From a bacterium (lineage in GTDB: Bacteria; AUK180), in NCBI GenBank assembly GCA_023144005.1, contig JAGLGN010000013.1, positions 1 through 48,884 of the forward strand: a stretch of DNA of 48,884 nt, read 5' to 3'. A program made the translations under genes and the position numbers. This document shows positions 1 to 48,884 of this stretch, one piece after another. Positions within the stretch are counted from its first letter, which is position 1, and every line of letters starts with the position of its first letter. The notes beneath the pieces are model-generated. The model had not been told where the DNA came from and made no database searches. It saw only the letters and a list, made by a program, of their open reading frames with translations.

Positions 1-29
1 TGAAAAGACGGATCAAAACTCCATTTAAT

Positions 30-73
30 AATCTTTATTCAATTGTCAATTTTACATTGACAATTCAAAGATT
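30..73. repeat. Nested inverted repeat upstream of the TonB receptor promoter
   Basis: Inner arms AATTGTCAAT (41-50) and ATTGACAATT (56-65) are perfectly complementary around a 5-nt loop. Outer arms AATCTTT (30-36) and AAAGATT (67-73) extend the stem after a short internal loop. It is AT-rich and has no T-run, so it is a poor intrinsic terminator. Similar AATTGACA/TTGACAATT words recur near 18092-18112, so it may belong to the window's dispersed repeat population. Confidence 0.6.
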
Positions 74-88
74 ATATTCCCATCGGGA

Positions 89-116
89 TTGACATTTTCA
101 ATAATTACAGTATAAT
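89..116 (+). promoter_or_regulatory. Sigma70-type promoter of the TonB receptor gene
   Basis: A consensus -35 TTGACA (89-94) is followed after 16 bp by a consensus -10 TATAAT (111-116). Transcription would begin near 122-124, at the first strand of the structured leader, which is what a riboswitch-controlled transcript needs. Confidence 0.85.
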
Positions 117-120
117 TTCC

Positions 121-234
121 TTAACCCGAGCCGAACCGCCTAAGTGTTTCATATGGCGGGTGGCCGATAGGGAATAGGAGGAAACTCTTATTCCTCCCGT
201 GTTTGGAAAGGGTTTTATTGATCGTTAACCCTTT
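121..234 (+). promoter_or_regulatory. Structured leader, candidate Moco-family riboswitch
   Basis: P1 pairs AACCC (123-127) with GGGTT (210-214). P2 pairs CCGCC (136-140) with GGCGG (155-159) and carries the two halves of the classical 11-nt GAAA-tetraloop receptor, CCTAAG (139-144) and TATGG (152-156). P3 is a 10-bp stem, 171-180 with 185-194, capped by GAAA (181-184). A GNRA-capped hairpin docking into a tetraloop receptor, with CCGA-AGGGAA and TTCCTCCCGT blocks and a GAGCCG block before P2, fits my recollection of the Moco (molybdenum/tungsten cofactor) riboswitch. Cobalamin is the usual alternative for a TonB receptor, but I find no B12 box. AAAGGGTT (207-214) can instead pair with AACCCTTT (227-234), breaking P1. 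The structure is read directly; the class is an inference and needs a covariance search. Confidence 0.62.
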
Positions 235-248
235 GCCTATAATTATTC

Positions 249-255
249 GGAGGAA
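249..255 (+). promoter_or_regulatory. Ribosome binding site that could be masked by the leader
   Basis: GGAGGAA (249-255) lies just before ATG 258. It is perfectly complementary to TTCCTCC (191-197) in the 3' strand of P3 and its flank. The same GGAGGAA word also occurs at 177-183 in P3. When P3 is folded the anti-Shine-Dalgarno stretch is mostly occupied, so the site would be free. This is a plausible translational switch, inferred from pairing only. Confidence 0.5.
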
Positions 256-257
256 AG

Positions 258-2147
258 ATGAGAAAAGTATTTCTTATTATTGTATCTGTTTTTTGCCTTG
301 CTGCCGGCATAAACAGTGAAACCTATGACCTCGGCACCATACTCATTCACGACACCGCCTGGCACAATGCCGAAGTGATCACCAAGCAGGAGATCAGAGA
401 AAATAATTTCCAAACTGTACAAGAAGCGCTGGAGGCAATACCCGGTATCTATTTTTCGATCGGGTCGAAGGGTGAGACCTCTATTTACATACGGGGGATC
501 GACAAATCCCGAATAAAAGTCCTCATTGACGGTGCGCCGGTGAATGATTCATATTACGGCACCATAGATATGGATCAGTTCCCCATCGATAATATCGCCA
601 AAATAGAGGTCTTCAGGGGACTGAATGCATCTACCTTCGGAGGTAATGCCATGGGGGGTGTCATAAAGATCACAACAGACCGCCCAAAGAATAAATTGAC
701 ATTCCTACTTCAGGGAGACCGCAGCGGAGGAAGCAAGATATACAGCAGTTTCTCTTTGAAAAGGAAGATCTTTTTCCTGTCGGGCAGCTTGACCGATTAC
801 TACAGTCCCGGCTTTATCCTTCCGGCATCATTTCACCCCACCGCCAACGAAGGCGGATTATACAGAGAGAACAGCGCATTTGAGAAGATCAATTATCTCA
901 TTAAGTCCGGATTTGAATTCAATGATAATAATTATATTTGCTTCTCTTATAATGTAATAAGCAATTACAAGGAGCTCCCCGCGCATACCGACGCGGAAAG
1001 GTCCTATACAAAATTCTTCAGAGACCCCCGATATTGGCGTTTTCCCGAGTGGCAGCAGAATACTCTTTCTCTTAATGCGCAAGCGCTCATAAATGACAAA
1101 GTAAAATTCAGAATAAGCGCAAGTTATAATGATATTTACAATGGGCTTGAGATGTCACTGGATCCCGATTTTCAGGATATCGGCGAATATGATGTTTTTG
1201 ATGATACGGTATTCAATCTGAGCACATCCCTGGAAGGCCTGTACTTTCTCAAGTATAAGGTCGGGGTGAATTTTGAACAGCGAACTCATATGAAGGAAGA
1301 GAATGCTTACTTCTATAATGAATATGAGATCAGCGAGATCTCTTCTGAATATTACGATCTTCTTATTGAATTGGAGAAAGCCTTCTCTCTGTTTATTTTA
1401 AATTTCCAATTGAGCGGATCCAGCTTCGCCTGTGACCTATACGATATGAACAGATTCAATTACACATTCATGGCGGAAGCTTCCCCACTGGAACGACTGC
1501 GCGTACAGCTTCGGATGGGGAATAAGATCAACTTCCCCGCGCTTAATCAATTGAACGAGCTTGCAAATGATACACTGGAGCCGGAATTTTCGGACCAGAT
1601 CGACCTAAGCATATCTTATAGTACATCCTTCGTGGAACTCACCGTCGCCTATTTTATTAATAGGGTCGAGGGATTGATAAATCGGGATGGCAAGGGCGAG
1701 CCGTATTATAATATCAATGACTCCACATTCAGCGGGTTTGAAGGATCAGTAGGCGTGAAATTCTGGAAGCTGAAGTTGACATCGAACATCGAATCGGTGA
1801 AAGCGGTGAATGATTCACAGGAAGGGACCCCGGGAGATTATATCTATGAATTGCCGGCGATACCTGCATATAAGGTCTTTAATAAATTATCTTTCGGCAT
1901 TGACCGCCTGATCCTTTCTCTTGAGATAAATACAACGGGACAGGTATATGAATACGATAACGATGATGAGAGGATCACTAATCCCGGATATACACTAGTG
2001 AATCTCAACTCATCGTATAAACTCAGAAATGACTTCCGTGCCTTCCTCAGATTCAACAATCTTCTGGATACCGAGTATTATAATGAAATAGGGTTTGTTC
2101 AAGCGGGTAGAGGATTCATTTTCGGAATGGAGTATACGATCAACTGA
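258..2147 (+). CDS. TonB-dependent outer-membrane receptor
   Basis: A 629-residue outer-membrane transporter that would use TonB/ExbBD energy to import a scarce ligand. A signal peptide covers roughly residues 1-20 (MRKVFLIIVSVFCLAAG). The plug domain follows at about 40-140, with typical features: VQEALEAIPGI, YIRGIDKSRIKVLIDGAPV, IEVFRG and GGVIKITT. The rest is beta-strand-rich and ends with the usual receptor tail (FLRFNNLLDTEYYNEIGF). At 629 residues it resembles the compact BtuB-type receptors more than the ~1000-residue SusC type. I see no obvious TonB box. It stands alone behind a strong promoter and a Moco-like riboswitch, so molybdate, tungstate or a chelate of them is the favoured substrate by inference. 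Cobalamin or a siderophore remains possible. Start is ATG 258 with GGAGG eight bases upstream. Confidence 0.9.
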   Translation: MRKVFLIIVSVFCLAAGINSETYDLGTILIHDTAWHNAEVITKQEIRENNFQTVQEALEAIPGIYFSIGSKGETSIYIRGIDKSRIKVLIDGAPVNDSYYGTIDMDQFPIDNIAKIEVFRGLNASTFGGNAMGGVIKITTDRPKNKLTFLLQGDRSGGSKIYSSFSLKRKIFFLSGSLTDYYSPGFILPASFHPTANEGGLYRENSAFEKINYLIKSGFEFNDNNYICFSYNVISNYKELPAHTDAERSYTKFFRDPRYWRFPEWQQNTLSLNAQALINDKVKFRISASYNDIYNGLEMSLDPDFQDIGEYDVFDDTVFNLSTSLEGLYFLKYKVGVNFEQRTHMKEENAYFYNEYEISEISSEYYDLLIELEKAFSLFILNFQLSGSSFACDLYDMNRFNYTFMAEASPLERLRVQLRMGNKINFPALNQLNELANDTLEPEFSDQIDLSISYSTSFVELTVAYFINRVEGLINRDGKGEPYYNINDSTFSGFEGSVGVKFWKLKLTSNIESVKAVNDSQEGTPGDYIYELPAIPAYKVFNKLSFGIDRLILSLEINTTGQVYEYDNDDERITNPGYTLVNLNSSYKLRNDFRAFLRFNNLLDTEYYNEIGFVQAGRGFIFGMEYTIN

Positions 2148-2164
2148 CAAGCGGCATCATTTCT

Positions 2165-2192
2165 TTGATATTAGCCGAACATATTATATAAT
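2165..2192 (+). promoter_or_regulatory. Promoter of the ceramide operon, apparently leaderless
   Basis: TTGATA (2165-2170), a 16-bp spacer and TATAAT (2187-2192). The start codon at 2198 comes only five bases after the -10 box, so transcription should begin at or next to the A of ATG. No Shine-Dalgarno sequence fits in between. Confidence 0.75.
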
Positions 2193-2197
2193 ATCAA

Positions 2198-3151
2198 ATG
2201 AGGGTTTTTATAACAGGAGCCACCGGCTTCATCGGATCACATCTTGTGCAGGCATTGAATTCTCGCGGAATTAGGCCGGATTGTATGGTCAGAACCGAGC
2301 CAAAATGGCTTGAGGGGATGGATTTTACTTCCGTGAATTGCGATTCTTTTGTCGAACCGGCCGCGATCAGAAGCATCTGCCATGCGGATGCCGTCTTCTA
2401 TCTGGCCGGGGTAACGAAGGCCGACAGCTATCATGATTATGTTTCAGGAAATTTTGATACCTTCACTGATTTCTACGATATTGCCGTAAAATATGGGAGA
2501 AATATCAAGTGGCTCGGCTATCTCAGCACAATGGCGGTCAACCGGCCGAATAAGGACGGATCACCGTTGGATGAAGACTCCCCGCTTAACCCCGTTTCAG
2601 ATTACGGGCGAAGCAAGGCACTCGCGGAAGAATTTCTCAAGCAAAAGAGCGACTTTCCCACACTGATACTGAGATTACCCGGAGTTTACGGACCCAGGGA
2701 TATGGATTTTCTTGAATATTTCCGTATCGTCAAAAAGGGAATGATCCCCATAGTTGGAGCGGGAGAGCCGCAAACCTCGTTAATTCATGTCAACGATGTT
2801 GTTTCCGCACTTATGAGAGGATTTGAAAAAAAGGCGAACGGCCTGTATTATATTTCCGACGGCATTCATTATACGTTTCGAATGATCGGCGCTATAACCA
2901 GCGAAATCTTGAAAAAACGGGCCGTATATGTTAAAATACCAACTTATATCGCGACCTTGTTCGCTTATGTGAATGAAAATTTCGGGCGGACAAATATTAT
3001 CAGCAGAGAGAAGGTCAAAGAGATGACCGCGGGTAATTGGACCTGTAATAGCTCTCTTGCGGAAAGAGATCTTGATTGGAAGCCCGTATTGAGGGCTGAG
3101 CATGGTTTTGAAGATACCATCGCCTGGTATCGGAAAAACGGATATTTATGA
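2198..3151 (+). CDS. cerR: NAD(P)-dependent epimerase/dehydratase-family reductase, CerR-like
   Basis: A 317-residue extended short-chain dehydrogenase. The N-terminal Rossmann motif is GATGFIG (glycines 7, 10, 13); the catalytic pair is Y136 and K140 in DYGRSK, with STM near 110-112. RLPGVYGPRD and the region near LIHVNDVVSAL are typical of sugar-epimerase-like members. In Caulobacter an enzyme of this family, CerR, acts as the ketone reductase in bacterial ceramide synthesis. The gene sits ten bases before a serine palmitoyltransferase and two genes before a GNAT protein of the kind assigned as bacterial ceramide synthase, so reduction of the 3-keto group is the inferred role. From sequence alone it could be a nucleotide-sugar epimerase. 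It is the first gene of the operon and its ATG lies five bases after the -10 box. Confidence 0.75.
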   Translation: MRVFITGATGFIGSHLVQALNSRGIRPDCMVRTEPKWLEGMDFTSVNCDSFVEPAAIRSICHADAVFYLAGVTKADSYHDYVSGNFDTFTDFYDIAVKYGRNIKWLGYLSTMAVNRPNKDGSPLDEDSPLNPVSDYGRSKALAEEFLKQKSDFPTLILRLPGVYGPRDMDFLEYFRIVKKGMIPIVGAGEPQTSLIHVNDVVSALMRGFEKKANGLYYISDGIHYTFRMIGAITSEILKKRAVYVKIPTYIATLFAYVNENFGRTNIISREKVKEMTAGNWTCNSSLAERDLDWKPVLRAEHGFEDTIAWYRKNGYL

Positions 3152-3161
3152 GGAGTATTGG

Positions 3162-4349
3162 ATGAAGGGCGACCTTTTTCAAAAATGTTATGATTTCAAG
3201 GAACCGGATAAGGTCAGGCAACTGGGCCTCTATCCCTATTTCACGCCGATACAATCCGCTCAGAAGAACGAAGTATATATTGAAGGCAAGAAGGTACTGA
3301 TGCTCGGGTCGAATTCATATATGGGGCTGACATACCACCCCAAGGTAAGAGAGGCCGCGATAGAGGCGATCAATAAATACGGTGTGGGTTGCGCGGGCTC
3401 CAGATTCTTAAATGGAACCCTTGACCTTCACGAAGAACTGGAAGAAAAATTGGCAAATTTTCTGGGAAAAGAAGCCGCGTTGCTGTATTCCACCGGATAT
3501 CAAACAAATATCGGCGTGATCTCCGGTATCACAACCAAGGATGATTATATTCTCGCAGATAAATTTTCACATGCCTCTATCATAGACGGATGCAGGCTTT
3601 CATTCGGTCAAATGAAAAGGTTCAAGCATAATGACACCGAAAGTCTGAGGAAATGCCTTGAGGCGATACCCGAAGAAGTCGGAAAGCTCATTGTAGTGGA
3701 TGGTGTATTCTCTATGGAAGGTGATCTCGCGCCACTTGACAAGATAGTCCCCTTGAAAAAGGAATTCGGAGCAAGATTATTTGTTGATGACGCGCATTCT
3801 GTCGGAGTTCTGGGAAAAAACGGCAGGGGCACAGCCGAGCATTTCAATGTTGAAGGAGATGTCGATCTTGTCATGAACACTTTTTCAAAATCCTTTGCCT
3901 CCATTGGAGGGTTTATTGCCGGGGAATATGAGGTAATTGACTATCTCAGGCATTTTTCCCGCTCACTTATTTTCAGCGCTTCATTACCGCCATCGACGCT
4001 CGGCTCGGTTTCTGCGGCGCTTGATATAATTAAGAATGAGCCGTGGAGAAGAGAGAGACTCTGGGATATCACCCATATGATGGGAGAGGGATTCAGGAAG
4101 ATGGGTTATGATACCGGGGAAAGCGTTACTCCGATCATCCCCCTGCGGGCCGGTGATATGATGACCACATTCCGGATGAGGGCGCGTTTACTGGAAGAGG
4201 GTGTTTTTGTAAACCCCGTAGTGCCGCCGGCGGTAGGTCCCAATGACTGCCTCATCAGAACCAGTTTCATGGCTACTCATACAGACGAACAGCTTAATTT
4301 CGCATTGGACAAATTTAAAAAGATCGGCATTGAATTGGGAGTCATATGA
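3162..4349 (+). CDS. spt: Serine palmitoyltransferase (PLP-dependent alpha-oxoamine synthase)
   Basis: A 395-residue PLP enzyme that would condense serine with a long-chain acyl thioester to a 3-keto long-chain base, the first step of sphingolipid synthesis. Visible hallmarks are GSNSYMGL (49-56), YGVGCAGSRFLNGT (73-86), H137 in FSHASIIDG, DDAH (209-212), and the Schiff-base lysine K243 in TFSKSFASIGGF. Near the C-terminus are VFVNPVVPPAV and IRTSFMATHT. The stretches GCAGSRFLNGTLDLH and FVNPVV resemble bacterial serine palmitoyltransferases more than KBL, BioF or HemA as I recall them. The start is taken at ATG 3162, after AGGAG at 3151-3155; the open frame extends upstream to 3102, but that would overlap the preceding gene. 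The stop overlaps the next start as ATGA. Confidence 0.85.
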   Translation: MKGDLFQKCYDFKEPDKVRQLGLYPYFTPIQSAQKNEVYIEGKKVLMLGSNSYMGLTYHPKVREAAIEAINKYGVGCAGSRFLNGTLDLHEELEEKLANFLGKEAALLYSTGYQTNIGVISGITTKDDYILADKFSHASIIDGCRLSFGQMKRFKHNDTESLRKCLEAIPEEVGKLIVVDGVFSMEGDLAPLDKIVPLKKEFGARLFVDDAHSVGVLGKNGRGTAEHFNVEGDVDLVMNTFSKSFASIGGFIAGEYEVIDYLRHFSRSLIFSASLPPSTLGSVSAALDIIKNEPWRRERLWDITHMMGEGFRKMGYDTGESVTPIIPLRAGDMMTTFRMRARLLEEGVFVNPVVPPAVGPNDCLIRTSFMATHTDEQLNFALDKFKKIGIELGVI

Positions 4350-5461
4350 TGGATATTGAGATCAGGTCCGTTGATACTCATAAGGATCTCAAGAAATTTA
4401 TTGATCTCCCGTATAAACTTTACTCGGATCAAAAATACTGGATCCCTCCGATTAAAAGGGAAGTGTTTCACCTCTTTAATGAAAAGAAAAATCCGTTCTG
4501 GGAGCATGCGGAGAAAAAACTCTTCATCGCGATATCAGGAAAGGCAGTGCTTGGAAGGATCGCAGCGATCCTGGATCATAATTATATTCAATTCCACGAT
4601 GCCAAGATCGGACATTTCGGTTTCTTTGAATGTATTGACCATACATCAGTGGCAAATAAGTTATATAAGGCCGCCGAAGATTTTTTGCGCGATAGGGGGA
4701 TGCTGGAGATCAATGGACCGATGAACCCCTGCACCAATGAAGAATGCGGATTTCTATTAGAGGGATTCGATGATTATCCCCGCTTGATGATGACATATAC
4801 ACCTGAGTATTACCTCGGGCTATCCGAAGCCGCCGGCTATGCCAAAGAGAAGGACCTTTTTGCTTATCACATGAAGGTTCAACAGCCCTTGCCCGAGAAA
4901 GTGGCGCGCCTGTACGGCAGGATCAAGGAGCGCAATAATATCAAGCTTTCTCATTTGGATATCAAGAATTTTGACAAAGAGCTTGTGAAGATCAAGGAAA
5001 TATACAATTCGGCATGGGAGAGGAATTGGGGATTCGTCCCAATGACTGAAGCGGAAAAGGACAAGATGGCAAAAGACCTGAAGACGCTAATAGTTCCCGA
5101 GCTTCTTCAATTCGCGGAGATCGACGGGGAAACCGTTGCCTGGATGTGGACCATGCCTGATTATAATCATGTCCTAAAGAAAATGAAGGGAAAGATGAAT
5201 CCCATCCTTTTTTTGAAAGAGCGGAAAAAGATCAAATGGGCGAGAGTGATCACATTCGGGATAAAGGAAGGCTACCGCGGAAGAGGTATTGATGCGGTAT
5301 TTTTTCATGATGCCCTCGAAACCGTGAAAAAATTGGGATTCACCGATGCGGAATTCTCTTGGATACTGGAAGATAATGTGATGGTTAGCAGAGCGGCAGT
5401 GACGATGGGTGGAGAAATATATAAAAAATACCGTATATACGGAAAGAAATTAAAGGGATAG
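4346..5461 (+). CDS. bcerS: GNAT-superfamily acyltransferase, candidate bacterial ceramide synthase
   Basis: A 371-residue cytosolic protein with no membrane segment. The N-terminal half has the pattern FIDLPYKLYSDQKYWIPP followed by NPFWEHAEKKLF, typical of a large GNAT-like family. The C-terminal half carries an acetyl/acyl-CoA binding loop, EGYRGRGID, and ends near MGGEIYKKYRIYGK. A member of such a GNAT-like family is the ceramide synthase (bCerS) that N-acylates the long-chain base in Caulobacter; that link rests on memory and on context. The gene overlaps spt by 4 bp (ATGA) and follows cerR-like and spt, which strongly suggests it completes the ceramide backbone. Start could be ATG 4346 or ATG 4349. 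Confidence 0.7.
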   Translation: MMDIEIRSVDTHKDLKKFIDLPYKLYSDQKYWIPPIKREVFHLFNEKKNPFWEHAEKKLFIAISGKAVLGRIAAILDHNYIQFHDAKIGHFGFFECIDHTSVANKLYKAAEDFLRDRGMLEINGPMNPCTNEECGFLLEGFDDYPRLMMTYTPEYYLGLSEAAGYAKEKDLFAYHMKVQQPLPEKVARLYGRIKERNNIKLSHLDIKNFDKELVKIKEIYNSAWERNWGFVPMTEAEKDKMAKDLKTLIVPELLQFAEIDGETVAWMWTMPDYNHVLKKMKGKMNPILFLKERKKIKWARVITFGIKEGYRGRGIDAVFFHDALETVKKLGFTDAEFSWILEDNVMVSRAAVTMGGEIYKKYRIYGKKLKG

Positions 5462-5464
5462 AAG

Positions 5465-5836
5465 ATGGCTAAAATATTAGTAGTTGATGATTCTAAATTT
5501 GCAAGAGCGATCGTGATTAACGGACTGAAAAAAGAGGGATTTGAGATTTGCGAAGCAGAGAACGGAAAGGAATCCGTGGACATCGCGAAAATAGAGAAAC
5601 CTGACCTGATCCTCATGGATGTTGTCATGCCCGTGCTGGACGGGATCGAAGCCACAAAGATTTTGAAGAACCTGCAGGAAACAAAAAAAATTCCTATACT
5701 TATCCTGACCGGACAGAATTCCAAAGAAGAAATACTGGAAGGATTCAACGCCGGGGCGGATGAATACCTGTGTAAACCCTTCAAATTCAATGAATTGCTT
5801 TCGACCATAAAGACCCTATTAAACCTGTATAAATAA
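5465..5836 (+). CDS. Single-domain response regulator (CheY-like receiver)
   Basis: A 123-residue stand-alone receiver domain. The acidic pocket is DD (residues 8-9, VVDDSK), the phospho-acceptor is the aspartate in LILMDVVMPVLDG (near residue 53), the switch threonine is in ILTGQNS, and the lysine is in CKPF. No output domain is present, so it would act through protein contact. It lies three bases after the ceramide-synthase-like gene and shares one base with dnaJ (TAATG). No histidine kinase is encoded nearby, so its partner is unknown. Confidence 0.9.
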   Translation: MAKILVVDDSKFARAIVINGLKKEGFEICEAENGKESVDIAKIEKPDLILMDVVMPVLDGIEATKILKNLQETKKIPILILTGQNSKEEILEGFNAGADEYLCKPFKFNELLSTIKTLLNLYK

Positions 5837-6930
5837 TGGACAAAGATTATTATAAGACCCTTAATGTGGAGCGTAGTGCCACCAATGAAGAAATAAAGAA
5901 GGCCTTCAGGAAATTAGCGCTTAAGTATCATCCGGATCGAAATCCGGAAAACAAGGATGAGGCGGAAGCGCAGTTCAAAGAGATCAATGAAGCATATGCC
6001 ATTCTCTCTGATGAAGAAAAGAGAGAGATATACGATACATACGGATATGAGGGCCTTAGAGGCCAGTACGGATCCAATTTTAGCGACATCATTAAATCCT
6101 TTTTGAATTTTGATTCGATCTTTGATGATCTTTTCGGACCCTTCGCTAGGCAGCATAGCCGAAAAGGCAGTGATATACAAGTCGACCTCAGTCTCAACAT
6201 GGAGGAGGTATTTAACGGCTGTTCCAGGGAAATAGAGTTCGAGCGTTCGATCCCCTGCGAGAAATGCGGAGGGACCGGCGCAAAAACGCCGCAGGACATT
6301 GAAACATGTTCGACCTGCGGCGGAAGCGGTAAGGTACGAAGACAACAATTGTTCTTCACAGTTTCTCAGACCTGTCCGGCATGCGGAGGAAGAGGAAAGA
6401 TAATTACAAAGAAGTGTCCGGAATGCCGCGGAAAAGGGCTCGGGTCTACACTTGAGAAAATGACCGTGGATATTGAAGCCGGATTGGACAACGGAACTGT
6501 TCTGATGTCTAGAGGCAAAGGAAATATAATAGACGAAAAATTCCCTCCCGGGGACCTATATATTGTTCTCAATGTGCAGGAAGATCCTGTTTTTACAAAA
6601 GATGGAATGAATCTCTATGCCGAGCTTCCTGTACCTTTTTCTTCGGCTCTTCTGGGTGACACATTAGAATTTCCATATTTTAATGGAGAAATAATAAAGA
6701 TCGAGATACCTAAAAAGACAGAACATGGGCATATTTTAAAGTTGCGCGGTTATGGAATAAAAAGAAAGGGTTATCGAGGGGACCTTATTTTCAGAGTCGG
6801 ACTCGAAATGCCGGCAAAGCTTAATAAGACACAGGAAAAAGTATTGAAACAATTCCAGAAATTGACCGAGAAAAGCTATCACCGTTCCAAGGCATTCAGA
6901 GAGACAATGGACAAGAGGTTTAAGAAATGA
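5836..6930 (+). CDS. dnaJ: Chaperone protein DnaJ
   Basis: A 364-residue Hsp40 co-chaperone that stimulates DnaK. The J domain is at the N-terminus with HPD at 32-34. A short linker, poor in the usual Gly-Phe repeats (GQYGSNFSDIIKSF), leads to four zinc-binding CxxCxGxG-type repeats at about 141-199: CEKCGGTG, CSTCGGSG, CPACGGRG and CPECRGKG. The C-terminal substrate-binding domain follows. dnaK and grpE are not next to it; here it sits in an operon between a receiver gene and serS, overlapping serS by 4 bp (ATGA). A lysine-rich tail (MDKRFKK) ends the protein. Confidence 0.95.
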   Translation: MDKDYYKTLNVERSATNEEIKKAFRKLALKYHPDRNPENKDEAEAQFKEINEAYAILSDEEKREIYDTYGYEGLRGQYGSNFSDIIKSFLNFDSIFDDLFGPFARQHSRKGSDIQVDLSLNMEEVFNGCSREIEFERSIPCEKCGGTGAKTPQDIETCSTCGGSGKVRRQQLFFTVSQTCPACGGRGKIITKKCPECRGKGLGSTLEKMTVDIEAGLDNGTVLMSRGKGNIIDEKFPPGDLYIVLNVQEDPVFTKDGMNLYAELPVPFSSALLGDTLEFPYFNGEIIKIEIPKKTEHGHILKLRGYGIKRKGYRGDLIFRVGLEMPAKLNKTQEKVLKQFQKLTEKSYHRSKAFRETMDKRFKK

Positions 6931-8192
6931 TAGATCAAAACTTGATAATAGAGAACAAGGATCTCGTACAGGAAAACCTGAAGCTCAGAAAAAAGGATAT
7001 TGATCTGGATCGGATCGAGAACAGTATCAATGGCTTTAAAAAATTGAAATTCGAACTGGATAATTTGAGATCCAAAAAGAAAAGTTCAAGCAAAGAGTTC
7101 GGGAAAAAGCGGGCCGCAAAGGAAGATGTCTCCGACTTGACCAAGGAGCTTGAAGCCCTTTCACAAGAGATCGATCGTACAGAAGCAAGGTTGGATGAGA
7201 TCCAAAAGGAAAAGAACGATCTGCTCTTACAATTACCCAATCTCATTCACGAATCCGTCCCTATTGGCGCGGGCGAAGAAGATAATCCGGTTATTGCGGA
7301 ATATCCCCCGGCTTCAGAGGCCGACGAGGATCACCCGGACCATATTGACCTGGGTGAGAAACTGGATATCATCGATTTTACCGGTGCGGTGGAATTGGCG
7401 GGAAGCAGATTCGTTCTACTTCAGGGAAAAGGCGCGAGGCTTCACAGAGCTATCACATCCTTCATGCTCGATATGCACGCGAAGGCGGGATTTCTAGAGA
7501 TCTATCCTCCATTTCTCTCAAGGAAAGAACCTCTGGAGAAAACCGGCCAGATACCCGATAAGGAAGAAGACCTTTACAAGATCGAAGGGGAGGATCTGTA
7601 TCTGGTCCCCACGGCCGAGGTGCCACTGATAAATTACGGGAAATATCTGAAGGCAGATCATTCCCGACTGCCGTTAAGAATGTCAGGATTCTCGACCTCT
7701 TTCAGAAAAGAGGCGGGTTCATACGGAAAAGATATAAGAGGAATGATCCGAGTGCATCAATTTGACAAGGTTGAACTTGTATCGGTCGTCCACCCCGACA
7801 ATTCATCCGAAGAGATGGAATTCTTAAGAAATAGCGCGGAAAATATACTCAGGGCGCTGGAATTACCCTACCGTGTAGTGGAATTATGCACCGGTGATCT
7901 TGGATTCACCGCGACAAAGACCTATGATCTTGAGGTATGGATGCCGGGACAGAAGCGGTATCGGGAGGTTTCGTCCATCTCGAACACCACGGATTTTCAG
8001 GCCAGACGAATGAATTTCAAATTCAAAGATATCGATGGAAAGAAGAAATTTGTACACACGCTTAATGCATCCGGTTTGGCGGTTGGGCGAACCTTTATAG
8101 CCGTTTTAGAGAATTACTGGAATGCCGACGGGACCATATCCATTCCCCAGGCTCTTCAGTCATATACCGGCTTTGACAAGATAGGCGGCTGA
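6927..8192 (+). CDS. serS: Serine--tRNA ligase
   Basis: A 421-residue class II aminoacyl-tRNA synthetase charging tRNA-Ser. The N-terminal ~110 residues are a lysine/glutamate-rich coiled coil that would hold the tRNA long arm. The catalytic core shows TAEVPL, motif 2 in FSTSFRKEAGSYGKDIRGMIR, the VSSISNTTDFQARR segment and motif 3 in NASGLAVGRTFIAVLENY. Length and motif order are those of ordinary bacterial SerRS. It overlaps dnaJ by 4 bp and shares one base with the following transporter gene. Its product, like serine palmitoyltransferase, uses serine, but the grouping may be chance. Confidence 0.97.
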   Translation: MIDQNLIIENKDLVQENLKLRKKDIDLDRIENSINGFKKLKFELDNLRSKKKSSSKEFGKKRAAKEDVSDLTKELEALSQEIDRTEARLDEIQKEKNDLLLQLPNLIHESVPIGAGEEDNPVIAEYPPASEADEDHPDHIDLGEKLDIIDFTGAVELAGSRFVLLQGKGARLHRAITSFMLDMHAKAGFLEIYPPFLSRKEPLEKTGQIPDKEEDLYKIEGEDLYLVPTAEVPLINYGKYLKADHSRLPLRMSGFSTSFRKEAGSYGKDIRGMIRVHQFDKVELVSVVHPDNSSEEMEFLRNSAENILRALELPYRVVELCTGDLGFTATKTYDLEVWMPGQKRYREVSSISNTTDFQARRMNFKFKDIDGKKKFVHTLNASGLAVGRTFIAVLENYWNADGTISIPQALQSYTGFDKIGG

Positions 8193-9013
8193 TGCCATAT
8201 ATCATCCTCCTTCTTTCACTTACTTTCTACGGTTTATCCACCACGCTTCAGAAGAAAGCTTTGCAAGAGATCAATTTGGGCGCAATGCTCAAGATACACG
8301 GATGGGCGGTGGGAGGCTTGTATTTACTGGGCTGGTATCTATTCTCGAAAACATTGAACCCGGCGGATTATCTCTTTCCTTTTCTTGCCGCGATAGCATC
8401 AGCTCTGGGGTTCATCTTTTACTATGAGGCCTTGAAATCCACCTCCGCATCTGTGGTAAGCCTAATAACTTCGCTATACTCATTGGTAGCCATTTTCCTC
8501 TCAGTTATATTCCTTGGGGAAGCATTCTTACCCATATATTTCGGAGCAGTGTTTCTTATCATTCTCGGTTTGATCCTTCTTAAAGGAAAGAAGGCAGATA
8601 AAACAAGTTTTTCAGGTATCGCTTTATCTATGATAGCCATGGTTATGTGGGGATTCTGGGGATTTTTCTCGAAAGCAGCCCACAATGTCGCCGGAGAGCC
8701 GGAATTAATGGGTGCTTTCGGCTTGATCGCTATCCTCGTCTTTCCGACCTATGCCAAGAGATTCAAGGGAGAGATCGGATCCGTCAAGGGAGAGGCGATC
8801 GCATTAGTTTCCGTTATAATACTAAGTGCCGCTTCTGTCATGTTCTATTTCAGCCTGAGATTCTTCCCGGCTTCTGTTGTGACTCCCATTATCTCCGGGT
8901 ATCCGTTGATTACCATCGTGTCTTCATTTTTCATCCTTCACGAGAGATTAAGTTTTCGGCAATTGCTGGGCTCTGCTGTCATCATTGGCGGGATCATTCT
9001 TTTTTTGGTATAA
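8192..9013 (+). CDS. EamA/DMT-family membrane transporter
   Basis: A 273-residue inner-membrane protein with about ten hydrophobic segments in two EamA-like halves. The pattern FYYEALKSTSASVVSLITSLYSLVAIFLSVIFLGE in the first half is mirrored by SLRFFPASVVTPIISGYPLITIVSSFFILHERLSF in the second, the internal duplication typical of drug/metabolite exporters. Substrate cannot be told. The ATG shares its first base with the serS stop. The stop codon itself (9011-9013) lies inside a TATAAT that may drive plsC. Confidence 0.85.
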   Translation: MPYIILLLSLTFYGLSTTLQKKALQEINLGAMLKIHGWAVGGLYLLGWYLFSKTLNPADYLFPFLAAIASALGFIFYYEALKSTSASVVSLITSLYSLVAIFLSVIFLGEAFLPIYFGAVFLIILGLILLKGKKADKTSFSGIALSMIAMVMWGFWGFFSKAAHNVAGEPELMGAFGLIAILVFPTYAKRFKGEIGSVKGEAIALVSVIILSAASVMFYFSLRFFPASVVTPIISGYPLITIVSSFFILHERLSFRQLLGSAVIIGGIILFLV

Positions 9014-9014
9014 T
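9009..9014 (+). promoter_or_regulatory. Possible -10 box for plsC, with a five-codon mini-ORF
   Basis: TATAAT at 9009-9014 overlaps the EamA stop codon; a weak TTGGCG at 8985-8990 could serve as -35 (18-bp spacer). Five bases after the box is ATG 9020, opening a five-codon frame that ends TAA at 9035-9037 and overlaps the plsC start at 9031. The -10 to ATG distance matches the other leaderless genes in this window. Confidence 0.45.
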
Positions 9015-9030
9015 ACAACATGAGCAGTAT

Positions 9031-9708
9031 ATGTTAAACGCATTAATCTACGCATTAGGAAGATTCATTATAAGGGTCTTTTTCCTTTTTTACCTGAATT
9101 TCAAATACAAATTCCTTGTACCGCTACGCAAGGGAGGGAAGATATACGCGGTGAATCACCCCTCCGAATTTGACGCATTCCCCGCGCTGATGCTGGCTCC
9201 GGATTATGTTCATGTGATGATCAATGAAGAGATATGGGGGCTTCTTATTCCGAGATTGATATTTGATGCTACTAATCAAGTCAAGATCATCCGGGGTAAA
9301 AATTCCCATCAAACTATCGAGAAATGTTTTGAGCTCCTCGAAGCGGGGCAAGCTCTGATCATAGCCCCCGAAGGAAAGATCTCTCCGGTCCCCGGCATAG
9401 AGCGCCCCAGAAAAGGAGTGATAAGAATTGCCTTGGAAAAACAGGTTCCCATAGTTCCGGTCGGAATATTTGTAAGACCGGAGGATGTCAAGTATTCGAT
9501 TAATTACATTCGAAAGCTGAAGATAACAAAACCTCTGTTCCGCCCTCGATTTCGGTCAAAATACGGCTGTCTTTTCGGTAAACCCATTTACCTGGAAAAG
9601 TATTACAATGAGAAGATCTCTATGGAAAAATATCAGGAACTTGCCGACATGGTCTTAGAAGAAACATACAGACTATCAAGAGAAGCCCGTAAATTATTCG
9701 CAAAATAA
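9031..9708 (+). CDS. plsC: PlsC-family 1-acylglycerol-3-phosphate acyltransferase
   Basis: A 225-residue membrane-associated acyltransferase of glycerophospholipid synthesis. An N-terminal hydrophobic stretch (residues 3-20) precedes the HX4D catalytic motif NHPSEFD (H43, D48). The conserved APEGKISP block and the proline-rich segment VPIVPVGIF follow, as in PlsC. The frame is open upstream to 8647, inside the EamA gene, but only the part after ATG 9031 makes family sense. There is no good ribosome site, so it is probably read by coupling or from the promoter overlapping the EamA stop. Acylation of ceramide-type lipids instead of lysophosphatidate cannot be excluded given the operon. Confidence 0.88.
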   Translation: MLNALIYALGRFIIRVFFLFYLNFKYKFLVPLRKGGKIYAVNHPSEFDAFPALMLAPDYVHVMINEEIWGLLIPRLIFDATNQVKIIRGKNSHQTIEKCFELLEAGQALIIAPEGKISPVPGIERPRKGVIRIALEKQVPIVPVGIFVRPEDVKYSINYIRKLKITKPLFRPRFRSKYGCLFGKPIYLEKYYNEKISMEKYQELADMVLEETYRLSREARKLFAK

Positions 9709-10018
9709 ACTTATCGTTCACTGTGAACGAGATAGTTGAAAAGTTGAAATGTTCAAAGGGGTGAAAAATACTTTGAGATAAGAATTTCCTTGTATTATTC
9801 TTCAATCCTTTATTCTACCTTGTTTGTAATTCCACTGGGACGCTGGGTCCACTGGTGCACTGCACAGCGTCATTCTTCATTTCCCAATTCTTCATCTCTT
9901 AACTAACCTCCAACCTCTGCGAAGCTTCTCCCCTGTCCCTTGTGCACCGCGACATTTCCGCGTCGCTATTTGACTTTTTACTTAAAATTATATAGAATTT
10001 TGTTTAAGGGAGGATTTT
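9709..10018. repeat. Spacer built of dispersed low-complexity repeat words
   Basis: No gene is visible. The spacer holds GTTCACTGTGAAC (a small palindrome), a reverse-orientation copy of the TTTGAACATTTCAACTTTT word at 9735-9760, tandem CCACTGG words (9832-9855), TTCTTCATTTCCCAATTC (9872-9889), CCTCCAACCTC near 9908 and CTGTCCCTTGTGCACC near 9933. The same words recur in the spacers near 18000-18280, 19030-19180, 21360 and 34420-34540. Confidence 0.6.
9970..9996 (+). promoter_or_regulatory. Possible promoter of the FHA gene
   Basis: TTGACT (9970-9975) and TATAGA (9991-9996) are separated by 15 bp, which is short. It is the best candidate between the repeat-rich spacer and the FHA gene. Confidence 0.4.
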
Positions 10019-10384
10019 TTGGTAAAAGAAAATTTCGGTAAGACGGTCTTTGACACGTCCATTAAAAAGATCAGAGGACTTCTGGAAAAGGAAAGCAAGG
10101 GGGTTTTTCTTAAAGATGTTCTTCACAAAAAAGAATACCCCATAATTAAAACACCGTTTATCATTGGCCGGTCCGAAGATTGCGCCTTGACCATTACAGA
10201 TGATATCAAGGTTTCAAGAATTCATTGCGTTATCAATCAAAGGGGTGATAAGTATATTCTGGAGGACCTTGGATCCACCAATGGCATACTGCTCAACGAA
10301 CATCCAATTAAAAAAGGACTCATCAAACACGGAGATGTTATTACAGTCGGTGATAAACTCTACCTTTTCATAAATAAACAATAA
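10019..10384 (+). CDS. FHA-domain protein
   Basis: A 121-residue cytosolic protein whose C-terminal two-thirds is a forkhead-associated domain, a phosphothreonine-binding fold. The signature residues are visible: FIIGRSEDCALTI, VSRIHCVI, LEDLGSTNGILLNEHPI and GDVITVGD. The N-terminal ~40 residues are a short charged helix (DTSIKKIRGLLEKESKG). It starts at TTG 10019 after GGGAGGA (10008-10014), a tight spacing. No kinase or secretion gene is beside it. Its stop is one base from the end of the convergent mltG. Confidence 0.9.
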   Translation: MVKENFGKTVFDTSIKKIRGLLEKESKGVFLKDVLHKKEYPIIKTPFIIGRSEDCALTITDDIKVSRIHCVINQRGDKYILEDLGSTNGILLNEHPIKKGLIKHGDVITVGDKLYLFINKQ

Positions 10385-10385
10385 T

Positions 10386-11390
10386 TCACTTTTTCTGGTA
10401 TTTTCTTACTTTTTTCCTATGATCAGAGTAAGTGACAGAAAAATCATGTGTTCCATCGTTTCTTGAGACATAGTAAAGATAAGTGCTTTCGATCGGCAGC
10501 AGAACCGCTCTTATGGATTTTTTCCCCGGAGAACATATGGGGTTCTTTGGAAGTCCGTAATTCACATAAGTATTATAAGGCGAACGATGATATTTGTTCT
10601 TTTTTGTGATATTATTGGTTTTGATACCGTCACGCAACAGGCCGTAAAGTATTGAAGCATCTATCTGAAGGCGCATTCTCAGTGACAAGCGGTTATTGAT
10701 AACAGAAGCGATCAGCTCCTCTTCACCTACTCCTGTCTCCTTTTCGATCAAAGAAGCTTTGATCAGATTATCGTGTATAAGCTCCCGGTCCATGGCGGGT
10801 GCAAGCGTAGTGATGATATCTTTGAATCGCACAAGGAATTTCTCGATAACATCTCGTGGGGAAGCGCTGAGCAGAAAATCGTAAGTATCCGGGAACAGAT
10901 AACCCTCAAGGTCTTTGGCTGACGGTGATATAAGATATTTCTCTCTGAAATTATCCTGCGCAAGAAGTTCATTCATCTCAAGAAAAAATTCATCGGCTGA
11001 AAAAAAGCCCGACGTTTGAAACTGCAATGCTATGTCAAATACATTACTGCCTTCAATAATAGTAATTCTTCTTTGTCTTATAAATTCGCGGCCGGTAACA
11101 GCGTTTAGAATGTTCTCAAGAGGGGACATTGACAGTTCGCATCGATATGTGCCGTATTTAACACCATTTAATATCAGCATTATAGTTCTTAACATCGCCT
11201 CGTCGGCGAATAATCCTCTTTTGAAAAGATTCGTGGCAAATGCAAATCCTCTGGTACCTTTTTCAATTTCATAATCAACATGGGCACCGGCGAGGGATGG
11301 AAATAATTCCCCCAAAGGCAGGAAATTAGCCGTCGTGAAAAATACAAATATTGAAAGAAATATAAAGAATCTAGTCCTTGGGCTGTGCAT
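10386..11390 (-). CDS. mltG: Endolytic murein transglycosylase MltG (YceG)
   Basis: A 334-residue membrane-anchored enzyme that cleaves nascent glycan strands and limits peptidoglycan chain length. It has an N-terminal transmembrane segment (FFIFLSIFVFFTTANF), a LysM-like region, and the catalytic domain with LEGYLFPDTY, IEKETG containing the catalytic glutamate, IDASILYGL and YNTYVNYGLPKNPICSPG. Start is taken as ATG 11390; a TTG one codon upstream is possible. It overlaps the end of ruvX by about 20 bp, the common yqgF-yceG neighbourhood seen in many bacteria in varied order. Confidence 0.93.
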   Translation of the reverse strand: MHSPRTRFFIFLSIFVFFTTANFLPLGELFPSLAGAHVDYEIEKGTRGFAFATNLFKRGLFADEAMLRTIMLILNGVKYGTYRCELSMSPLENILNAVTGREFIRQRRITIIEGSNVFDIALQFQTSGFFSADEFFLEMNELLAQDNFREKYLISPSAKDLEGYLFPDTYDFLLSASPRDVIEKFLVRFKDIITTLAPAMDRELIHDNLIKASLIEKETGVGEEELIASVINNRLSLRMRLQIDASILYGLLRDGIKTNNITKKNKYHRSPYNTYVNYGLPKNPICSPGKKSIRAVLLPIESTYLYYVSRNDGTHDFSVTYSDHRKKVRKYQKK

Positions 11391-11784
11391 CAAGATAACC
11401 TTGAAGCATTACAACAGCGGCAAGAGAATCCTTGATCTCTACTTTCTGCTGCCATTTAAGGCCAAAATTGTCCATTACGGAATCTACGATCCTTGAGGTA
11501 TAGCGTTCGTCAAAAAGCTCCACTTCAACATTCTTCGCTCTTTTCTTCACCTTCTCATAGAATTTCACCGCTGCCTCTGTTGTTTCAGAATTCTGACCAT
11601 TTTCCTTCAGGGGCCAGCCGATGAGGACCAACTTGATCCTCTCCTTGTCCAGCACGGTCATTATCTCTTCTATTGCTTTTTTGCTGCTCTTCACATAGGG
11701 CCGCGGAAAAGCGATCTTGCAGCCATTATCAGAAATTGCCACGCCGATCTTCCGCTTCCCCCAATCAATTGCCAGTATCTTCAT
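11371..11784 (-). CDS. ruvX: Putative pre-16S rRNA nuclease / Holliday junction resolvase RuvX (YqgF)
   Basis: A 137-residue RNase H-fold nuclease involved in 16S rRNA 5'-end maturation. Catalytic acid positions are visible in LAIDWGKRKIG, the central LVLIGWPLKENG block, FDERYTS, and the aspartate in KDSLAAVVMLQGYLD. The frame opens at GTG 11793, but that codon is part of the AGGTGG ribosome site, so ATG 11784 is preferred. It overlaps both neighbours, so the cluster is one transcript. Confidence 0.92.
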   Translation of the reverse strand: MKILAIDWGKRKIGVAISDNGCKIAFPRPYVKSSKKAIEEIMTVLDKERIKLVLIGWPLKENGQNSETTEAAVKFYEKVKKRAKNVEVELFDERYTSRIVDSVMDNFGLKWQQKVEIKDSLAAVVMLQGYLDAQPKD

Positions 11785-13129
11785 AATATCCACCTAATTT
11801 TCTATATTCTTCAATATTCAATCTTTTCTCAAATGTCGCTTTCAAAACTCCAAACGAGGTCTTTGACAGTGATATCAAAGGGAGTTTACCGTCTTTTCCA
11901 AAGAAAAAGCGGGTAGAGGCGTCCTCTTTCAACTTTCTTCTTCCCGTATAATCCGGAATGATCCATATCCCTTCGACCTTCTTGCCCGAAAGTTTCTCAC
12001 TCCCCTTCTTATATTCCAATTCAAACGGATATACCCGTTTCCTGCTAATAAGATTCAATTTATTGAGCCGTTCCGGCAACAGCCACCTCAGAAGGTACAT
12101 CACCGAATAGGAATCCCTTGTAAAATCTGCCAGATATACTTTCTCCTTATTATTGTAGATAGCGGTAAGTTCCGAAGGAGAAAAGATCGTATCCCTCTCC
12201 GCCCGATAATTCCCCTGTTTGATATCTTCTCTTATTCTGAGTACTTCCAGATCGCTCTTTCTTATCTGCACATGTATCTTATCATCCATGGTAAAAAGTG
12301 CTTTTATCACGCCGGTGGTCTTAATGCTCACAAAAAGGTCAAGAACATCTCCGGAGTCCTTTAAATAATGGAGCATCCGGCCGGCTTTAACACCGTTAAA
12401 TTCCAAAGAGAACATATATCCTGAATCAAGATCTTTGGTATCAATATCTATTTCCGGGGGAGTGTTGTTTTCAAGAAGGGCGAACGGGCCTATGGAAAAA
12501 CCATTTTCCCGTTGGGCATAGGCATATAATTCATTTCCATACACCGTGATCCTGTCAAGAAGATCCCCTTTGAAGTGAAATTCAAAACCCGCTCTCCTTC
12601 CACCCAAAGTGTCTTTGACCTCCGTATGTATCAAGTCATTGGAGAGCGAAATAAAATCCATATATTTTGGATGAATACCCAGTTTTTTAATAAAATGTCT
12701 TACATCCTCACAAACATCCCACCACTGGTCAAGATTTCCCGGATAGAGGTAGGATTCATATTCTTCCGTAAGTAACCTTCTGAGCATATCATATTGCTGA
12801 TTATAAAAAATATACATTATCAAAACGGTCAAGCGGCGTTTATCCGAAAATATATCGGGAAAGCTCTTTTTTAAATTGTTGAGAAGGTTGGCCTCGGACC
12901 TTTCAGATCTTTTTAATAAATAAAAGCCCCTTTCCCAGATCGGAACCTCTGGTGTCAAGGCAAAGTGCGAAAGACCGGCATACAATGAGTCTTCACCCTT
13001 GTCAATATGCCGCAATTCAACACGCACATTGTCGGTGTACTTCTTATTGCTGAAGTTTTTCTTATAATCCACTTTGCCGAATATGAGAAGCGGTGTAATA
13101 ATAAGGAGCAGTAGGGCATATTTTTTCAT
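11765..13129 (-). CDS. Exported protein with a C-terminal DUF3108-like domain
   Basis: A 454-residue protein with a signal peptide (MKKYALLLLIITPLLIFGK), so periplasmic or outer-membrane associated. Residues about 220-440 follow the DUF3108 pattern: FSLEFNGVKAGRM, a beta-rich stretch with KALFTMDDKIHV, GNYRAERDTIF, a short helical part with YLLRWLLPERL, VYPFELEY, VEGIWIIP and a final SKTSFGVLKATFE. DUF3108 proteins are beta-rich envelope proteins of unsettled role. The N-terminal ~200 residues are not recognised. It lies between an M20 peptidase (4-bp overlap) and ruvX (20-bp overlap). Confidence 0.7.
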   Translation of the reverse strand: MKKYALLLLIITPLLIFGKVDYKKNFSNKKYTDNVRVELRHIDKGEDSLYAGLSHFALTPEVPIWERGFYLLKRSERSEANLLNNLKKSFPDIFSDKRRLTVLIMYIFYNQQYDMLRRLLTEEYESYLYPGNLDQWWDVCEDVRHFIKKLGIHPKYMDFISLSNDLIHTEVKDTLGGRRAGFEFHFKGDLLDRITVYGNELYAYAQRENGFSIGPFALLENNTPPEIDIDTKDLDSGYMFSLEFNGVKAGRMLHYLKDSGDVLDLFVSIKTTGVIKALFTMDDKIHVQIRKSDLEVLRIREDIKQGNYRAERDTIFSPSELTAIYNNKEKVYLADFTRDSYSVMYLLRWLLPERLNKLNLISRKRVYPFELEYKKGSEKLSGKKVEGIWIIPDYTGRRKLKEDASTRFFFGKDGKLPLISLSKTSFGVLKATFEKRLNIEEYRKLGGYYEDTGN

Positions 13130-14286
13130 TTCAATAATCTTTTTACTACCCCCGCCATGATCTTTGAGAAATCCAATATCTCATCAAGGTCGATATATTC
13201 ATTGGCAATATGTGCGACATCATCCGGGCCGGGACTCCAGCCTACCGCGGGGATCCCCTTTTCAATGAAGGTCTTACACACCGTTGCGCCTCCAAGGCCG
13301 ATCAATTGCGGGGTCTTCGAGGTAACCCTCTTTGTTTCCTCTTGAATAGTACCGACTAGAATATTTTCTGGATCCACTTCTGTCGGGTTAAGATTGTGTA
13401 TAATTGAGATCTCCGTATCTTTCACTGATGCCAATGCAAGCGCAAGCTCATTTTTGATGTTCTCGGCTTTCTGTGAAGGCAGGTACCTTACATTAACGAT
13501 CAGGCGGCATTTATCGGGAACCATATTTGAAGCACTCCCGCCATTTACCACTCCGATATTCATCGTGGGAGCCGATAAGAAATTATGCTCATCGAAGGAA
13601 AAAGTGTGTTCTCTGAGAATTTCGATCACTTCCGCCATTTTCTCAATAGCATTAACTCCGCGGTCCGGTGTTGAACCGTGAGCGGAAATCCCCTTAGTGA
13701 GGATCTCAAGGTCTAAAACTCCCTTTTCCGCGACATCTATGGCCATCATATTACCTCCAATATCCGGGATGATCGCCCAATCAGCATCGATCAGGCCTTC
13801 TTCCATGAGAAATTCGGTGCCGTAAACGGAACCCTTTTCCTCATCTGCTACCCCAGCGGCAATAAATGTGCCATTGAGCTCGTCCCTGAACGGCCAAAGG
13901 GCTTTTGCAGTCATCAGAAGCGCCACAAGAGGACCCTTGTTATCAGTTGTCCCTCTGCCGTACATTTTCGTTCCCTCAATATGACCTTCCAGAGGAGGAT
14001 GGTCCCAGGTTTCAAGGTCGCCTACCGGAACTATGTCAATATGCCCGGCTGAAAACAGTTTCTTATCCCCTTCACCTATACGGATAATAATATTCTCCCT
14101 TCCCTTTTGCTGAGAATGTATTTCATAAGGGATCGAGTATTTTTCAAGAAATTTCTGAATAATTTCAACACCAAGATATTCATCCCCCGGAAGATTTGTT
14201 GTATCGGCTTGAATGAGCTCTTTCAATAATGCCACCATTTCATCTCTGGACTCATCCAACATCTTATTGATCTTTTCAATGCTCAT
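13126..14286 (-). CDS. M20-family metallopeptidase (DapE/ArgE/dipeptidase-like)
   Basis: A 386-residue cytosolic di-zinc hydrolase acting on peptide or N-acyl bonds. Metal ligands and catalytic residues are seen in SAGHIDIVPVGD, MYGRGTTDNKGP, ADEEKGS (catalytic glutamate) and PDIGGN, with the last histidine in DDVAHIANEY. The dimerisation lid domain occupies the middle (GISAHGSTPDRGVNA). The family includes DapE, ArgE, CPG2 and peptidases, and the sequence does not fix the substrate. It overlaps the DUF3108-like gene by 4 bp and shares one base with the lipid kinase gene. Confidence 0.88.
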   Translation of the reverse strand: MSIEKINKMLDESRDEMVALLKELIQADTTNLPGDEYLGVEIIQKFLEKYSIPYEIHSQQKGRENIIIRIGEGDKKLFSAGHIDIVPVGDLETWDHPPLEGHIEGTKMYGRGTTDNKGPLVALLMTAKALWPFRDELNGTFIAAGVADEEKGSVYGTEFLMEEGLIDADWAIIPDIGGNMMAIDVAEKGVLDLEILTKGISAHGSTPDRGVNAIEKMAEVIEILREHTFSFDEHNFLSAPTMNIGVVNGGSASNMVPDKCRLIVNVRYLPSQKAENIKNELALALASVKDTEISIIHNLNPTEVDPENILVGTIQEETKRVTSKTPQLIGLGGATVCKTFIEKGIPAVGWSPGPDDVAHIANEYIDLDEILDFSKIMAGVVKRLLK

Positions 14287-15221
14287 CAGTTTCTCCTTCT
14301 TATTATGGGTAGAATTCCCTTCTTTATGCCGATTTCAAATTTATTTTCAAATGTTTGAAAGGCCTCGCCGTCAACCTGCAGAGCGGGAACATCATCATCA
14401 AAACTGATCGTCACCCGATCGGTTCTATACCGAACATATTCGGAACTGTCCAGGGCTTTCCCGTGAAGAAACGGGGCCTTCAGAAAAGTTCGGATAGAGG
14501 GGACTTTCTTGATAATAGTTATCTCGAATATCCCGTCATTTGAATTTGCCTCCTGAACAAGTTTTACACCCCCATAATGTGACGGTATATTGGAAATAAT
14601 ACAAGTCATGCCGATCACATCCACCTCGCGATCCTGAAATTTGAGGTGATACAGATTGTACTTCAAATTTTCTATCGCCTTGACAAACGGCTTTACATAG
14701 GAAGTGTAGCCGGGTAGGGTCGATTGCTCAAGCTCCCTGTGCATTAATATCTCTCCCTCAAAGCCGAAGGCAATGTAATTTGCAAAATAATGGCCGTTAA
14801 CGCTGCATATATCAAGTGTGTCCTTTTCGCCGTTCAATACCGTCTCCAATGCCCCGCGCGGATTGTAAAGGGGGATGTGAAGAGAGCGGGCGAGGTCATT
14901 GCCGGAGCCGAAAGGGAAAATACTTACAGGGATCTTGACCACATTGAACTTGACCAGAGAAGATAGTGCCTCCCATGTAGTTCCATCTCCACCCATCGCC
15001 ACTATCCCGGTGAAGCGTTTGTCGAGCTCGGAAGCAAAGGAGGAAATATAGGAATTGATGTCCCCTTTCTTTCCCGTCCTGATCGTAGTATGAGCGATAT
15101 TTCGAATACTCAGGATCCTCTTCAAATAAGGGTAAAAAAGCCCGGCCCTGCCGGAACCGGCGGTGGGATTCAGAAAAATCAGGAGATGCTGTTTAGATTT
15201 AGCCACTTTCACTGATCTCAT
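14286..15221 (-). CDS. Diacylglycerol kinase-family lipid kinase (YegS/LCB5-like)
   Basis: A 311-residue soluble lipid kinase. Nucleotide-binding motifs are NPTAGSGRA near residue 18, GGDGT in the middle of the first domain, and FPFGSGNDLARSL. The family contains diacylglycerol kinases, YegS, sphingosine kinases and the bacterial ceramide kinase CpgB. Because this genome has a ceramide synthesis operon some 10 kb away, phosphorylation of a ceramide or long-chain base is a reasonable alternative to diacylglycerol; the sequence alone does not decide. It overlaps the upstream unknown gene by 23 bp. Confidence 0.88.
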   Translation of the reverse strand: MRSVKVAKSKQHLLIFLNPTAGSGRAGLFYPYLKRILSIRNIAHTTIRTGKKGDINSYISSFASELDKRFTGIVAMGGDGTTWEALSSLVKFNVVKIPVSIFPFGSGNDLARSLHIPLYNPRGALETVLNGEKDTLDICSVNGHYFANYIAFGFEGEILMHRELEQSTLPGYTSYVKPFVKAIENLKYNLYHLKFQDREVDVIGMTCIISNIPSHYGGVKLVQEANSNDGIFEITIIKKVPSIRTFLKAPFLHGKALDSSEYVRYRTDRVTISFDDDVPALQVDGEAFQTFENKFEIGIKKGILPIIRRRN

Positions 15222-16956
15222 TAAGAAGGCTTTTCAACATCTTTGCTTTATCTCCATGCTCGGAAATAAGGGCTTTACACTTATCATTATCCTTGTTCTT
15301 ATAATAAAGAATGTGGATCAAAAGAGTGATCTCATCATTGATCTCTATATCGGGAGCGATATTAATATATTGCGCAAGGCAGAAATTTCTGCACAATTGC
15401 CGGATCTTATCTCTGTCGGTTTCCCGATTTACTCTTAGAAATCTCACCAATACCATCATTGGAGAAACATTCCTTGAATAGGTAAGCTCCGTCAGATCAT
15501 CTACCGAAGGCCCATCCGTATCATACCAGCGGGCGGTCATCAATATATCGGAAAATGACCGGGGAAGTTTGCCTACCTTCTTATATTCCTTGCGATAAAA
15601 GCTAACCATCGAAAGGAGATATTGATAATAGATATCTTTATTGAGAGGGTCGGGATGGATCTCATTGATGCTCATCCGATCAAACATCAGTCTGTAATAG
15701 GAATATCTGTTAAGCAGTTCGCTGTCATGCTGCAACTGCTTCTCCGTTAAAAGCAGAAGCTCTCTGCCGAATCTATCCCCCGAGCTTTCCAAATATGACG
15801 CGATCTTAATATATATCTGAAGCGGAAGCCGCTCTTGCGCTAAAAGGGTTCTGACAAGCAGGGAGTAGTAAGCGTCCCTGTCAATATTGCCCGGAGCATG
15901 GGCAATGGCCTGGAATGTTTGAGGGGAATGCGTCAGCCACTCGCGGGCAGCCGCGCCGAAGTACGCCGGTTCACCGGAAAAATATGCCACCCGCACCTTG
16001 TCCTGAAAGGTAAGGTCATCACCGGAGGCCGCGATCAGATACAATTGGCGGTAGAGCTCCTTACTGGTAAAGGTCCGATGCAGAAAGGAGACGAACATGC
16101 TTCGGTCTGACGGATGCAGGATCATTATGAATTCCGCACACTTTTTATATTCCTCAAGGATCAAAAGGGCGTCAACCATGAATTTCGCTGATGCATAATC
16201 CCTTATTCGGGCATTGAAGGTACCGTCCAGAAGGGAGATGACTTCAGAATACCCTCCGGCTGAAAACAGATATTGCGCATATATCCTCTTCATCTGGGAG
16301 CCGGAGAACATCGCCGTATTAAAGGCGGTTTTAAATGCTTTTTTGTCGTTCTGGAAATAGTATTCCAGTTTATACGCTTTGAAGAAGATATCATTGTCTG
16401 AGAAATATTTGAAATATTGCGGTATCCTTTCAATAGGGAAGAAAGCAATATAGTCCAATCGCAGAAAGGATGGAATTGAAGTGTCAGTGATCAATTCTTC
16501 GAGCAGGTGTTCAAATACCGATCTGTCTTTCTCTAAGCTCAGCATCTTGAATATATTGTGGCGATTATTTGAATTAAGTTTTATTCTCTTTCTCACCATA
16601 TAGCTCAGAACAGGCGAGATCCTTGAATACTCCTCTTCTTTGCCGAACCACTCTATGATCCCATTGAGAAGTTTGTCTAATATATATTCATCATTTTGCT
16701 TTCTCTGCAGAAGGGCTTTAACTTCCGAATACCAGCGGTCTCTTTCGCCGGTAGCGAATAAGAGGTCCCGCAGCAAAGAATAATTCGATAGTATATCGCG
16801 TTCACCTTTGATCTCTGCTCTGAGAAGCGCTTCCGCCTTATTATATTGATGACTGTCCATCAGAGCGTCATAGTCCGCTCTGATGCCTTCCGGGGATTCT
16901 GCGGATAATTGCAGAAAGAGCCCTAAAATAAGGACAAGAAATACGAGTTTTTTCAC
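15199..16956 (-). CDS. Exported helical-repeat protein of unknown function
   Basis: A 585-residue protein I do not recognise. It begins with a signal peptide (MKKLVFLVLILGLFLQLSAES) from GTG 16956, followed by alpha-helical sequence throughout with TPR-like spacing: ADYDALMDSHQYNKAEALLRAEI, AQYLFSAGGYSEVISLLDG, AKFMVDALLILEEYKKCAEFI. It is probably a periplasmic solenoid that holds protein partners. No catalytic motif is visible and cysteines are few. It starts 27 bases after the glycosyltransferase stop and overlaps the lipid kinase start, so it belongs to the same operon. Confidence 0.75.
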   Translation of the reverse strand: MKKLVFLVLILGLFLQLSAESPEGIRADYDALMDSHQYNKAEALLRAEIKGERDILSNYSLLRDLLFATGERDRWYSEVKALLQRKQNDEYILDKLLNGIIEWFGKEEEYSRISPVLSYMVRKRIKLNSNNRHNIFKMLSLEKDRSVFEHLLEELITDTSIPSFLRLDYIAFFPIERIPQYFKYFSDNDIFFKAYKLEYYFQNDKKAFKTAFNTAMFSGSQMKRIYAQYLFSAGGYSEVISLLDGTFNARIRDYASAKFMVDALLILEEYKKCAEFIMILHPSDRSMFVSFLHRTFTSKELYRQLYLIAASGDDLTFQDKVRVAYFSGEPAYFGAAAREWLTHSPQTFQAIAHAPGNIDRDAYYSLLVRTLLAQERLPLQIYIKIASYLESSGDRFGRELLLLTEKQLQHDSELLNRYSYYRLMFDRMSINEIHPDPLNKDIYYQYLLSMVSFYRKEYKKVGKLPRSFSDILMTARWYDTDGPSVDDLTELTYSRNVSPMMVLVRFLRVNRETDRDKIRQLCRNFCLAQYINIAPDIEINDEITLLIHILYYKNKDNDKCKALISEHGDKAKMLKSLLNEISESG

Positions 16957-16983
16957 CTGTATATATTACACTAATCGAATGAT

Positions 16984-17979
16984 TTATTCAAGGTTGGGAT
17001 CGTCGTGGAATTTTCCGTAAACCTCTCTTAGATTAGCTTTATATGATTCCCAATTCGGCAAAGCGGCGAGCACCGGGACATCTTCTTCTCCGTAGCAGAT
17101 ACCCTTCATATGTTCGAGACTGAAATCCACCGGAATATACTTGCCCTGGAGATATTCCACATACCCGCCATAATTAGTCGCAATAACGGGAATGCCGAAG
17201 TCCAATGCTTGAAAGATCGTGATGCCGAATGCTTCGGAACTGGATAATTGAACATAACAGTCCGCGCATTGCAGGAGAAGCTGTATATCATCATCGGAAT
17301 AATATTCATCTATGACCTTGACATTTTCATAATGTTCGTATTCTTTTTTTATCTCTTTCACCGATTCTTCCCAATGCTTCAGTTTTCCTGATTTCTTTTC
17401 CGGAAGCGTTTTCAAGATAAATTCCATATTCTCCTGATGACCGAACACTTCGAGAAATCCATGGAGCATGAAGCTGATATTCTTTCTTTTGTGCGGTGTA
17501 GCGATAGTTAGAAAAGTGAATTTCTCATTTACGGGCCTTTGTGCTATTCTTTTTATTTCATAAGGGAAAGGCCACACCGATATCGGTTTATTGACACCTG
17601 AACGCTCCGCTATATCTTTGACGAAGCGGGAAGGTACAACGAGCTCATCAAGATATTCATTGATATTCTCAACCCAATCGGAAGGCAGCGGAAAGGTCTC
17701 ATAAACGAGAATGCCGATCTTATTATTGCCTCTCATATTCTTGTAAAGAGACGGGTGTACCAGGGCGATCTCCTTTTTCCCAATGACGGTATTATCCCTG
17801 ACCCGTTTTTCCAAATAGTCCGGGAGCGGAAAATGAGGGTCGTAACCAATGCCTTTTTTAAGCTTGATAACGATATCAGCGCCATTGTCTATGAGGCTTT
17901 TTGCGAGGTTTCTGAGAACATAAGCCCATGAGTAATAGGATTTGAACATCCCGTAAATTACCGTATCATAGGTTCTCAT
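16984..17979 (-). CDS. Family 4-type glycosyltransferase
   Basis: A 331-residue GT-B glycosyltransferase using an activated sugar. The C-terminal donor domain shows FTFLTIATPHKRKNISFMLHGF, YSDDDIQLLLQCADCYVQLS, and SSSEAFGITIFQALDFGIPVIATNYGG. In the EX7E signature the second glutamate is replaced by glutamine (E-AFGITIF-Q), which is unusual. The acceptor domain is short. The acceptor is unknown: cell-surface glycan or glycolipid. ATG 17979 is preferred to TTG 17985 because the -10 box occupies 17985-17990. It is the first gene of the seven-gene - strand operon. Confidence 0.85.
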   Translation of the reverse strand: MRTYDTVIYGMFKSYYSWAYVLRNLAKSLIDNGADIVIKLKKGIGYDPHFPLPDYLEKRVRDNTVIGKKEIALVHPSLYKNMRGNNKIGILVYETFPLPSDWVENINEYLDELVVPSRFVKDIAERSGVNKPISVWPFPYEIKRIAQRPVNEKFTFLTIATPHKRKNISFMLHGFLEVFGHQENMEFILKTLPEKKSGKLKHWEESVKEIKKEYEHYENVKVIDEYYSDDDIQLLLQCADCYVQLSSSEAFGITIFQALDFGIPVIATNYGGYVEYLQGKYIPVDFSLEHMKGICYGEEDVPVLAALPNWESYKANLREVYGKFHDDPNLE

Positions 17980-17984
17980 AGACA

Positions 17985-18013
17985 ATTATACCATAAGAAT
18001 AGTGAAAAGTGAA
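17985..18013 (-). promoter_or_regulatory. Promoter of the glycosyltransferase operon, apparently leaderless
   Basis: On the - strand, TTCACT (18013-18008), a 17-bp spacer and TATAAT (17990-17985) precede ATG 17979 by exactly five bases (TGTCT). No Shine-Dalgarno can fit. The -35 lies in a run of GTGAATA repeats (18003-18030). Confidence 0.65.
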
Positions 18014-18328
18014 TAGTGAATAGTGAATAATGAGTAATGAGAGAACAATTGTGGGGTACAGCATGCTGTGCCTAAAGACAATGAACAATGTACAATTGAC
18101 AGTTGACAATTATTAGCAACTGACCCAGTGGAGCACTGGAGAATGAAAATTGTAAGACCGTAAGTATTTTATATTTGTCATTCTGAAAGAGCGGTAGCGA
18201 CTGAAGAATCCATCCCCTTTCTTATCCCCACTTCACACGCGACACATCACACCTCACACTTTCTTCTGCACTTGTCCCTTGGCAACTTACTATTGATTTT
18301 AATTAATTGTTATGCTAATTTAACCATT
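18001..18328. repeat. Repeat-rich spacer before the DUF2238-like gene
   Basis: About 330 bases without a gene. It holds tandem AGTGAATA units (18001-18040), TACAGCATGCTGTG (18057-18070, palindromic), AATTGACAGTTGACAATT (18093-18110), a CCCAGTGGAGCACTGG word (18124-18139), a TCATTCTGAAAGAGCGG...GAATCCATCCC element (18176-18228), and CTTGTCCCTTGG (18271-18282). The last element has an inverted relative at 18945-18990, on the other side of the gene. Confidence 0.6.
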
Positions 18329-18919
18329 ATGAACAAACGCGCATACAAATTGATCCTAATTTCTGTTTATTCGATTCTGGCAGTGCTTTCACTTATTGCT
18401 TTTATAAAGGGCAATCCTGTCTGGGCGGTCGATTCACTGTTCTGGGGTTTAGTATTATTCGTACTGTTTCTTATGAAAAAAACCCTCAATATGACCCCCT
18501 TTGTCTTCATCTTATTATCCGGAATCGTTGTAATGCACTCAGCGGCGGTGTTCGGTTTATATGGAAGGACTATTTTTGGGCTGGAGTATGATACTTATAT
18601 CCATGTTTATGCGAGTATTACATTGGCAATACTCTGCTTTCAATATTTAAGAAAATTCAGGATACCACTGCTGGAAAATGCTTTGTTCGCCGTATTGCTC
18701 ACCCTTGGCATCGGCCTCTTAAATGAGCTGATCGAATTCGCCGGCTACCGATTGTTCGGCGAGGGCGAGGGCTTTTTTCTGCTTGGCCCCGGGGACATCG
18801 GAAGCACTAATCCTTATGAGAATCTTATGACCGATTTCTTCAGCAATTTTTGGGGGAACCTGATCGGCATTGCGGCAGCTCTGGTATATTACACCGTAAG
18901 AAAAACGGATAAGAAATAG
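18329..18919 (+). CDS. Integral membrane protein, DUF2238 (YjdF)/VanZ-like
   Basis: A 196-residue inner-membrane protein with about six hydrophobic segments. The membrane-embedded pattern DTYIHVYASITLAI, LNELIEFAGYRLFG, GPGDIG and NLMTDFFSNFWGNLIG matches the layout of DUF2238/YjdF proteins, with conserved acidic and histidine residues within helices. Function is unknown. The frame is open up to TTG 18272, but that codon lies in a repeat word; ATG 18329 is chosen. A TG-C-TAATTT stretch lies seven bases upstream and there is no ribosome site, suggesting another short or absent leader. Inverted repeat elements flank the gene. Confidence 0.75.
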   Translation: MNKRAYKLILISVYSILAVLSLIAFIKGNPVWAVDSLFWGLVLFVLFLMKKTLNMTPFVFILLSGIVVMHSAAVFGLYGRTIFGLEYDTYIHVYASITLAILCFQYLRKFRIPLLENALFAVLLTLGIGLLNELIEFAGYRLFGEGEGFFLLGPGDIGSTNPYENLMTDFFSNFWGNLIGIAAALVYYTVRKTDKK

Positions 18920-18944
18920 CTTGTTCCCTTGCGGTGAATGACGT

Positions 18945-18990
18945 GTGGATAAAGAAAGGGATGGATTTCCGCTTTCGGGGGAATGACAAA
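18945..18990 (-). repeat. TCATTC/GAATCCATCC-type intergenic element, inverted copy
   Basis: Read on the - strand, TGTCATTCCCCCGAAAGCGG leads to AAATCCATCCCTTTCTTTATCC. This resembles 18176-18228 on the + strand (TGTCATTCTGAAAGAGCGG, GAATCCATCCCCTTTCTTATCC). TTTGTCATTCCCGGG at 47272-47286 is a further partial copy. Confidence 0.6.
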
Positions 18991-19029
18991 GGACAGGTCA
19001 AACCCTATCCCTCCGAATATTCTCTAATT

Positions 19030-19180
19030 GTTCACTGAATTTATCAACCTTGAACTTTTGAACATTTCAACTTTTGAACAATCTTCTCTACTTCATACTA
19101 AATATTGATTTTCCGGTTACGGTTGCGCTTCTTGTTCCCATTCTCCAACCAACCTCCAGCCTCCAACCTCTAACCTCTTA
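19030..19180. repeat. Low-complexity repeat words in the spacer after the DUF2238-like gene
   Basis: CTTGAACTTTTGAACATTT and TCAACTTTTGAAC run through 19050-19079, and CCAACCTCCAGCCTCCAACC runs through 19146-19165. The former matches the reverse-orientation word at 9735-9760 almost base for base, and a variant lies at 34505-34536. Confidence 0.6.
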
Positions 19181-19186
19181 TTTACT

Positions 19187-20368
19187 CTACTTCAGTATCT
19201 TCTGTATATCCGTCTTTTCTTTAAGATCGGGAAAACGGTTCGTTATGATTTCGACGATACGGCTCATATAGATCTGCTCCAAAGTTTCAGGATTCTTTAT
19301 CCTTTGATTCAACTTCAATGGGCGATCCAATAGGGATTCAACCGTATCTTCTTTGGCGAAGATGAACGCCTTGTCAGCGAACAATGTATTGATATATTTT
19401 CTGATAGTGATCCTGGGAAGTCCATTGGTCTTGTGAAATACTTCTTCTGACAGATCATGCATTGATATTTCTTTTCTGTCTTGAAAGACCTTGAATAATA
19501 ATCTTGTTAATTCCGTCCGTTTCGGAGATTTTCTCATGTATTTCAGATTTTTCTGCAGAAATCTCTTTGCCTCATCTCGGGTATTCGTTTTCTTCTTCTG
19601 CGGGGTTTGAACCTCTTTAAAAAAGACTATCGGAAGTCCGCTGTCACGGGAAGGGTCTATCTTGTCAACTACATCTCCCGAAAGAGATTCCACATACTTT
19701 TTGAATGTGGAAAAGCCCAGTTTCTTCTCTGAAAACGAGGGGTCCAGTCTCAGCAGGTCGAGTTTTAATTTCGACATTTGAATCGGATCGTCATTATCTC
19801 TGTTTTTCACATACCTGATCATCAGGTCGCGGCCATAGGACCCTTCGACCTCTTGTATCAGATCCGAGGATAAAGATTCCTTCTCGGGGGTACCCAGCAA
19901 TTCATCAAGGGACTTGAATTCGCTCGAGCTTGTTTTTATCAATCCGCCGACACTATGTTCGAATCCCAGGACGATCACCGATTTGCCTCTAGCGCGGATA
20001 TTCTGTATCAGTGAAATAAAATCCGTATCTCCCGACCCGATAACGAAGGTATCGAGGATTTCAAACGAAGCCATATTCTCTATCGCATCGATCGCTAATC
20101 TCACATCGGCGCCGTTCTTTCCCTGGGAAGTCGTTGCCGGCAGATGGATCATTTCAAATCCAAACCCTATCAACGATTTCTGATACCGGGAAAATATATG
20201 TTTAGACCAGTCGGCATATGCCTTTTTCACGCAGATATTGCCTTTAGACGCTATATAATCGACAAGCGGCCCAAGTAATAACGGTTTTGTCTTTGAAGGG
20301 TAAACTTCTTCAGCTGAAAGAACCAGGTTCTCAAAATCCAGATAGATCGCAATATTTTTTTCATTCAT
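19187..20368 (-). CDS. NYN (LabA/PIN-like) domain protein with a LOTUS/OST-HTH domain
   Basis: A 393-residue cytosolic protein. Residues about 5-150 form a NYN/DUF88 nuclease-like domain: IAIYLDFENLVLS with the first acidic residue, GADVRLAIDAIE, and IGSGDTDFISLIQNIRARGKSVIVLG with the GSGDxDF signature. A region at about 170-240 has the LOTUS/OST-HTH pattern (QMSKLKLDLLRLDPSFSEKKLGFSTFKKYVESL), an RNA-binding winged helix. The C-terminal part is helical and unassigned. A role in RNA cleavage or binding is likely by family. ATG 20368 follows AGAGGTG with six bases between; GTG 20377 is part of that site. It stands alone with its own promoter. Confidence 0.82.
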   Translation of the reverse strand: MNEKNIAIYLDFENLVLSAEEVYPSKTKPLLLGPLVDYIASKGNICVKKAYADWSKHIFSRYQKSLIGFGFEMIHLPATTSQGKNGADVRLAIDAIENMASFEILDTFVIGSGDTDFISLIQNIRARGKSVIVLGFEHSVGGLIKTSSSEFKSLDELLGTPEKESLSSDLIQEVEGSYGRDLMIRYVKNRDNDDPIQMSKLKLDLLRLDPSFSEKKLGFSTFKKYVESLSGDVVDKIDPSRDSGLPIVFFKEVQTPQKKKTNTRDEAKRFLQKNLKYMRKSPKRTELTRLLFKVFQDRKEISMHDLSEEVFHKTNGLPRITIRKYINTLFADKAFIFAKEDTVESLLDRPLKLNQRIKNPETLEQIYMSRIVEIITNRFPDLKEKTDIQKILK

Positions 20369-20406
20369 TGTTAACACCTCTTAAATGTAATCCCCTCCAA
20401 CCTTGG

Positions 20407-20435
20407 ATTATACCATAACTGTCCCAAGAGTACAA
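20407..20435 (-). promoter_or_regulatory. Promoter of the NYN gene
   Basis: On the - strand, TTGTAC (20435-20430), a 17-bp spacer and TATAAT (20412-20407), followed by a ~33-nt leader with an AGAGGTG ribosome site. It contrasts with the leaderless genes nearby. Confidence 0.65.
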
Positions 20436-20569
20436 ATGGATAGGAATTTTACCGTATGATTTCTGAGGGACCTGAATATTTTCAAGACAAAATATATTAA
20501 CAAATAAAGAGTATTATCCTTATTTTTCCGATTTTTCTACTTTTTCTACCATCGTCCCCAACTTCCGAC

Positions 20570-21127
20570 CTATTTACTGAGCTTGACCGCTGTGCCGTAT
20601 ACAAGAAGTTCAGCGGCGCTGCCGACGACGCTGGTGGTCATATAACGGATATTGATGATCGCATCCGCGCCGATTTCAGCGGCTTGTTTCACCATTCTGT
20701 CAGTGGCGATCTTGCGGGCATTCCCCATCATTTCGGTATATTCGGTCAATTCTCCGCCAAGTACGAGACGCAGCATCGCGGAAAGGTCCTTCCCCACCCA
20801 GATAGCAAATATTGTATGTCCCTTTACCAAGCCCACTGCCTCTGTGATCTTACGATTCGGGATCTCTTCGGAATTCACAAGCATGATGTCTGCTCCGGAT
20901 TCAGAAGGCTGAAGAGGTCCTTGCGATGGCTTGTTTTTCCCAAGCTCCAGCGCCACGGTAAGCAAGACCAGGAGTATTCCGCCAAGAATACAGAATACTG
21001 CTGCTTTCAGCCACCACGGTATAACTGGATCTTCAGAGACCATGATATGCCATGGCGCGCCGGCGAATATTGCAGTGAAGAGCCCGAGTACAAATGCTAA
21101 TGAGCCGATAGTTCGAAGAAATTTCAT
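20570..21127 (-). CDS. Membrane-anchored YbjQ (UPF0145) domain protein
   Basis: A 185-residue protein. Two hydrophobic segments (about residues 8-25 and 38-60) lead to a C-terminal YbjQ/UPF0145 domain with AVGLVKGHTIFAIW, LTEYTEMMGNARKIATDRMVKQAAEIGADAIINIRY and TTSVVGSAAELLVYGTAV. These domains form pentamers and are often called heavy-metal-binding, but the function is unproven. A fused membrane region is less common than the free ~105-residue form. A strong GGAGGAGG site precedes ATG 21127. The gene is bracketed by CGTCCCC (20553-20559) and GGGGACGG (21184-21191). Confidence 0.85.
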   Translation of the reverse strand: MKFLRTIGSLAFVLGLFTAIFAGAPWHIMVSEDPVIPWWLKAAVFCILGGILLVLLTVALELGKNKPSQGPLQPSESGADIMLVNSEEIPNRKITEAVGLVKGHTIFAIWVGKDLSAMLRLVLGGELTEYTEMMGNARKIATDRMVKQAAEIGADAIINIRYMTTSVVGSAAELLVYGTAVKLSK

Positions 21128-21411
21128 AATTTTCCTCCTCCATCATATTATAGCAGGGAAAAGGCCCGTTATCAATAGCTATTGGGGACGGCTGTTACAT
21201 TTGTTTTCAGTTTGAAACCGGTGCCTGCGCAATTTAATACAATTTACTAAATTAATATTTTATAGGAGAGAGGTCTGTTTTGGATCTGAATATCTTCAAA
21301 ACAAATTATATCATTCACCCAAAGCAAGGGCGAACACAGAGGTTCGCCCCTACTATTCACTGCCCTTGTCCCTTCTCCACCTACAAACCTATCATCTTAT
21401 CAACCTATCAC
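21128..21411. repeat. Spacer with a GGGGACGG word and a GGGCGAAC hairpin
   Basis: No gene visible. GGGGACGG is at 21184-21191. A perfect 8-bp hairpin pairs GGGCGAAC (21328-21335) with GTTCGCCC (21342-21349) around ACAGAG. CCCTTGTCCCTTCTCC and tandem CAACCTATCA-like words fill 21363-21410. The hairpin has no T-run. Confidence 0.55.
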
Positions 21412-21726
21412 CTAATTCTCACCTTCTCCATTGGCTGGCGCATCAATATCAAATGAAAAATAGGTAATACCGTCCCGTTTAAATTCTTCATATACCTTGT
21501 GGACACATTTTTGGAACTCCTCAAAATGAGATATGTCGGTAACGATGAAAGCCATGTGATTAACGCCGGGATACACCTCATTGTTAAAGCGCTTACCGCC
21601 GGCAGCGCCGGCGCCGATCACTTCGGGAATGATCGTAAATTCCTCAATATGACTGCTGGCAAGCAATTCTTCTATCCGGCTGCCCAGTGAAACATTGTAT
21701 ATTATGTAGATTCCTTTTCTTTTCAT
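21412..21726 (-). CDS. PII-like small protein at the end of the RND efflux operon
   Basis: A 104-residue protein beginning MKRKGIYIIYNVSLGSRIEELL, with alternating strands and helices of a PII-like ferredoxin fold. The glycine-rich stretch IPEVIGAGAAGGKRFNNEVYPGVNH sits where PII T-loops lie, followed by MAFIVTDISHFEEFQKCVHKVYEEF. It starts 11 bases after the RND stop, with AAGGAG before ATG 21726; the longer frame to 21915 lies within the RND gene and is not used. PII-like genes (for example DUF3240) next to efflux pumps are known, and a sensing or regulatory role for the pump is inferred. I do not recognise the exact family. Confidence 0.7.
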   Translation of the reverse strand: MKRKGIYIIYNVSLGSRIEELLASSHIEEFTIIPEVIGAGAAGGKRFNNEVYPGVNHMAFIVTDISHFEEFQKCVHKVYEEFKRDGITYFSFDIDAPANGEGEN

Positions 21727-21737
21727 ACCGATCTCCT

Positions 21738-24700
21738 TTAGTATATGGCCCTGTGACTGACCTTTCTCTTCTTTTCCACTATGTAGTAAACATTCGGGAC
21801 CAGAATGATAGTTACCAGGGTAGACACCAGCAAGCCGCCGATAACCGCAATACCCAGAGGTCTCCAGGTCTCCGCTCCGGCTCCGGTAGCGATGGCCAAT
21901 GGCAGCATACCGCACATCGTAGTGAGTGCTGTCATGACGACCGGTTTCATTCTTTCCTTGACCGACCCTTCGATAGCATCCTTCACATTCATGCCTCTCT
22001 TTCTCAGAGTATTGGTATAATCCACAAGAACTATAGCATTATTCACCACAATACCGACCAGCATGATCAACCCGATCATCGCGTTCATTGAAAGGGTCTG
22101 ATTGGTGACATACAGGGCTATGAATACTCCCGTTACGGCAAATGGCACCGAGAACATGACAATGAACGGCTCCTTGAAAGATTCAAATTGTGCCGCCATG
22201 ACCATAAATACAAGGACCAATGCCAGCATCAGTATCTGCATCATAGATTTAAAGGAATCCTGCATCTCCTTTGAAGAACCGCCCAGCTTGAAAGTAACGC
22301 CGGGAACCTTCATCTCAGGCATGTTGGAGGATATCCACTCTGTGACATCTCCCAGATATTTGCTTTCCTTCAGATATGAGGTTACGGTGATCAATCTCTG
22401 CCTATTCTTTCTGTCTATGCTGACGGGACTCTCGACCTCTATGATCGTGGCGATCTGCTCCAGCCGCAGTTTTTCTCCGGTGGGAGTTGAGATAATAAGT
22501 GATCGAAGGTCCTGGGTATCCTGAAATTCCTCTCTATTGTATCTTAAAATGATATTGAAGACGTCTCCCGCCTGCCTGAACTCACCCATTTTCGCGCCAT
22601 AGAATACCGCTCTTAAATGCATTCCTATATTTGCGGGCGAAAGTCCGAATTCTGCGGCTTTGACATAATCCGGCTTTATCCTCATCTCTCTTTTTCCTTT
22701 ACTGTAAGAGATGTCAACATTTCCAACCCCTTCGACCTGCAGCAGCTTTTCCTTCCAGGCAGCAGCGTTTTTTGCCATCAGATCAAGATCATCTCCATAT
22801 ATTTCAAGCGAAGCGCCGCTGCCGCCCATGCCCAATACTATTGAAAAACCACTCGATGTGGAAATATTGAAATTCTTATATCCCCTTATATGTTTGGGGA
22901 TCAATTTTCTCAGCTTGTCGGCGATCTCAACAGACGGCCGCATATATCCATCGACAGGCTGAAGCTTGATTACTACTTGAAGTTTATTGGGACTGATCGT
23001 CTCAAACATCATATTTCCACCGGCACCCGCCTGGTAGAAAACTGTTTTTTCATCTTCAATATTTTCATAAACAAGATTCTGCAATGCCTCTGCCACTTCT
23101 ATGGTCTCAGCCAGATTCACCAGTGCCGGTAATTCCATATTGATCTCTATCCTGCCCATATCCTCATCGGGGATGAATTCTTTGGGTACCTGATTAATAA
23201 GTGCCAGCGAAGCGAAAAAGAGTAAAAAGAAGCCAAGTATCCACCATCCGCCATGGGATAATGATGCCTTTATCTTTTTTCCTGTCCAGGAGGTGATCTT
23301 TATCCAGAAATTCGAGACAGCTGTCTGCATCCGTGATTGCTTGCGCGATTTCTTCAAGATCAGTGAGCTCATGGCAGGGATCAGCGTCAACGCCGTCAGA
23401 AGCGATGCTATAAGAATTATTGTTACGATCATTCCGAGCTGTGAAAAGAATATTCCTACAAATCCCGTGACGAATGAAAGCGGGAAAAAGATCGCGACCG
23501 TAGTGAGTACAGATGCGGTCACCGCCATTCCGACTTCTCCGGGAGCGTACATCGCCGACTCCTTCAGTGGTTCATTAAGCGCGTAATGATGCCTGAAAAT
23601 ATTTTCAAAGATCACGATGGCGGCATCGACAACCATCCCGATCGCAATTACTAGAGCTCCGAGCGATATCATATTGATCGTATAGCCGAAGATCTTCATG
23701 AAGATAAATGAAATGATAAGTGAAAACGGCAAAGCCGCGGCTATCACTATCGCTGCCCGGAAATTCATGAGCAGAAGAAGAACTACCAGGATAACCAGTA
23801 TCGTCGCGATAAACAATGTCCTTCCCAATGCGTAAAGATTGTCCTTGATCATTTGAGCAAGACTGAGGAACATCGTTAATTCCACCTGCTTCAACTCGCT
23901 TTGTATCTCATCGACAAATGCCATCGTCGCATCCGCCACTTTTATAGTATTCTTTCCTGCGGCCTTCTGTACAAAGAGCATTCCACCTCTTTCCCTGTTC
24001 ACCTTCAATTTCGGCCTCATATCACGGGAAGATGAGAACTCAACAGTCGCGAGGTCCTTAAGATAAACCGTTTGCGAGTCCTTGCGTATTATCGGAATAT
24101 TGCCGAGATCGATCAGTGAATTTAATTCGCCATCTGTACGAATGGTCACATATCTTCGGGCAATATCTATATATCCTGCGGGAACGGATAAATTATATCC
24201 GGAAAGAGCCTGCTGTATCATGCCGAAGCTGATATTGGCTTTTTCCATCTTCTTCTGAGAAAGTTCAATAGCGACGATCTCGTCCTCAAGTCCCTGAAAT
24301 CTGACAAGCCCTACACCATCGACCTTCATGATCCTGTCGATCACATTCTTTTGAATGTATTTCTCAGGGAACTTAAGATTGGGGTCTATTTTCACTCCGT
24401 AAAAAACTATCGGGGCCTGTGAAAAATCGAATTTGAACAATGTGGGCTTCTCTGCATCTTCCGGCAGATAGAAATTCGCCATATCAAGCTGAGCACGGAT
24501 ATCATTTGATGCCTCGTCCAGGTTCAATCCCCAATTAAAGGAGATCATGATAACGGACATACCCTCAACTGAATTGGAGGTAACATCCTTCACTCCACTG
24601 ATGATCGAAAGACTTTTCTCCAGCGGTTCAGTAACCTTTTTCTCGACATCGATCGGATTAGCGCCCGGATATGCGGTAATAACGGTTAGCGACGGGATCT

Positions 24701-24821
24701 CGATATCGGGCATAATATCCAGAGGCAGTGAGAAGAATGCTATCGCCCCGAGAATGAGTACCAAGAGAAAAACCATCGCCACTGTGATCGGTTTTTTTAC
24801 ACTTATTTCTGATATTTTCAT
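21738..24821 (-). CDS. RND-family multidrug/solute efflux pump, inner-membrane transporter
   Basis: A 1027-residue AcrB-like permease of the HAE1 type. It starts with the canonical MKISEISVKKPITVAMVFLL helix, then PDIEIPSLTVITAYPGANP, a duplicated set of 12 membrane helices and two large periplasmic domains. Helix 4 reads GMVVDAAIVIFEN, so only the first of the two aspartates of the AcrB relay (D407/D408) is kept; helix 10 reads GIVVNNAIVLVDYTN. Substrate is unknown; a lipid or drug is possible. It lies ten bases downstream of the membrane-fusion protein in the tetR operon. Confidence 0.93.
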   Translation of the reverse strand: MKISEISVKKPITVAMVFLLVLILGAIAFFSLPLDIMPDIEIPSLTVITAYPGANPIDVEKKVTEPLEKSLSIISGVKDVTSNSVEGMSVIMISFNWGLNLDEASNDIRAQLDMANFYLPEDAEKPTLFKFDFSQAPIVFYGVKIDPNLKFPEKYIQKNVIDRIMKVDGVGLVRFQGLEDEIVAIELSQKKMEKANISFGMIQQALSGYNLSVPAGYIDIARRYVTIRTDGELNSLIDLGNIPIIRKDSQTVYLKDLATVEFSSSRDMRPKLKVNRERGGMLFVQKAAGKNTIKVADATMAFVDEIQSELKQVELTMFLSLAQMIKDNLYALGRTLFIATILVILVVLLLLMNFRAAIVIAAALPFSLIISFIFMKIFGYTINMISLGALVIAIGMVVDAAIVIFENIFRHHYALNEPLKESAMYAPGEVGMAVTASVLTTVAIFFPLSFVTGFVGIFFSQLGMIVTIILIASLLTALTLIPAMSSLILKKSRKQSRMQTAVSNFWIKITSWTGKKIKASLSHGGWWILGFFLLFFASLALINQVPKEFIPDEDMGRIEINMELPALVNLAETIEVAEALQNLVYENIEDEKTVFYQAGAGGNMMFETISPNKLQVVIKLQPVDGYMRPSVEIADKLRKLIPKHIRGYKNFNISTSSGFSIVLGMGGSGASLEIYGDDLDLMAKNAAAWKEKLLQVEGVGNVDISYSKGKREMRIKPDYVKAAEFGLSPANIGMHLRAVFYGAKMGEFRQAGDVFNIILRYNREEFQDTQDLRSLIISTPTGEKLRLEQIATIIEVESPVSIDRKNRQRLITVTSYLKESKYLGDVTEWISSNMPEMKVPGVTFKLGGSSKEMQDSFKSMMQILMLALVLVFMVMAAQFESFKEPFIVMFSVPFAVTGVFIALYVTNQTLSMNAMIGLIMLVGIVVNNAIVLVDYTNTLRKRGMNVKDAIEGSVKERMKPVVMTALTTMCGMLPLAIATGAGAETWRPLGIAVIGGLLVSTLVTIILVPNVYYIVEKKRKVSHRAIY

Positions 24822-24831
24822 ATTCGCTTTC

Positions 24832-25686
24832 CTATTTCGTTATCTTAATTTTGTCACCATCATTGACAAGGTAGGCGCCTATATAGATTATTTCATCTCC
24901 TTTTTCGATCCCCTTGTTGATTATGGCCTTGTAATCGTTCTTTAAGCCGGCTTCAACGGGGGTTTTAACTGCGGTACCGTTCAATACTCTGAAAACATGC
25001 TGATTTCCTTCATTATCTTTAATAATGGCATCGATCGGGATGACAATTCCATCCTGAGCCGTTTCAATAATTCTGATCTCAACACGCTGATTGAGAACAA
25101 GTTCAACCTTGCCGAATGACAATTTTATAGTGATCATTCCATTCATTGGATTTCCATAGGGGACGGCCTTGGAAAGTTTTCCCGTATATTCCTTTTCCTT
25201 AGCATTGAGAAAGATCCCTTTTGAGTTCTTTATCTTATCCAACTCGTCCGCAAAAACATTGACCGCTGCATAGAGTTTACTGTCATTGACAATTGTGTAA
25301 ACCGGCATAGACGGCCCTATGAACTGTCCCGGGCTGGCATGCCTTTTTATTATCAAGCCCGAAATGGGGGCTTTCTCTTCTATCATATTGTATTTCATTC
25401 CGGTAAGCTCGCGGTCAACCGTATAAAGGATATCGCCCTTTTTCACGCGGTCGCCTTCCTCTTTATTGATCTTTCTCAATCTTCCCGGGTATTTTGAAAT
25501 GACATTTACCATTTCATCAGAGGAGATCACTCCCCAATATGTACTTTCTACCTCAACCGTCCCGATAGCCGCCGTGACCGACGATACGAGTTTCAGTGAT
25601 CCTTCATTTTCACCTGCCTGCGGATCCTTTGCAAAAACGCTTATGGTTAAAACCAATGCCAGAAGTATTGTAAGTGTTCTTTTCAT
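24832..25686 (-). CDS. RND efflux periplasmic adaptor (membrane fusion protein)
   Basis: A 284-residue HlyD/AcrA-type adaptor linking pump and outer-membrane channel. A signal peptide (MKRTLTILLALVLTISVFA) precedes the split lipoyl domain: SKYPGRLRKINKEEGDRVKKGDILYTVD and APISGLIIKRHASPGQFIGPSMPVYTIV. The long coiled-coil hairpin is nearly absent, so it is a compact member. The beta-barrel and membrane-proximal parts follow (GIVIPIDAIIKDNEGNQHVF). No lipobox cysteine. The start has AGGAGG, and the gap from the tolC-like gene is eight bases. Confidence 0.9.
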   Translation of the reverse strand: MKRTLTILLALVLTISVFAKDPQAGENEGSLKLVSSVTAAIGTVEVESTYWGVISSDEMVNVISKYPGRLRKINKEEGDRVKKGDILYTVDRELTGMKYNMIEEKAPISGLIIKRHASPGQFIGPSMPVYTIVNDSKLYAAVNVFADELDKIKNSKGIFLNAKEKEYTGKLSKAVPYGNPMNGMITIKLSFGKVELVLNQRVEIRIIETAQDGIVIPIDAIIKDNEGNQHVFRVLNGTAVKTPVEAGLKNDYKAIINKGIEKGDEIIYIGAYLVNDGDKIKITK

Positions 25687-25694
25687 AACACCTC

Positions 25695-26987
25695 CTAATT
25701 TATCAAGTATTCGATCTTGGCAACTGCGATCTCTTTTTGTAAAAGAGTACCCATAAAACCAAGTTTTGTCTTATTCAATAAGAGCTGAGCTTTCTCAAGA
25801 TCCGTATAGCTCATCTCCCCGCTCTCAAAAGCAGCTTTTGTCGCATCGTAATTATCCTGCGCCATCTCATGGTTCAATTTCAAGAGCTCATAAGAATCCT
25901 TGACATTTTCTATTTCCATGAGCGAGGAAATGATCTCCGTTTCCAATTGATCCTTCATCGCCTTCAAACCAATTCTTGCCTTTTCGATATCAGCCTTTGC
26001 CTTCTTTCGTTCAAAATAAACACCGTGTTGAGCAAAAATGGGTATGTCCACGATCAGCATTGAGACCCCTTTGGAATACCAGTCCTCGCTCTTCCATGAG
26101 AATTCATCGGTCTTGTGATTAACATTCCAGCTATAAAAAATGGATGGAAGTGCAGGCGTAAGTGCCAGCCAACGGACATCCTTCAAGATCTTTATCTGCC
26201 CTTCAAAGGCCTCTATCGATTGTGAGCTGTGCAATTTTTCCATGAGCTCAGAGGTACTGTAAGATGGGAATTCTTCCGAAAAAGAGCCTGACACTTCTAT
26301 CTCTTCGTCAATTTTCAAGAATCTCTTGAATTTCTCTTTGGCAATCCTGAAATCGCTTTTTGCCTTGTTCAAGGTATTTTTTTCATCCCGCTGGGTTACC
26401 CGCTGGGCGGTCAAGAGGGGTTCGGGGACCTCTCCGTTTTCATATTTCTTGACCATGATCTCATACTCTTCCTCGGCAACTTCTACCGCTGTTTTCTGGA
26501 TCTCTATTGTTTCCTTGAGAAAGAGCAATGTAAAGAAATTGATCTTCGTCTGAAAGGAAATGGTATTAATCTGTATCCTGTTCTGTAGTTTTGACAGCTT
26601 CAATGCCTTGGCAGAAAGCCGTGCGGCAAAATACCTCGCGCCGCCGACAGCGATGGGAATACCGAAAGAGAGGTCTATATTATTTATCTCCTCAGCAAGG
26701 CCCATTGCGGCTGCGCCGCCAGGCATCGAAGAGAACATCGCCAATGTCATCGGGTCGACATCCAGCTTCTGTTTCATTTGACTCCAGGTGACCTTAAATG
26801 TGGGCACGAAAGTGGAATAACTTTTATAAAGATCCCATTTGGCCTTATCCACATCCAGTTGGGACATTTTCAATTCAAGATTATTCTCTACGGCGACTGC
26901 GATAGATTCCTCTAATGTGAGGGTTCTCGCGAAAGCGCTTGCGGTGAGAATAAGCAGTAAAACGAGGATAGAAATCCTACTTCTCAT
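25695..26987 (-). CDS. TolC-type outer-membrane efflux protein
   Basis: A 430-residue outer-membrane factor that would form the exit channel of the RND pump. A signal peptide (MRSRISILVLLLILTASAFA) is followed by TLTLEESIAVAVENNLELKMSQLDVDKA, the standard start of the family, and by two long coiled-coil hairpin repeats (QKTAVEVAEEEYEIMVKKYENGEVPEPLLTAQR and its second-half equivalent DNYDATKAAFESGEMSYTDLEKAQ). It overlaps tetR by 11 bp with an AGGAGA site inside the tetR end. Confidence 0.92.
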   Translation of the reverse strand: MRSRISILVLLLILTASAFARTLTLEESIAVAVENNLELKMSQLDVDKAKWDLYKSYSTFVPTFKVTWSQMKQKLDVDPMTLAMFSSMPGGAAAMGLAEEINNIDLSFGIPIAVGGARYFAARLSAKALKLSKLQNRIQINTISFQTKINFFTLLFLKETIEIQKTAVEVAEEEYEIMVKKYENGEVPEPLLTAQRVTQRDEKNTLNKAKSDFRIAKEKFKRFLKIDEEIEVSGSFSEEFPSYSTSELMEKLHSSQSIEAFEGQIKILKDVRWLALTPALPSIFYSWNVNHKTDEFSWKSEDWYSKGVSMLIVDIPIFAQHGVYFERKKAKADIEKARIGLKAMKDQLETEIISSLMEIENVKDSYELLKLNHEMAQDNYDATKAAFESGEMSYTDLEKAQLLLNKTKLGFMGTLLQKEIAVAKIEYLIN

Positions 26988-27543
26988 TTATATCTCCTAT
27001 CATATTGTTTAATATTTCTTTCACTATTGATTTATATATCTCTTTATCCTTATAAAGTCCTGACATCGTGCCGGGAAATATGCTCATCAAAAGACTGAAG
27101 ATCAAAGACGCATAATACCCGGCGCGCTCCCTGTCAATGCCGATAAGAACAATTCCTTCGTGCAGGGAGGAAACAACGGATCTCAATAAATTCTTATGTG
27201 TCTTGTGAAAATCCCTGAGATTTGAAGGAGATTTTACGATGAAGAACATGCGCAATTTATCCTTATTGTCCCAGAGGTAATCCAGCGCCGCGAGAAACCC
27301 GCTTACAAAATGCTCTTTCGACCCAAGCGTGCCTGAGGCATTGTCGATAACGCTTTGTGTGATGCAGCGGACCATTTCATCACAAGTGGCATTAAAAAGA
27401 GCATCCTTGCTGGCAAAGTGATAGTACAGCGTGCCCTTTGCGATCTTTGCCGCATCCTTGATCATATCCATGGATACATTCTCAAATCCGTGCTGAGAAA
27501 ACAGTTCAAGAGCGATCTTAATTATTTTTTCTTTTGTTGTCAT
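26977..27543 (-). CDS. TetR/AcrR-family transcriptional regulator of the efflux operon
   Basis: A 188-residue repressor. The N-terminal helix-turn-helix is FENVSMDMIKDAAKIAKGTLYYHFASKDALF, preceded by IIKIALELFSQHG. The ligand-binding part is hydrophobic and helical, suited to a lipophilic effector. It is the first gene of tetR-tolC-hlyD-RND-PII-like, so it should control its own operon. The 14-bp palindrome ACTGACTAGTCAGT lies in its promoter spacer. ATG comes five bases after TATAAT, so its mRNA is predicted to be leaderless. Confidence 0.92.
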   Translation of the reverse strand: MTTKEKIIKIALELFSQHGFENVSMDMIKDAAKIAKGTLYYHFASKDALFNATCDEMVRCITQSVIDNASGTLGSKEHFVSGFLAALDYLWDNKDKLRMFFIVKSPSNLRDFHKTHKNLLRSVVSSLHEGIVLIGIDRERAGYYASLIFSLLMSIFPGTMSGLYKDKEIYKSIVKEILNNMIGDINEK

Positions 27544-27548
27544 ATTTT

Positions 27549-27577
27549 ATTATACTGACTAGTCAGTCGAATGTCAA
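27549..27577 (-). promoter_or_regulatory. tetR operon promoter with embedded operator
   Basis: On the - strand: TTGACA (27577-27572), a 17-bp spacer, TATAAT (27554-27549), then AAAAT and ATG 27543. Within the spacer and touching the -10 is the perfect 14-bp palindrome ACTGACTAGTCAGT (27554-27567), typical of TetR/AcrR operators. Binding there would block RNA polymerase directly. Confidence 0.88.
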
Positions 27578-27594
27578 GGGAAAAGTGAATATTA

Positions 27595-28494
27595 TTAGAG
27601 GATTTCGGAAAGCTCCTTATATAGGTCTTCCCAGAAAGATGCATAAGTACCCGCCATATGGGGAGTTGTAACGATACGGGGATGTGAGAGCATCGGAGAA
27701 TCCGTAGGCTGCGGCTCCATCTGAAAAACATCCAAAGCTGCTGAAGAAAGATGCCCGTCCAATGCTTTCAGCAAGGCAGATTCGTTGAGGATCTCGCCTC
27801 GCGATACATTGATAAATACACCGCCTTTTTTTATTGAAAACAATTCTTTTTCCCCTATGCAGCGGCGCGTGGTAGGGTTCAGCGGTAGAAAGGATATTAC
27901 CGAATCGCTTTTTTTCAGGGCATCGTATATATCGGAGGAATGATAGATCCGGTCAAAGCCGGCGATCGGGCCGGCGCTTCTCTTCGTACCGATAATAATA
28001 GCACCCATTTGCTTCAATATTAAGGCAGCGGTCGAAGCAGCATGGCCCGCTCCGAGAAGGCAGACAGTAGACCCTTTGATGGTTTCGGGCACGATACCGA
28101 TCTTTGTTTCCCACATATCGTTTTCGTCTTGGAATTGTAAAACGCGCTTTTTCAGCAGAAGAAGCAGGGTAATGGCATGTTCCGCAACACTTTGAGCGTT
28201 GATCCCCGGAAAAGAGATGATTTCAATTCCGGGATGAGACTCTCTTTGGAAGCCGTCGGGAAGGCCCGACTGACAGAATATCAACCGCTTGATATTATCT
28301 TTGATCTCGTCTTTTCTGACCTTCCAGCACAAGAGGGTATCGGCAGACCGGATCTTTTCCAAATAGTCCTTCTTGCCTGAAGAAATCATAAATTCATGAT
28401 CAGGAAATGAATATCTTAATTTATCAGTGAACCATTCGGGAGCATTCCAGAGGGGAATCGATGAAAAAAGCGATATCAATACTTTATTGCCCAT
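27595..28494 (-). CDS. D-isomer-specific 2-hydroxyacid dehydrogenase family protein
   Basis: A 299-residue NAD(P)-dependent oxidoreductase. The nucleotide-binding loop is VCLLGAGHAASTAA, somewhat unlike the usual GxGxxG. The catalytic triad is present: arginine in FINVSRGEIL, glutamate in DVFQMEPQP and histidine in TTPHMAGTY. The AEHAITLLLLL segment is typical of the substrate domain. Substrate is unknown. It overlaps mobB by 11 bp at the end of a six-gene operon, an odd neighbour for molybdenum cofactor genes. Confidence 0.88.
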   Translation of the reverse strand: MGNKVLISLFSSIPLWNAPEWFTDKLRYSFPDHEFMISSGKKDYLEKIRSADTLLCWKVRKDEIKDNIKRLIFCQSGLPDGFQRESHPGIEIISFPGINAQSVAEHAITLLLLLKKRVLQFQDENDMWETKIGIVPETIKGSTVCLLGAGHAASTAALILKQMGAIIIGTKRSAGPIAGFDRIYHSSDIYDALKKSDSVISFLPLNPTTRRCIGEKELFSIKKGGVFINVSRGEILNESALLKALDGHLSSAALDVFQMEPQPTDSPMLSHPRIVTTPHMAGTYASFWEDLYKELSEIL

Positions 28495-28984
28495 GCTCCT
28501 GCAATATCCCGCCTATCTCATCGATCTGCTCCTTGGTATGGAATACGGGAATGCCTTTGATCTCGCCTTCAAAGACAGATGAAAGAACTCCCGAAAATAG
28601 TATTACTTTTTTGCCTTCAGCAAGTGCCTCGGCATCTTTGATGTCCTTGGCGCACACGACACATTCTTTCGCCGATTCTTTCATTCCTTCGATGATAAGG
28701 ATTTTCGTATTCAATGATTCAAATATCTTTATGATCGAATCAAAGGAAAGATCGGGCTCAAAGAAAAAAGCTATATCCTGCGAGGTGATCGTACAGACCG
28801 GGGATGCGCCGGCTTTTCTGTGCAAGAAGCTGTTGCCGCCCTCCTTGTCCACCGAATAATCCTCTCGATGTATAGATTTGATCGAGCCGACCGAAAGCTC
28901 CTTTGATCTGAAATAACGGATCAGCCCGGTCACCAATGTGGTCTTGCCGCTTTTGGAATGGCCGATTACATGGATTATCTTCAT
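28484..28984 (-). CDS. mobB: Molybdopterin-guanine dinucleotide biosynthesis adaptor MobB
   Basis: A 166-residue GTP-binding protein assisting MobA in forming the guanine dinucleotide of Moco. The start IIHVIGHSKSGKTTLVTGLIRYF contains the P-loop (GHSKSGKT). SVGSIKSIHREDYSVDKEGGNSFLHRKAGASPVCTITSQDIAFFF matches the conserved core, and LIIEGMKES is the family's acidic block. mobA is not in the window. It overlaps the sulfite-oxidase-fold gene by 4 bp. Its presence shows that the organism makes a dinucleotide form of Moco, which supports the reading of the leader at 121-234. Confidence 0.9.
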   Translation of the reverse strand: MKIIHVIGHSKSGKTTLVTGLIRYFRSKELSVGSIKSIHREDYSVDKEGGNSFLHRKAGASPVCTITSQDIAFFFEPDLSFDSIIKIFESLNTKILIIEGMKESAKECVVCAKDIKDAEALAEGKKVILFSGVLSSVFEGEIKGIPVFHTKEQIDEIGGILQEHGQ

Positions 28985-29649
28985 TTGAACCTTATAACCT
29001 TATTGGTACCCGCGATCCGGGAAACGAATTTCATCCAATTGCCCAATTTCAATGAAAGCCCCATCAAAACCATATTTTCTTTACGTATATAGGCATCTTT
29101 TAAATATTTATCCTTCTCAAGCTGAAGGAAATAATTGTCCTCGGCAATGAATTTTATTATCCTTCCCTCAATTCCATTATCCTTCAGAAGATCCCAGACC
29201 GAAATGCCGGTGATCTGTTTCTTGCCGACAGTATATTCCGACCAATTCAATTCTTCCAGATTCAGGTCAACGCTCTCAGCAGGTTCGGAGAGGTCAATGT
29301 CAAGAACTATGCGCTCTATATCGACCACACGGAATCGGCCGTCAGCATTCCCCGTCATCATAAAGGTCAAAGGAGTGTCTTTCCCGTCAAACTTCCATGA
29401 TATCATCGGTGCACCGTCGGTAGCCGGCAGATCTATGGTCATCTTATAACCGTCCTTGGCATAGACATTTATCGTACCGGGAAGCCCAAGCGTGTTCTTT
29501 TGTAATACTTCCTTAAAAAGAATGCCAGAATAAACACCTTCAACTTCTTTCCCGTGCGCGTCTTTGTAATAGGACTCGATCTCGACAGGATCCAATCCCT
29601 CGGACAATTTTTCAAAGCAAAGTTCTTTATCGGCGCATATTATCTTCAT
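28981..29649 (-). CDS. Tandem sulfite-oxidase-fold (molybdopterin-binding-like) protein without a Moco cysteine
   Basis: A 222-residue protein with two copies of the domain seen in molybdopterin-dependent oxidoreductases of the sulfite-oxidase type. The first reads GVYSGILFKEVLQK, INVYAKDGYKMTIDLP and WKFDGKDTPLTFM, VVDIERIVLDI; the second reads ITGISVWDLLKDNGI and IKFIAEDNYFLQL. The only cysteines are near the N-terminus (residues 5 and 11), so the usual molybdenum-ligating cysteine within the fold appears absent. No signal peptide. It overlaps both M16 peptidase and mobB genes, which keeps a molybdenum role plausible, but catalysis is doubtful. Confidence 0.7.
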   Translation of the reverse strand: MKIICADKELCFEKLSEGLDPVEIESYYKDAHGKEVEGVYSGILFKEVLQKNTLGLPGTINVYAKDGYKMTIDLPATDGAPMISWKFDGKDTPLTFMMTGNADGRFRVVDIERIVLDIDLSEPAESVDLNLEELNWSEYTVGKKQITGISVWDLLKDNGIEGRIIKFIAEDNYFLQLEKDKYLKDAYIRKENMVLMGLSLKLGNWMKFVSRIAGTNKVIRFK

Positions 29650-32309
29650 TATTTTCCGGTTGCAGGGATAACACCGATGAAGATCGGGTCTTTGAAATAT
29701 TTAGCGGCGATCTGCTTTATCTTCTCATTATCGGCATCGGCAACACATTCAATATTTTTAAAAAGTCCCTCAATGCCGACGCCCTGATAGAAGAGATGGT
29801 CAACGAAACCAACCATCGTCTCCGTAGAATCAAGGCCTGTGATAAGCGAACCCAAAAGGTAATTCTTACTGTTGCGCAGAATTTCTTCCGAGAGGCCGTT
29901 GTCAACAACATCCTGGATCACCTCGGCTGCCAATTTCCTGAATTTCTCGATATTTGCCGGCGCGATACCAGACTGGATCTTGATAAATCCTCCGGAGGCC
30001 TTGGCGGAATCGTAGGAGTAAACATAATAAGCGAGGCCGTGTTTCAAGCGGATCTCCATTCCCAAAAGGGAAGTAAGTGAGCCGCCGCCCAATGCGCTGG
30101 TCAATATTTTCAAATAATACTTATCTTCATTGGAATAATCCGCGCCCGGATAGGCGAGAGAAACCACTGCTTGTGTAATATTCTCCATCTCTTTGATGAA
30201 TTCTTTCTGCTTGATCTCTGGCCGCGCAAAATTCCCAGGCACATTTACGGTACCATCTTTGTCCCATTTTTTAAAATATTTCTCGACCAGTTTGATCAGC
30301 TTTTCCTCTTCCATATTTCCCATAATGGTGACCTGTATATTTTCCGGATGTATCTGGTCATTGTAGAACTCAACGATATCCTGTCTTTTGAGAGCGGTGA
30401 GAACTTCGATATCCCCCGCTTCGAAAATGGCGTATGGATGATCCTCGCCGTAAAACGCCTTCAAGAATTCCCATTGCGCAATGGTGTCGGGGTCTTTCAT
30501 GCGATAAGCGATACCCGCATACATCTGATTCTTCAATTTATTGAATTCCTTGTCGGGGAAGGTCGGATGCATCAGGATCTGAGAAATAAGTCCCATAGCT
30601 TTCTTTTTGAATTTTGTAAGGAATTTTGCCCTGATATTCAAAGTTTCATAACCGGTATCCAGATCAAGGCCGATCGCATAATAATCCCTTATTCTGTTGA
30701 TCTCCTCTAAAGAATATTTCTGCGTGCCTTCGCTCAGAGAATATAATGCCATCTGAGCCAGGCCGTTCTTCTTGTTGGAAAAGGCAGGTCCGGCCTTTAT
30801 ACTGAATTTAAGATGTATCGCGGGAATAGTATCGTCTCTCAAGGCAATGACCTTTATTCCGTTTTCCAGGATTTTGGTCTTGGTTTTCTTAAGGTATTCG
30901 AAACTCGCGCGGATATATTCCGGATCAGCGGAAACGGGCTCGATCTTTTCGGGTTTGTAATTAGCCGGCTTGGGGCCTTCCATCGGAGCTGCGCTGATCT
31001 CTTTTTCCTGAAGTTCCGGAGTCAAATAATACACATCCATATTCTCCGTTTGAAAATATTTCGCGGCAACGGCCTTCAGATCTTTTAATTTCAATTTTCT
31101 GATATTCTCAAGATACTCATTCACATACTCCGCCTTATGATGTGTCTCATAGACCGAAAGATTGGAAGCGATATCCTTGAGAGATTGCCTTGAAAAAATA
31201 TCGGCTGCTTCAATATTGTTCAATATCTTTTTATAATCTTTTTTATCTATTTCGCCGGCTGCCATTTTGGCTATTTTGTCAAGAATGATCTTTTTACCTT
31301 CGGCCAATTTATCCATATCGCGGAAACCGCCGCCTAGCATTATATACTCACCGTATCTGCTGGCGCGGGTTGACGCCCATGCCGAAACAGATATCCCCGT
31401 ATTTACAAGATTTTCCTGAAGCCAGGAGGAATTGCCGCCGCCAAGAATACCGGAAACCAATGTCAGAGCTTCGTAATCCTTTGTTCCATATCCCGGTATG
31501 GGAATAGCCATCATCAGATAGCAGGTGGAGAACATGGGATCTTCGAAAGTGAACTCTCTGAATCCTCTTTTTAATTCAACTGTTTTGGGCTCAGGACGGG
31601 CATCTATGTGTGAGGGCTTGATCGATCCGAAATATTTCTCGGCATATCCGCGCGCCTTTTCCACAGTGATGTCCCCCGCAAGGACGAGCGTGGCATTATT
31701 TGGCTTGTAATAGGTATTGTAAAATGCTTTTACTGCTTCCACTTTCATCGCGTCAAGGTCTTCATCGTATCCGATGATGGGATGCCTTTTCGGAAAGCAC
31801 TCATAGTAATTTTCGCGGAAGTACATCCAGAAACGGCCCCATGGGGAGTTCCCGTAGCGCATATTCTTCTCTTCCTTTACAACCTTTATCTCATTGAGAA
31901 ACACATCCAGGTCCATGGCGGCATTCGCCATTCTGTCCGATTCGATCATGAGGCCTGTCTCAATATTATAAGATGGAAGAATAAAATAATAATTGGTTAT
32001 ATCCTCAGAGGTATAGGCATTTCCATATCCGCCCGCCTGCTTGATCATCATATCAATCTCTGTTTTTTCAAGGGTTTGCGTTCCATTGAACATCATATGC
32101 TCACATACATGAGCAATACCGCTTTGAGACTGCTCTTCGTCCATCGAACCGACTCTGTACGCGACATGCATCACTATCTCGGGGATTTTGTGGTCCTCAT
32201 ATACAATGACCTTCAGGCCGTTATCCAATTTGAAACGCTGAATATCCAATGCGTCAACCGCCGTACACATCAAAAGAAACAGAAACAAAACAGCGATGAT
32301 CTTTTTCAT
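29649..32309 (-). CDS. M16-family (pitrilysin-like) zinc metallopeptidase, exported
   Basis: An 886-residue two-repeat M16 peptidase. A signal peptide (MKKIIAVLFLFLLMCTAVDA) places it in the periplasm. The first half has the inverted zinc motif HVCEH (67-71) and the downstream glutamate in VVKEEKN; R and Y residues in the second half (GLAYYVYSY) are those that help substrate binding. The second half lacks HxxEH, as is normal for fused pairs. It would degrade peptides in its closed chamber. It starts 21 bases after the DegT gene with AGGAGAG and shares one base with the next gene. Confidence 0.93.
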   Translation of the reverse strand: MKKIIAVLFLFLLMCTAVDALDIQRFKLDNGLKVIVYEDHKIPEIVMHVAYRVGSMDEEQSQSGIAHVCEHMMFNGTQTLEKTEIDMMIKQAGGYGNAYTSEDITNYYFILPSYNIETGLMIESDRMANAAMDLDVFLNEIKVVKEEKNMRYGNSPWGRFWMYFRENYYECFPKRHPIIGYDEDLDAMKVEAVKAFYNTYYKPNNATLVLAGDITVEKARGYAEKYFGSIKPSHIDARPEPKTVELKRGFREFTFEDPMFSTCYLMMAIPIPGYGTKDYEALTLVSGILGGGNSSWLQENLVNTGISVSAWASTRASRYGEYIMLGGGFRDMDKLAEGKKIILDKIAKMAAGEIDKKDYKKILNNIEAADIFSRQSLKDIASNLSVYETHHKAEYVNEYLENIRKLKLKDLKAVAAKYFQTENMDVYYLTPELQEKEISAAPMEGPKPANYKPEKIEPVSADPEYIRASFEYLKKTKTKILENGIKVIALRDDTIPAIHLKFSIKAGPAFSNKKNGLAQMALYSLSEGTQKYSLEEINRIRDYYAIGLDLDTGYETLNIRAKFLTKFKKKAMGLISQILMHPTFPDKEFNKLKNQMYAGIAYRMKDPDTIAQWEFLKAFYGEDHPYAIFEAGDIEVLTALKRQDIVEFYNDQIHPENIQVTIMGNMEEEKLIKLVEKYFKKWDKDGTVNVPGNFARPEIKQKEFIKEMENITQAVVSLAYPGADYSNEDKYYLKILTSALGGGSLTSLLGMEIRLKHGLAYYVYSYDSAKASGGFIKIQSGIAPANIEKFRKLAAEVIQDVVDNGLSEEILRNSKNYLLGSLITGLDSTETMVGFVDHLFYQGVGIEGLFKNIECVADADNEKIKQIAAKYFKDPIFIGVIPATGK

Positions 32310-32330
32310 ATGATCTCTCCTTGTTTATTA

Positions 32331-33449
32331 TCATAAATATTTATCCGTCGCATATTTTAACGTATCAGCAACGGTTTTTATTTCATTTTCCGAGATTTCC
32401 GGGAAAATAGGCAGGCTCAAGATCCTCCCTGCGAAACTCTCCGTAGCGGGTAGTGAAATATTTTTTCCGCCGTATGCGCGAGGATAATATACCGGCTGAA
32501 GATGCAGCGGTATCGGGTAATGAATAGAGGCTTGAATTCCTTTCTCTCTGAGGTATTCCAATATACGGTCCCTGTTTTTCTCTACCTGGATCACGAAAAG
32601 ATGAAAAACATTGCGCTTACCCTCGACCGGCGGAAGCATCAATCCGGGAATGCCTGAAAGAAGGGTGTGATACTTTTTTGCGACTTGTATCCGCCTCTCT
32701 GTCCAGCTTTCGATATATTTTAATTTTACATTCAAAACCGCGGCCTGAAGAGTATCCAATCGCTCACCTAAGCCATCGATCTCGTGCTCGTATTTGGTCT
32801 TTCTGCCGTGATTTCTTGTAATTGAGATGTTTTCAAAAAGATCGGGATCGGATGTTCCTACCGCGCCGGCATCTCCGAATGCTCCCAGATTCTTACCGGG
32901 ATAGAATGAATAAGCGGCGACATCACCGACACTTCCGGATGCCTTGCCCTGGAACTCGGCAAAATGGGATTGAGCGCAGTCCTCAAGGAGAAATATTTTA
33001 TTGTCATCACAAATCTTTCTCAACCGAACAACATCCAGCATTCTTCCATAAAGATGTACAGCGACAATGCCTTTTACCTCCGGTGTGATCGCTTTTTCCA
33101 CCAGGTCTATATCCATTGCGCCATGTTCATCCACATCCACAAAGACTGGTTCCGCGCCGAGAAATATCATCGGCTCGACGGTAGCGATAAATGTGTTCGC
33201 GGTCGTGATGATCTTATCCCCGGGCTTTATGCCGAGCGCCATCAGCCCCAAAAGCAATGCTGAAGTACCGCTGCTCACACCGATCATATGGCGGATCCCG
33301 GTCATCCTAGAGAAGGTCTGCTCGAACTCCTTAACATCCGCGCCCATAATAAAATCAGTATCATTCATCACCCTCTGCATCGCAGAAGCAACCTCGTCCT
33401 TTATCTGGACATATTGCCTCTTCAAGTCAACAAGGGGGATCTTATTCAT
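32331..33449 (-). CDS. DegT/DnrJ/EryC1/StrS-family sugar aminotransferase
   Basis: A 372-residue PLP-dependent aminotransferase acting on a keto nucleotide sugar. Start IPLVDLKRQYVQIKDEV and the block GVSSGTSALLLGLMALGIKPGDKIIT are typical; DCAQSHFA holds the ring-stacking region, and the Schiff-base lysine lies in SFYPGKNLGAFGDAG. NHGRKTKYEHEIDGLGERLDTLQAAVL follows the family. It overlaps the acyltransferase gene by 8 bp; the pair resembles WbpE/WbpD or QdtB/QdtC and so likely makes an N-acylated amino sugar for a surface glycan. Confidence 0.92.
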   Translation of the reverse strand: MNKIPLVDLKRQYVQIKDEVASAMQRVMNDTDFIMGADVKEFEQTFSRMTGIRHMIGVSSGTSALLLGLMALGIKPGDKIITTANTFIATVEPMIFLGAEPVFVDVDEHGAMDIDLVEKAITPEVKGIVAVHLYGRMLDVVRLRKICDDNKIFLLEDCAQSHFAEFQGKASGSVGDVAAYSFYPGKNLGAFGDAGAVGTSDPDLFENISITRNHGRKTKYEHEIDGLGERLDTLQAAVLNVKLKYIESWTERRIQVAKKYHTLLSGIPGLMLPPVEGKRNVFHLFVIQVEKNRDRILEYLREKGIQASIHYPIPLHLQPVYYPRAYGGKNISLPATESFAGRILSLPIFPEISENEIKTVADTLKYATDKYL

Positions 33450-34092
33450 TATTTCCTCCGGGGAAATATGGATTGTCTATCAGATCGTATCGGCAGGTAA
33501 TATCCTTTGTCTCCATAATCTGCTTTGCGGGACTGCCCGCATATACGCAGCCGTCCTTGGTATCTTTGGTGAGCAGACTGCCGGCGCCGATAAATGAGCC
33601 CTTTCCGATAATAAGGTCGGGAAGGACGGTAACATTGGCACCGATGACCGCATTCTCCTTGACGGTAGCTCCTTTGATACATTCTTTTACCTTGGGACAA
33701 AGCGGGTGAAGGGCATTTGTGAAGACCGCATTGGGACCGATCCAGCAACCCTTGCCTAATATCGTGAATTCCGGAATAAATACATTCGAGTGTATACGAA
33801 CCGAGTCACTGATCTCTATGTGATGCTCAATGATCGAATGTGTTCCAATTGAGACATCCGATCCGATATTATTGTGCTCGCGGATGGAAACGCCATGACC
33901 GGTCTGAAAACCTTTGCCTATTTTATTGCCCGCGTATATCACAGTATGTGAGCGGATCACCGCATTATCTCCGATTATTGTCTCATATTCACCCTCGGCA
34001 GCTCCTCTGGGAGGAACACCGATAATACAGAATTCTCCGATCTCTGTATTCTCTCCGATCTTTACATTCGGATAGATCTTATAATTGCTCAT
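33442..34092 (-). CDS. Left-handed beta-helix N-acetyltransferase for amino sugars
   Basis: A 216-residue hexapeptide-repeat acyltransferase. Repeats such as IGENTEIGEFCIIG, IGDNAVIRSHTVIYAGNKIG and VKENAVIGANVTVLPDLIIGKGSFIGAGS run through almost the whole protein, and a loop with FTNALHPLCPK matches the active-site region of WbpD/QdtC-type enzymes. It is expected to transfer acetyl (or another acyl) from CoA to the amino group placed by the adjacent DegT aminotransferase. ATG 34092 follows GAGG with five T's between. First gene of the - strand operon. Confidence 0.88.
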   Translation of the reverse strand: MSNYKIYPNVKIGENTEIGEFCIIGVPPRGAAEGEYETIIGDNAVIRSHTVIYAGNKIGKGFQTGHGVSIREHNNIGSDVSIGTHSIIEHHIEISDSVRIHSNVFIPEFTILGKGCWIGPNAVFTNALHPLCPKVKECIKGATVKENAVIGANVTVLPDLIIGKGSFIGAGSLLTKDTKDGCVYAGSPAKQIMETKDITCRYDLIDNPYFPGGNNE

Positions 34093-34555
34093 AAAAACCT
34101 CATGTTTACTATTCTATCAAAAAATAGCTGAATTCAAAAATTTGAGGCAAAGAGAAATTATTCGCCTGCGGTCAACAAGGTAATATGTGCGAAAGAAAAA
34201 ATAAACACATCCGTAACCAAGAAAACGATATATCGTTGGACACAATAATTCTTCTGTTACAATCATATCACGCCGCACCCCAAACAAGATAGGGGACACG
34301 CCGTACTCCTTAGGAGTTCGACTGTCCCGGTGCAAAAGTTCCAAACAAAGAGTTGACAGGAAGCGAAGCGTGTAAACTCTTTGCCTCGTTAGAATCACAC
34401 GCATTCATATTCACACTTCTCTTCCCTCTCCAATTCTTCATTATTCATTTCTCAATCCTCGTTGTATTTACCCACTTGTCCCTGGGTACACTGCGTAGCG
34501 CAACTTGGAACTTTTGAACCTTTGAACTTTTCAACCGCCGGCGACTTGCCGGCTA
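34093..34555. repeat. Large repeat-bearing spacer between divergent operons
   Basis: About 460 bases without a gene. A nested stem-loop pairs GGGACA (34293-34298) with TGTCCC (34323-34328) around ACTCC/GGAGT (34305-34309, 34313-34317). A second pairs CAAAGAGTT (34346-34354) with AACTCTTTG (34375-34383). Then come TTCTTCATTATTCATTTCTC, CTTGTCCCTGGGTAC (34473-34487), the ACTTTTGAAC words (34505-34536) and a GCCGGC pair near 34541-34555. The first hairpin's GGGGACA/TGTCCC arms recall the GGGGACGG words elsewhere. Confidence 0.6.
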
Positions 34556-34602
34556 TTGACAAAGCACTAATTTTATGATACCCTTATTTAGAATGATTAT
34601 AA
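34556..34602 (+). promoter_or_regulatory. perR promoter with a PerR box
   Basis: TTGACA at 34556-34561 is a consensus -35; the -10 is weaker (TACCCT 34579-34584, 17-bp spacer; TATAAT at 34598-34603 is another candidate). TTAGAAT-G-ATTATAA at 34588-34602 matches the PerR box consensus TTATAAT-N-ATTATAA at 13 of 14 defined positions. The site covers the transcription start region, as expected for autorepression of the perR operon. Confidence 0.75.
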
Positions 34603-34620
34603 TACGCGAGGTATTCTAAA

Positions 34621-35040
34621 TTGGAAACGGCAATTGAGAAATTGAAATCCCTTAAGATAAAAGTGACCCGTTCAAGGGTCGAACTTCTTAAATTTCTGAT
34701 GGATAATAAAGGTCATTTCACAGCTGAGGATATTTTCAAACGGCTTCAAGATCAATATCCGAATTTGAACCTCGCCAGCATCTATAATAATTTGAATTTG
34801 TTCGATGAGCACGGTATGATCAGGCGGTTGTATACTCATAGAGAGAAGGCGGTATGGGATGCCGATGCGGGTGCGCATGCTCATTTCGTATGTGATGTAT
34901 GCGGGAAAATATTCGATCTGGAGCTGCCGCAGATCCCCGAGAAATATTACCTTAAATATTCGGGGAGCTTCAAGGTATCGCATGAAGAGATCATTTTTAG
35001 AGGAATATGTAATAAATGTGAAAAGAAGGAGAATATATGA
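34621..35040 (+). CDS. perR: PerR-type peroxide-sensing Fur-family repressor
   Basis: A 139-residue metalloregulator. The winged helix includes HFTAEDIFKRLQ and NLASIYNNLNLFDEHGMI. The PerR regulatory-metal ligands are all visible: H32, D80, H86, H88 and D99 (aspartate as in PerR, where Fur proteins usually have glutamate), and the structural zinc is held by C91/C94 and C130/C133. The C-terminal FKVSHEEIIFRGICNKCEKKEN closely resembles Bacillus PerR. It starts at TTG 34621 with GAGG eight to nine bases upstream and overlaps the flavodiiron gene by 4 bp (ATGA), so peroxide would derepress the oxygen-defence genes directly. Confidence 0.9.
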   Translation: METAIEKLKSLKIKVTRSRVELLKFLMDNKGHFTAEDIFKRLQDQYPNLNLASIYNNLNLFDEHGMIRRLYTHREKAVWDADAGAHAHFVCDVCGKIFDLELPQIPEKYYLKYSGSFKVSHEEIIFRGICNKCEKKENI

Positions 35041-36212
35041 ACCCTGTTAAGATTAGCGAAAAAGTATATTGGGTTGGCGGAATTGACTGGAAATTAAGGA
35101 ACTTTCACGGTTATTTGACACAGAGAGGCACCACATATAATGCCTATCTGATCCTTGATGATCGGATCACATTGATAGATACGGTAAAGCATCATCTCAT
35201 GCCGGAAATGCTGAGAAATATTTCCAAGCTGATCGATCCGTCTAGAATTGAGATCATCGTATCGAATCATGTTGAGATGGACCATTCAGCGGGTATACCT
35301 CAAATATTAGAAAGAGCGCCAAAGGCCAAGGTATATGCCTCCGCCAATGGAGTGATCGGCCTCAAAAAGCATTATGGCGACAAACTGAATGCTATCGCCG
35401 TAAAGCCCGGTGAAGACCTTCAATTAGGGCAATATTCTCTCTCATTTGTTCCCACGCCGATGGTACACTGGCCGGATAATATGCTCACATACCTCCCCGA
35501 AAAGAAGATCCTCTTCTCAAATGACGCATTCGGACAGCATATCGCATCTGTCGAACGCTTCGATGACGAAATAGACAATAGCGTACTCATGTATGAAGCA
35601 GAAAAATACTATGCCAACATTGTCCTGCCTTACGGCGCGCAGGTTCAAAAGGCATTGAAGATAGCAGCCGGGCTTGATATAGAAATGATCGCGCCCAGTC
35701 ACGGGATAATCTTCCGAAAGAACCTTGCGGGCATTATCAGCCGATATCAAAAATGGTCTTCCGGAGAGAACGAAGAAAAAGCGGTGGTCGTATATGATAC
35801 GATGTGGGGATCAACTGAAAAGATGGCGCATGCCATCGCGCAGGGATTCGCCGATGCGGGAAAATCGGTATCTATTTTCAATACTGGCATCGACCATATC
35901 TCCGATGTAATGGTTGAGGTGCTGTCGGCAAAATACATTTGTATCGGCTCACCGACATTGAACAATAACATACTTCCTTCGGTTGCGGCATTTCTCGCGT
36001 ATTTAAAAGGGCTGGCACCGAAGGGCAAGATCGGCATCGCCTTCGGCTCTTACGGATGGGGCGGACAATCTCCCGCGATCATACATAAAGAATTGGAAGG
36101 CGCGAAATTTACATTGCCCTTGGACCCTGTTAAAATGAATTACATTCCTTCGGAGGATGATCTGGTATTATTAAGCGATAAAATTTCCAAGCTCTCTACG
36201 GGTGGGAATTAA
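35037..36212 (+). CDS. Flavodiiron protein (oxygen/nitric oxide reductase)
   Basis: A 391-residue class A flavodiiron protein, reducing O2 to water (or NO to N2O) in the cytosol. The N-terminal beta-lactamase-like domain has the diiron ligands H78, E80, D82 and H83 (HVEMDH), then histidine in MVHWPD, aspartate in FSNDAFG and histidine in APSHG. The C-terminal flavodoxin domain starts VVVYDTMWGSTEKMA and contains GSPTLNNNILPSV for FMN. It would receive electrons from a rubredoxin; the flavin reductase-rubredoxin fusion at 37609 is the natural partner. Second gene after perR. Confidence 0.95.
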   Translation: MNPVKISEKVYWVGGIDWKLRNFHGYLTQRGTTYNAYLILDDRITLIDTVKHHLMPEMLRNISKLIDPSRIEIIVSNHVEMDHSAGIPQILERAPKAKVYASANGVIGLKKHYGDKLNAIAVKPGEDLQLGQYSLSFVPTPMVHWPDNMLTYLPEKKILFSNDAFGQHIASVERFDDEIDNSVLMYEAEKYYANIVLPYGAQVQKALKIAAGLDIEMIAPSHGIIFRKNLAGIISRYQKWSSGENEEKAVVVYDTMWGSTEKMAHAIAQGFADAGKSVSIFNTGIDHISDVMVEVLSAKYICIGSPTLNNNILPSVAAFLAYLKGLAPKGKIGIAFGSYGWGGQSPAIIHKELEGAKFTLPLDPVKMNYIPSEDDLVLLSDKISKLSTGGN

Positions 36213-36213
36213 T

Positions 36214-36927
36214 ATGAAAGTAGATCTTAAAGGCAAGACCGCTGTCATAACCGGAGCAAGCCGTGGCATCGGAAGAGAAATAGCATTGACGCTCGCGAAA
36301 AACGGAGCAAATGTCGCGGTATGCGCGCGGAACGAAGAATTATTGAAAACACTTGTAAATGAAGCAGAGGGATTCGGCGTAGAGGCATTCTATCATGTCG
36401 TTGATGTTAGAAAAAGAGAGCAGCAGGAGGAGTTCTTTGAATTGATAAAAGAGCGATTCGGGCGCATCGACATCTGTATTCCGAATGCCGGCAGAGCGGC
36501 ATTGGCAAAGCCCGGTGAGATCACACAGGAGGATTGGGAATTGGATATCGACACCAATCTCACGGGGCTTTTTATAAGCTCGCAACTGGCATTAAATATA
36601 ATGAAACCGCAGAAAGAAGAAAGCTACATATTTCCGATCATCAGTAAGGCGGCGACTAAAAGCTTTCTGCTGAGACCAAGTTATTGCGCGTCAAAAGCAG
36701 GGGCACTGGCTTTTACCAGATCGCTCTCACTGGAAGCAAAGGAATCCGGCATAACCGTCACTTCCATACTGCCTGCCAGCGTGGCCACTGATTTTCAAAA
36801 GGGTAATCCTGCCGGAATGGATTGGATGCTGCTTCCGTCCGATGTAGCGGATACGGTGCTCTGGCTCTTATCGCTGTCTTCACGGGCTGCGGTAGATGAG
36901 ATAGTTATTCAGAATAGGGGGCGCTGA
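36214..36927 (+). CDS. Short-chain dehydrogenase/reductase
   Basis: A 237-residue classical SDR. The cofactor motif is TGASRGIG; the NAG motif (PNAG) and catalytic YCASK follow, and the serine is in FPIISKAATKS. Arginine in CARNEE suggests NADPH preference. It resembles FabG-type and sepiapterin-type reductases, and the substrate is not evident. ATG 36214 is chosen over GTG 36202, which lies within the flavodiiron reading frame. Downstream of perR and the flavodiiron gene with almost no gap, so it is likely co-transcribed, yet it has no known link to oxygen defence. Confidence 0.85.
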   Translation: MKVDLKGKTAVITGASRGIGREIALTLAKNGANVAVCARNEELLKTLVNEAEGFGVEAFYHVVDVRKREQQEEFFELIKERFGRIDICIPNAGRAALAKPGEITQEDWELDIDTNLTGLFISSQLALNIMKPQKEESYIFPIISKAATKSFLLRPSYCASKAGALAFTRSLSLEAKESGITVTSILPASVATDFQKGNPAGMDWMLLPSDVADTVLWLLSLSSRAAVDEIVIQNRGR

Positions 36928-37217
36928 TTTATAAAAACGATGACAATGGAATGTTTAGATTTGAGTCAATTCCAACGAACAATGAGTGCGGCGTACCCTT
37001 GGTGGTCCGTAAGCGAAGAGAGAGGAAGAAATTGAGCAAAGATTATATTCCCTTCGGGCTGAGGCTCTTTTTCTGTCTTCTGCGTTGCTCGTTGCTTGCA
37101 TACCGCGGCGGGTATGCGGCGCTCCTCTCGTCTTGAATACGAAACAAAATAGCATCAGCCATTGTCACCGTATTTATGAAACAGAGCCCTAGGAAAAAAA
37201 TGAAATAGGAGGTAATA
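36928..37217. repeat. Spacer with a shared 22-bp repeat and a GC-rich hairpin
   Basis: No gene visible. CAAAGATTATATTCCC-TTCGGG at 37037-37058 matches 66-87 upstream of the TonB receptor at 21 of 22 bases. The hairpin GCATACC (37098-37104)/GGTATGC (37111-37117) sits in a GC-rich stretch with GCGTTGCTCGTTGCTTGC before it. TGACAATGGAATG (36949-36961) and, on the other strand, TGACAATGGCTGATGC (37171-37156) are similar ends in inverted orientation, about 220 bp apart. Confidence 0.55.
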
Positions 37218-37616
37218 ATGGGTAAAAGAAGAGAGATCTTTCGTTGCAATGTCTGCGGACAGATTATCGATGTATTGAATTGCGGACAAGGCCAACTGGT
37301 GTGTTGCGATCAACCGATGGAAAAATTGACAGAGCAAACTGCTGATTCCACCACTGAAAAGCATGTGCCGATCGTCGAGCAAAGAGATGGAAAGACCTAT
37401 GTGAAGGTAGGAAGCGTTCCTCATCCGATGGATGAAAAGCATTATATCAAATGGGTGGAAGTTCAATTTGAAGATGGATTTGCTATAAAATTCCTGAAAC
37501 CCGGAGAGGCGCCTGAAAAAGAATTCCCATTCAATATGAATGAGATCACAAAAGCCAGAGAGTATTGTTCTATTCATAATCTCTGGGCATCCGATAGTGA
37601 TCTAACTAATGAATAG
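37218..37616 (+). CDS. dfx: Desulfoferrodoxin (2Fe superoxide reductase)
   Basis: A 132-residue class I superoxide reductase turning superoxide into hydrogen peroxide. The N-terminal desulforedoxin domain binds Fe through C10, C13, C29 and C30. The catalytic centre II uses H49 (EKHVP), H69, H75, C117 and H120 (CSIHNLW). The conserved glutamate and lysine loop EKHVPIVE is present. It has a good AGGAGG site and is followed by the flavin reductase-rubredoxin fusion with an 8-bp overlap. Rubredoxin is its usual electron donor. Confidence 0.95.
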
Positions 37617-38325
37617 CGCTATGGCATTGGACCCAACCGCATTATACAAGATAAGCTACGGGATCTTCATTGTCTGCGCGACGGACGGTGATAAGATAAA
37701 CGGTCAGACCTGCAATACGGTCTTTCAGGTGACCTCCGACCCGCCCGTCATCGCGATCAGCATTAACAAGGAGAATTACACTCATCAATTCATCGAAAAT
37801 GGCGGGGCGTTCACCGTTTCAATACTGGCCCAAAGTGCACCGCTTAAGCTCATCGGCAATTTCGGATTCAAATGCGGGCGCAATTTCAATAAATTCGAGA
37901 ATTGTCAATCTCTGCGGTCGCCACTTGGAATTCCGTATATCACAGAACACACCGTATCCTATCTTGAGGCTAAGGTAGTACAGAAAGTTGATGCTGGAAC
38001 ACATACGCTCTTTCTTGGTGAAGTGGTCAATGGCAAAACCTTCTCTGATGAAGCGCCGATGACATATGCCTATTACCATGAAGTAAAGAACGGACACGAA
38101 CCCGCAACGGCGCCAACTTTCAGAAAAACAGAAGAGATCAGAATAAATAATAAGGAGGCAGATATGAAAAAATATGTATGCACGGCCTGTAATTGGATCT
38201 ATGATCCTGCACTCGGAGATCCGGACGGCGGTATAGAGCCGGGAACCGCTTTTGAAGATGTCCCTGAAGATTGGGTATGTCCCATCTGCGGTGTCGGCAA
38301 GGATATGTTCGAAGAAACTGATTAA
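37609..38325 (+). CDS. Flavin reductase-rubredoxin fusion (high-molecular-weight rubredoxin, Hrb)
   Basis: A 238-residue two-domain electron carrier. Residues 1-165 form an FMN-binding flavin reductase-like domain ([31 protein letters not shown]). Residues about 185-238 are a rubredoxin with CTAC and CPICG ([40 protein letters not shown]). In Moorella the same fusion reduces the flavodiiron protein FprA. Here it sits with dfx and near the flavodiiron gene, so it likely passes NAD(P)H electrons to one or both. Start ATG 37609 overlaps dfx; ATG 37621 is a close alternative. Confidence 0.93.
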
Positions 38326-38373
38326 TCCCCCACGACCACAGAAGTCTTATTAAATATTTGAGAAAGGCAAGGG

Positions 38374-38434
38374 CTGTGTGAATATAGATATTTTGGGCAA
38401 ATAGAGTGATATTTCACACAGATTACGGGCAAAT
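38374..38434 (+). promoter_or_regulatory. Inverted and direct repeats upstream of the receiver/EAL promoter
   Basis: CTGTGTGAATAT (38374-38385) is inverted at 38409-38421 (ATATTTCACACAG, one extra T). GGGCAAAT occurs twice, 38395-38402 and 38427-38434, exactly 32 bp apart, about three helical turns. They end 14 bp before the -35 box. A two-site regulator is plausible; the inverted repeat could also be a weak terminator of the preceding operon. Confidence 0.45.
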
Positions 38435-38448
38435 TGCATTATAATTCC

Positions 38449-38477
38449 TTGACATAATTCCCGCTTCGTATTATAAT
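38449..38477 (+). promoter_or_regulatory. Consensus promoter of the receiver/EAL pair
   Basis: TTGACA (38449-38454), 17 bp, TATAAT (38472-38477): a perfect sigma70-type consensus. The start would lie near 38484, giving a short leader with AGGAGG before ATG 38498. Confidence 0.88.
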
Positions 38478-38497
38478 CTATTCTACAGGAGGAACCA

Positions 38498-38875
38498 ATG
38501 GGCAAGAGCGGAAAATATATCCTGATAATTGACGATGAGCAAGATGTTGTGGATCTTTGCAAAGATATCCTTGAAATGGAGGGTTATCGGGTAGATTTCG
38601 CATTGAACGGAAAGGACGGGATCAAAAAAAGTCTGACCTCTAATTTCGATTTGATACTTCTTGATATCATGCTTCCTGAAATGGACGGATGGGAAGTTAT
38701 TGAAGTTCTGCGATTGAACGAGAAGACTAAAAATATCCCCGTCGCGATGTTCACAGCAAAAACAGAATTCAAAAATAAAGTATTGGGCATTCAGCAAGGC
38801 GCCATCGATTACATCACAAAACCATTTGTACCCGAGGAGATCATCTATAGAGTAAATAGAATTCTCTCGGAGTAA
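38498..38875 (+). CDS. Single-domain response regulator (receiver)
   Basis: A 125-residue receiver with IIDDEQDVVDLCK (acidic pocket), LILLDIMLPEMDGWEV holding the phospho-acceptor aspartate, AMFTAKTE with the switch threonine and ITKPFVPEE with the conserved lysine. No output domain. Its stop is one base before the EAL protein's start (TAAGATG), so the pair is probably translated together. It could regulate the phosphodiesterase by contact. No kinase gene is nearby. Confidence 0.92.
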   Translation: MGKSGKYILIIDDEQDVVDLCKDILEMEGYRVDFALNGKDGIKKSLTSNFDLILLDIMLPEMDGWEVIEVLRLNEKTKNIPVAMFTAKTEFKNKVLGIQQGAIDYITKPFVPEEIIYRVNRILSE

Positions 38876-38876
38876 G

Positions 38877-40148
38877 ATGAACAAAGATAACGATTTTTTT
38901 TATAATGAGGAGACCTCATTTCTCCAATATCAATCGTTATTAGTAGACCCTATCACCAAATTGCCAACCCTCACAGGAATTTTAAAGAATATAAGAAAAA
39001 CTGCTTTGGACAGGAAACTCGGGGTATTCGCTCTGAGCATAAACAATCCCTCTTCTGTGGAGTCGAATGTCGGATGGATGGTATTTGACCGGCTGATGAA
39101 ATTTATCAGCGGCATCCTCATTGATATGAAGCTGACATTTTTGGGAAAGGACACCATTATCGGCGTGGATCACCCGCGGGGAACAGGCTTTTTCATCTTC
39201 CTGCCGATCAATGAGCAGGAAGCTACCAAGGAAGAGACAGAGACCAGAATGATGGAATTCATTTGTTCGAAGCTCAGGGAAAGTGAGGAATTCGCACATA
39301 TCTCTCCTACCTTGAAAACCGGTTATGCCCTCTTGGTGATGGATCCCAAGATAAGGTTTGAGCGGCTTTTTTATTCGGTGATCGCCATGGCAAAAACCGA
39401 AAGCATACGCGGCGACACCTATCAAGACAAGAAAATGCTTTTTGATCTGAGAGATCTGATACACAAAAAGAATGTTTCCATTGAGTATCAGCCCATTTTT
39501 GATATGACTTCCGGAAAGGTCTTCGGTTATGAAGCGCTGTCGCGGGGGCCCGAAGATTCAGTTTACCGCTCTCCCGAAACAATGTTTTCATATGCCTTGA
39601 AATTCGGACTGACCGGACAATTGGATACACTCTGTTATATGAAAGCTGTTCAACTTTCATCCGCGGTACCCGAGGATGCATTTATTTTTCTGAACATGGA
39701 ATTGGAAAGCATTTTGGATAATGAGCTTCTGGAGAATAAATTTCCGCAATGCCTGAGAAAAAGCGGAAAAAAATGCAAGGATTTCATCATCGAGATCACC
39801 GAAAGGTCTATTGTCGATAATTTCAAAATACTGAAAGAACGCATTCGCATGTTGAAGGACCTGGGATTCAGAATTGCCGTTGATGACGGCGGAGTGGGAT
39901 ATGCTTCTCTGGGCATGATATCGGAGCTCTCTCCTGATTTTATTAAACTTGATATGAATCTGGTAAGAAATATCCATAAAAGCATTATCAAACAGGACCT
40001 GATAGAGGCAATGGTGAAATTTGCCCAGAAACAGAAGATACAGCTTGTTGCGGAGGGGATCGAAGAAGAGGAAGAACTGGACAAGATCAAGCAGGCGGGA
40101 GTCTGCCTTGGACAGGGCTACCTGCTGGGTAGGCCACGCTCTTTATAA
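38877..40148 (+). CDS. c-di-GMP phosphodiesterase: degenerate GGDEF plus intact EAL domain
   Basis: A 423-residue cytosolic protein. The N-terminal ~190 residues have a GGDEF-like fold (DPITKLPTLTGI) but the signature is lost (RGTGFFIF in its place), so it should not make c-di-GMP; it may bind GTP as a sensor. The EAL domain runs from about 200 to 423 and retains the metal and catalytic residues: E219 (YEAL), N in FLNMEL, E in IEITERS, DD in AVDDGG, K in FIKLDM, E in VAEGIEEEEEL and Q in LGQGYLLGRP. It should hydrolyse c-di-GMP. No membrane segment. Confidence 0.9.
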   Translation: MNKDNDFFYNEETSFLQYQSLLVDPITKLPTLTGILKNIRKTALDRKLGVFALSINNPSSVESNVGWMVFDRLMKFISGILIDMKLTFLGKDTIIGVDHPRGTGFFIFLPINEQEATKEETETRMMEFICSKLRESEEFAHISPTLKTGYALLVMDPKIRFERLFYSVIAMAKTESIRGDTYQDKKMLFDLRDLIHKKNVSIEYQPIFDMTSGKVFGYEALSRGPEDSVYRSPETMFSYALKFGLTGQLDTLCYMKAVQLSSAVPEDAFIFLNMELESILDNELLENKFPQCLRKSGKKCKDFIIEITERSIVDNFKILKERIRMLKDLGFRIAVDDGGVGYASLGMISELSPDFIKLDMNLVRNIHKSIIKQDLIEAMVKFAQKQKIQLVAEGIEEEEELDKIKQAGVCLGQGYLLGRPRSL

Positions 40149-40201
40149 AAAAGTACAGAATTTATACAAAAAAGGACAATTTGAGCCCGTATCATGATCA
40201 T

Positions 40202-40220
40202 TTCCCCTTTTATCGGGGAA
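40202..40220 (+). promoter_or_regulatory. Small GC-rich hairpin between the EAL gene and the sigma54-type promoter
   Basis: TTCCCC (40202-40207) pairs with GGGGAA (40215-40220) around TTTTATC. It lies just upstream of the -24 element and could be the end of the EAL transcript or a binding site; there is no T-run. Confidence 0.4.
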
Positions 40221-40226
40221 CATCTA

Positions 40227-40244
40227 CTGGCACAGTAATTGTAT
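40227..40244 (+). promoter_or_regulatory. Candidate sigma54 (-24/-12) promoter of the envelope cluster
   Basis: CTGGCAC-AGTAA-TTGTAT fits the sigma54 consensus TGGCAC-N5-TTGCA/T with one change (TTGT for TTGC). The spacing between the GG and TG elements is the required one. The start would be near 40253-40255, giving a ~30-nt leader with GGAGGG before ATG 40283. No sigma70-type -35/-10 is evident. An enhancer-binding activator is not in the window. Confidence 0.65.
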
Positions 40245-40282
40245 CTTTTAAGGAAGTTCATTAAAAAATCATGGAGGGTTTT

Positions 40283-41104
40283 ATGAAGAAACTACTTGTA
40301 GTGCTTATTATTGCACTGGTTTCGGCAACCTCCGTTTTTTCTGTTGACGAAGCCACAAAAAGGGCTGTCGAAGAAAAGATCGGATTCGGCCGAATTAATT
40401 GGGAATTGGGTGTTGTTATCGCAACGGGTTACGGCGCCTATGATCTGAATGACAAAAACATTGGACGCGGAAGACTCATGGCTTTAAGGGCCGCTGAGAT
40501 CGATGCCAAAAGAAATCTCCTTGAGACAATAGAGGGAGTGAGGATCGATTCTGCTACAATAGTCAAGAACTTTCAAACAGAAAGTGATGTTATCTATTCC
40601 CGCATGAGCGGATTTATCCGCGGCGCAAGGAGACATGGCGAAGAAAGGTACAATTCGGATGGTACCGTTGAAGTCGATGTCGCAGTACCTCTCTTCGGAG
40701 AAAGCGGCTTACTGGGTATATTGGCACCTGCCATAGGATTCGGTGACAATGCCGTTCCTAATGTCAGTTCCCCTGTTTACACCGGTCTTGTCGTTATCAT
40801 CGAAGATGAGAATGTGAGGCCCATGATGGCACCGAAGATCGTTGCCGAAGACGGTACGGAGATCTACTCCGCATCCTTCGTCAACAAAGATTTCGCCGTT
40901 AAGATGGGAATCGTAGGCTATGCAATTGACCTCGGCAAAGCGAAGGCCAATGACAGAGTTACCGACAATCCCCTTATCGTTACCGCGAAGAAGATCGACG
41001 GAGACAATGTGGTCATCTCAAATCAGGATGCCGCAAAGATCACCAGTGTTAAAGATCAGCTGACCTTCATACAGCAATGCAGGGTCATTCTGGTCTTGAA
41101 ATAA
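40283..41104 (+). CDS. Exported LPP20-like protein
   Basis: A 273-residue exported protein with signal peptide MKKLLVVLIIALVSATSVFS and no lipobox. The LPP20-like core is GYGAYDLNDKNIGRGRLMALRAAEIDAKRNLLETIEGVRIDSATIVKNF, found in many outer-membrane-associated proteins of unknown role. The C-terminal half (YTGLVVIIEDENVRPMMAPKIV) is a second beta-rich part. ATG 40283 follows GGAGGG; the upstream ATG at 40271 merely contains the site. It is the first gene behind the sigma54-type promoter, and the third gene of the cluster carries a similar domain. Confidence 0.75.
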   Translation: MKKLLVVLIIALVSATSVFSVDEATKRAVEEKIGFGRINWELGVVIATGYGAYDLNDKNIGRGRLMALRAAEIDAKRNLLETIEGVRIDSATIVKNFQTESDVIYSRMSGFIRGARRHGEERYNSDGTVEVDVAVPLFGESGLLGILAPAIGFGDNAVPNVSSPVYTGLVVIIEDENVRPMMAPKIVAEDGTEIYSASFVNKDFAVKMGIVGYAIDLGKAKANDRVTDNPLIVTAKKIDGDNVVISNQDAAKITSVKDQLTFIQQCRVILVLK

Positions 41105-41123
41105 TTAATGGAGTAATTATACT

Positions 41124-42269
41124 ATGAAGAAAAGAAATTATATTCTCTTGGCCTTGGTTCTGCTCTTGGTCTTCACCGGCTGTAAAAAGCAGGTGATCAA
41201 ACCGGAATCAGTTCTTGATACACCCGAAAACCATTATATCATGGGCGTAAGAGCCCTTGATAAAGACAATTTTCAGGTAGCGTACGATGAATTCCAAAGA
41301 GCGATCGGCATCAATAAGAAATCCCAATACGGACATCTTGGCATGGCGCTCTATCACGGTAGAAAAGCCGATTTCAAAAGCGCGGACAAGGCAATTGCGA
41401 AGGCAGTGAAGCTTTCAAAGAAAGCGATTCCTGTCGAGATCGTAAGGGCACGGCTCATCACTATGAAGAAGGGCGAAGAATGGCTGGTAGAGACCGAAAA
41501 GGTCTTCAAGAAGATCTTTAAGAAAGAGCCCAATAACCCCGAAGCGAGATTCTATATGGGAATGTCTTACAGGGATGCGTTCAAATTCGGCAGCGCCGCT
41601 GGCCAGTTCCAGAAAGTCCTCGAGATCAAGAATAACAGCTGGATGGACGATGCTGATTTCCAGTGGAAGCTCATGAACGATATTCAGCGCGCAATGCCCG
41701 GAACAAAATACGGAAAGAAGATCGCTCTGATGCCCAAATTGGACAGATCTGATTTTGCTGTACTTCTGGTAGAGGAATTCAAACTCATCGAAGTCATCAA
41801 GAAAAGAAGAAGAGAAGTTTATGATACGACCTTCAAGACACCCGAGCAGATGGCAAAAAAAGCTGCTGAGAAAGCAGGCGAACCCACCGATCTGACATCA
41901 CATTGGGCGAAGAATTGGGTCAAAGAAGTACTTGCCCTTGATATCAGGGGTTTGAAACCTTTCCCCGATGGCCTTTTTAAGCCGGATATGTTCATGACAA
42001 GAGCGAATTTCGCTCAGTCCATTGAAGACCTTATAGTCCTGATCGATAACGACGCTGCGGTCACAAAGAAATATATCGGTGAAACCTCTCACTTCCCAGA
42101 TGTGAGAAGTGATTATTATGCGTACAATTCCATCGCGCTGGTCGTGGACAGAGGAGTACTTGAAGTAAAGAGCCTTAAAGGGGAATTTCTGCCTGAAGCA
42201 ACTATTTCCGGAGCAGAAGCACTCTTGGCAATAAGAGCTCTGCAGAATGCCCTAAGGCTCACTTTTTAG
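41124..42269 (+). CDS. Lipoprotein with TPR repeats and an SLH-like C-terminus
   Basis: A 381-residue lipoprotein. The lipobox is LVFTGC after MKKRNYILLALVLLL, so cysteine 20 would be lipidated. TPR-like repeats cover about residues 35-190 (HYIMGVRALDKDNFQVAYDEFQRAIGINKKSQYGHLGMALY; ARFYMGMSYRDAFKFGSAAGQFQKVLEI). The C-terminal third has S-layer-homology-like segments: LTSHWAKNWVKEVLALDIRGLKPFPDGLFKPDMFMTRANFAQSIEDLI and HFPDVRSDYYAYNSIALVVDRGVLEV. Such a layout suggests a bridge between outer membrane and cell wall. It is 19 bases downstream of the LPP20-like gene. Confidence 0.8.
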   Translation: MKKRNYILLALVLLLVFTGCKKQVIKPESVLDTPENHYIMGVRALDKDNFQVAYDEFQRAIGINKKSQYGHLGMALYHGRKADFKSADKAIAKAVKLSKKAIPVEIVRARLITMKKGEEWLVETEKVFKKIFKKEPNNPEARFYMGMSYRDAFKFGSAAGQFQKVLEIKNNSWMDDADFQWKLMNDIQRAMPGTKYGKKIALMPKLDRSDFAVLLVEEFKLIEVIKKRRREVYDTTFKTPEQMAKKAAEKAGEPTDLTSHWAKNWVKEVLALDIRGLKPFPDGLFKPDMFMTRANFAQSIEDLIVLIDNDAAVTKKYIGETSHFPDVRSDYYAYNSIALVVDRGVLEVKSLKGEFLPEATISGAEALLAIRALQNALRLTF

Positions 42270-42278
42270 GAGTAAATT

Positions 42279-43430
42279 ATGAAGAAGTTACTGGCAATCT
42301 TCCTTATTTTAATAGCGGGAATTGCCTGGGCGCAAAATGACTCTGGAGATATTCAGGAGGTTTTGGTCGACGGATACGGGTCCATCTTTCAAGGAGAAAA
42401 GCTCATCGGCCGTGACGCGGCTATCAAGGACGCCTTGAGAAACGCCGTGGAGCAGGTAGTCGGGACCATGATCGACTCTCAAACAAAGGTTGAGAACTTC
42501 CAGGTCATAAGTGACGAGATCTATTCCAAATCGCAGGGATATGTCGAAAAATATGAGATCATCGCCGAAGGAGCCGAAGATTCGAATACTTATAAGGTGC
42601 AGATAAAGGCCTTGGTATCGAAGACCGGCATTAAGGATAAATTGATGGCACTGAAGGTTCTTCTGGTTCAGCAGAATATGCCCAGAGTTGTCGTTTTTCT
42701 TAAGCAGAACATGTTCGGCGGCGGATGGCAGGCATATTTCGACAGCACTTCGATCGCGGAGGAATTGATACAGGGAGAGCTGATCAATAAGGGATTTGTC
42801 GTTCTTGATAAGAATCAAAGAGCGGCTAATATCGACAGATCGGTAGCCCAGGCAGCCATAGACGGCGACACAAAAGCTGCTCAGAAACTTGCAACCATGT
42901 ACGGTGCAGACATTTTCATAACAGGAACTGTTGTGGGTAATGTAAGTGAGAATTCATTATATGGCGGCTTTCTTTCCGCGGCGGTGGATATGGCGATCAA
43001 AGCCATAAAAACCGACACCGGTGAGATCGTGGCAGCTGTCAGTGACTCGAAAAAGCTCGCGCCGGTAAGCAATAAAGTTACCGGAACGAACACCGTAATG
43101 AAGCAGCTCGCACCTACTATTGTCAGCGCGCTTACGGATGCGCTTATGGCAAAGTGGCAGAGCGGCAACAAATATGTCCACATCACCTTGAAGGGTATTG
43201 GATATTCGCAATATGTCAAATTTGCGAATTTCCTCAAAACAAGGATGCGAATGGTGGATAATGTATATAAAAGAGGTTTTACCTCCGGCGTGGCAGAACT
43301 TGATCTTGAAACCGCTAAAAGCGGGGAAGAAGTCGCGGAAGAACTCATTCTCCGTGAGGCCGATATTCCCTTCAAGATAGAGATCATGGATGTCACCAGG
43401 AGCAGTATTACCCTAAAGAGGATACAATAA
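42279..43430 (+). CDS. Exported FlgT/LPP20-type protein with a CsgG-like middle
   Basis: A 383-residue exported protein (signal peptide MKKLLAIFLILIAGIAWA). Residues about 25-115 resemble the FlgT N-terminal/LPP20 domain: VDGYGSIFQGEKLIGRDAAIKDALRNAVEQVVGTMIDSQTKVENFQ, YVEKYEII. The middle has a CsgG-like pattern (ELINKGFVVLDKNQRA, LATMYGADIFITGTVVG). A third small domain is at the C-terminus. FlgT belongs to Vibrio flagellar basal bodies, but no flagellar gene is seen here, so an envelope-assembly role is the safer reading. Eight bases after the SLH lipoprotein stop. Confidence 0.72.
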   Translation: MKKLLAIFLILIAGIAWAQNDSGDIQEVLVDGYGSIFQGEKLIGRDAAIKDALRNAVEQVVGTMIDSQTKVENFQVISDEIYSKSQGYVEKYEIIAEGAEDSNTYKVQIKALVSKTGIKDKLMALKVLLVQQNMPRVVVFLKQNMFGGGWQAYFDSTSIAEELIQGELINKGFVVLDKNQRAANIDRSVAQAAIDGDTKAAQKLATMYGADIFITGTVVGNVSENSLYGGFLSAAVDMAIKAIKTDTGEIVAAVSDSKKLAPVSNKVTGTNTVMKQLAPTIVSALTDALMAKWQSGNKYVHITLKGIGYSQYVKFANFLKTRMRMVDNVYKRGFTSGVAELDLETAKSGEEVAEELILREADIPFKIEIMDVTRSSITLKRIQ

Positions 43431-43432
43431 GA

Positions 43433-44206
43433 ATGAAAAAGATCGTTCTTGTTCTAGTGGCCTTATCCGCACTATTATTTGTGCTGAAGGGAGAGATCAA
43501 GAAAACACCTGAACAACTTGGGAAGGTGAACTTCATGAAGGGGAATGCGTTTTATACGCTTCCCCGCACTGAAGAGAAGATCCCCCTGAAGCTCAATATG
43601 GATATTCCTGTGAACGCTTCCATTTCCACGGACATTGCTTCCAGACTGGAGATCAAAACCAAGGATAATCATTTCATCCGTTTATGGGAAAGCACTTTGA
43701 TAAGCTGTTTTTCCGTTAAGGTCGAAAATCTCACTGTGAAGAAAGAAAATATGGAAAAAACGAAGGTCGTAATAAGCGTCAAGGTGGGAAAGATATGGAA
43801 CAATCTCCTCAAGAACGCTACCGCATCCCGCTATGAGGTAAGCACTCCTCAAGGGGTCTGCGGAGTAAGAGGCACCATATACAATTCCACGGTAGACAAA
43901 GAAGGCAATACCAATGTAATGGTCTTTGAAGGAGCCGTGGCAGTCGCCCCTGTTCCCGAGAGGATCAAAACAACATTCAAGGATACCTTCGGACAGCCTT
44001 ATCAGGTAGAACGGCCTTTCAAGAGGATAAAGAAGCCCTATCACCGCGTGACTAAAGAACAGTGGGAAACCATTGTCGGATCAATGCAGATGATATCTCT
44101 TTCCGCTGACGGGGAGAGAAAAGAGGCGGAATTCTCCATGGAAGAGGCCTTACAGGATGACTTCGTAACCTGGAATGTAGAAAGGGACAAAGAAATAGTA
44201 CGGTAG
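43433..44206 (+). CDS. Exported FecR-domain protein
   Basis: A 257-residue protein with an N-terminal signal or anchor segment (KKIVLVLVALSALLFVL). The FecR-type beta domain has GKVNFMKGNAFY, a central IKTKDNHFIRLWESTLI and the hallmark YEVSTPQGVCGVRGTIYNSTV, VMVFEGAVAV. FecR domains of this type are found in periplasmic proteins not tied to iron. The C-terminal ~70 residues are charged and unassigned. It starts two bases after the FlgT-like gene's stop. Confidence 0.82.
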   Translation: MKKIVLVLVALSALLFVLKGEIKKTPEQLGKVNFMKGNAFYTLPRTEEKIPLKLNMDIPVNASISTDIASRLEIKTKDNHFIRLWESTLISCFSVKVENLTVKKENMEKTKVVISVKVGKIWNNLLKNATASRYEVSTPQGVCGVRGTIYNSTVDKEGNTNVMVFEGAVAVAPVPERIKTTFKDTFGQPYQVERPFKRIKKPYHRVTKEQWETIVGSMQMISLSADGERKEAEFSMEEALQDDFVTWNVERDKEIVR

Positions 44207-44219
44207 CCGCAAAGACCGG

Positions 44220-46940
44220 ATGAAGAAAACCCTCATTGTCATATCAGGAGTGGTACTGGGAATTTTCCTGGTGCTGCTCCTTCTTATTATAACAGCCAAT
44301 ACCAAAGGATTTCAGCGAAATATGCTGAAACGGTATACTCCCTACAACATCACATTCGATTCCATTAAGATCAATCCTTTCGGGTCGATCACAGTAAAGG
44401 ATGCGTCGCTCAGCGATACCGCGATGGCGGCTTCGCATATTTACGCTACTGTGAAATTTAAGCTCTTCAAGGCCATTTCCATGGAATTTAAATCTATTGT
44501 CTTGAAATGCGATCAATTTGTATTGAAAGAAGGGCCGCAGAATGCCGAAAAGCCGCCGCTTGATGAACTTCCATTGCCCGAATTGAACATTCCCGAGATC
44601 ACCGTTAAAAAGATACAGCTGAATATCAGTAATGTCATTATCGAAGGAACGGGGGATCTTGAGGAGGTGAGCATTGGGGGGAATATCATTGACAGCAAGC
44701 CGGACATATTCATGAAGACCGGGAAAATATTTTTTCTCCAGGAGAAGATCACGGGAGAGCTTTCCACTCATATCAGCGGAGACTTGAACTCCATTACAAC
44801 GATTACCGTCGACGGGAAAATACATTATGAAACCTACTGCCTTTCCATTGAGGACCTATCCCTGGATGCTTCTTTAAAAGAATATACATTTAAAGTAAAT
44901 TCACGGCTCCAATTGAAAGACCTGGGCGAGCTTCTTATGGAAGATCTTGAAATCCGACTTCATGAAAAAGGTGCCGGCCTTAACCTCACAAAGGTCGTTG
45001 TAAATACTGACCCGATCTCATTTGAGGGAGCGCATCTGAAGAAATTCAAGCTTGATATGGATATGATCTCCGCAAATTTCGAACTTCCTGCAGCAGTCAG
45101 CATAAAAAAGGGAAATGTATATGCGGATATTGAGGCCTCGTATATCAGCAAAGCCGTAGAAATAGGCAAAGCTCTTCTTACCATTTCCGGAGGGGCGCAG
45201 AAAGATGTCTTTTCTTTTGAGATAAATTCAACCGTCCAAGGATCGCTGGGGGCTGATCCCTTCGAAGCCGGAATCCTTATTGCGGGAAAGGTGCTTTCTC
45301 TCGGCAAAGAAAATAAATATGAATTATCCCCTGAGATCAAAGGATATTACATGAACAGCGAAGCACAATTGACCGGAGAAATTCGAGGAGATAAAAATAA
45401 ATTCCATGCTGATCTAAAGATCGCATCCAATATCAATGAAACCATGGAAGGTATCCTCGTAGACATCGGATCTGAATTGGTATCTGAAATTGAATATTCA
45501 TTTGCCGGCGATTATTCCGCCGCTCTTGAGGGCGGGGTGAGCATACGAAAGGTGCAAAGTCCTGAACTCTACTTACAGGGAAATGAGCTTGTTTTGGCAA
45601 TTAGAGCAGATGGAAATACCACAAAACTTTCCTACACTGTTGATCTTGGACTTGATAAATTAGTGAAGTTCGCTTCTACGGGGGAATTTGAGATCCCCGA
45701 AACTAAGGTGTCGGGCGCGGTAATAGCCCAGATTGACGCGGGGAAACTCCCGCTAAAAGATCTGGGGGTCAAAGATATTGATATTGAAAGCGGATTTGTG
45801 GACTTGGATTTTGACAGGATCACCTATTCACCCGAAAACGGCTTCTCCGCCAAGGGCGCATTGAGCTTGAATGAATTCGACATTAAAGGCCCGGGATTTG
45901 AGGACATTTCTCCTTCGCTGCTCTTTAAAAACCGCATTTCCGTGGATCTGAAAGGAGATATAGAGCCCGAACTGAATATTATAGGAAAGCTGGCGGTAAA
46001 CGACAGCGCAGCATTCATCTCAGCGGATTGCGGGATATCGTACTCGATGAGTGATATCAAAGCCGCCGGCAACCTGTCCGTGTCTTCTCCGGGAAGATAC
46101 CGGCCGTTATACCAGCAGTACCTTATCCGGGGAAAGGCAGATATCCCATTTGAGATCGCCCTCCAAATGGGAGATACGGATTCATTTACTGCATTGGGAA
46201 GCTTCATTGCTCAAGAACTCTATGTATCGTCTGTAGACATAAGAATAAATTCTCTTTCCGGCGAACTCCCCTTTAAATACGATTCGGCGATAGCTGCAGA
46301 TCTTTCACTTCCCGAACCGTTGGAGAGGCCGCTTGAAACACTTTCCAATTATGAAAGGTCCAAGCACAATCTCACCATTTCAAGATTGTATATTCAGGAA
46401 TACTATGCGGAAGATATTAAAATAAAGGTCCGCTTTGATAATTATCTTGATCTCCCGGATATGTACTTTCGGTTTCTGGGCGGAAACGGGATAGTCTCAT
46501 TGACAGCGACGATCGGATTGGAGTTCTGGCTGAAGATGAACTTCACAAACGGATATGCCTACAATCTATTGAAAGAAGCTCCCAAGAATTATTCCAAGGA
46601 AGATTCCTTGATCAATATACATGCAAGCATCTTCGGGGAAATTGACGATCTTAACGGCTTTTTGAAGATGCCAGCCCTGGGGCGGTCCGTGCTCTTGAAT
46701 GTTCTTCAAGCAGTTGATCCCGAGGAGAAGGACCCACAGATAGAAAGTCTGAAGAACAAGGTGAAATTACTTGGCTATTATCCCGAAACAATAGAGCTCA
46801 CTCTTGACGGCTCGACAGCATCTGTTTATGTTCCGCTCAAGAAAAAGGGCTTCAATCCCATAAACATTCCTTTCTCAATACAGAACATCCCCATCAAGAA
46901 ATTGATGAAGAGTATGATTAAAGAAGATTCCTCTTATTAA
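44220..46940 (+). CDS. AsmA/DUF748-like periplasmic beta-rich protein
   Basis: A 906-residue protein with one N-terminal membrane helix (LIVISGVVLGIFLVLLLLIITA) and a long beta-rich periplasmic part. The beginning, YTPYNITFDSIKINPFGSITVKDASLSD, and the ending near TIELTLDGSTASVYVPLKKKGFNPINIPFSI are typical of AsmA/DUF748 proteins, which share a fold with bridge-like lipid transfer proteins (TamB, YhdP). Transport of phospholipid or another lipid to the outer membrane is the family-level inference. Last gene of the sigma54-type cluster, 13 bases after the FecR-domain gene. Confidence 0.85.
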   Translation: MKKTLIVISGVVLGIFLVLLLLIITANTKGFQRNMLKRYTPYNITFDSIKINPFGSITVKDASLSDTAMAASHIYATVKFKLFKAISMEFKSIVLKCDQFVLKEGPQNAEKPPLDELPLPELNIPEITVKKIQLNISNVIIEGTGDLEEVSIGGNIIDSKPDIFMKTGKIFFLQEKITGELSTHISGDLNSITTITVDGKIHYETYCLSIEDLSLDASLKEYTFKVNSRLQLKDLGELLMEDLEIRLHEKGAGLNLTKVVVNTDPISFEGAHLKKFKLDMDMISANFELPAAVSIKKGNVYADIEASYISKAVEIGKALLTISGGAQKDVFSFEINSTVQGSLGADPFEAGILIAGKVLSLGKENKYELSPEIKGYYMNSEAQLTGEIRGDKNKFHADLKIASNINETMEGILVDIGSELVSEIEYSFAGDYSAALEGGVSIRKVQSPELYLQGNELVLAIRADGNTTKLSYTVDLGLDKLVKFASTGEFEIPETKVSGAVIAQIDAGKLPLKDLGVKDIDIESGFVDLDFDRITYSPENGFSAKGALSLNEFDIKGPGFEDISPSLLFKNRISVDLKGDIEPELNIIGKLAVNDSAAFISADCGISYSMSDIKAAGNLSVSSPGRYRPLYQQYLIRGKADIPFEIALQMGDTDSFTALGSFIAQELYVSSVDIRINSLSGELPFKYDSAIAADLSLPEPLERPLETLSNYERSKHNLTISRLYIQEYYAEDIKIKVRFDNYLDLPDMYFRFLGGNGIVSLTATIGLEFWLKMNFTNGYAYNLLKEAPKNYSKEDSLINIHASIFGEIDDLNGFLKMPALGRSVLLNVLQAVDPEEKDPQIESLKNKVKLLGYYPETIELTLDGSTASVYVPLKKKGFNPINIPFSIQNIPIKKLMKSMIKEDSSY

Positions 46941-46984
46941 CCGATACTGATATTTCTGAATATTCATCATTCTCGTATAAATAC

Positions 46985-47012
46985 TTGACATTCCAGTATT
47001 TTTTAGTATAAT
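46985..47012 (+). promoter_or_regulatory. tRNA-Asp promoter
   Basis: TTGACA (46985-46990), 16-bp spacer, TATAAT (47007-47012). The primary transcript would begin near 47019, leaving ~85 nt of leader to be trimmed from the tRNA. Confidence 0.85.
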
Positions 47013-47103
47013 TAATCTTTACTGCTCTCCCATCGGGAAAGTTACAAGACAACTTCCTTGGGACAGATCTTTTAAATTATTTTCGTTCACCATTACGATA
47101 AGC

Positions 47104-47180
47104 GGGGGTGTAGTTCAATCGGTTAGAGCACCTGCCTGTCACGCAGGAAGTTGCGAGTTCGAGTCTCGTCACTCCCGCCA
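47104..47180 (+). tRNA. tRNA-Asp (GTC anticodon)
   Basis: A 77-nt cloverleaf. Acceptor GGGGGTG (47104-47110) pairs with CACTCCC with one G-U pair. The anticodon arm is CCTGC-CTGTCAC-GCAGG with anticodon GTC at 47138-47140; the T arm is GCGAG-TTCGAGT-CTCGT. The discriminator is G and CCA is encoded (47178-47180). Confidence 0.96.
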
Positions 47181-47292
47181 TCATAATGGACGAAAATCCT
47201 TTCCCATGAAATTCTATTTTTACATAATCCAGAATTGCTATGAACAATTGTGAGATAAAAATAGTTCCCTATTTGTCATTCCCGGGATTGAC

Positions 47293-47498
47293 GGGGACGG
47301 TGGTTGCGGAAATTGCAAAATTGATGATGTAGAAGATATAAAAAATTATGTATAGGGCCAGAAATGGATAGACTATTATTCGGAAACCTGAACATCGGGA
47401 TTTGATATTGGTTGGTTGTTTGATATAATAACATAAGGAAAGAAAGGTGTCTTTGAAAAATGAACATTGAAAATGCAACAATTGCAACGACCGTCCCC
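47293..47498. mobile_element. MITE-like element with GGGGACGG terminal inverted repeats
   Basis: The 24-bp left end (47293-47316, GGGGACGGTGGTTGCGGA...) and the inverted right end (47475-47498) agree at 18 of 24 positions, including the first nine. The 206-bp unit encodes no protein. It contains a promoter (47402-47429) directed at the methyltransferase gene. TTTGTCATTCCCGGG just outside the left end resembles another repeat of this window. No target duplication is evident. Confidence 0.5.
47402..47429 (+). promoter_or_regulatory. Promoter of the methyltransferase gene, inside the repeat element
   Basis: TTGATA (47402-47407), 16 bp, TATAAT (47424-47429). The transcript would run through the element's right inverted repeat to ATG 47529, which has AAGGAAGAG upstream. 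Confidence 0.65.
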
Positions 47499-47528
47499 AT
47501 TGTCCCATGATAGCAAGGAAGAGATAAT

Positions 47529-48200
47529 ATGAAATCGGATTATGATTTTCATGAGAAGATCTACAAAAAGCGTAAGCAGGCCGGAAGGTTCGGATGGATC
47601 GATGAAGACAATTACAGGCAAACCATTGAGGATCTGAAAATAGACCTTCCGGATCTTGAAAAGGGTGCGAATATCCTTGAGATAGGCTGCGGGAACGGTG
47701 TCTATCTGTTATGGCTCGAGAAGCAGGGATACATTGTGTGGGGTATCGATATCGCTCCCACAGCCATTGAATGGGCCAAAGGTCTTGCTGAAGAACAAGG
47801 TTCACAAGCTGTTTTCAATGTTGGGTCTGTTGCAGAACTTGAGAAATTTTACGCTGAAGGTCAATTCGATCTCGTAATAGACGGGAATTGTCTTCACTGC
47901 ATTATCGGGGATGACAGAGGGAAGTTATTGAGCGGGGTTAAAAAAATACTAAAGGATGACGGCATGTTCCTGGTCCAAACGCTTTGTAATGATCCCGCTT
48001 TCGAAGCGCCCGGATTTGATCCTGAAAGCAGATATATATTTAATCAAGAAGGCATTGCAGGCAGATATTTAGGCAAGGTCGAGGATCTTAGGAGTGAGCT
48101 TGCCGATGGAAACTTCGAAGTAATCAGAGACAGGGTGATTGAAAATCCGTTCGACAATGGACAGGAGATGTATCATTCGCTTTGCCGGATCAGGAAATAG
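47529..48200 (+). CDS. Class I SAM-dependent methyltransferase
   Basis: A 223-residue soluble methyltransferase. Motif I is ANILEIGCGNGVYLLWLEKQG; the acidic residue after strand 2 is in VWGIDIAPTAIEWAKG, and motif post-II is FDLVIDGNCLHCIIGDDRG. The C-terminal NPFDNGQEMYHSLCRIRK completes the sheet. The small molecule or protein target is unknown. The gene is closely bracketed by CCGTCCCC (47491-47498) and GGGGACGG (48210-48217). Confidence 0.9.
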   Translation: MKSDYDFHEKIYKKRKQAGRFGWIDEDNYRQTIEDLKIDLPDLEKGANILEIGCGNGVYLLWLEKQGYIVWGIDIAPTAIEWAKGLAEEQGSQAVFNVGSVAELEKFYAEGQFDLVIDGNCLHCIIGDDRGKLLSGVKKILKDDGMFLVQTLCNDPAFEAPGFDPESRYIFNQEGIAGRYLGKVEDLRSELADGNFEVIRDRVIENPFDNGQEMYHSLCRIRK

Positions 48201-48209
48201 GGTAAAAGA

Positions 48210-48220
48210 GGGGACGGTGG
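48210..48220 (+). repeat. GGGGACGGTGG word after the methyltransferase
   Basis: GGGGACGGTGG starts ten bases after the stop codon, followed by TAGGCGAACCCGTATTCGCG, itself like the GGGCGAAC hairpin at 21328-21349. Relatives: 47293 (+), 47498 (-), 21184 (+), 20559 (-, seven bases). Confidence 0.55.
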
Positions 48221-48252
48221 TAGGCGAACCCGTATTCGCGAAACTTAAGACC

Positions 48253-48711
48253 TTAACCTTTATTAATCAAACGAAATATATAGAAATACAAACTGAGCTT
48301 CCCGCAAACTTCCATTATTCCCATTATTCTGTTTTCATCTATTCTTCTAAAATAATCAGTTATCGGCAAATATTTATAAGTTATCGATGCCGAGCGTTTA
48401 TTTCTAAATTCTTTCTCGCGTAAAATGGCCTTTGATATTGGGTTATAAAACCTTCTACCAAATATTTCATAACCCCACGCCTTCACATTATTCTGATTTA
48501 TAAAGATCTTCGAATGCACCCTGAATAACGGGATTATTTTAAGCAGGAATTCCAGCATGCTTCCTGTCCCTTCCTTTGTAAAAAGATAACCGATTCTCCA
48601 TTCGCCTGCTAATTCATCAATAGATACCGATTGCGAATTTGAAAATACCTCATCAAGCTCTTTGATTGAATACGTGTTTTTCTTTCCCTGTATCTGTTCA
48701 AATTTTCTCAT
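48253..48711 (-). CDS. DUF4334-like small protein
   Basis: A 152-residue protein without signal or membrane segment. SIDELAGEWRIGYLF near the N-terminus resembles a GXWXG-type strand, and AWGYEIFGRRFYNP followed by KRSASITYKYLPITDYFRRIDENRIMGIMEV matches the DUF4334 pattern (a TMIYD-x-PI-DHFR-VD-LG-MD-like core). These domains are lipocalin-like beta barrels of unknown function. ATG 48711 has a weak GAG upstream. It converges on the methyltransferase. Confidence 0.7.
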   Translation of the reverse strand: MRKFEQIQGKKNTYSIKELDEVFSNSQSVSIDELAGEWRIGYLFTKEGTGSMLEFLLKIIPLFRVHSKIFINQNNVKAWGYEIFGRRFYNPISKAILREKEFRNKRSASITYKYLPITDYFRRIDENRIMGIMEVCGKLSLYFYIFRLINKG

Positions 48712-48884
48712 AAATTAATCTCTACCATTGAATTGTATCAAATTATAGTGTTTACATCCAGAACTAGGATATTGTGGAGGGGAAAGAGGAAGAAGGTACG
48801 AGGTAGAGAACCGGATGAAATAATTATCAGGAAGTAGAAACAGTGTTACGATCGTGGCGGAGAGGGGGGGGGGGGCTAAAACAA
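48712..48884. other. Window edge, no gene; run of 12 G
   Basis: No gene is visible. The last bases contain twelve consecutive G (48864-48875) inside GGAGA...CTAAAACAA. It could be a real homopolymer, but near a contig edge a sequencing or assembly artefact is at least as likely. Confidence 0.5.

Follow-up and report, generated by a model that had tools for sequence, protein, structure and literature searches.

A P3-less molybdenum/tungsten cofactor riboswitch upstream of a TonB-dependent receptor gene, and its possible role in the uptake of the pterin cofactor

Introduction

The outer-membrane receptor BtuB imports vitamin B12, and B12 auxotrophs place btuB under the control of a cofactor riboswitch. 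The ECF vitamin transporters of the inner membrane (RibU, ThiT, FolT, PanT) are encoded in operons that combine a substrate-specific S component with EcfA and EcfT.

Riboswitches of the Moco/Tuco family (RF01055) are recognised by their core sequence, the stems P1, P2, P4 and P5, a GAAA tetraloop and its 11-nt receptor, and are located upstream of cofactor-related genes (PMC2408646). Stem P3 is absent in 58 of 176 Moco RNAs, 17 of the 19 organisms with P3-less RNAs have genes for the tungsten cofactor, and these RNAs were proposed to be sensors of Tuco (Regulski et al. 2008, PMC2408646).

According to the view prevailing in 2022, cells that need Moco synthesise it de novo, and Caenorhabditis elegans, which acquires dietary Moco, is seemingly unique in doing so (PMC9793310). 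This case resembles the one proposed here in that ready-made Moco is obtained from others, but it concerns an animal which also makes its own Moco. The genome paper on Pelobacter carbinolicus of 2012 described TonB channels near cobalamin- and ‘molybdopterin’-responsive riboswitches and suggested that these outer-membrane channels transport metals (PMC3543383). Ligand-gated outer-membrane channels near molybdopterin riboswitches are the feature that the description there shares with the present locus, while the transport of metals proposed there sets the two apart. Pelobacter makes the Mo cofactor itself. Beyond this remark, nothing on bacterial Moco import or on a Moco riboswitch combined with TonB was found in the open-licence literature.

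Riboswitch leader and receptor gene

The DNA analysed (hereafter the window) comprises 48,884 nt of contig JAGLGN010000013.1 from a bacterium of the GTDB lineage AUK180. It begins at the contig end, 5' of a sigma-70 promoter (Table 1), whose position suggests that transcription starts at the 5' strand of P1. Between the contig end and the promoter lies a long AT-rich inverted repeat (30-73), possibly the terminator of a preceding gene beyond the contig.

An earlier note made from the sequence alone had interpreted the leader as a Moco-type riboswitch. The covariance model search bore this out, since RF01055 matched over its full length (model positions 1-135) with 80.5 bits against a gathering cut-off of 36 (cmscan, E = 5e-18 for the whole window). 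In the Rfam alignment of the leader stem P3 is deleted. The promoter and P1 were confirmed, both halves of the tetraloop receptor were found at the coordinates noted earlier, and the GAAA-capped stem, described before as one of 10 bp, has 11 bp when the outer G-U is counted. The predicted fold is more stable than that of shuffled sequences (z -2.5). A cobalamin or a different riboswitch, the alternative to be checked, was dismissed, as the Rfam scan of window positions 1-400 returned no match of a cobalamin or other riboswitch model and, apart from RF01055, a single spurious miRNA (19.7 bits, cut-off 97). A search of the whole host genome (2.67 Mb, 96% complete) detected this leader as the single RF01055 match. 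From its sequence the leader is thus well established as a Moco-family riboswitch that is predicted to control the TonB-dependent receptor in response to its ligand, the identity of which (Moco or Tuco) we infer from the family and subtype.

Table 1. Features of the riboswitch leader, its target gene and the mobB-like gene in the window.
Feature	Position	Strand	Remarks
Sigma-70 promoter	89..116	+	TTGACA 89-94, TATAAT 111-116, spacer 16 nt; 12/12 consensus matches
Moco/Tuco riboswitch aptamer (RF01055), P3-less subtype	112..229	+	covariance model, full length
P1, 5' strand	122..127	+	pairs with 210-215; Rfam alignment
P2 arm	130..164	+	strands 130-140/155-164; Rfam alignment; holds the tetraloop receptor
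11-nt tetraloop receptor in P2	CCTAAG 139-144, TATGG 152-156	+	direct sequence reading
P4 hairpin	170..195	+	170-180/185-195, GAAA tetraloop 181-184; 11/11 pairs
P5 with conserved CCCGUGUUUGG segment	196..206	+	196-197/205-206; Rfam alignment
Putative anti-P1 hairpin	207..234	+	207-214/227-234; ligand-free fold
P1, 3' strand	210..215	+	overlaps anti-P1 hairpin; Rfam alignment and folding
Shine-Dalgarno sequence GGAGG	249..253	+	sequestration predicted upon P1 formation
TonB-dependent receptor (629 aa), riboswitch target	258..2147	+	Plug and beta-barrel
mobB-like gene	28484..28984	-	outside the riboswitch operon

The receptor gene starts 28 nt 3' of the riboswitch end and its product matches the Plug domain (PF07715, 84.8 bits) and the beta-barrel domain (PF00593, 67.8 bits). 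The receptor is marked by the motif PR[YF]WRFPxW. The RNA belongs to a known family and the receptor to a known superfamily; the combination differs from the Moco/Tuco riboswitches described in 2008 in having an outer-membrane receptor as the target, TonB being unmentioned in the text of 2008 (PMC2408646). The nearest named profiles of the receptor are those of B12 and haem receptors, and among solved structures BtuB comes closest, the resemblance being mainly across the plug. This would suit a receptor for an unrelated nutrient (corrinoid, haem, ferric chelate or thiamin) that is under indirect Moco control, for instance one expressed when a Mo/W-dependent pathway fails. However, the profile matches are far below the family cut-offs, with 147.4 bits against 599.7 in the case of the BtuB equivalog TIGR01779.

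Predicted switching mechanism

No intrinsic terminator was detected in window positions 1-400, and a switch of the terminator type was rejected on this ground. The expression platform seems to act on the ribosome binding site instead. Pair probabilities of the putative anti-P1 hairpin range from ~0.88 to >0.99 in the ligand-free fold, and the unpaired probability of the GGAGG motif is 0.05-0.75 in the free RNA versus <=0.04 with P1 forced (ViennaRNA). In the proposed mechanism, binding of the cofactor would stabilise P1 (122-127/210-215) and release the segment 227-238, which would then pair with the Shine-Dalgarno region and switch translation off. In the ligand-free state 207-214 would pair with 227-234, leaving the ribosome binding site accessible. 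These folding models point to the repression of receptor translation by the cofactor.

Sequestration of the Shine-Dalgarno sequence was clear only in the host (G000) and in its relative G003, but not in G001, G002 and G004, and was consequently rejected as a conserved feature of the leaders. In a related leader of a WOR-3 metagenome-assembled genome (MAG; L054) the Shine-Dalgarno sequence sits within the 3' strand of P1, a position also described for E. coli moaA.

Conservation of the leader and its target

The phylum of the host was represented by seven genomes, six of which carry one copy each of RF01055. In the host's family the riboswitch precedes orthologous TonB-dependent receptors in five species of four genera, the four orthologues sharing 98, 40, 40 and 44% identity with the receptor of the window. 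Thus, the pairing of this riboswitch with a TonB receptor recurs in the relatives, in agreement with the target named in the earlier note.

The related leaders of the phylum matched RF01055 with 79.3, 77.6, 69.4, 57.5 and 51.0 bits. Among the eight leaders aligned, two of which are from other phyla, P3 is missing throughout, and P4 is fully paired in six with several compensatory pair types (own count), so that the covariation looked for in homologous leaders was detected in P4. The match of the window leader to RF01055 does not appear to be a chance match, because the related leaders score well and P4 covaries. With one copy per genome, it might be argued that the leader is a decayed riboswitch without a regulatory role. 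Given the score of the host leader, its intact core and tetraloop receptor, the covariation in distant leaders, the consensus promoter and the conserved target, this is almost certainly not the case.

ECF transporters and gene neighbourhoods of related receptors

A search for relatives of the receptor, selected by sequence pattern, revealed 13 loci, four of them in the host's own family. At two of the loci outside this family an RF01055 riboswitch was detected. In the WOR-3 MAG (L054) it is followed by EcfA, an S component, a CbiQ-like EcfT, an NTPase and the TonB-dependent receptor, and in a Gemmatimonadetes MAG (L053) by an S component, an EcfT-like protein, which is without Pfam match and was assigned by eye, and the receptor. 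At the Zixibacteria loci (L049/L050), formate dehydrogenase genes lie a short way upstream of a series that encodes, in this order, an S-like protein, MobB, the receptor, MobA and FdhD. Two further WOR-3 loci (L055/L056) were discarded as Mo-linked relatives since they are without Mo context and probably have another cargo.

In the sister family of the host, the P3-less riboswitch of G005 precedes an operon encoding an S component, EcfA, EcfT and MobB. This operon is located at L011 2-2842, in a genome with a fragment of an aldehyde oxidoreductase in which moaA and moaC were not found. Homologues of the G005-type S component, each followed by ECF genes, were found in the host, G003, G001 and G004; none was found in G002. 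The ECF operon of the host adjoins a NuoEF-like operon and not Mo genes, and it lacks a separate riboswitch. For the species of the window, the pairing of the receptor with the ECF transporter is something we infer. Directly upstream of the host ECF operon and adjoining the NuoE/F-like genes, a 1054-aa protein is encoded (G000:C20, L040 8264-11425, minus strand) in which a 2Fe-2S domain is fused to a GltD-like oxidoreductase and to a NuoG-like end.

Both types of S components were assigned by gene order together with fold scores that are weak. None of them matched a Pfam or NCBIfam family above the cut-off. Their AlphaFold models (pLDDT 80 and 78) had ECF S components as the best fold matches in the PDB (4hzu_S, TmRibU, ThiT, FolT, 5edl) with a probability of 1.00, but with weak E-values of ~0.09 and TM scores of 0.50-0.58. 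Homology of the two types to each other was not retained (hhalign probability just 1%). The operon composition is that of ECF vitamin transporters and the predicted fold may be that of their S components. These systems differ from them in that their S components are without a named family and have a link to Moco riboswitches or are under their control.

The neighbourhoods also bear on the idea of an unrelated nutrient. In four lineages the partners of the receptors are Mo/W-cofactor genes or Moco riboswitches, and no cobalamin, TPP or other riboswitch was detected at the ECF loci. A consistent link to B12 or iron genes, which the earlier note had considered as evidence against its interpretation, is not observed. 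Taken with the low profile scores, this makes the import of an unrelated nutrient very improbable. The likeness to the BtuB system, comprising a cofactor riboswitch, a BtuB-like receptor and an inner-membrane importer, is accompanied by differences, namely a Moco riboswitch, the low equivalog score, ECF proteins in place of BtuCDF as partners, and relatives linked to mobA, mobB and fdhD.

Cofactor-dependent enzymes and missing genes of cofactor biosynthesis

The host genome encodes one aldehyde:ferredoxin oxidoreductase, of which both domains were found, and genome profile searches with PF00384 and PF01568 detected no DMSO-reductase-type enzyme. Because the former is present and the latter absent, this predicted enzyme content fits the tungsten reading of the P3-less riboswitch. 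A W-type aldehyde oxidoreductase is also encoded in G003, and formate dehydrogenase genes with NuoE/F-like partners were detected in G001 and G002, together with MobA-like genes and, in G002, an FdhD-like gene (by eye). In the host the genes for a ferredoxin-like protein, the aldehyde:ferredoxin oxidoreductase and a ThiF-like protein lie in a row (G000:C4, L025 5560-9163), and G002, G003 and G005 have a ThiF-like neighbour of a similar kind. It could be a remnant of the sulfuration of molybdopterin.

Profile searches for MoaA, MoaC, MoaE and MoeA_N, which find matches in 11 of 14 control genomes, detected none of them in G000-G003. MoaE, which converts cPMP to molybdopterin, and MoeA_N, the domain of the usual metal insertase, are absent from all seven genomes of the phylum, and MoaA and MoaC were found in G004 only. 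The genomes are mostly MAGs; with a completeness of 91-96% in G000-G003, the probability that all four miss one given gene through incompleteness is ~7e-6 if independence is assumed. Incomplete assembly thus seems an unlikely cause, the more so as MoaA is also lacking in G014, a single chromosome record of 4.06 Mb with a polysulfide-reductase-like enzyme (L077). MoaA, the sole biosynthesis gene searched beyond the phylum, was not found in 12 out of 13 genomes with relatives of the receptor, most of which have molybdoenzymes. Among genomes with Mo/W enzymes, MoaA was present in 11/11 controls versus 1/13 receptor carriers (Fisher p 1e-5), a comparison of MAGs with isolates in which the receptor loci were chosen by pattern and related genomes were counted singly. 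Two PF01568 matches were not accepted as molybdoenzymes, namely that of G013:C51, which is located beside a NuoH-like gene, and that of a 1297-aa protein of G014, which looks spurious, L077 being the convincing alternative.

In the reading that we prefer, to which we assign a probability of roughly 60%, the receptor and the ECF transporter import the ready-made Mo/W pterin cofactor. The outer-membrane receptor and an inner-membrane ECF transporter of the vitamin type would take up Moco, Tuco or metal-bearing molybdopterin, which would serve a single enzyme or a few in bacteria whose pathway for making it has been lost, and plentiful cofactor would repress the receptor via the P3-less Moco/Tuco riboswitch. 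By analogy, the receptor gene, the sole one detected under a Moco riboswitch in a cofactor-dependent cell without the known genes for cofactor synthesis, would correspond to btuB in B12 auxotrophs. Use of the cofactor without the synthesis genes was found in G000-G003, with G004 as the exception. Auxotrophs are not the only carriers of the system, because G004, which has the riboswitch, the receptor and the S component, keeps MoaA, MoaC, MogA-like and MoeA-like proteins; with this partial pathway it may use both import and synthesis. Since free Moco is oxygen-labile, its availability outside the cell is doubtful.

One run of genes in G004 (G004:C7, L031 97-3850) comprises moaC, a MogA-like gene and genes for an ABC transporter of the NitT/TauT-like kind, a candidate oxyanion transporter next to genes of cofactor synthesis. 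The MoeA-like protein (G004:C78, L032 1167-2183, minus strand), encoded beside moaA, has the MoCF domain but lacks the MoeA N-terminal domain.

Of the interpretation in the earlier note, the Moco-family riboswitch with the TonB receptor as its target is upheld. As the cargo, the cofactor is likelier than the molybdate, tungstate or chelate named there, given that MoaA, MoaC, MoaE, MoeA and a ModA/WtpA-type protein were not found in the host. Were tungstate or molybdate, free or chelated, taken up by the receptor and the cofactor made in the cell, the riboswitch would report cofactor sufficiency. Such a scenario would conform to known Moco riboswitches, which often precede molybdate/tungstate transporters (PMC2408646), to the retention of moaA and moaC beside the NitT-like transporter in G004, to the existence of cobalt and nickel ECF transporters and to the SBP_bac_11 proteins of some receptor-carrying genomes (G001, G011, G016, G018). 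Yet the host and its three relatives G001-G003, without MoaA, MoaC, MoaE and MoeA, could not convert an imported metal to the cofactor by a known route. A ModA/WtpA-type binding protein (searched with PF13531) was detected in none of G000, G002-G005, G012-G015, G017 and G019, that is, it is absent in most of the host and relatives, and the S components resemble the vitamin type rather than CbiM. We regard oxyanion uptake as rather unlikely.

The cargo might also be a precursor, cPMP or metal-free molybdopterin, that is completed in the cell. The ThiF-like gene beside the aldehyde oxidoreductase and the fact that MobA and MobB act on later forms would agree with this, and cPMP is a more stable intermediate. 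MoaE and MoeA_N, however, are absent in 7/7 genomes of the phylum, which argues against the import of cPMP or bare metal. A precursor as the cargo is hence improbable, and import of the finished cofactor is the best reading.

The new point is that users of aldehyde:ferredoxin oxidoreductase or formate dehydrogenase without MoaA, MoaC, MoaE and MoeA carry the riboswitch together with a TonB-dependent receptor. Whether a vitamin-like salvage of the Mo/W pterin cofactor by riboswitch, TonB receptor and ECF transporter exists in several phyla, in bacteria unable to make the cofactor, is a broader question, to which an affirmative answer seems slightly favoured. If true, Moco would be a resource held in common by anaerobic communities, its auxotrophy would be an interaction within communities as that for B12 is, and it would be explained why some genomes encode molybdo- or tungsto-enzymes but lack moa genes. 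The proposal also provides a group of TonB receptors that has no name, as well as ECF S components not assigned to a named family, with a function that can be tested.

Further genes in the window

Two other genes of the window had been named in the earlier note as supporting context. The mobB-like gene is well assigned by Pfam (PF03205, 77.7 bits) and is marginally under the NCBIfam cut-off (TIGR00176, 75.8 bits; 0.4 below the required 76.2). The presumed sulfite-oxidase-fold gene was dropped as support, since its 222-aa product reaches 13 bits with the molybdopterin-binding oxidoreductase domain PF00174 (cut-off 24). Its sequence could represent a sulfite-oxidase-like fold without the cofactor. 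This gene (28981-29649, minus strand) overlaps mobB by 4 nt.
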